Origin: a virus
IMG/VR virus record: IMGVR_UViG_3300008450_000362
Span: 1-27,580 of that record
Strand: one strand, 5' to 3'
DNA: 27,580 nucleotides
Part shown: positions 1-27,580 of the stretch, piece after piece
Layout of the letters: the number at the start of each line of letters is the position of its first letter
Numbering within the stretch: position 1 is the first letter of the stretch
Program-made: the position numbers and the translations under genes
Notes under the pieces: model-generated
What the model was told of the DNA's origin: nothing
Databases searched by the model: none
What the model saw: only the letters and a program-made list of their open reading frames with translations

Positions 1-197
1 ACGTAGGCGAAGGCGTCGCGGAACATGTAGAGCTCTGCAGAGAGCGCGGCCGGTGCGACCTGGCGCTTGGTGCTGGTGCCGACCTTCACCTCGACGGTAG
101 GCATGTCGATCACGTCGACCAGGTGGCCGTGCTGGTCCAGGATGGCCACCGCACCGGACAGGCCGGGGTCAAAGCCCAGGATGAATTCGCCGCTCAT
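1..197 (-). CDS. RuvC-like Holliday junction resolvase, C-terminus outside window
   Basis: Only the first 65 codons are visible; the gene runs off the left edge. The start FILGFDPGLSGAVAIL followed by a conserved-looking DMPTVEV segment is typical of phage RuvC-fold crossover junction endonucleases, where the Asp in the FDPG motif is the first metal-binding catalytic residue. Family knowledge: these enzymes resolve branched recombination or replication intermediates before packaging. The ATG at 197 overlaps the upstream stop codon by 4 bp (ATGA), so it is probably translationally coupled. It is the last visible gene of the leftward early operon, after the exonuclease and annealing genes, which fits a recombination role. 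The remaining catalytic acidic residues lie outside the window, so activity cannot be judged. Confidence 0.8.
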   Translation of the reverse strand, partial: MSGEFILGFDPGLSGAVAILDQHGHLVDVIDMPTVEVKVGTSTKRQVAPAALSAELYMFRDAFAY

Positions 198-412
198 AGC
201 CAGATCTCCACGCCGTGCTCCTTCATTGCGTTCAGCAGCTGGTCACGGGCCCAGCAGGCGCGCTCGGCCGTGACGGTGTCGTCGCCGTGCTTACACTGCA
301 GCCGCCAGGCCGACTCGAGGCCGGCCACCGCGGCGTGCATCTCCTGGGCCTGCAGGTGGACCTTCTGCTCCAGGATCTCCTCGGGAAGGTTGAACTCGAG
401 AATGACTTTCAT
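194..412 (-). CDS. Small conserved phage protein, 72 aa, unknown function
   Basis: The protein starts MKVILEFNLPEE and has a predicted helical, charged body. This opening resembles a small phage protein family often found beside recombination genes, but I know of no assigned function. It shares 4 bp (ATGA) with the RuvC-like gene downstream and 4 bp with a 27-codon ORF upstream, so the three genes form a tightly coupled string. There are no membrane segments or recognisable catalytic motifs. The two Cys residues (in the LQCKHG and ACWARD segments) are not in a zinc-finger arrangement. Confidence 0.7.
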   Translation of the reverse strand: MKVILEFNLPEEILEQKVHLQAQEMHAAVAGLESAWRLQCKHGDDTVTAERACWARDQLLNAMKEHGVEIWL

Positions 413-492
413 CGCAGTGCCAGCCTCAATGCCAGCATGCGGGTCTTGCCGCTTGCGCGGTGGAATCGGTACAGGCGCCAGATCCTAAGCAT
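409..492 (-). CDS. Very small basic ORF, 27 aa
   Basis: This short ORF fills the 72 bp otherwise empty between its neighbours. Its ATG at 492 overlaps the end of the upstream 92-aa gene, and its TGA (411-409) overlaps the ATG of the 72-aa gene in an ATGA arrangement. The peptide is very basic and hydrophobic, beginning MLRIWRLYRFHRASGK and ending ALRLALR. Similar tiny basic ORFs occur in phage early operons. It may be a real peptide or simply a means of coupling translation across the gap; no function can be assigned. The double overlap is the main evidence. Confidence 0.45.
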   Translation of the reverse strand: MLRIWRLYRFHRASGKTRMLALRLALR

Positions 493-763
493 TAGTGTCT
501 CCTGGGTTAAGTGCTGAGAAGAGCCGCTCATAAACTGCGAGCCCTTCGTCGTTGGTCGGGAGTGTGGATAGGTACTTCAGTGCTGCCTGCGCTGCGTTGA
601 TCAGATCGGACGCTGACGTGCTGGGCGGGTTGACGGCCAGTAGGTCTTTGACTGCTGCATCGAGGCGCGTGCGATCATCATTCCCGCACTCGCACAGGAT
701 CATTGCCTCGAGGGCAAACTTGATGGCTGCTCTGGTTCCGAGGGGCATCAGTTCGTATTGCAT
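485..763 (-). CDS. Hypothetical protein, 92 aa
   Basis: The start at 763 is chosen because AAGGA lies 5 nt upstream of the ATG. The product begins MQYELMPLGTRAAIKF and is mostly helical, with one CxC pair near residue 25 and an acidic C-terminus. I do not recognise the family. Its first 86 bp overlap the 3' end of the winged-helix gene in another frame, which is unusually long for this operon where most overlaps are 4 bp. A later start at the MPLGTRAA methionine is possible but would lose the good ribosome binding site. Confidence 0.6.
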   Translation of the reverse strand: MQYELMPLGTRAAIKFALEAMILCECGNDDRTRLDAAVKDLLAVNPPSTSASDLINAAQAALKYLSTLPTNDEGLAVYERLFSALNPGDTNA

Positions 764-971
764 CTTTTTCCTTTTTTATTGATGTGTAGGTGAGTGCCCG
801 ACCCTTGCGGCCGCGGACTTCAACCAGGCCGTGCTGGTGTAGGTCGGACATGTAATTGCGGACAGTGGCGGTGCAGACCATGAAGCGCTCGGCGATCTCC
901 TGCTGCGTCTTTGGCTTGACGCTCTGCAGCCAGGCCACAATGCGCAGCTGGCGGTCGCTCAACTTCTTCAC
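678..971 (-). CDS. Winged helix-turn-helix DNA-binding protein, 97 aa
   Basis: Residues 1-66 look like a winged helix: KLSDRQLRIVAWLQ (helix 1), TQQEIAERFMVCTATVRNYM (helices 2-3, with TATVRNYM as recognition helix), then GLVEVRGRKGRALTYT as the wing. The layout resembles MarR/LexA-N or replication-terminator type wHTH proteins, so a regulatory or replication-accessory DNA-binding role is likely. The start is GTG at 971, overlapping the exonuclease stop (GTGA). The last 30 residues overlap the next gene in another frame and look less conserved. An A AAA AAG heptamer (771-777 on the complement) lies in frame near the end, but a -1 shift would only add a short tail. Confidence 0.7.
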   Translation of the reverse strand: MKKLSDRQLRIVAWLQSVKPKTQQEIAERFMVCTATVRNYMSDLHQHGLVEVRGRKGRALTYTSIKKEKDAIRTDAPRNQSSHQVCPRGNDPVRVRE

Positions 972-2107
972 TTGAGCGCCTCCAGCGCCTTCAGGTCGAA
1001 CTTCTTCTGCACCTTCTTGCTGGTGGGCTTGACGACCAGGTCCTCCGGCTTGGTGCAGATCTCATCGAGGCCGTCCAGGGCCGACTTGACGATCGTTGCG
1101 CCAAACTCCTGCTTGATCGCATCGACCATGCTGTCGGCCACAAACTGCGGCAGGGCCGCGGCGAGCTCGGCGCTCGAGTAGTGGCCAGGACCATTGCGGA
1201 ACGTCTTGCCGCTGTGCTTGTGCCGGTACTCGACGAAGTTCTCGCCACCGTCGACAGGCTCAGCGAAGGGCACCAGGGCCGGGATCAGCAAGTGATCCTG
1301 GCACCCGGCACGCTGCGCCTGGCTGTCGATCGCCTTGCTGTGCTGGCCACAATGCCATGCGCCATTCTCAACGGGCGAGGCATGGCAACAGGTGCGGCAG
1401 TTCATGTCGGCCACCCGCTCGCCGTGGCACAGAGCGTGAAATGAGCACATCTTGCAGACCCAGTGCGCTGGGTCCTCAGACACCCGCTGGGGCGGCTCAG
1501 TGGCGTCGATGATGGCCTGGGCCCGGCGCATCAGCACGTCGAAGTCGGTCTGGTCGAACTTGACCCACTCGCTGTAGATGTCGTCCGTCTCTTTACACAC
1601 GGCCAGGTAGAGCGCACGCTCGACGCCCATCAGGCCCATGTAGAGGGTCATCTGGGCGTAGTGCTGGGGCTTGGCGCCGTCGACGCCCTTGGCCTTGAGC
1701 TCAGCAAAGCTGCGGGTGTTGTGCGTCTTGCACTCAAGCACGGCCCAGCTCTTGGGCGCCTCGGGGAACCCGCAGCCCATGCCGTCCAGGCTGCCGCCCA
1801 GGTGGCCATTGCAGCCGCTTACGCGGAGCTGGTCACCCGTGGTGGGGTCGACATCGTAGAGCTCGATGCCAAGCGCCTTGATCTCCTCGATGAGCCGGAT
1901 CTCCTCGCGCCTGCCCGTGTCGAACAGGCGCAGCATCCGGCCATCAAAGTCGGGCTTTTTCGCCCAGCGCCAGTGCAGCCAGACGTTGCGATCGCACCCG
2001 TGGCCCAGGATCGAGCAGCCCAGGTGGTCGCGGTGATCCTGGGGCTGCTTGCCGTGCCACTGGATGATGGCCTGGGCAGTCGTGTGCTGGCTCTCAGGCA
2101 GCAGCAT
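968..2107 (-). CDS. Cas4/AddB-type iron-sulphur PD-(D/E)XK exonuclease, 379 aa
   Basis: The nuclease core is visible: GGSLDGMG supplies Asp108 and AVLECKTH supplies Glu125 and Lys127, the PD-(D/E)XK triad. Cys38 (in GHGCDRNVWLHWRWA) plus Cys218, Cys221 and Cys227 (C-x2-C-x5-C) match the N-terminal-one, C-terminal-three cysteine pattern that holds a 4Fe-4S cluster in AddB and Cas4 nucleases. A second cysteine cluster (CRTCCHAS...WHC) follows. Family knowledge: such enzymes process DNA ends to make single strands. Here it follows the Sak4-like and DUF669 genes and probably supplies ssDNA for annealing. ATG at 2107 overlaps the DUF669 stop by 4 bp (ATGA). There are no CRISPR genes nearby, so it is not an adaptation Cas4. 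The C-terminal third (290-379) is of unclear function. Confidence 0.82.
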   Translation of the reverse strand: MLLPESQHTTAQAIIQWHGKQPQDHRDHLGCSILGHGCDRNVWLHWRWAKKPDFDGRMLRLFDTGRREEIRLIEEIKALGIELYDVDPTTGDQLRVSGCNGHLGGSLDGMGCGFPEAPKSWAVLECKTHNTRSFAELKAKGVDGAKPQHYAQMTLYMGLMGVERALYLAVCKETDDIYSEWVKFDQTDFDVLMRRAQAIIDATEPPQRVSEDPAHWVCKMCSFHALCHGERVADMNCRTCCHASPVENGAWHCGQHSKAIDSQAQRAGCQDHLLIPALVPFAEPVDGGENFVEYRHKHSGKTFRNGPGHYSSAELAAALPQFVADSMVDAIKQEFGATIVKSALDGLDEICTKPEDLVVKPTSKKVQKKFDLKALEALK

Positions 2108-2574
2108 CAGCGCTTCTCCCAGGGCTTTGCAGACGCTTTGGGTGTAGCGCTAGGCGCTACAGCGGCCGGCTTGCTGACCATGCCCTCGAGCTTGCTGTAG
2201 CCCATGACGCGGTTGCGCTCAGGGTCCTTTTTATCAATGCCGACATCGATGCCCAGAGGGATGTCGTGCAGCTGCTCGGTGTCGCTGAGCTTGTCGACGC
2301 CGCAGGCAAAGCAAAGCGCGGCGAGCTCACTGCGGCCAATGTCCTCAGCCTGCTTGTTGGGGTTGCTGACGTTAATGTTCTGCCAGACGCGGCGGTTGGC
2401 GAACTCGCCCTCGATGATCTGAAACGTGACGGCGATGTATTGGCCGTCGCCCTTCTGGGTCGTCTTGACATCAGAGTCCATGACGACGGCTGTGTAGTGG
2501 CCCTTGGGCAGGGGGCCGTAAGACGTGGGTGCGGCGGGGGTGACTTGCGTTGCGTCGAAGTTAAAGCCAGGCAT
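2107..2574 (-). CDS. DUF669 family protein, possible ssDNA-binding partner, 155 aa
   Basis: The start at 2574 is fixed by AAAGGAG eight nt upstream; a longer in-frame reading would run into the Sak4-like gene. The product begins MPGFNFDATQV and contains LPKGHYTAVV, GQYIAVTFQIIEG, NRRVWQNINVSN and GRSELAALCFACG, which are the hallmarks of phage DUF669 proteins: a beta-rich core followed by a Pro/Ala-rich tail ending KPWEKR. The function of DUF669 is not established. Such genes sit next to Sak4-like ATPases, and Sak4 annealing is known to be stimulated by a cognate SSB, so an SSB-like role is a reasonable inference. Cytoplasmic, in the leftward early operon. Confidence 0.75.
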   Translation of the reverse strand: MPGFNFDATQVTPAAPTSYGPLPKGHYTAVVMDSDVKTTQKGDGQYIAVTFQIIEGEFANRRVWQNINVSNPNKQAEDIGRSELAALCFACGVDKLSDTEQLHDIPLGIDVGIDKKDPERNRVMGYSKLEGMVSKPAAVAPSATPKASAKPWEKR

Positions 2575-2593
2575 TGATTGCTCCTTTGGTTGG

Positions 2594-3325
2594 TTATGCT
2601 GCGAGGCCTGCAGCGAAGGCTTCCCATGACAGGGGAATCGAGTCGGCGAGGCTGTAGCGATTCTTGGCCTGGTAGGCCGGCCTCTCTGACGTAAACAGCA
2701 GGCGCTCGCCGGTGCTGACACCGCGGGCGACTGTCTTGTTAAATCCGACGTCGTCCTTGCGTACGATCGTCTTGTAGTTCGCAAACAGGACCGCGTCAGC
2801 CCACTCGCGCACCAGGGCGCTGGCACGCTCCTGCAGCTTGAGCTGGTAGCGGTCGTAGGGCTCTGTCTCTGGGGAGTCAAAGCGCTTGATCTGGCAGTGC
2901 GCGATCAGCACGACGGCCATGCTCTTGTCATTGCGTAAGGCGTTAAGGCCGGCCAGGATCTCGCGCCAGCGCTCTGCAGCGATCACGGCGCCCTTGCCGT
3001 AGGCCAGGTCCTTGGCGTCATACTTCGACTCGATCTCTTTCCAGATTAGGTTGTCAAGCCAGTCCAGGCTATCGAGTACGACGGTGCCGAATTCATGCGA
3101 CTCCTGGTAGAGGGTGCCGATGGCCTCCATCACCTCGGCCGTGCTGGTGGCCAGCGGAAAGTGATCGACAGCGAGGGAGCCCAGGCCGTCCTCAGTGCAG
3201 ATGAAGATCGGGCTGGGGGCGCCGGCTGCAAAGGTGGACTTGCCGATGCCCTCGACGCCGTAGACGACAACGCGGGGCGCAGCGATGGCGTCATTACGCC
3301 GGATTGATTTGAGATTGAATGCCAT
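2594..3325 (-). CDS. Sak4-like RecA-fold ATPase, single-strand annealing protein, 243 aa
   Basis: Residues 18-31 read RVVVYGVEGIGKST, a Walker A motif (G23-T31), and FGTVVLDSLDWL carries the Walker B Asp85. A polar strand (MAVVLIAHCQIKRF) follows, as in the AAA_24/Sak4 group of remote RecA homologues in phages. Family knowledge: Sak4 anneals single strands with help from an SSB and promotes phage recombination. Placement ahead of DUF669, an exonuclease and a RuvC-like resolvase completes a recombination module. Start ATG at 3325 is the first Met of the conserved MAFNLKSIRR opening. There is a 19-bp gap to DUF669. It could equally be annotated simply as AAA ATPase; the annealing role is by homology. 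Confidence 0.82.
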   Translation of the reverse strand: MAFNLKSIRRNDAIAAPRVVVYGVEGIGKSTFAAGAPSPIFICTEDGLGSLAVDHFPLATSTAEVMEAIGTLYQESHEFGTVVLDSLDWLDNLIWKEIESKYDAKDLAYGKGAVIAAERWREILAGLNALRNDKSMAVVLIAHCQIKRFDSPETEPYDRYQLKLQERASALVREWADAVLFANYKTIVRKDDVGFNKTVARGVSTGERLLFTSERPAYQAKNRYSLADSIPLSWEAFAAGLAA

Positions 3326-3338
3326 GTGGTGCGGTCCT

Positions 3339-3719
3339 TTAGGGTTGTAGTTCGATGGTCACGCCAGTCTTGGCCGGCTTGACGGTGACGGCGGCAGCAA
3401 TCTGCTGCCAGAGGTCGGGGCGCGTGGCGCGGATCTTCTTAAGCGCTGTCTCGTCGGCTTTGGTTTCGACCTTGATTGGCTTGGCCTCGTCGGGCCAGGC
3501 CATGACGAGCTTCTGCAGGGCGTCCACGTTGACCTTGTAAGACAGCTTCCCGGTGGTGGTGATGACTAGGCCGGAGGGGAGGTGCGTGGTGCAGCTGCCT
3601 TCCTCCCTGACGTCAATCAGAGCGCAGAGCTCTTCCTCGATGCGAATGCGCTTGGCGTTGGCTTCCTGCTCCTCGCGCTTCGCGGCGAGCCAAAGGTTCG
3701 CCAGTTCGTTCACGTTCAT
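3339..3719 (-). CDS. Conserved phage protein, 126 aa, unknown function
   Basis: The protein begins MNVNELANLWLAAKREEQEANAKRIRIEEEL, a charged helix, then a beta segment LVITTTGKLSYKVNV, and ends with TKADETALKKIRATRPDLW and VKPAKTGVTIELQP. This order (helix, KLSYKVD-like strand, KADE...RPDLW, PAKTGV) recurs in phages directly upstream of Sak4-like genes, so a DNA metabolism accessory role is plausible but unproven. AGGAG precedes the ATG by about 7 nt. It lies 13 bp upstream of the Sak4-like gene. No catalytic motif is visible. Confidence 0.7.
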   Translation of the reverse strand: MNVNELANLWLAAKREEQEANAKRIRIEEELCALIDVREEGSCTTHLPSGLVITTTGKLSYKVNVDALQKLVMAWPDEAKPIKVETKADETALKKIRATRPDLWQQIAAAVTVKPAKTGVTIELQP

Positions 3720-3764
3720 GCAATGCTCCTGTGGTGGGGTTAAGACAGCGTGTTGTGTAAAGCT

Positions 3765-3890
3765 CTACAGCGTGTGCAAGCGGATGTCGCCAGTGCCTAC
3801 CAGGTAAACGATGGCCAGCAGGCAGCCGACAGCGAAAGCAATGCCGCAAGCCAGCAGCTGCTCGACGATTATTTCAATGAGGCGTTCCAT
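3765..3890 (-). CDS. Small single-span membrane protein, 41 aa
   Basis: The start at 3890 has GGAGC about 8 nt upstream. The product MERLIEIIVEQLLACG then AFAVGCLLAIVYLVG is one hydrophobic helix (about residues 8-33) with a short polar tail, so it is probably an inner-membrane protein. It is the first gene after the leftward promoter. First-expressed small membrane proteins in temperate phages can act in superinfection exclusion or host takeover, but nothing in the sequence proves that. A longer reading frame extends upstream to about 4199, but it would run through the promoter/operator and the repressor gene and is unlikely. Confidence 0.55.
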   Translation of the reverse strand: MERLIEIIVEQLLACGIAFAVGCLLAIVYLVGTGDIRLHTL

Positions 3891-3925
3891 GTATGGGCTC
3901 CGTTGATGCGTTGTGTGTGATGCGA

Positions 3926-3953
3926 ATGATAATGAGCGTTGCGAAAATCGCAA
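3926..3953 (-). promoter_or_regulatory. Leftward early promoter PL
   Basis: On the complement, TTGCGA (3953-3948) is followed after 16 bp by TATCAT (3931-3926). The -35 hexamer is one arm of the palindromic operator at 3939-3953, so repressor binding would block it. It would drive the 41-aa membrane protein and the recombination operon. Confidence 0.5.
3939..3953. promoter_or_regulatory. Perfect 15-bp palindromic operator (OL candidate)
   Basis: TTGCGA-AAA-TCGCAA is a perfect inverted repeat with 3-bp centre, placed over the -35 region of PL. A degenerate match, TTGTTGTAATCGCAA, lies at 4640-4654 over the -10 regions of PR and PRM. Binding by the repressor or Cro is an inference. Confidence 0.55.
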
Positions 3954-3968
3954 TGACATTGGCATATG

Positions 3969-4004
3969 AAAAACCCTAGTGTCTTGAAAAAACAACACGT
4001 TAGG
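3969..4004 (-). terminator. Possible terminator after the repressor gene
   Basis: On the complement, arms CCTA..GTGT (4004-3995 with a 2-nt bulge) and ACACTAGG (3982-3975) enclose a T-rich loop and are followed by GTTTTT (3974-3969). The stem is interrupted, so this is a weak call. It sits 8 bp past the repressor stop codon. Confidence 0.35.
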
Positions 4005-4011
4005 ATTCTCG

Positions 4012-4596
4012 CTAGACGGGCTTAACCCACAGCACTGGCGCTGCCCACGCGAGTGACTGGTTCTCGATGATCTCGGTGCTGTTGCCGACCAGGTTGTAGG
4101 TGCCTGCCTTGTAGCCGCGGCGCAAGTGCGCCAGGTAGGACTTGCCTGTTGCGCTGGTGCAGATGGCCAGGTGGTCGACGACAGCATCGGGATCCTCATG
4201 TGTGCCGCTCACAAAGAACAGCCAGCCATCAGACAGGTCGTTGACGGCGCGACGCTGCAGTGCGTAGGAGTGGTCAGGCAGATCTGCTGGCCCCTCAATG
4301 CGGTCGTGCGTGCCGGCCGGCAGTGGCGTGACGACGCCCAGGCCATCGATGTATCCGACGATTGGCGTGCGCTTGACGTCGTCAGTGATTGCCACGCCCA
4401 GCTGACGCAGCAGCTCTGTGGCCTTCACGCCGAGCAGGTCAGCCATCTGGCGCGCCTCCTCATTCGTCATGCGACGTTGGCCACGCAGCGCAAGTGAAAC
4501 AGCGGCCGGGTCCAGGTTCATCAGCTTAGCCAGCTGGCGCTGCGAAAGCTGCTTATCCGCAAGGCGCGCTCTAAACCATTGTGTGTTCACGTTCAT
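4012..4596 (-). CDS. Phage repressor, HTH plus degenerate S24-like domain, 194 aa
   Basis: The start at 4596 is preceded by GAGGA 10 nt upstream; an upstream in-frame region would cross PRM. Residues 17-39 are an HTH_3 helix-turn-helix (LSQRQLAKLMNLD, then AAVSLALRG). Residues 78-194 look like the beta fold of LexA/CI S24 proteins: TPIVGYIDG, a strand YALQRRAVNDLSDGWLFFV where the catalytic GDSM would sit, and SYLAHLRRGYKAGTYNLV where the VKRL lysine would sit. Neither the Ser nor the Lys is present. Thus it probably dimerises through this domain but cannot self-cleave with RecA. It is divergent from the Cro-like gene, with overlapping promoters and a shared operator between them. Confidence 0.8.
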   Translation of the reverse strand: MNVNTQWFRARLADKQLSQRQLAKLMNLDPAAVSLALRGQRRMTNEEARQMADLLGVKATELLRQLGVAITDDVKRTPIVGYIDGLGVVTPLPAGTHDRIEGPADLPDHSYALQRRAVNDLSDGWLFFVSGTHEDPDAVVDHLAICTSATGKSYLAHLRRGYKAGTYNLVGNSTEIIENQSLAWAAPVLWVKPV

Positions 4597-4619
4597 CGCA
4601 TTGTTTTCCTCGTTACGCG

Positions 4620-4649
4620 TTGACAAAAGCCCAAGGTTGTTGTTGTAAT
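4620..4649 (+). promoter_or_regulatory. Rightward early promoter PR
   Basis: TTGACA (4620-4625), an 18-bp spacer and TGTAAT (4644-4649), running into CGCAAAA. It points to the Cro-like gene at 4694. Its -10 overlaps the -10 of PRM and the operator half-site AATCGCAA. Confidence 0.65.
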
Positions 4650-4654
4650 CGCAA
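4640..4654. promoter_or_regulatory. Operator-like site (OR candidate)
   Basis: TTGTTGTAATCGCAA matches the perfect palindrome at 3939-3953 at 11 of 15 positions, with one arm (TCGCAA) intact. It overlaps the -10 elements of PR and PRM, a location that would allow one protein to control both. Confidence 0.4.
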
Positions 4655-4671
4655 AAACCCCACCAAGTCAA
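4642..4671 (-). promoter_or_regulatory. Repressor promoter PRM
   Basis: On the complement, TTGACT (4671-4666), 18-bp spacer and TACAAC (4647-4642). It is positioned 45 bp upstream of the repressor start and overlaps PR back to back. Confidence 0.45.
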
Positions 4672-4693
4672 GCCCATCGGAGCCTTATTTTCT

Positions 4694-4948
4694 ATGTCCA
4701 AAGCCGGTCACCCCCAAATAAATTGTGAAAAGCCCGCCGCTGACGTTGCAGCGGCCTTCGGTGGCACCAGGCGCCTATCCCAGGTCGCTGGTGTCGACGC
4801 CTCTACTGTCAGTCGGTGGTGCGCACCGGTCGAGAAGGGGGGGACAGGGGGCAACATCCCCCAGCGCTACTGGCCGAAGATTCTGCGGGCAGCGAAAGCA
4901 AATGATTTGAGCATTGACATTCACAAACTGTCAGGGATCACCTTATGA
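4694..4948 (+). CDS. Cro-like helix-turn-helix regulator, 84 aa
   Basis: Residues 16-43 (DVAAAFGGTRRLSQVAG, then DASTVSRWC) form a helix-turn-helix of the kind seen in small phage Cro/CII-like proteins, followed by GGNIPQRYWPKILRAAKAN, a tail typical of phage Cro-like regulators in proteobacteria. It probably opposes the repressor at the shared operator after induction. It is the first gene from PR and overlaps the next ORF by 4 bp (ATGA). The ribosome site is weak (GGAG 13 nt upstream). A run of G at 4837-4843 followed by ACAGGGGG resembles the GGGGACA repeats further right, probably by chance. Confidence 0.8.
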   Translation: MSKAGHPQINCEKPAADVAAAFGGTRRLSQVAGVDASTVSRWCAPVEKGGTGGNIPQRYWPKILRAAKANDLSIDIHKLSGITL

Positions 4949-5091
4949 ATAATGTGTACAAATTAGAGGAATCTGACTTCCCGCTGACGAGTGACGGCGT
5001 TTGGCCATTTCCGTCGGAAAATAAACTGCCTGACACGCAGCCGAAGACTCTGCAGGAGAGCCTCGACTCGCTCCCTGACGCGCCGTTCTAA
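4945..5091 (+). CDS. Small acidic protein with SSB-tip-like end, 48 aa
   Basis: The ORF is coupled on both sides: its ATG overlaps the Cro stop (ATGA) and its TAA overlaps the helicase ATG (TAATG). The product MNNVYKLEESDFPLTSDG.. is acidic (9 Asp/Glu against 3 Lys) and ends ESLDSLPDAPF. That ending resembles the acidic C-terminal tip of bacterial SSB proteins (consensus near DDDIPF), which docks replication and repair enzymes. There is no OB fold, so it is not itself an SSB. Its position just before the primase-helicase gene would suit a replication adaptor or SSB-tip mimic. This is an inference; chance resemblance is possible. Confidence 0.6.
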   Translation: MNNVYKLEESDFPLTSDGVWPFPSENKLPDTQPKTLQESLDSLPDAPF

Positions 5092-7097
5092 TGATGACGG
5101 GCCCACGCGACTCTGCTGGAACGCCCCAGCAGAAGGGAGAGCATCCCCCTGGAAGTCTGCTCGACTATGCGCAGCGCTACATCGCGGCCGGCTGGGCCGT
5201 GCTGCCGCTGCATGGCATACAGGGTGGCCGATGCACATGCGGCAAGGCTGACTGCAAGTCACCAGGCAAGCACCCGCGGCTAGTGCTGCCGCACTTTGAG
5301 CAGGGCGTGCTCGATGCAACGACAGACCTCGAGGCCTTTGCAGAGGCAGTCGACTTGTTTCCTCAGTCCAACATCGGAATCAGGCCGCCTACATCTGTGA
5401 TGGTCATTGATGTAGATCCCCGCAACGGTGGCGTTGACACGCTTGACATGCTAGAGAGCCAGCACGGCCAGCTGCCGCAGACGGTGGAGCAGATCACTGG
5501 CTCTGGCGGCCGGCACATTGTTCTGCAGATCCCGCCAGGCACAGAGCCACCCGGCAAGCTGGGCGCAGGCCTTGACATCAAGACGCACTCGGGCTGCATC
5601 GTGGCCGAGCCGTCGATGCACGTCAGTGGCGAGGCGTACGGCTGGGAGGCATCGAGCTCGCTCATTGATGGCGTGGCCATCATGCCGGCACCCCGGTGGG
5701 CCGTGCGAGCTGCTGCCAAGGCTGAGCAGCCCGTGGCCAGCGTGAGCACGATCGTGCTGGATCCTGGCACGCTCGCGGACCTGGCTAGCGCGCTCAAGGC
5801 GATCGACGCCGACGACAGAGATAATTGGGTGCGCGTGGGTCACGCATTGCGCCAGCTGGGCAATGACGGCCGCAGGCTGTGGGACGAGTGGAGCCAGCAG
5901 AGCCCGAAGTTCGACCAGGCTGACCAGGACGCCAAGTGGAAGTCGTTCCGGCCGACAGAGATTGGCCACCGCACCGTGTTCCACATGGCCAGGGAGGCTG
6001 GCTGGACCGGGCGCGAGCTGATGATCCCAGCGCCTGCGGTGCCCGCGTCTGGCCTGCTGCTGTCTCTGCATGAGCTCACGCTGCAGGCGGCTGCCATCAA
6101 GTGGCAGGTCAAGCACGCGATCCCCGACGACGCGATCGGCATGTACTTCGGCGCTTCTGGCACGTTCAAGTCCTTCATCGCGCTCGACCACGCGCTGCAC
6201 GTTGCGCATGGCCTGCCGTGGATGGGCCGTAAGACAGTGGCCGGGCGCGTCGTCTACGTCGCTGCTGAGGGCGGTGCTGGTATCGCCCGCCGGGTCCACG
6301 CCTGGCACCTGCAGCACGGGAGAGAGCAGGCCACGAACTTCCACGTCTGTATCACGCCCCTTATATTGAGCTTATCTCAACAAGTGGAGATGCTGGCAAC
6401 AGCGATCGCCGAGCTTGAGACGCCACCGCGGCTGGTGGTGATCGACACGCTGTCCCAGACCTTCGCCGGCGATGAGAACAGCGCGACAGACATGGCCGCC
6501 TACCTGCGGCTGCTCAACGCCAGCATTCGCTCGCGGTTCGGCTGCACTGTCATCGTCATCCACCACAGCGGCCACGCAGCTGCGGAGCGGCCGCGGGGCT
6601 CCAGCGCCATCCTGGCAAACGTCGACTTTATGTTCGGCGTCTACCGCACCGACCCCGATGCGCTCTCCTGCCACGTCGAGGTAGTCAAGCAAAAGGACGG
6701 CGACAAGATCCCTTCGCAGCTCTTCGAGATGCAGCGCCACGTCGTGGGGGCTGATGAGGATGGCGAGGAGGTGGCCAGCCTGGTGGCCTGCTGGCACGAC
6801 ATGGTCGGGGCCGTAGTGGCCACGGCCGGCGCCAGGCTCTCAGCACATGAGCAGGCAATCCTGGGGGCGTTCGGTGGCCAGGCTGAGTGCTATGAGTCGA
6901 CCATGCGCAGTGCGCTATATGAGGCGATGGCTGACGCGAAACCGGACACGAAGAAGAAGGCTTTCAAGCGGTCAATGGAGAGCCTGGTGCGCAAGCACCT
7001 GATCGAGCACACAGCTCACGGGGTCTGGGGACGTGTTCTAGGGGGACAAAAGGGGACAGTCCCCCAGGGGACACATGTCCCCCAGGAGTGCATCTGA
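5091..7097 (+). CDS. Primase-polymerase fused to RepA-type helicase, 668 aa
   Basis: Residues 22-215 are a bifunctional primase/polymerase (Prim-Pol) domain: GWAVLPL, a metal-binding-like CTCGKADC..PGKHP (48-62), NIGIRP, VIDVDPRNGG with catalytic Asp107 and Asp109, TGSGGRH with His142, and GLDIKTHSG. Residues about 230-300 (IDADDRDNWVRVGHALRQLG...W) look like a PriCT-type linker domain. From 345 on is a RecA-fold helicase: Walker A GASGTFKS (354-361), VVYVAAEGG, Walker B VVIDTLSQT (Asp452), and VIVIHHSGH. It should prime and unwind phage DNA at the origin. The start is the first of two ATGs at 5091, overlapping the preceding stop. The last codons run into the GGGGACA repeats, so part of the repeat cluster is coding. 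Confidence 0.88.
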   Translation: MMTGPRDSAGTPQQKGEHPPGSLLDYAQRYIAAGWAVLPLHGIQGGRCTCGKADCKSPGKHPRLVLPHFEQGVLDATTDLEAFAEAVDLFPQSNIGIRPPTSVMVIDVDPRNGGVDTLDMLESQHGQLPQTVEQITGSGGRHIVLQIPPGTEPPGKLGAGLDIKTHSGCIVAEPSMHVSGEAYGWEASSSLIDGVAIMPAPRWAVRAAAKAEQPVASVSTIVLDPGTLADLASALKAIDADDRDNWVRVGHALRQLGNDGRRLWDEWSQQSPKFDQADQDAKWKSFRPTEIGHRTVFHMAREAGWTGRELMIPAPAVPASGLLLSLHELTLQAAAIKWQVKHAIPDDAIGMYFGASGTFKSFIALDHALHVAHGLPWMGRKTVAGRVVYVAAEGGAGIARRVHAWHLQHGREQATNFHVCITPLILSLSQQVEMLATAIAELETPPRLVVIDTLSQTFAGDENSATDMAAYLRLLNASIRSRFGCTVIVIHHSGHAAAERPRGSSAILANVDFMFGVYRTDPDALSCHVEVVKQKDGDKIPSQLFEMQRHVVGADEDGEEVASLVACWHDMVGAVVATAGARLSAHEQAILGAFGGQAECYESTMRSALYEAMADAKPDTKKKAFKRSMESLVRKHLIEHTAHGVWGRVLGGQKGTVPQGTHVPQECI

Positions 7098-7167
7098 GGG
7101 CGGTTTAGGGGGACAAAAGGGGACACACCCTATAAGGGTGTCCCCATGTCCCCCCCCAGATGTCCCC
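7027..7167. repeat. GGGGACA direct and inverted repeat cluster
   Basis: GGGGACA occurs at 7042-7048, 7052-7058, 7067-7073, 7109-7115 and 7119-7125. Its complement TGTCCCC occurs at 7076-7082, 7139-7145, 7147-7153 and 7161-7167. A variant GGGGACG is at 7027. A 20-bp unit TAGGGGGACAAAAGGGGACA is present twice (7039-7058 and 7106-7125), 67 bp apart. Two units form inverted repeats: 7067-7082 (2-bp centre) and 7119-7145 (loop TATAA, stem with a 2-nt bulge). The cluster lies between the helicase and terminase genes, so an origin of replication or a terminase recognition (cos/pac) site are both possible. Confidence 0.8.
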
Positions 7168-7174
7168 GTCCGGG

Positions 7175-7203
7175 TTGTGAATGACGCAATAGTGTGATGG
7201 AAT
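7175..7203 (+). promoter_or_regulatory. Late promoter ahead of the small terminase gene
   Basis: TTGTGA (7175-7180), 17-bp spacer, TGGAAT (7198-7203) with an upstream TG (7195-7196), followed by CGCAAC and then the ATG at 7210. The expected start of transcription falls at or within 1-2 nt of the ATG, so the mRNA may be leaderless. No strong Shine-Dalgarno is seen. Confidence 0.5.
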
Positions 7204-7209
7204 CGCAAC

Positions 7210-7728
7210 ATGCAGACAGACATGAGTCAAACGCTTAAAGAAACCGCCTCAAAAGCCCCTGGAGGGCCTGGGAGGGGTCGGGGGAAGGTCAAGCCCCCGC
7301 CGCCGGGCCCCGGCCGCCCCAAGGGCTCGCAGAACCGCGTCACGACTACCATCAAAGCAGCCACGCTCGAGGCCTTCGAGCGCCTGGGGGGCGTCGACTG
7401 GCTGGTGCGCATGGGCGAAGGCACCACGGACGATCGGCGGGCCTTCATGGCCCTGCTCGCCCGCATCCTCCCTGCCGAGATCAATGCCAACGTCAGCGGC
7501 GGCATCCAGATCCAGCTCGGCTGGCTGTCCGGCCGGCAGATTGGCACAGTTACGGCACAGCAGCAGGCAAGGCAGCTGCAAGTCATTGATGTAGAAGTCA
7601 ATTCAGACGGGGTAAACCGGATTACCGATCAGCGCACCGTCGACCTGCCCCCTCCAGACCCAGGCGGGGCGGGGCTCGAGGCCGCGGCCGACCCCCCATC
7701 CCCCCCAAAAGCCGGGGCGGGGGGCTAG
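7210..7728 (+). CDS. Probable terminase small subunit, 172 aa
   Basis: After a Gly/Pro-rich N-terminus with AT-hook-like GRGRGK and PGRPKGSQN segments (residues 22-43), residues about 44-90 (TTTIKAATLEAFERLGG...RAFMALLARILP) form the helical core that recurs in phage small terminase candidates (GRPKGS-N..., G-x-D..L, AF..LL.R.LP). The tail is Pro/Ala-rich. Family expectation: it binds the packaging site and feeds the large terminase. It precedes DUF3310 and the large subunit. Starts at 7210 or 7222 are both possible; 7210 abuts the putative promoter. Assignment rests on weak motif resemblance and position. Confidence 0.6.
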   Translation: MQTDMSQTLKETASKAPGGPGRGRGKVKPPPPGPGRPKGSQNRVTTTIKAATLEAFERLGGVDWLVRMGEGTTDDRRAFMALLARILPAEINANVSGGIQIQLGWLSGRQIGTVTAQQQARQLQVIDVEVNSDGVNRITDQRTVDLPPPDPGGAGLEAAADPPSPPKAGAGG

Positions 7729-7793
7729 CCGAGGTCAGGGTCCCCCCGCCTCTCTCGCCAGTTACCAATCCAACCTTTTGAGGAAACCGCAAC

Positions 7794-8198
7794 ATGCACG
7801 ACGACGTCAGCCACCCCAAGCACTACACCCAGCACCCGTCGGGCGTGGAGTGCATCGAGATCACCGAGCACCTGAACTTCTGCCTGGGCAACGCCATCAA
7901 GTACGTCTGGCGTGCCGGCCTCAAGAGCGAGGACACCGTGCAGGACTTGCAGAAGGCGGTCTGGTACATCAACCGCGAGATCGCCAGGCTGCAGCGTGAG
8001 GACATTGGCTGGGACGAGATTGACGAGATCCTTGCGAACGCCCGCCAGTCGATGGGCGGCCGTGACCTGGTCGAGGACGAGCTCTACGACGACGAGGAGG
8101 ACGAGGAGGATGAGGACGAACAGACCACCGACGGCGAGTGGGTGGTGGTAATTGCTGAGGACGATGACGACAACCTCGAGATCCTCATCAGCAAGTGA
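7794..8198 (+). CDS. DUF3310 protein with acidic tail, 134 aa
   Basis: Residues 5-66 (VSHPKHYTQHPSGVECIEI, then GNAIKYVWRAGLK, DLQKAVWYINREIARLQ) are a clear DUF3310 domain. The same domain is found in T7 gp1.7, a phage nucleotide kinase, so a role in nucleotide metabolism is possible. Here it lies between the terminase genes, an unusual spot for a metabolic gene. The C-terminal 45 residues are extremely acidic (DDEEDEEDEDE and DDDDN runs). GAGG precedes the ATG by 10 nt. The stop overlaps the GTG start of the large terminase (GTGA). Confidence 0.8.
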   Translation: MHDDVSHPKHYTQHPSGVECIEITEHLNFCLGNAIKYVWRAGLKSEDTVQDLQKAVWYINREIARLQREDIGWDEIDEILANARQSMGGRDLVEDELYDDEEDEEDEDEQTTDGEWVVVIAEDDDDNLEILISK

Positions 8199-9538
8199 AC
8201 CTTTCCGAGTACGCACCGCGGGAGGCGTTCCTCCCGCTCCATAACCGCAGCAAGCGCTGGGCTGTCGTCATTGCCCACCGGCGAGCCGGCAAGACGGTCA
8301 GCATGTGTGCTGACCTGGTGATCGGTGCGCTAGAGACGGCACTGCCGCGGCCGCAGTTTGCGTACATGGCGCCCTACCGTGACCAAGCGAAGAAGGTGGC
8401 CTGGACATACCTGAAGGACTTCACCAAGCCGTTCTGGGCTAAGGCGCCTAACGAGTCGGAGCTCATCATCTTCCTGCACAACGGCCACGGTGACGAGAGC
8501 CGGATCTATGTGGGTGGTGCCGACAACTATGACGCCTGGCGAGGCATGTACTTTGACGGCATCGTGCTGGACGAGGTGGGCCAGATCCGGCCAACGGCCT
8601 GGTATTCGGTACTCCGGCCAGCCCTATCGGATCGAAAAGGGTGGGCGATCTTTGCAGGGACTCCCGCCGGAAAAAATTTTTTTTGGCAGATGCGGGAAGA
8701 AGCACGACTGAACCCGGCAACGCACATTCTGCTCGAGCTGCCGGCCAGCAAGACCGGGATCCTGGACCCCGACGAGCTGAGGGATGCCAAAGCGCAGATG
8801 ACGCCGGAGAGCTACGCCGTCGAGTACGAGTGCAGCTTTGATGCCGCGATACCCGGCGCCTACTACGCCAAGCAGATCGGCGAGGCCTACGAAGAGAAGC
8901 GCGTCGGCGAGTTCCCGATCGATCCTGAGCAGCCGGTCGACCTGGTGGCCGACCTGGGCTACACCGACTCATGCAGCTGGTGGGGCTGGCAGACGAGCCC
9001 GGACGGGTACCGCATTGTCGAGTTTTACGAGGCTGACGGCCAGGCGATCCAGCACTACATTGACTGGGTGAAGTCGCGGCCGTACAAGGTCGGCACCGTC
9101 TACCTACCGCACGACGCCCGCGCGAAGAGCCTGCAGACGGGCAAGTCAATCATCGAGCAGTTTCTGCAGAGCGGGATCCGGCCGCAGCTGGTGCCGGAGA
9201 TGGGGCTGCAGGACGGCATTGAGGCCGCGCGCCTGGTGATCCCCAAGTGCTACTGGGACGAGGGCAAGACCTACGACGGCCTCGAGCACTTGCGGGCCTA
9301 CATGCGCGAGTGGGATGAGCGCACGCAGACGTTCCGCAACCGGCCGAAGCACGACCAGCACTCGCACGCGTCCGACGCATTCCGCTACCTGGCGCTCGCC
9401 GCAAAGCCTATATCTAGCCAAAAATCAATGGGTAACGCTACAATCGCAACACATGCGGAAAAGCGCACCGCCAGTTATGCCTTTGCGCTTGACGACATCT
9501 GGGACTGCAAGCCCACCCAGACTGCGAGGATCGGATAG
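8195..9538 (+). CDS. Terminase large subunit, 447 aa
   Basis: The ATPase half has Walker A IAHRRAGKT (residues 26-34) and Walker B IVLDE (Asp126, Glu127), with FAGTPAGKNFFW as the following coupling strand. The nuclease half starts at VADLGYTDSCSW (Asp253), and HDQHSHASDAFRYLA near 390 supplies later acidic/His residues of the RNase H-like fold. It powers DNA packaging into procapsids and cuts concatemers. Start is GTG at 8195 overlapping the DUF3310 stop; no other start precedes the conserved N-terminus. The stop overlaps the portal GTG (TAGTG). A run of A6T8 at 8671-8684 encodes the KNFFW part; it contains slippery heptamers but no alternative domain follows. Confidence 0.92.
   Translation: MNLSEYAPREAFLPLHNRSKRWAVVIAHRRAGKTVSMCADLVIGALETALPRPQFAYMAPYRDQAKKVAWTYLKDFTKPFWAKAPNESELIIFLHNGHGDESRIYVGGADNYDAWRGMYFDGIVLDEVGQIRPTAWYSVLRPALSDRKGWAIFAGTPAGKNFFWQMREEARLNPATHILLELPASKTGILDPDELRDAKAQMTPESYAVEYECSFDAAIPGAYYAKQIGEAYEEKRVGEFPIDPEQPVDLVADLGYTDSCSWWGWQTSPDGYRIVEFYEADGQAIQHYIDWVKSRPYKVGTVYLPHDARAKSLQTGKSIIEQFLQSGIRPQLVPEMGLQDGIEAARLVIPKCYWDEGKTYDGLEHLRAYMREWDERTQTFRNRPKHDQHSHASDAFRYLALAAKPISSQKSMGNATIATHAEKRTASYAFALDDIWDCKPTQTARIG
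9439..9444 (+). promoter_or_regulatory. Possible promoter within the end of the terminase gene
   Basis: TACAAT is followed by CGCAACA, giving the same AATCGCAACA string found ahead of the small terminase gene. No good -35 hexamer lies 17 bp upstream. If active it would drive the portal gene 94 bp downstream. Confidence 0.35.
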
Positions 9539-11622
9539 TGGACACACAGAACAAAGCAGAGAGCATGACCGACTTCGAGGACAGTCCGATCGGGCTGCAG
9601 CAGCGGTGGGCCATGGAGATCGAGGCGTCAGAGAAGAGCCTCACCAAGTTCCACGACGACGCCAAGCGTATCAACCGGCGCTACCTCGACAAGCGTGACC
9701 AGGATTACGGCAAGGACGAGAGCAAGGTCAACCTCTTCTGGTCAACATCGAAGGTGCTGCTCTCGATGCTGTACGCCAGGCCCCCGAAGGCCGACGTCAG
9801 CCGGGCGTTCATGGATGCCGAGGACGACCAGGCCCGCGTGGCTGGCGTCATCATGCAGCGCATTCTCAACCGCGGGTTCGATGACAACGTCAGCCAGTTC
9901 GATGCGGCCGTGCGCCAGGGCATCGAGGACAACCTGACGGTCGGCCTGGGCCAGGTCTGGGCACGCTACGAGGTCAAGACGGTCACCGACTACACCGAGC
10001 CCGTGATCGACCCCCTGACGGGTGCCGAGATCGAGCCGGCGCAGGAGTACGAGCGCATTGTCGACGAGGATGCACCGGTCGACTACGTCCACTGGGGCGA
10101 CTTTTTTTGGTCGCCGGCCAGGACCTGGGCCGAGGTGCGCTGGGTGGCGCGCCGGGTCTACATGACGAAAGACAAGCTGCGCGAGCGCTTTGGTGACGAG
10201 ATCGCCAACGCCGTGCCGATGATTCAGAACGACAAGCGCGACACCGGTGAGAAGGGCGCGATGCAGTACAACCCCTGGGCACACGCCCAGGTCTTTGAGA
10301 TCTGGTGCAAGGACTCAAAGAAGGTCTACTGGTACGCCAAGGGCGCGCCGACCATTCTGGACTACAAAGAGGACCCGCTCGACCTGGACGGCTTCTTCCC
10401 CTGCCCGAAGCCCCTGGCCGCGAACGTCACCAGCGAGGACTTCATGCCGCGGGCCGACTACATCTTCGCCCAGGACCAGTTCCAGGAGCTCGACGAGATC
10501 AACACCCGCATCACCTGGCTCACGCGTGCGGCGAAGGTGGTCGGCGTGTACGACAAGGCCGCAGACGGTATCCAGCGCATGTTCAACCAGGCGAGCGAGA
10601 ACCAGCTGATCCCGGTCGACAACTGGGCGATGTTTGCTGAGCGTGGCGGCATCAAGGGCACCGTGGACTGGGTGCCGATCGAGGCCATCGTCAACGCCAT
10701 CGACCGCCTGCGCCAGTATCGCCAGGACAAGGTGATGCAGATCTACGAGGTGCTGGGCGTCTCCGACATCATGCGCGGCAGCTCACGCGCGAGCGAGACG
10801 GCCACCGCGCAGCAGATCAAGGCGCAGTTCGGATCCACCCGCGTGCAGCTCATGCAGTTCTACATCGCTGACTGGATCAGCCAGGCGCTGCGGATTAAGG
10901 CAGAGATTATCTGCAAGCACTGGCAGCCTGAGACGATGGTGCGCCGGTCTAACATCGACCGCACGCCGGACGCGCCGATCGCCATGGCGGCCATCCAGCT
11001 GCTCAAGGACGAGGCGCTCGCCCAGTACCGCATCAACATCGAGGCCGACAGCATGGCCGCCCTGGACTGGGCCGCCGAGCGCGACAGCGCGGTGCAGTTC
11101 ATGTCGGGCCTGGGGGCCTTCATCAGCCAGGTGAGCCCGATGGTCCAGTCGACGCCCGAGGCCGGCCCATACTTGCTGCGCCTGCTGCAGTGGAGCATCA
11201 GCAAGTTCCGCGTGGCCAAGGAGATCGAGGGCGTGCTCGACCAAGCGATCGCCAGCATGCAGCAGCAAGCCGGCCAGCCGCGCCAGCCCAACCCGATTGC
11301 GCAGGCAGAGGCCGCCGAGAAGCAGGCCGGCGCACTCGAGCGTCGCGCCAAGGCAGCCAAGGCACTTACTGACGCGCAAGTCTCTGCGGCACAGGTCGGG
11401 CTCATGCCGGCCATCCCGCCCGAGCTGGTGCTGCAGCAAGGTGGCCAACCCATGCCTGGACCGATGGGAATGCCGCTACCTAGTGGGATGCCGGCAATGC
11501 CCCGCATGCCGATGCCTAACGCTGGACCGCCCCCCATGCCTGGCCCTGGCGTGCCCGGCATGGGCCCTGTGATGCAGCCCAACCCACAACTGCCGCCCGT
11601 GATGGGCCGCCCGGTGCAGTGA
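9538..11622 (+). CDS. Portal protein, 694 aa
   Basis: Size, position after the large terminase and content fit the portal of podoviruses: an N-terminal helical region with LLSMLYARPPKADVSRAF, a wing region with PVDYVHWGDFFWSPARTWAEV, and a stem/crown region with YDKAADGIQRMF and QIKAQFGSTRVQLMQFYIAD. Twelve copies should form the DNA entry vertex that contacts terminase and tail. The GTG start at 9538 has GAGGA 7 nt upstream and overlaps the terminase stop; an ATG at 9565 is a weaker alternative. The last 60 residues are extraordinarily rich in Pro, Met and Gly (PMPGPMGMPLPSGMPAMP), apparently disordered. Confidence 0.88.
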   Translation: MDTQNKAESMTDFEDSPIGLQQRWAMEIEASEKSLTKFHDDAKRINRRYLDKRDQDYGKDESKVNLFWSTSKVLLSMLYARPPKADVSRAFMDAEDDQARVAGVIMQRILNRGFDDNVSQFDAAVRQGIEDNLTVGLGQVWARYEVKTVTDYTEPVIDPLTGAEIEPAQEYERIVDEDAPVDYVHWGDFFWSPARTWAEVRWVARRVYMTKDKLRERFGDEIANAVPMIQNDKRDTGEKGAMQYNPWAHAQVFEIWCKDSKKVYWYAKGAPTILDYKEDPLDLDGFFPCPKPLAANVTSEDFMPRADYIFAQDQFQELDEINTRITWLTRAAKVVGVYDKAADGIQRMFNQASENQLIPVDNWAMFAERGGIKGTVDWVPIEAIVNAIDRLRQYRQDKVMQIYEVLGVSDIMRGSSRASETATAQQIKAQFGSTRVQLMQFYIADWISQALRIKAEIICKHWQPETMVRRSNIDRTPDAPIAMAAIQLLKDEALAQYRINIEADSMAALDWAAERDSAVQFMSGLGAFISQVSPMVQSTPEAGPYLLRLLQWSISKFRVAKEIEGVLDQAIASMQQQAGQPRQPNPIAQAEAAEKQAGALERRAKAAKALTDAQVSAAQVGLMPAIPPELVLQQGGQPMPGPMGMPLPSGMPAMPRMPMPNAGPPPMPGPGVPGMGPVMQPNPQLPPVMGRPVQ

Positions 11623-11780
11623 TGTCAAACAAGACCGGCCTCTACATCAACATCCTGCGCAAGCGTGAGCGCATCGCCAACGGCAGCGGCGAGCGCATGC
11701 GTAAGCCTGGCGACAAGGGCGCCCCAAGCGCGCAGGACTTCCGTGACGCTGCCAAGACCGCCAAGCCGGAGAATAAGTGA
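11622..11780 (+). CDS. Small basic conserved phage protein, 52 aa
   Basis: ATG at 11622 overlaps the portal stop (TGATG), and its TGA overlaps the next ATG (TGATG). The product MSNKTGLYINILRKRERIA, then GSGERMRKPG and SAQDFRDAAKTAKPENK, is basic. The order GLY-x-NI--KR-RI--GSGE-MRKPG, then SAQDF--AAKTAK recurs in small proteins next to portal genes of podoviruses. Function unknown; a minor capsid or DNA-contact role is possible. It is short enough to be missed by automatic calls, but the two-sided overlap and internal conservation pattern make it convincing. Confidence 0.75.
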   Translation: MSNKTGLYINILRKRERIANGSGERMRKPGDKGAPSAQDFRDAAKTAKPENK

Positions 11781-13171
11781 TGGCCAACGAGATCATCGAA
11801 GCGCTACGCAACCGAGCTCGCAAGCTGGTCGCGCTGGATACGCCCGAGGACCAGGACCTGGTCGACGTAGGTGCCGACGTAGGTGCCGGGTTTGTGCCTG
11901 GCGTCGGGACGGCGCTGAGTGTGCGTGACTTCGAGCGAGCTCGCCGCGAAGGTGACAAGCTGGGCATGGGCCTGTCAGCTGTAGGCATGATCCCTGTCGT
12001 CGGCGGCGTGACGCGAGGCATCAGCAAAGCGCGCAAGGGTAAAGAGGCCGGAGATGCAACAGTCAGTGCCCTGCGCAAGAAGGCCGGCGACGTCGGCTAT
12101 GACCGCGACAAGATCGCTCAACAGTTCCCCGACGTTGCGCCCCCTGTGATGCAAAAGGACGCCAAGACAGGCAAAGAGTTTCTGGGCAAGCAAAAGTCGG
12201 CAGAGGCCATCGCTGTCGAGAAGGTCCGCAAGGCAGCGCAAAAAGACATCGACGCCGGCAACTACACGCCATTCTTCAACGTGCAGGACCGCTTCTACGC
12301 CGACGCCAGCCAGTACCCTTTGCAAGGCAACACGCTCACCGATGCGATGCCCAAGAAGCAGGCCACGATCGACAAATACACGGCTCAGTTCGACACGCCC
12401 GAGATCCGCAAGCGCCTGACCGATGCCTACAAGCGCGGAGCCAAAGACCCCATGACCAAAGACTGGTATGCGATGGGGCAGCTCGAAGCTGAGTTCATCA
12501 AAGAGTACGGGCCGGAAAAGGGCAGGGCGCTGTTCAAAGAGAACTTCGCTGATGCCATGGCAGCGACCACTGGTGGTGCAGATCCAACGGCCAACTTGCT
12601 GATGTCCTACTACGGCAACTTCCTGCGACAGGCCGGCAAGGCCGTGCCTGAAAACGCCTACTCAATGCCCTACCCGATTGGCGGCCGATACGCCACCGGA
12701 AACATGGCCATGTACGACAAGGTGCTCAACCAGGGGGCTGGACTCGACGCAGCCAAGACGCCCAAGCGTTTTGACTTCTCTGCAAACTTCTTGGGGCACC
12801 GTGACCGGGCCACCATGGACGAGCAGATGATGAGCGGCTTTGATCCAAACCTACTGGCGCCGCCTGGTGACTCTTACGGCATCGTTGAGGGTGTCGTGCA
12901 CAAGCTCGCCAAGCAGCAAGGCGTGCAGCCGGCCAACTTCCAGGACGTGACCTGGGCGGGATTAAAGGGCACAACCGGGAAGCCCATGATCCAGCACGTC
13001 AACGAGGCGATCGAGCGCACCGCGCGCGTGACGGGCAAGGCGCCAGAGGATGTCGTGCGTGACAGCCTGGTGCGCAGAACGCATCCGCTGTATGGCGTTG
13101 GGGCAACCGGCCTTGGAGCGGCCGCGATTGCCGCGGCCCTGCGCAATCAGCGCGAGGACGAGGAAATATGA
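11780..13171 (+). CDS. Unknown late protein with toxin-like N-terminal module, 463 aa
   Basis: ATG at 11780 has GGAG 9 nt upstream and overlaps the previous stop. Residues 28-82 hold two glycine-rich hydrophobic stretches, GADVGAGFVPGVGTAL and GLSAVGMIPVVGGVTRG, with DFERAR between them. This pattern resembles the module that precedes toxin domains in bacterial polymorphic toxins. Residues 220-390 form a soluble domain with KDWYAMG, ADAMAATTGGADPTANLL, KRFDFSANFLGHRDRATMDEQMM and VQPANFQDVTWAGLKG, which I cannot assign to an enzyme. The C-terminus has a short hydrophobic helix (GVGATGLGAAAIAAAL). Being among virion genes, it may be packaged and ejected. Its 3' end overlaps the antisense gene by 25 bp. 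Confidence 0.7.
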   Translation: MANEIIEALRNRARKLVALDTPEDQDLVDVGADVGAGFVPGVGTALSVRDFERARREGDKLGMGLSAVGMIPVVGGVTRGISKARKGKEAGDATVSALRKKAGDVGYDRDKIAQQFPDVAPPVMQKDAKTGKEFLGKQKSAEAIAVEKVRKAAQKDIDAGNYTPFFNVQDRFYADASQYPLQGNTLTDAMPKKQATIDKYTAQFDTPEIRKRLTDAYKRGAKDPMTKDWYAMGQLEAEFIKEYGPEKGRALFKENFADAMAATTGGADPTANLLMSYYGNFLRQAGKAVPENAYSMPYPIGGRYATGNMAMYDKVLNQGAGLDAAKTPKRFDFSANFLGHRDRATMDEQMMSGFDPNLLAPPGDSYGIVEGVVHKLAKQQGVQPANFQDVTWAGLKGTTGKPMIQHVNEAIERTARVTGKAPEDVVRDSLVRRTHPLYGVGATGLGAAAIAAALRNQREDEEI

Positions 13172-13353
13172 TCGTCCAGGGTGTACTTCACATCCTTGAC
13201 CTGATCGAGCATGGCCTCGCCAAGCCTCGATTCAAGGTGCGGGTACATGTCGCCGGTGTCGACCACCAAAGCAGCAACCTGCAGAAACGCAGCCCAAGTG
13301 TCACGCGGAACGCGCAGAACCTTGTCGCCCGTGACAACGATGACTTCATCCAT
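13147..13353 (-). CDS. Antisense small gene inside the late operon, 68 aa
   Basis: The gene points against all flanking late genes. ATG at 13353 has a perfect AAGGAG 8 nt upstream; an upstream GTG at 13359 is too close to that site. The product MDEVIVVTGDKVLRVP, then DTWAAFLQVAALVVDTG, ends DDHISSSSR; it is a small mixed alpha/beta protein with no recognised family. Its 3' end overlaps the 463-aa gene tail to tail. GATAAA with an upstream TGT (complement of 13386-13395) could act as its promoter. The design resembles a moron: an independently expressed accessory gene inserted in structural genes, possibly active in the lysogen. Confidence 0.65.
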   Translation of the reverse strand: MDEVIVVTGDKVLRVPRDTWAAFLQVAALVVDTGDMYPHLESRLGEAMLDQVKDVKYTLDDHISSSSR

Positions 13354-13386
13354 TTTCACTCTCCTTTTTCATCCTCTTACTGTTGA

Positions 13387-13398
13387 GTTTATCACAAC
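13387..13398 (+). promoter_or_regulatory. Possible late promoter abutting a start codon
   Basis: GTTTAT (13387-13392) is followed by CACAAC and then the ATG at 13399, the same spacing as at 7198-7210. There is no clear -35 and no Shine-Dalgarno. On the complement the same bases read TGTGATAAAC, an extended -10 for the antisense gene, so the site could work both ways. Confidence 0.35.
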
Positions 13399-13719
13399 AT
13401 GGCCGGAAGACGACGATACGTTCAGATCAACGGTGAGCTCATCGAGATCACCAACCAGGACTACGAGCCCGACCGGCGCAGCGGTGATTCCGCGCTCTGG
13501 GGCGACTCGAGCTACGACGGCATGCGGGCCACTGACGGCACCGACATCAGCTCGCGGACCAAGCACCGCGAGTACATGCGCATCAACGGCCTCACCACGG
13601 CCGACGACTACCAATCTTCATGGGCAAAGGCACAACAGGCCCGTGAGCAGTACATGCAGCGCGGGGGCAGCATCAACCGCGCTGACATTGAGCGAGTAAT
13701 CGCAAAACTCCAACGATAA
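13399..13719 (+). CDS. Conserved late protein, 106 aa, unknown function
   Basis: The protein begins MAGRRRYVQINGELIEI, continues with SALWGDSSYDGMRATDGTDISSRTKHREYMRINGLTTADDY and a charged C-terminal helix. The RRYVQ-NGELIEI opening, followed by a ..DG..I.SR..HREYM..NGLT segment, is common in a small protein that precedes scaffold and capsid genes in tailed phages. Function not known to me. No ribosome binding site is visible, and the ATG directly follows a promoter-like GTTTATCACAAC, so translation may start on a leaderless message. It lies 12 bp upstream of the scaffold gene. Confidence 0.7.
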   Translation: MAGRRRYVQINGELIEITNQDYEPDRRSGDSALWGDSSYDGMRATDGTDISSRTKHREYMRINGLTTADDYQSSWAKAQQAREQYMQRGGSINRADIERVIAKLQR

Positions 13720-13731
13720 AAGGAAAAATCC

Positions 13732-14871
13732 ATGGACGGAACCACCACGATCCGCGACGCGCTTGAGTCGGCCTTCGACTCGACACCACCCGAGCCTTCG
13801 ATGCAGGAGACGCCTGCTATCGCTTCTTCTGGGGACTCTTCTCCTCCTTCTTCTCCTGCCCCCCAGGGAGCACAGGAAGACCCTGCATCGAAGGCACCAC
13901 TCACCGAGGGAGCCGATGGCAAGCCCCGTGACGACAAGGGCAAGTTCAAGCCCAAAGACGCTGCCGCACCCGAGGGCATCCAGGCCGGTCCCAAGGCTGG
14001 TCCCAAGCCTGCGCCGGACGCGACCCCGGCCGCGCCAGTCGCGGACAAGGCGCCCGTCTTCTTGAAGCCCGAAGCCCGAGAGCACTGGGCCAGCGTGCCC
14101 GAGGCCGTGAAGGCCGAGATCGTGCGACGCGAGCGGGAGGTCAATCAGACGCTGCAGGAGTCGAGCGAGGCTCGCAAGTTCGCCGACGCCGTGCTCAAGA
14201 CCGTGCAGCCCTACGAGGCGTTCATCAAGGCCGAGAACAGCAACCCGCTGCAGGCGATCGACAACCTGATGGCCACCGCGGCCAGGCTGCGCACGGCGCC
14301 GGCGCACGACATTGCCAACCTGGTCGCCGGCATCGTCAACCAGTTCGGCACCGGGCGCTTTGGCAACCAGTTCATCGACATGCTCGACGGTGCCCTGGCC
14401 GGCCAGACGGCGCAGCAGAATCCGCAGGACGTAGCACTGCAGTCGGCGCTTCAGCGTGAGCTCGCGCCCATGAAGCAGATGATGACTCAGTGGCAGCAGG
14501 CTCAAGCAGCGCAGCAGATGCAGCTGCAGGAGAGCGCCGCCGGCGAGGTCGAGCAGTTTCTCTCGAGCGTCGAGTTCGGTGAAGACCTGCGCAACGACAT
14601 GGCCGACATCATGGAGCTCGCGCAACGCAAGGGGCAGTCGATCACGCTGCAGGAGGCCTACAAGCGCGCGGCGATGATGAACCCCGAGGTCAGCAAGGTG
14701 CTCATCGCCAGGCGCAAAAACCAGACAGCTCAGCAGCAGAACGGCGTGGCGCAGAAGGCCAAGGTCGCCGCCTCGAGCGTGTCTGGTGGCCCGGCGATGG
14801 GTGCTCCGCAGCAGACGCCTAACGACATCCGCTCCGCGATTGAGTCAGCTATTGCTCTAAATTCAAGGTGA
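13732..14871 (+). CDS. Scaffolding protein, 379 aa
   Basis: The first 110 residues are low-complexity, rich in Pro, Ser, Ala and acidic residues. Next comes FLKPEAREHWASVPEAVKAEIVRREREVNQTLQESSEARKF-type sequence around residues 110-150, a sequence seen in scaffolds of podoviruses. Long helical Gln/Ala-rich segments follow (QREL...QWQQAQAAQQ), then a basic C-terminal region. Such proteins guide capsid assembly and leave before or during packaging. It sits directly before the capsid gene. AAGGA precedes the ATG by 9 nt. The stop overlaps an ATG (TGATG) of a possible 36-codon ORF in the capsid leader. An AATCGCAA string lies 27 bp upstream of the start, inside the previous gene. Confidence 0.85.
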   Translation: MDGTTTIRDALESAFDSTPPEPSMQETPAIASSGDSSPPSSPAPQGAQEDPASKAPLTEGADGKPRDDKGKFKPKDAAAPEGIQAGPKAGPKPAPDATPAAPVADKAPVFLKPEAREHWASVPEAVKAEIVRREREVNQTLQESSEARKFADAVLKTVQPYEAFIKAENSNPLQAIDNLMATAARLRTAPAHDIANLVAGIVNQFGTGRFGNQFIDMLDGALAGQTAQQNPQDVALQSALQRELAPMKQMMTQWQQAQAAQQMQLQESAAGEVEQFLSSVEFGEDLRNDMADIMELAQRKGQSITLQEAYKRAAMMNPEVSKVLIARRKNQTAQQQNGVAQKAKVAASSVSGGPAMGAPQQTPNDIRSAIESAIALNSR

Positions 14872-14880
14872 TGGCAGAAT
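14852..14880 (+). promoter_or_regulatory. Capsid gene promoter
   Basis: TTGCTC (14852-14857), 17-bp spacer, CAGAAT (14875-14880), followed by CACAACA. The predicted start of transcription near 14886-14888 falls at the foot of the first leader hairpin. It overlaps the scaffold stop codon. Confidence 0.5.
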
Positions 14881-14981
14881 CACAACAGGCGCAGAGTATC
14901 GCGCCTGGGTGTGCCGAAAGCACCACCAGCCACCGAAGCTCCCAGGACCGCGCAAGCGGCCACCTGCGACGACCGGACTGA
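14871..14981 (+). CDS. Doubtful 36-codon ORF in the capsid leader
   Basis: ATG overlaps the scaffold stop (TGATG) and the frame stays open to TGA at 14979-14981. The product MAESQQAQSIAPGCAEST.. is low complexity, has no recognised motif, and the DNA contains several strong hairpins. It is more likely that the region acts as RNA. It is listed because a leader peptide cannot be excluded. Confidence 0.2.
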   Translation: MAESQQAQSIAPGCAESTTSHRSSQDRASGHLRRPD

Positions 14982-15039
14982 AAGGTTCGCGTAGGCCACG
15001 AAAAACCGGAGAGGGTTCGCCCTCATTTAACCTATTTTT
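14886..15039 (+). ncRNA. Structured leader of the major capsid gene
   Basis: Four hairpins are visible by eye: CAGGCGC/GCGCCTG (14886-14907, 7-bp stem, 8-nt loop); GGTGT/GCACC (14908-14924); CCGC-GCAA-GCGG (14948-14959, a GNRA tetraloop); and GAGGG-TTCG-CCCTC (15011-15024, a UUCG tetraloop) followed by a T-rich stretch ending in CTATTTTTC. The capsid ribosome site (GGGAG) follows at about 15045. It may stabilise the capsid mRNA, attenuate read-through or regulate translation. This is inferred from stems seen in one sequence, without covariation. Confidence 0.45.
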
Positions 15040-15057
15040 CTGTGGGAGTAATTCGAC

Positions 15058-16029
15058 ATGGCTTTCCCTAATGTGACCGACATCGTCGCAACGACGATCC
15101 AAGCACGTTCCCGCGCTATCGCGGACAACGTGACCAAGAACAACGCCCTCCTTGCCAAGCTGAACCAGCGCGGCAACATCAAGACCTTCTCTGGCGGTAA
15201 CGTCATCCTGGAAGAGCTCAGCTTTGCCGAGAACGGCAACGCCGGCTTCTACTCGGGCTACGACCTGCTGCCCGTGGCTGCCCAGGACGTCATCTCGGCC
15301 GCCGAGTTCAACATCAAGCAGCTCGCCTGCCCGGTCGTTATGAGCGGCCTCGAGATGTTGCAAAACTCTGGCCGTGAGGCATTCATCGACCTGCTCGAGG
15401 CACGCATTAACGTCGCCGAAGCAACGATGGCCAACAAGCTCGCCGAGTCTGTGTACTCCGACGGCACCGGCGCCTCCGGCAAGGAGATCACCGGCCTGAA
15501 CGCTGCCGTGCCCGCCGATCCCACGACCGGCACCTACGGTGGCATCAACCGCGCGACCTACACCTTCTGGCGCTCCAAGCTGTACGACTTCAGCGTCGCA
15601 ACCGTGACCCCCAGCGCTTCGACCATCCAGGGTGCCCTGAACACCCTCTGGTCGTCACTGGTCCGCGGCTCCGACCGTCCTGACCTGGTTGTGCTCGACA
15701 ACAACTACTGGTCTTACTTCACCGCGTCACTGCAGGCCCAGCAGCGCTTTACGGATCCCTCCAGCGCTTCGCTCGGCTTCCCCACGCTGAAGTTTATGGA
15801 CGCTGACGTCGTGCTCGACGGTGGCATCGGCGGCTACTGCCCTGCCAACACCGGCTTCATGCTGAATACCAAGTACATCAAGATGCGCCCGCACGCTCAG
15901 CGCAACATGGTCAGCCTGTCGCCCAACCGTCGTTATGCGATCAACCAGGACGCTGAAGTTCAGATCCTGGCTTGGGCGGGCAACCTGACCAACTCGGGTG
16001 CTCAGTTCCAGGGCCGCATCCAGAACTAA
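15058..16029 (+). CDS. Major capsid protein, 323 aa
   Basis: Length, position after the scaffold gene and sequence fit the major coat protein of short-tailed phages, expected to have the HK97 fold. Recognisable parts are the N-terminal MAFPNVTDIVATTIQARSRAI, the SGGNVILEELSF strand, CPVVMSGLEMLQNSG then AFIDLLEARINVAEATMAN (spine-helix region), YTFWRSKLYDF, and C-terminal PDLVVLDNNYW, VVLDGGIGGYC and NMVSLSPNRRYAINQDAEVQI. GGGAG lies 9 nt before the ATG. It has its own promoter and a long structured leader, and is followed by terminator-like hairpins, so it is set up for separate high expression. Confidence 0.9.
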   Translation: MAFPNVTDIVATTIQARSRAIADNVTKNNALLAKLNQRGNIKTFSGGNVILEELSFAENGNAGFYSGYDLLPVAAQDVISAAEFNIKQLACPVVMSGLEMLQNSGREAFIDLLEARINVAEATMANKLAESVYSDGTGASGKEITGLNAAVPADPTTGTYGGINRATYTFWRSKLYDFSVATVTPSASTIQGALNTLWSSLVRGSDRPDLVVLDNNYWSYFTASLQAQQRFTDPSSASLGFPTLKFMDADVVLDGGIGGYCPANTGFMLNTKYIKMRPHAQRNMVSLSPNRRYAINQDAEVQILAWAGNLTNSGAQFQGRIQN

Positions 16030-16046
16030 CGCTTTGCCCCGTGGTG

Positions 16047-16097
16047 GGGTTCCTTTGCCTTGACGGGCGGGGAACCCTGCCTTTCAAGGCTCTTTTT
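16047..16097 (+). terminator. Hairpins and T-run after the capsid gene
   Basis: GGGTTCC (16047-16053) pairs with GGAACCC (16071-16077); an alternative CCCC-GTGGT-GGGG hairpin (16037-16049) would compete. GCCTTTCAAGGC (16079-16090, 4-bp stem or longer) is followed by TCTTTTT (16091-16097). It is probably a partial terminator that lowers read-through into the 65-aa gene. Confidence 0.45.
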
Positions 16098-16111
16098 GCT
16101 GGGAGAACAGA

Positions 16112-16309
16112 ATGGCAGCAACCTTTAGCGCAGCAGTTTCGGCCACGGCCCCCGCAGTCGTGGACACCAACGCAAGCCAGGACACTGGCGCAGCGACTCA
16201 GGGCATCGGCTTGACGGGTGCTGACGAGGCAAGCATCGGCGGTTCTCGTATTGGTGGTGCGCCTGGCACCAACTTCAAGATCGACACAGGCGACGGCCCT
16301 GGCGTTTAA
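16112..16309 (+). CDS. Small Gly/Ala-rich protein after the capsid, 65 aa
   Basis: GGGAG precedes the ATG by 7 nt. The product MAATFSAAVSATAPAVV, then TQGIGLTGADEAS and GGAPGTNFKIDTGDGPGV, is Ala/Gly/Thr-rich, mildly acidic and has no Cys, Trp or membrane segment. It lies alone between terminator-like hairpins after the capsid gene and a strong terminator. A small decoration or cement protein is possible from position only. The last 14 nt, including the stop, form one arm of the following terminator. Confidence 0.65.
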   Translation: MAATFSAAVSATAPAVVDTNASQDTGAATQGIGLTGADEASIGGSRIGGAPGTNFKIDTGDGPGV

Positions 16310-16328
16310 GCCGGGGCTGTTTTTTTTT
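16296..16328 (+). terminator. Strong intrinsic terminator
   Basis: GCCCTGGC (16296-16303) pairs with GCCGGGGC (16310-16317), 8 bp with one T-G wobble and a 6-nt loop, followed by TGTTTTTTTTT. It overlaps the stop codon of the 65-aa gene and separates capsid-level transcription from the tail genes. Confidence 0.8.
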
Positions 16329-16352
16329 GTAGTTCACACATAAGGAAAACAC

Positions 16353-16961
16353 ATGGACATCTCCACCACCGCAGCACCTACCGACTGGGGCACTGTTGCC
16401 CCGCCCCCAGGCCTGGACGAGTCGCGCTTTGCCGGCGACGAGCGCCTGTCTGTGAGCTTCTTTCGCAAGCCCGTCGAGATCACCGGCGAGAGCGTAAAGG
16501 CCGGCCGCGCGATCTACCGCGAGGTCGACTACATCCGCATCATGGTCCCTGGCGACAAGCTCAGCGTGATCGAGCGCCCGGTCGATGACATCGACGCCCG
16601 CCGCTTCGCCGCCCGGTACGAGAAGTGGAAGGTCACGCAGCAGAACGTCATCGAGGGCACGCCGCTGTCGGCGCTGCCTGGCATGAACCCGGCCAAGGTC
16701 GAGGAGTACAAGTTTTTCGGCGTGCACACGGTCGAGCAGCTCGCCGAGGTGGGTGACAACGTCGGCGCCAAGTTCGCCTCGTTTCAAGAGGACAAGCGCC
16801 GCGCCAAGCACCTGCTTGAGGTGGCCAAGGGCAACGCGCCGATCGAGCGGATGAACACCGAGCTTGCGCAGCGTGACGCCCAGATCGAGGAGCTGCGTGC
16901 GCAGGTGCAGGCGCTCACCGATTCCATGCGCAAGAAGTCCAAGCCTGCTGAGGCAGAGTAA
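16353..16961 (+). CDS. Conserved virion-region protein with HhH-like motif, 202 aa
   Basis: The N-terminal half (GDERLSVSFFRKPVEI, IYREVDYIRIMVPGDKLSVIERP) is beta-rich. Residues 106-140 (PLSALPGMNPAKVEEYKFFGV, TVEQLAEVGD) read like a helix-hairpin-helix pair. The C-terminus from about 165 is a short coiled coil (AQRDAQIEELRAQVQALTD) with a basic tail. Proteins with this order often lie between capsid and adaptor genes; function unknown to me, possibly a neck or capsid-associated DNA-binding protein. AAGGA lies 8 nt before the ATG. No promoter is visible after the strong terminator 25 bp upstream, so its expression may depend on read-through. Confidence 0.65.
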   Translation: MDISTTAAPTDWGTVAPPPGLDESRFAGDERLSVSFFRKPVEITGESVKAGRAIYREVDYIRIMVPGDKLSVIERPVDDIDARRFAARYEKWKVTQQNVIEGTPLSALPGMNPAKVEEYKFFGVHTVEQLAEVGDNVGAKFASFQEDKRRAKHLLEVAKGNAPIERMNTELAQRDAQIEELRAQVQALTDSMRKKSKPAEAE

Positions 16962-16972
16962 AGGGGCAAGGG

Positions 16973-17722
16973 GTGGCTTTCCAGATCATCAACGACTCAA
17001 GCCTGTCGGCGATCGTCCAGAACGTCGCGGGCATGGTGGGCTTCCCCGTACCGCAAGACCCCGCAGGTGACTCCGACCCGGCCGTGCAGCAGATGGTGCA
17101 GTCGGTAAACCTGGCCTCGCAGGACCTGCTGTCGATGAACGACTGGCAGGAGATGACGCGCAACTTCACGATCAGCGTGCAGTCCGACTTCACCGGCCAG
17201 GAGGAGAAGGCCTTCGCGCTGCCGCAGGACTACTACAAGTTCATCGACCAGACGCAGTGGGATGCCACGACGCAGTTTCCGGCGCTGGGCCCAATCTCGC
17301 CACAAATGTGGCAACAGCTGCAGATCCGCAACCTCGACGTCACGCTGTCGTTTTACTGGCAGGTCCGCGATCGCCAGCTTTATATCCTGACCCCGCCCGA
17401 CAGCGCTCAGACGCTGAGCTTCTTCTACCAGTCGCTGGCGTGGGTGGTCGACCAGGACGACGCCACGCTCTACAAAAACAAAATGGTCAAAAACGGCGAT
17501 ACGACGCTGCTTGACCCTCACCTCACGACGCTGTTCGCACGGGTCAAGTGGCTCGAGATGAAGGGCTTAGACAGTTCCGCAGCCATGCGTGACTTCCAGG
17601 TGACTTTCGAGAATCGCAAGGGCAACGACAAGGGGGCCCAGGTGCTCTCGATGGCCCGCGACTACCGCTTCCCCTACATTCAGCCGCTCACCTCAACGCC
17701 CGATACCGGGTACGGGGCTTAA
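16973..17722 (+). CDS. Head-tail adaptor (connector) protein, 249 aa
   Basis: The start is GTG at 16973 with AAGGGG just upstream; no ATG is suitable. The sequence MAFQIINDSSLSAIVQNVAGM, then NLASQDLLSMNDWQEMTR, FALPQDYYKFIDQTQWD, LGPISPQMWQQLQ, YWQVRDRQLYILTPP and QTLSFFYQSLAWV follows the pattern of podoviral adaptor proteins that sit below the portal (tail tubular A / gp4-like group). In the virion it should join the portal to the tail hub encoded 3 bp downstream. Confidence 0.72.
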   Translation: MAFQIINDSSLSAIVQNVAGMVGFPVPQDPAGDSDPAVQQMVQSVNLASQDLLSMNDWQEMTRNFTISVQSDFTGQEEKAFALPQDYYKFIDQTQWDATTQFPALGPISPQMWQQLQIRNLDVTLSFYWQVRDRQLYILTPPDSAQTLSFFYQSLAWVVDQDDATLYKNKMVKNGDTTLLDPHLTTLFARVKWLEMKGLDSSAAMRDFQVTFENRKGNDKGAQVLSMARDYRFPYIQPLTSTPDTGYGA

Positions 17723-17725
17723 GAC

Positions 17726-19303
17726 ATGCCACTGGTCAACCTCGCTCCCTTCAAGGTGCCGAGGAGGGCGGCCGCTGCACAGGTTACGCAGGCCGCCGTC
17801 ATCTCTGCGCCCGTCGGTGGCCTCAACTATCGAGACCCGATCAGCAACATGCAGCCGACGGATGCGCTGGTGCTGACCAACTTCATCGCCAAGCAGCAGG
17901 GCGTGGAGCTGCGCAAGGGCTACAAGACAAACACGGAAACAATCACCCACTCTATCAATTCCATTTTTGGGTTTAAGTCGCCCGGCCAGACCAAGCTCTT
18001 TGCAGCTGCTAACGGCAACATTTATGACGTGACCACTAACCCGGCTGCGGTGTCTCAAGCGGCGACGGGCAGCGCCAACAACGAGTGGAACACGGTCATG
18101 TTCTCGACGCCCGCCAGGTCCTTCCTGCTGGCCGTCTCGCCTGGTGCCGGTTACTGGACATACGACAGCACTGATGGATGGGTCAAGCGCACGGTGACGA
18201 ACCTGCCGGCCAACCCGACCAGCGTCAATGTCTGGAAGCAGCGCGTGTGGTTTACGGCCCAGAACGACCAGAACGTCTATTACATGGACACCGTCAACGC
18301 GGTCACCGGATCTGTGACGTCGTTCCCGATGGGCTCCCTGCTGCGCAATGGCGGCAGCGTGGCCGCAATCATTAACTGGACCCTTGACGCTGGTATCGGC
18401 ATTGATGACCACCTGGTCGTGGTCGGCACTCAGGGCGACGTCGGCGTTTGGCAGGGCACAGACCCCACCAGCGCTAACACTTTTGGCCTGAAGGGTGTTT
18501 GGTACGTTGGCCCCGTGCCGACCAAAGGGACCTTCTACACGCCATTCGGTGGTGACGTAATGATTCTCTCCGAGTCTGGCTTGGTACCGATGTCTCGCCT
18601 CGTCAATGGCCAGTTTATTGAGCAGCAGAGTGGACCAGCGTCGAAGATTCAGGAGGTGCTAGGGCCGCTCATCAAGCGCCTGCGAGACACGGGTTACTGG
18701 AACGTATTCTCGGTGCCGTCTGAAGACATCCTCGTCATTCAGGTGCCAGCTGACGGGGGAACCTTTCGTCAGTACGCCATGAACGTCACCACCGGCGCCT
18801 GGAGCGAGTTCCAGGGAATGCCAATGCGCTGCTCAACCATACTCGATGGCCAGCTCTACTTTGGCACGTCTGATGGCCTGACCTATGTGGGACTGACCGG
18901 AAACAACGACGGCGCGCTAATTAACGGCACGGGCGGTGACTCTGTGGTGGGGGAGGTGCAGACGGCATTCCAGCATTTTGGGACGCCGGCCAACCTGAAG
19001 AAGTTCAACATGGTCAAGCCGCTGTTTATCTCTGAGTCGCAGCCCCAGGTCAAGCTGCGCATCAATGTGCAGTTTGCTTCGATTGACGTCGGTGGCAGCC
19101 CTGCACCGTTTACCAATGATGTTGCCTACTGGAATTCGGCCGTGTGGAACACAGCGACTTGGGTCGGTTCGAAAACCTACCAGGCCTGGTTCGGCGTGGC
19201 CGCGCTTGGCTACTACGGCGCGATCCGCATGAAGGTCCGCGGGCTGCCGGGCACTGTATTTACGGCGTCAACGCTAATGATGGAACAAGGGGGGATGATG
19301 TAA
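17726..19303 (+). CDS. Podoviral tail hub/nozzle protein, 525 aa
   Basis: The protein is almost wholly beta-strand with repeated short blades: GYWTYDSTDGWV, GDVGVWQGTD, GDVMILSESGLVPM, TTGAWSEFQGMP and GQLYFGTSDGLTYVG. This beta-propeller-like order and the opening SAPVGGLNYRDPISNMQPTDALVLTNFI are typical of podoviral tail hub/nozzle proteins (P22 gp10-like; functionally comparable to T7 gp12). It follows the adaptor gene and precedes the acidic repeat protein, whose ATG overlaps its stop (TAATG). It should form the short tail tube through which DNA leaves. Confidence 0.75.
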   Translation: MPLVNLAPFKVPRRAAAAQVTQAAVISAPVGGLNYRDPISNMQPTDALVLTNFIAKQQGVELRKGYKTNTETITHSINSIFGFKSPGQTKLFAAANGNIYDVTTNPAAVSQAATGSANNEWNTVMFSTPARSFLLAVSPGAGYWTYDSTDGWVKRTVTNLPANPTSVNVWKQRVWFTAQNDQNVYYMDTVNAVTGSVTSFPMGSLLRNGGSVAAIINWTLDAGIGIDDHLVVVGTQGDVGVWQGTDPTSANTFGLKGVWYVGPVPTKGTFYTPFGGDVMILSESGLVPMSRLVNGQFIEQQSGPASKIQEVLGPLIKRLRDTGYWNVFSVPSEDILVIQVPADGGTFRQYAMNVTTGAWSEFQGMPMRCSTILDGQLYFGTSDGLTYVGLTGNNDGALINGTGGDSVVGEVQTAFQHFGTPANLKKFNMVKPLFISESQPQVKLRINVQFASIDVGGSPAPFTNDVAYWNSAVWNTATWVGSKTYQAWFGVAALGYYGAIRMKVRGLPGTVFTASTLMMEQGGMM

Positions 19304-20139
19304 TGGCCACGACACCTGCAAACAGCAATTCGCTCATCTCCGCACTGCGCGCAAACACCGGGCCACTGACAAGCAACCCAGGCGTGACGGCCTGGGATTT
19401 CGACTACGGGGGGATGCCCCTGGCGTTTAGAAATCGCACGCCAGGCGGCGCCAACAACCCGGCCATCCTGAAGATGCCAAACGGCTTGCCGGTAACGCCC
19501 AAGCCGCCGGTGGCTCCAGACCCGATCGAGCAGCCGATTCAGGTCGAGGTTCCTGTGGTCGACATTCCTGCGCCACCCCTTGACCCAGACTCTGACCCGG
19601 ATCCGGATCCCGTGACTGATCCCGAGCCAGACCCTGTGGTGGAAGTCATTCCTGTAGGAGATCCAAGCCCAATTATTGTGACGGATCTACCACCTGCTGA
19701 AGAGCCACCCAAGACGGGCACCGTGACGATTGAAGACTTCACGCGTGTTGACCCGCCAGTACCACCAACAGAGCGTGACCTTGACTATGTGCCAGATGAG
19801 CGTGACCTTGATTTTGTGCCGGATGAGCGTGATTTTGATTATGTGCCAAAGGTAGGCACGGTCACGATCGAGGACTTTACGCGGGAGAACGAGCCCGTCA
19901 TCCCAGGCAACGATGCCCCGACGATCCGGGACATTCTCAACGAGCAGATTGATGCGCCCGTCGGCACGGTGACCATTGAGCCCGTCAGCGACAACGTCGA
20001 CGTCACGATGATTGACCCGGCCGACAACGACCCGTTCGGCTTCGATGTCTACGAGGGCCCGGCTGGTGATGACGTCGTGCCTGCTATCCCGACCGACGAC
20101 GAGCTTGAAGAGCTCATGCTGATGATGGCTGGATTCTGA
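19303..20139 (+). CDS. Acidic proline-rich repeat protein, 278 aa
   Basis: ATG at 19303 overlaps the hub stop (TAATG); the TGA overlaps the next ATG. Residues 65-140 are Pro/Asp-rich with a DPDSDPDPDPVTDPEPDP tract. Three copies of ERDLDYVPD-type repeats follow at 157-182, and GTVTIEDFTR occurs at 139-148 and 185-194, with a GTVTIEPV version at 221-228. The C-terminus is acidic with DDELEELMLMMAGF. There is hardly any Lys or Arg. It appears mostly disordered. I do not recognise the family; a flexible tail or internal virion component is inferred from position. Confidence 0.7.
   Translation: MATTPANSNSLISALRANTGPLTSNPGVTAWDFDYGGMPLAFRNRTPGGANNPAILKMPNGLPVTPKPPVAPDPIEQPIQVEVPVVDIPAPPLDPDSDPDPDPVTDPEPDPVVEVIPVGDPSPIIVTDLPPAEEPPKTGTVTIEDFTRVDPPVPPTERDLDYVPDERDLDFVPDERDFDYVPKVGTVTIEDFTRENEPVIPGNDAPTIRDILNEQIDAPVGTVTIEPVSDNVDVTMIDPADNDPFGFDVYEGPAGDDVVPAIPTDDELEELMLMMAGF
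19771..19848 (+). repeat. 27-bp coding tandem repeat, three copies
   Basis: Units at 19771-19797, 19798-19824 and 19825-19848 (last one 24 bp) begin GAGCGTGA and encode ERD(L/F)D(Y/F)VP with an Asp linker. The nucleotide copies are similar but not identical, so the duplication is not very recent. Confidence 0.85.
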
Positions 20140-20579
20140 TGCGCCTAGTGACCGATCAGCCCAACGAGTTTCCGGCCGTGTGGCGCTGGCTGAATGGCCA
20201 GACGCGCCTGCCCTGGAGCTCGGACCTGCGCACGATCGGTGCAATGCGAGACGACGGGACGATCGCTGCGGCGGTCGGATACAACGGCTGGGGGCCCGAC
20301 AGCGTGTGGATGCACGTCGCATTCGACGGCCCGCATTCGCTGACTCGGGGCCTGTGGCGTGCAGCGTTTGAGTACCCGTTCAAGACGGTGGGCGTAAGCG
20401 CTGTGTATGGCCTGACTCCGAAGCACCTGGAGGAGGCAAACAAAATGAATGAAAAGCTTGGATTTCAACGCATTAGCGAAACAGTCGATGCGATAATTTG
20501 GGAAATGCGCGGCGAGAATTGCCGCTGGATCAAGGAGCGAAAACATGGGCGGCAAGGGATCAGCACCTCCACCACCTGA
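20139..20579 (+). CDS. GNAT-like acetyltransferase-fold protein, 146 aa
   Basis: TIGAMRDDGTIAAAVGYNGW, VWMHVAFDGPHSLTRGLWRAAFEYPF and HLEEANKMNEKLGFQRISE follow the GNAT order: a first strand pair, a central strand with the helix that would bind acetyl-CoA, and the common N-x-x-x-x-E-K-L-G-F end. Related proteins occur in podoviral tail regions; T7 gp13 has been annotated as acyltransferase-like. It may be a virion-associated protein rather than a cytosolic enzyme. The start overlaps the previous stop (TGATG). Its last 35 bp overlap the next gene in another frame. Confidence 0.7.
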   Translation: MRLVTDQPNEFPAVWRWLNGQTRLPWSSDLRTIGAMRDDGTIAAAVGYNGWGPDSVWMHVAFDGPHSLTRGLWRAAFEYPFKTVGVSAVYGLTPKHLEEANKMNEKLGFQRISETVDAIIWEMRGENCRWIKERKHGRQGISTSTT

Positions 20580-21924
20580 CTACGTCGGCGCAGCGCAGCT
20601 GCAGGGTGAGCTCTCGAAAGAGACGCTCAACATGCAGAACTACGCCAACCGGCCAACGCAGGTCACGCCGTTTGGCACGGTCAGCTATAGCACACAGGCC
20701 ACGACTGACCCGGCCACCGGGCAGAACGTCACTGCATGGACGCAGAACACCACGCTCGCACCTGGGCTGCAAGATGCGCTCAATGACCAGATCTCCATCC
20801 AGGCCGGCCGCAGCGACCTGGCCAGCAGCTTTATGGACCGTGTGCGCCAGGAGTATGGCCAGCCGTTCAGCTACGCCAACATGCCGGCGCTGACCACTGC
20901 CAATCGCCCCGGCGACCTGCAGACCCGCACGACCGACTACACGCCGGGCATGAACCACGCGTTCTCGTTTAGCAACCCGGCGTTCGGGCTCAATACGCAG
21001 GACAACCCGGCGCTGCCCCAGTTCGACAGCAGCTACCGTGACACGGTGGCCAACACGCTGATGGAGCGCATGGTGCCGGTGCATGAGCGGCAGCAGGGCC
21101 AGCTCGAGACGCAACTGGCCAACCAGGGCTTCGTGCAGGGCTCCGAGGCCTACCGCCGCGCCCTGGAGGAGCTCCAACAGCGCCAGGCGGGGGAGCGCTT
21201 TAACGCACTCAACGCGGCCGGAGAAGAAGCGCAGCGGCTTTATCAGATGCAGATGGGCGCACGCCAGCAGGCATTCGGCGAGGACCTGCAGAGCGGCCAG
21301 TTCGGCAACCAGGCCGTCGGCCAGGACTACAACCAGATGCTGGGCTTGGCTCAGTTCGGCAACCAGGCCTTCGGCCAAGCCTCTGCGATGGACATCGCAC
21401 GCATGAACGCGATGAACCAGGCACAGGCTCAGCAGTTCGCGCTGAATCAGCAATACGCCAACCAGATGAACCAGGCACGCCAGCAGGCGATCGCTGAGCA
21501 GGCCCAGCGCCGCGGCATGTCTCTCAACGAGATGAACGCGCTGCTGAGTGGCCAGCAGGTGGCAATGCCGCAGATGCCGGCATTCGTGCAGTCTGGCCGT
21601 GCAGAGACGCCCAACATTCTGGGCGCAACGCAGATGGGTTACGACGCGCAGCTCGGCGCCTACAACGCACAGCAGGCGGGCTTCAACAACCTGCTGGGCT
21701 CGGCCGCGCAGCTCGGCTCTGCCGCCTTCATGTTCTCGGATCGCCGGCTCAAGTCCAACATCAAGCGGGTGGGGACTCACGCAATCGGCGTGGGCATTTA
21801 CGACTACACGATGATGGGATTCCCGCAACGCGGTGTGATTGCACAAGAGGTGCAGGCTGTCCGGCCAGACCTGGTTAAGCGACACGCCAACGGCTACTTG
21901 ATGGTCAATTACGGAGGTCTATGA
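20545..21924 (+). CDS. Gln-rich virion protein with C-terminal S74 chaperone domain, 459 aa
   Basis: AAGGAG lies 7 nt before the ATG. The N-terminus MGGKGSAPPPPDYVGAAQ is a common opening of podoviral internal/tail proteins. Residues 160-370 are helical and rich in Gln, Ala, Asn and Met (FGNQAVGQDYNQMLGLAQFG), with two FGNQA(V/F)GQ repeats. Residues 398-459 are a short S74 intramolecular chaperone domain: SDRRLKSNI with Ser398 and Lys403, then YDYTMMG and GVIAQEVQAVRPDLV. In tail fibres this domain trimerises and cuts itself off before the Ser. Here it is attached to an internal-type protein, and the domain is shorter than the usual 100 or so residues. Confidence 0.78.
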   Translation: MGGKGSAPPPPDYVGAAQLQGELSKETLNMQNYANRPTQVTPFGTVSYSTQATTDPATGQNVTAWTQNTTLAPGLQDALNDQISIQAGRSDLASSFMDRVRQEYGQPFSYANMPALTTANRPGDLQTRTTDYTPGMNHAFSFSNPAFGLNTQDNPALPQFDSSYRDTVANTLMERMVPVHERQQGQLETQLANQGFVQGSEAYRRALEELQQRQAGERFNALNAAGEEAQRLYQMQMGARQQAFGEDLQSGQFGNQAVGQDYNQMLGLAQFGNQAFGQASAMDIARMNAMNQAQAQQFALNQQYANQMNQARQQAIAEQAQRRGMSLNEMNALLSGQQVAMPQMPAFVQSGRAETPNILGATQMGYDAQLGAYNAQQAGFNNLLGSAAQLGSAAFMFSDRRLKSNIKRVGTHAIGVGIYDYTMMGFPQRGVIAQEVQAVRPDLVKRHANGYLMVNYGGL

Positions 21925-21925
21925 A

Positions 21926-22306
21926 ATGAACGACGACATGATGTTTGAGTACCTGCTCCAGATGGGCGCCATGCGCCCCGAGGAGGAGCAGCTTAAAAAG
22001 AAGCAGGCGATGGTTGACGCACTCCGCAAGAATGCGCTGACCCCTATGCAGGGCGAGATGATCGGCAAGCACTACGTTGGCCCCGGCATCGGGGGTGCAA
22101 TCAGCCAGCTTGGCCAGGCCTACATGGCCAATCAGGGGCAGGCCGGTGTCGACACCGCAATGGCCGGCTTTAATACGCGCCAGCGCCAGATGCTTGAGGA
22201 CATGCGCAAGCGCCGCCGCATGGGCACGGGTGGCTTGAGCGACATGAGTTCCACGTCCAGCTACAGCGACCCCTACAGCCAGTTCAGCTACGGAGATATG
22301 GCATAA
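21926..22306 (+). CDS. Hypothetical virion-region protein, 126 aa
   Basis: GGAGG lies 8 nt before the ATG. The protein begins MNDDMMFEYLLQMGAMRPEE, contains LTPMQGEMIGKHYVGPGIGG and QMLEDMRKRRRMG, and ends in a Ser/Tyr-rich tail (SSTSSYSDPYSQFSYGDMA). No family is recognised. Position between the S74 protein and large internal proteins suggests a small ejection or assembly partner. It is rich in Met and Gln like its neighbours. Confidence 0.65.
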   Translation: MNDDMMFEYLLQMGAMRPEEEQLKKKQAMVDALRKNALTPMQGEMIGKHYVGPGIGGAISQLGQAYMANQGQAGVDTAMAGFNTRQRQMLEDMRKRRRMGTGGLSDMSSTSSYSDPYSQFSYGDMA

Positions 22307-23476
22307 ATGGACTACAGCCTACTGCCCGAAGACCAAGAAGCGCCGTATGGCCAAGGCCTGCGGCTCAAGCGCGCCGTGGCCGCGACCAGGTCGCCGGGCG
22401 GTGTGCTGACCAACAACGTGCAGACTGGTGAGGCGTTGAGTGGCCCGGCCGGTTACCGCGATCGCGCTGCCACCCTGTACCAGCAGGGCAACGAGCTTTA
22501 CAACTCTGAGCCCGACATGACGGCACTGCAGAACTACGCACGGCAGCGCGGCCAGGAAGGCGATGGCGCTATGCTGAATGCGCTGGCTGCGCAGTTCGCT
22601 GGTGAGCGCTTTGAGCCTGTGCAGGCTCAGTATCTAAAGAAGGCGAGCGCGGCCCGTGACCCGATGAAGCTCGCGGGCGGCATGATTACCGCCGACGGCC
22701 AGTTCATCAAGGACCCGTTTGCTCAGCAGGACAAGCGTGCCGAGTTCCTGCTCAACCAGGCTAAAGCCTACGAGCAGATGGCGGCCAGCGCAGAGACAGC
22801 GCAGCAGCGTGCAGCGGCACAGGCTGCGCAGAACGACATGAACAACCAGCTGCGCATGATGGGGATTCAGATCCAGCAGGGCAGGCTTGATTACCTTAAC
22901 AACAAGGAGCCGGACAACACAAAGACGTTCCGAGCTGAAGACACTCTGCGCAATGACTTTGACAAGATTACAAAAGACCTGCGCGACGAGCTGCAGGCAA
23001 CAAGCAAGATCACCGACATTGTGAGGGCCACGCCACCCGGCAAGACGCCTGACGCAATCACGCAGCAGTCGCTGGTAATCCTGCTGAACAAGTTCCTAGA
23101 TCCAGGCTCGGTCGTTCGTGAGGGCGAATTCGATCGAGTGGTTCAGGCGCAGGGGCTAATTGGGCAGGCGCAGAACTTGAAAGACAGGATCCTGTTTGGC
23201 AAGCCTCTTGACGCAAATACGATTCAGCAGATTAATGGCCTAGCAGATATGTACAGCAAGGCAGCCACTGCAAAGATCCAGTCGGTCGCAGACAACTACT
23301 CTGACATCGCCACCCGGCGAGGCTTGGATGTCAACAACGTAATCAGCGAACCCAAGTTTCGTCGGTCGCCGGCAGCGCGCCAGTCAGGCAGTGCGCCGGC
23401 CCCAGGAACTGTTCAAGACGGGTATCGGTTCAAAGGTGGCAACCCTGCTGACTCTAACAACTGGGAGAAGGTTTGA
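22307..23476 (+). CDS. Internal virion/ejection-type protein, 389 aa
   Basis: The protein is largely helical with Ala/Gln-rich segments (YEQMAASAETAQQRAAAQAAQ) and a C-terminal sequence QDGYRFKGGNPADSNNWEKV, which resembles the ends of internal or pore-forming proteins in podoviruses. The start at 22307 directly follows the previous stop; GGAG is 12 nt upstream. The stop overlaps the next ATG (ATGA). It has no transmembrane helix or enzymatic motif. An ejection role comparable to T7 gp14-gp16 is an inference from position and composition. Confidence 0.62.
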   Translation: MDYSLLPEDQEAPYGQGLRLKRAVAATRSPGGVLTNNVQTGEALSGPAGYRDRAATLYQQGNELYNSEPDMTALQNYARQRGQEGDGAMLNALAAQFAGERFEPVQAQYLKKASAARDPMKLAGGMITADGQFIKDPFAQQDKRAEFLLNQAKAYEQMAASAETAQQRAAAQAAQNDMNNQLRMMGIQIQQGRLDYLNNKEPDNTKTFRAEDTLRNDFDKITKDLRDELQATSKITDIVRATPPGKTPDAITQQSLVILLNKFLDPGSVVREGEFDRVVQAQGLIGQAQNLKDRILFGKPLDANTIQQINGLADMYSKAATAKIQSVADNYSDIATRRGLDVNNVISEPKFRRSPAARQSGSAPAPGTVQDGYRFKGGNPADSNNWEKV

Positions 23477-25419
23477 TGGCCGCGCCTTGGGAGAAATACC
23501 AACAGCAGCCGACAGGCCCGTGGTCTAACTTTAAAGGCGACGAGAAGACGACGCCTGTCGACTGGAAAGCGCTCCTTGAGCAGGAGGCAGCACGCGAGCA
23601 GGATGAGTACATCGCCAACCTGCCGACCTGGAAAAAGGTCGCGCTCAATGTCGGCGCTGGCGTCGATCAGCTGGTGACTGGCGCCAAGCAGCTGTTTTCT
23701 GGCGAAGAAGAAGAGAAAAGGCTGCGAAAAGAAGTCGACCGCAAGCGGCCATTCAACAAAAAGCTGGGCGAGAGCCTGCAAGTCGGGCTTGATTCTCCGA
23801 GCTGGGTGCCTACTGCAGGCGAGGCATTGCAGAGCGTTGGCCAGATTGCACCGACAATGGCGATACCAGTCGGATGGGCGGGCCAGGGCATGCGCATGCT
23901 GCCTAACGCTTATCGAGCTGTTCGAGGCCTGCCTGCTGCTACCGCACCGGCACGGATTGGGACTGGCTCCCTAGTGGCTGATGCTGCTGCGTCTGGTGCG
24001 GCATTCGGAGCAATCGCGCCTGTTGGTACCGAAGACAGCCGCGGCATAAATATGCTGACCGGCGCCGCCACCGGTGCTGCGTTCCCGCTGACAATGGCCG
24101 GTGGTAACCAGGTGGCCAACATGGTCACTAGAAGCGGTGGCGAGCGTCGTGCAGGGGCACAGATTGGCCGCGAGCTGGCAGGCGACGGCGTAGATGAAGG
24201 CGCCGTGCTCAATCAGACCCTTGCTCGCCTGCGTGCAATTCAGCAGGCTCGCGCCAATCAGATTCCTGGCGCTCCTGGTCAAAACATTCCGCTTTCAACA
24301 GCGGCACAACTGCGTGATGCACAGCTGGCACGCCTTGAGGCCGGCAGCCGCGCACGCAATGGCGCCAACTGGTACGACTTCGACCAACAGCAGGCCGCTG
24401 CGGTGGCTGATGCCCTGCGCACTGCAACGAGCTCTGCTGATGACCTAGCCGCACGGAAAGCTCTGCGCGGACAGAACTGGGACACGCGCTGGGCTCAGGC
24501 CAAAGGCAGCGCAAACATGCAGAACTTTGGCCAGAACCTCGCCGGATTCCGAAAAAATCTCGACCAGGCCATGATGTCTGCTGAGTCGTCCAACCCGGCC
24601 GTGCGCAACATGCTGACTTCAATTGCTGACGAAGTCGATCGTCTTGGGCCGGCATTTGGCTTGGGCAACCTGCAGCAGATCCGCGCCAACCTCAGTGGCA
24701 AGTACAACCCGATGAGCCCAAACGCTTATGCGTCCGTGCCCAGAGATGCTCCAGCCACACAGTCTGTGCTACGCGAGATTGACAACATCCTCAACCAGGC
24801 AACGAACAACCGCTGGCAGGACGTTGTAACTGGCTACGCTCGAGAGAGTCAGCCTGTGGCCGCGTCTAAGGCTGCTGGCCGGGTGCGTGAGGCCTTCTAC
24901 GACCCTGCCACAGGCCGCGTGCGTGGCGTGGCTGCTGATGCTGCTGGGGACGTTCCTAAGATCACCGAGGCTGGCCTTGGACGGGCTCTGGATGCCGCTC
25001 GCGGTCCTGACAAGAGCCTGCAGCTATCGCCGGAGGCCAACAGGCGCGTAGAGGCCATCCTTGACGCGCTGCGAGCTCAGAACATCGTGCAGGGCGTCAA
25101 GCGCTCGGCAACGGCTGGTGGAGGCTCTAACACGGCCAGCGACATGTTCGCAGCGCGAGCTGCTGCCCAGGCTGGTGACACTGTTGCCGGCATGGCCGGT
25201 GGCCCCGCTGGAGTGGCCACAAAGACTGCGCTAGACGCTTTGGGGAACGTGGCCAACGCCAACCGAGACGCGGCACTGGCCCGAGCACTGCAGAACCCAG
25301 AGCAGATGATTGCCATCATTGAGCGCCGCCTCCAGGCAGGCCAGCCGTTGTCTGCAACCGAGGATGCCTTTTTGAGGGTGGTGCGTGGCGTTTCGGCAAC
25401 CCCTCTCACGGGCAACTGA
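23476..25419 (+). CDS. Large internal virion/ejection-type protein, 647 aa
   Basis: ATG at 23476 has GGAG 9 nt upstream; a TTG one codon earlier is less likely. The N-terminus MAAPWEKYQQQ is polar. From about residue 110 to 210 come Ala/Gly-rich hydrophobic stretches (TMAIPVGWAGQGMRM, LVADAAASGAAFGAI, MLTGAATGAAFPLTMAGG) that could enter membranes. The remaining 400 residues are helical and Ala/Asn-rich, with no lytic transglycosylase or protease motif that I can see. It is the last gene before a promoter-like gap and the fibre gene. A DNA-ejection conduit component is inferred. Confidence 0.62.
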   Translation: MAAPWEKYQQQPTGPWSNFKGDEKTTPVDWKALLEQEAAREQDEYIANLPTWKKVALNVGAGVDQLVTGAKQLFSGEEEEKRLRKEVDRKRPFNKKLGESLQVGLDSPSWVPTAGEALQSVGQIAPTMAIPVGWAGQGMRMLPNAYRAVRGLPAATAPARIGTGSLVADAAASGAAFGAIAPVGTEDSRGINMLTGAATGAAFPLTMAGGNQVANMVTRSGGERRAGAQIGRELAGDGVDEGAVLNQTLARLRAIQQARANQIPGAPGQNIPLSTAAQLRDAQLARLEAGSRARNGANWYDFDQQQAAAVADALRTATSSADDLAARKALRGQNWDTRWAQAKGSANMQNFGQNLAGFRKNLDQAMMSAESSNPAVRNMLTSIADEVDRLGPAFGLGNLQQIRANLSGKYNPMSPNAYASVPRDAPATQSVLREIDNILNQATNNRWQDVVTGYARESQPVAASKAAGRVREAFYDPATGRVRGVAADAAGDVPKITEAGLGRALDAARGPDKSLQLSPEANRRVEAILDALRAQNIVQGVKRSATAGGGSNTASDMFAARAAAQAGDTVAGMAGGPAGVATKTALDALGNVANANRDAALARALQNPEQMIAIIERRLQAGQPLSATEDAFLRVVRGVSATPLTGN

Positions 25420-25424
25420 TAGCG

Positions 25425-25459
25425 AAAAATGCAACACATTGGCAAAATAGCACTATAAA
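25425..25459 (+). promoter_or_regulatory. Possible fibre promoter region
   Basis: The 53-bp gap holds AAAAAT-GCAACA (25425-25436), a one-base-shorter version of the AATCGCAACA string, and TATAAA (25454-25459). No -35 is convincing for either. AAGGAG (25461-25466) provides a good ribosome site for the ATG at 25473. Confidence 0.3.
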
Positions 25460-25472
25460 CAAGGAGTAAGCG

Positions 25473-27580
25473 ATGCCCCGTAATGGATCAGGAACCTACA
25501 CGCTGCCAGCCGGCAACCCGGTTTCTCCTGGGACGACGATCGAGTCGAGCTGGGCGAACACGACCCTATCGGACATCGCAACCGAGCTCACCAACTCGCT
25601 GAGCCGCACCGGTGCCGGCGGCATGCTGGCCTCCTTCCGGGTCGCAGACGGATCCATCACGACGCCTGGCGTCGCATTCCTGAACGAAACCAACTCGGGC
25701 TTTTACCGGGCCAGCGCCGGCAACATTCGCTGGGGCGTGACTGGTGTGGACGTCGTGCTGCTGTCTGCTTCCGGTGTCGTGATCCCGGCCGGCAGGACGA
25801 CGACAATGAACGGCAACGCCACCGTCGGCGGCACCTTCGGCGTCACGGGGGCCGCGACGCTGAGCTCGACGCTGGCCGTCACGGGTTCGATCACCGCCAC
25901 CGGTGGCCTGGTCGGCAACATCACCTCGAGCGGCACCTCGACCTTCACCGACGTCACCATCAGCGGCACGCTCGACATGACGGCCGGCAGCTCGGCAACG
26001 ATCACCGGGCTCTTGACGCCCACCAGCGCCAGCGACGCAGCCAACAAGGGCTACGTCGACACCCAGGACGCGCTGCGCTTGGCTTTGGCCGGCGGCACGA
26101 TGGCTGGCGCGATCGCCATGTCGACCAACAAGATTACCGGACTGGGGACGCCTACCGCAGACGCAGACGCAGCCACCAAGGCCTACGTTGACAGCGTCGC
26201 CCAGGGCCTCGATGCCAAGGCATCCTGCCGCGTGGCCACGACGGCCAACATCACACTGAGCGGCACGCAGACGATCGACGGCGTGGCCGTGATCGCCGGC
26301 GAGCGTGTGCTGGTCAAGGACCAGTCGACGGCCTCGCAAAACGGCATCTACGTCGTGGCAGCAGGCGCCTGGACGCGGGCCACTGACACCGACACCTGGA
26401 ACGAGCTGGTCCACGCCTTCACGTTCATCGAAGAGGGCAGCACCAACGCATCCAACGGGTTCATCTGTACCGCCCAGACTGGCGGCACGCTGGGCTCGAC
26501 CGCGGTCAACTGGACGCAGTTCTCTGGTGCTGGCCAGGTCAATGCTGGCACCGGTATGAGCAAGACCGGCAACACGCTCAACGTGAACACCGCCTCGAGC
26601 TCGCGCATCGTAGTCGGCGCTGACGAGATCGACTTGGCCACGACGGGCATCGTCGCCGGCACCTACCGCTCTGTGACCATCGACCAGTGGGGGCGTGCAA
26701 CGGCCGGGACTAACCCCACGACGCTGGCCGGCTACGGCATCAGCGACGCCTACACCCAGACGCAGACCAACAATTTGCTGAATGCCAAGCTCTCGCTGAG
26801 CGGCGGCACCATGACTGGTGCGATCGCAATGGGCGCGCAGCCGATCACTGGCCTGCAAGATCCGACCAACGCCCAGGACGCGGCCACCAAGAACTACATC
26901 GACACGGTCTTTGGCAGCACGACGAGCGCTGCGGCCTCTGCAGCTGCAGCCGCCGGGAGCGCCTCTGCTGCCTCGACAAGCGCTACTAACGCATCGAACA
27001 GCGCCACGGCCGCAGCCAACAGCGCCACGGCTGCAGCGGCATCGTATGACAGCTTTGACGACCGCTACTTAGGGCAGAAGGCCGCAGACCCCTCGACGGA
27101 CAACGACGGCAACCCGCTGATCACGGGCGCCCTGTACTTCAACACGACAACCGACGTCATGCGCGTCTACAACGGCAGCGCCTGGCAGAACGTGGCGTCG
27201 GTGCCCGACCTGGTCGTCGAGCAGACCTTCACGGCCAGCGCGGGGCAGACGAGCGCCACGTTTACGGCCGGCTACGACGTCGGCTTCCTGTACGTCTACG
27301 TCAACGGGGTGCTGCTCTTCCCGAGCGAGATCGTTGCCACCAACGGCAGCACGGTGACGTTCAACACGCCGCTGGCGCTCAACGACCAGGTGCGCATGCT
27401 GGCCTACAAGTCGGTGGGCAGCGTGACCATCGCAGACATCTCGGGCCTGCAAGCAGCCCTCGATGCCAAGCAGGCAACTCTGGTCAGTGGATCCAACATC
27501 AAAACTGTTGGTGGCCAATCGCTGCTAGGCAGTGGAAACGTAGAAGCAGGAATCTCAACAGGCAAGGCCATCGCTATGGC
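25473..27580 (+). CDS. Tail fibre protein, C-terminus outside window
   Basis: The frame is open from ATG 25473 (AAGGAG 6 nt upstream) to the window end, at least 702 codons. The N-terminus MPRNGSGTYTLPAGNPV then TTIESSWANTTLSDIATEL is a widespread virion-attachment domain of phage fibres. The shaft has the repeat ITGL..PT..DAA(N/T)K.Y(V/I)D at about residues 175, 225 and 460, and (S)GGTM.GAIAM. Residues 226-365 hold AVIAGERVLVKDQSTASQNGI. An Ala/Ser-rich helix (about 482-525) leads to YDSFDDRYLG and GALYFNTTTDVMRVYNG. The receptor-binding tip lies beyond the window. Position after ejection genes suggests the main host-range protein. Confidence 0.88.
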   Translation, partial: MPRNGSGTYTLPAGNPVSPGTTIESSWANTTLSDIATELTNSLSRTGAGGMLASFRVADGSITTPGVAFLNETNSGFYRASAGNIRWGVTGVDVVLLSASGVVIPAGRTTTMNGNATVGGTFGVTGAATLSSTLAVTGSITATGGLVGNITSSGTSTFTDVTISGTLDMTAGSSATITGLLTPTSASDAANKGYVDTQDALRLALAGGTMAGAIAMSTNKITGLGTPTADADAATKAYVDSVAQGLDAKASCRVATTANITLSGTQTIDGVAVIAGERVLVKDQSTASQNGIYVVAAGAWTRATDTDTWNELVHAFTFIEEGSTNASNGFICTAQTGGTLGSTAVNWTQFSGAGQVNAGTGMSKTGNTLNVNTASSSRIVVGADEIDLATTGIVAGTYRSVTIDQWGRATAGTNPTTLAGYGISDAYTQTQTNNLLNAKLSLSGGTMTGAIAMGAQPITGLQDPTNAQDAATKNYIDTVFGSTTSAAASAAAAAGSASAASTSATNASNSATAAANSATAAAASYDSFDDRYLGQKAADPSTDNDGNPLITGALYFNTTTDVMRVYNGSAWQNVASVPDLVVEQTFTASAGQTSATFTAGYDVGFLYVYVNGVLLFPSEIVATNGSTVTFNTPLALNDQVRMLAYKSVGSVTIADISGLQAALDAKQATLVSGSNIKTVGGQSLLGSGNVEAGISTGKAIAM
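26997..27038 (+). repeat. 21-bp tandem repeat in the fibre gene
   Basis: Two units of 21 bp (26997-27017 and 27018-27038) starting AACAGCGCCACGG encode NSATAAA. They differ at only one or two positions and extend the Ala/Ser-rich coil, a place where such phage fibres often change length. Confidence 0.75.

Follow-up and report, generated by a model that had tools for sequence, protein, structure and literature searches.

We describe here a cluster of short direct and inverted repeats at the 3' end of a phage primase-helicase gene, which is very probably the replication origin of the phage, read by its own helicase. The cluster lies in a viral stretch of 27,580 nucleotides (IMG/VR record IMGVR_UViG_3300008450_000362), the whole of which is referred to below as the window. 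A first-pass annotation had interpreted it as either an origin or a packaging site. The origin part of that claim is upheld by the anchoring of such arrays at helicase 3' ends, by a conserved anatomy that includes a hairpin, and by covariation between the repeated word and a winged helix in the helicase, whereas the packaging part found no support.

The copies described in that annotation are all present: five GGGGACA and four TGTCCCC, nine in total, were located as exact matches within 126 bp (7042-7167), and the 20-bp unit TAGGGGGACAAAAGGGGACA is indeed duplicated exactly, at 7039-7058 and 7106-7125; one-mismatch copies were located in addition at 7027 and 7058. When the whole window was scanned, a lone copy at 4840 was the only one outside the array. 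When the window was shuffled 300 times with its dinucleotides preserved, GGGGACA reached at most two copies per 126 bp, against the nine observed, and no 7-mer of any kind exceeded four per 126 bp in 60 shuffles. Relative to the helicase stop (7097) the array reaches from -55 to +70. Its first part overlaps the final 19 helicase codons, and the remainder after 7097 is non-coding until an ORF begins at 7210. The elements are as follows.

7027-7033, plus strand: degenerate iteron GGGGACG, one mismatch
7039-7058, plus strand: 20-bp unit, copy 1
7042-7048, plus strand: iteron 1, GGGGACA, within the 3' codons of the helicase
7052-7058, plus strand: iteron 2, GGGGACA
7067-7073, plus strand: iteron 3, GGGGACA
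7076-7082, minus strand: iteron 4, TGTCCCC, convergent with iteron 3
7106-7125, plus strand: 20-bp unit, copy 2
7109-7115, plus strand: iteron 5, GGGGACA
7119-7125, plus strand: iteron 6, GGGGACA, left of the hairpin
7125-7141, no strand: hairpin ACACCC-TATAA-GGGTGT between convergent iterons, a candidate opening or priming structure (fold energy, apex scan)
7139-7145, minus strand: iteron 7, TGTCCCC, right of the hairpin
7147-7153, minus strand: iteron 8, TGTCCCC
7161-7167, minus strand: iteron 9, TGTCCCC
7175-7249, no strand: AT-richer stretch adjoining the array, 54-56% AT (base composition)

The last of these is a weak candidate for an unwinding element. No convincing DnaA box was found, the one site at 7176 having a single mismatch. 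GC skew, whose inversion had been put forward as a sign of an origin, does not flip at the array in the window and, like the DnaA boxes, was uninformative.

The gene that ends in the array encodes a primase and a helicase in a single polypeptide, to which the following two features belong.

5091-7097, plus strand: primase-helicase, 668 aa (Pfam, AlphaFold and PDB matches)
6837-7034, plus strand: segment coding for the C-terminal winged helix, about residues 583-648, the proposed iteron reader (AlphaFold, structural matches)

Pfam recognises a Prim-Pol domain at residues 27-203 (E 1e-31), a PriCT_2 domain at 233-300 (E 4e-18) and an AAA_25 domain, a helicase of the RepA/RecA type, at 333-497 (E 1e-36). 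AlphaFold predicts the RecA core with pLDDT mostly above 90, and its best fold match in the PDB is the RepA helicase of RSF1010 (1olo, 1g8y and 1nlf; Foldseek), which is also the best PDB match by sequence (phmmer, E 8e-9). The C-terminal domain is predicted as helix-helix-strand-helix-helix-wing with pLDDT 79-95; searched alone, this piece matches winged helices at Z 8-10, the fold being a common one. The tail of the protein, GGQKGTVPQGTHVPQECI, is predicted to be disordered (pLDDT below 50 for residues 651-668) and overlaps the array, so that it is probably a by-product of the repeats.

A small Cro/CII-like regulator on the plus strand precedes the primase-helicase, and the array is followed by a 172-aa ORF without assignment (7210-7728), DUF3310, a large terminase and a portal. 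Upstream, on the minus strand, 968-3719 comprises a recombination module with a Cas4-like exonuclease, a Sak4-like annealing ATPase and DUF7173. The gene order Sak4, regulator, primase-helicase is common to the window, Salicola phage CGphi29 and Idiomarinaceae phage 1N2-2.

To obtain unbiased sets, relatives were retrieved by helicase protein similarity alone. For profile scanning a closer set was used in place of 14 aligned sequences whose divergence was too great, and a search of the genome collection yielded three relatives. Of 112 protein-selected loci, 47 have a 6-mer that occurs six times or more within 230 bp at the helicase 3' end, compared with 14 of 1676 background windows (0.8%) from the same loci; the loci are partly redundant. 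The array comes straight after the helicase stop in L002-L008, L133-L142, L179 and, with many different words, in the L211-L249 set, and is present in the named phages CGphi29, PB15, 1N2-2 and CRP-831 as well as at the plasmid locus L255. Over some 300 bp around the helicase stop no array was found in L143-L178, L180-L195 and L203, nor at the RepA-type helicase loci of Caulobacter phage GB2A, L210, L251, BFK20 and L254. The primase heads of array-bearing helicases differ (Prim-Pol with PriCT_1 or PriCT_2, Toprim, or none recognised), which argues that the array is independent of primase type. The gene after the array also varies, encoding a PAPS reductase, a VRR-NUC-like endonuclease, a Holliday-junction resolvase, a RusA-like protein, a regulator or an ORF without assignment.

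Some loci depart from the usual position. In L178 (5437-5606) and L159 (6346-6470) the 3' end of the helicase is bare, and a similar array with a hairpin is found 2.2-2.6 kb further downstream; in this branch the origin and its gene seem to have become separated. The iterons of L024 (4752-4881), L048, L061, L064 and L081 lie within the helicase coding tail, 128-257 bp before the stop, and a low-complexity protein tail is the result. A gene adjoining the origin-bearing helicase of L048 (3454-4218) has matches among transcription-regulator phrogs and phrogs of the BstA type. Phage replication is the target of BstA, and this neighbour raised the possibility of a BstA/aba self-immunity element; the described aba, however, has CCCGCC repeats and looks unrelated.

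When the helicase 3' ends of relatives were compared, the word was found to differ between loci while the layout, which recurs in many unrelated phages and some plasmids, stays. The words include GGGGACA, TGGGACA, CGGGACA, AGGGGC, TAGGGG, TGGACA, CGGACA, GGTAAC, GGTAGA, CCGAC and TGTTAG. CGGACA is used in L002-L008, and CGGACA or CGGGACA in L133-L142 and L179; the word is GGGGACA in CGphi29, GGTTCA in Alteromonas phage PB15, GGTACA in phage 1N2-2, GTATAA in Roseobacter phage CRP-831 and GCGGCA in L246, a Klebsiella plasmid record (CP018459) which encodes a capsid protein too. The conserved order runs from the helicase stop through forward iterons spaced by roughly one turn of the helix, one reversed copy and a gap to two forward iterons, a short hairpin and two reversed iterons. 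Conserved spacing in related phages, proposed earlier as a check, was indeed observed, with phasing of about 10 bp: for neighbouring iterons of the same direction the distance is usually 8-12 bp, another peak falling at 21 bp, and a convergent pair at 7 bp is recurrent. With arrowheads for iteron direction and numbers for spacing, the window reads >10>15>7< 35 >10>18<8<14< and L090 reads >9>10>10>7<7>21>10>19<9<.

Viral contigs were also scanned for two GGGGACA copies ten bases apart, which gave at least 120 stretches; having been chosen by the motif itself, this set is no measure of frequency. Among the stretches listed, more than 50 have at least four GGGGACA within 200 bp, in contigs of 37-74% GC, and in about half of them the cluster coincides with the 3' end of an ORF for a RepA-type helicase or falls slightly within it. 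The cluster of L097 adjoins a Zn-ribbon/DUF3987 primase-helicase, those of L059 and L112 lie beside other primase or helicase families, and part of the listed clusters have no recognised adjoining replication gene. In L034 (7071-7147) and L114 (1138-1200) the same word is clustered within genes for O-like replication initiators, a different protein class.

In a partial Mantel test on 22 loci, iteron-word distance correlated with C-terminal distance given the RecA core (r 0.58, p 0.0005), as it did in a larger set of 31 loci (r 0.28, p 0.0045); the loci are partly redundant and these p-values overstate independence. Core distance given the C-terminal part had no significant link to the word in the same kind of test. 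Sliding windows of 40 residues gave correlations of 0.02-0.32 in the core and 0.61-0.63 at residues 602-655, which comprise the recognition helix and wing, and 200 equal-size samples of core columns reached at most 0.24. The word tracks the C-terminal winged helix and not the RecA core, which makes the helicase the likely reader. From these sequence comparisons we infer that the winged helix binds the iterons.

The spacer between the convergent iterons was examined for structure, using the last convergent pair of each locus as chosen by a fixed rule. In the window the fold energy of the spacer is -3.3 kcal/mol, against -0.2 kcal/mol in shuffled sequence, and 0.5% of the shuffles do as well. 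Across 43 distinct spacers the values are -7.2 vs -2.3 kcal/mol (p 1.5e-9), and 30 of the 43 are individually below 5% of shuffles. Chimeras joining arms from different loci fold at only -3.2 kcal/mol, compared with -7.2 kcal/mol for the real spacers, which indicates that the stem arms co-vary. Of the 61 3' regions with iterons, 28 have a CTWWAG-like apex, a feature found in 1.7% of other windows. On the Polaromonas plasmid pPNAP03 (L256) a long hairpin with a CCCCCTTTAGGGGG apex lies within about 110 bp after the stop of a RepA-type helicase (2520); it is not accompanied by iterons, which gives the impression that only the hairpin was retained.

Several other explanations were weighed against an origin read by the helicase. 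A large terminase is encoded 1-3 kb downstream in the window, L042, L031, L115 and L120, and in one odd case, L062 (2889-2925), genes for a T7-like terminase and an SPP1-like portal flank four tandem GGGGACA copies, and no replication gene was recognised in the DNA retrieved around them. Both observations would suit a pac or cosB-like packaging site recognised by the terminase encoded downstream. We consider such a site highly improbable. The constant neighbour across relatives is the helicase, whereas the following gene varies, and packaging is unsupported because the array stays with the helicase whatever gene comes next; moreover, a plasmid locus carries the array too, and the word follows the helicase C-terminus. 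The ORF at 7210-7728, which had been called a small terminase, does not bear out that assignment: its sole match is phrog_11043, of unknown function, and Pfam returned nothing above cut-off.

It is also very unlikely, if a little less so, that the array is an operator read by the upstream Cro-like regulator or by a host protein and controlling late or replication genes. Convergent iterons do look like dimer sites, and a small regulator lies upstream of the helicase in the window, CGphi29, PB15 and 1N2-2. Yet the arrays sit at gene 3' ends, in the L024 group even within the helicase coding tail, and it is the winged helix of the helicase, rather than the core, with which the word correlates. 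One word spans contigs of 37-74% GC, which renders a shared host factor unlikely. As for the G-quadruplex suggested at first, or a transcription terminator, in the G-rich strand or its transcript, G-runs of four to five and the strong predicted folding of the array region would be in keeping with either, but we find this scarcely credible. Many words lack G-runs, and relatives whose words contain no more than two Gs in a row (CGGACA, GGTAAC, GGTTCA, GTATAA) keep array and anatomy at the same position, leaving a quadruplex unsupported; against a terminator, no T-run follows the hairpin at 7125-7141.

An origin read by the helicase might work in the following manner. The C-terminal winged helix would bind the iterons, and the bound protein would load a single helicase ring or a pair of rings, oriented towards the central hairpin. 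The duplex may then open at or beside the hairpin, so that the fused primase, Prim-Pol in this case, could lay the first primers on the exposed strand for a host polymerase to extend. The least certain step is the role of the hairpin, which may be an opening site or a primase recognition site like ssiA/ssiB of RSF1010; that it is the priming site is conceivable, with the balance slightly against. More tentatively still, we propose a very widespread class of origins in tailed phages and phage-plasmids, in which primase, RepA-type helicase and iteron reader are united in one protein and a fixed iteron-hairpin scaffold carries a 6-7 bp word that is rewritten with the recognition helix.

The origins of most metagenomic phages are not known, and a layout recognisable beside the helicase gene, together with the correspondence between protein and word, renders both origin annotation and the initiator-iteron code directly testable. 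It also hints that phages and phage-plasmids infecting one cell together fall into groups of compatible replication; the one-protein replicon is offered as a study system. If the proposal is true, the iteron word could be read off the amino-acid sequence, origin annotation would extend to phages known from metagenomes, and replication incompatibility groups would be defined by the word that an element uses.

In the literature, most subscription papers being outside the search, we found no description of GGGGACA iterons or of an origin downstream of a phage RepA-type helicase. A similar relation of iterons to gene is seen in SaPI Rep, which recognises, through its C-terminal domain, iterons immediately 3' of the gene that encodes it, and in SCCmec Cch2, whose isolated C-terminal domain binds repeats in vitro (PMC7581432). 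Shared with these are the position of the iterons, which adjoin the helicase 3' end in the window and in 47 of 112 relatives, and a C-terminal domain of putative DNA-binding type, here a predicted winged helix. However, SaPI Rep and Cch2 are helicases without a primase fusion, whereas the window has a RepA/RecA-type motor fused to a primase; Cch2 is a 3'-5' helicase, unlike this motor; and, unlike in either system, the layout here is fixed and includes a hairpin while the word within it varies.

In RSF1010 (IncQ), RepC acts on iterons, RepA is the helicase and RepB' acts on ssi hairpins (PMC4234260; PMC4538821). The window resembles it in having iterons, a RepA-type hexameric helicase and an AEP-type primase; it has a co-varying hairpin as well, whose use in priming is putative. 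RepA, RepB' and RepC are nevertheless separate proteins in RSF1010 and a single fused protein in the window, and there are two ssi sites in the former but one central hairpin between inverted iterons in the latter. The P4 alpha protein unites a Toprim-type primase, a helicase and a winged helix and binds origin repeats (PMC4234260). It is similar in its fusion and in the repeats at its origin, but its Toprim-type primase contrasts with the Prim-Pol of the window. P4 alpha has an SF3 helicase and iterons of the GGTGAACA type. The pRN1 protein ORF904 is a Prim-Pol/helicase/winged-helix protein, and an essential 100-nt stem-loop lies directly downstream of its gene (PMC4234260). With pRN1 ORF904 and the phage BIP-1 origin the window shares Prim-Pol, helicase and winged helix; these systems differ in having an SF3 helicase, no iterons and a large stem-loop in place of a short hairpin between iterons. 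The arrangement in the window is a combination of known parts: one fused protein, a RepA-type motor, iterons and a hairpin.
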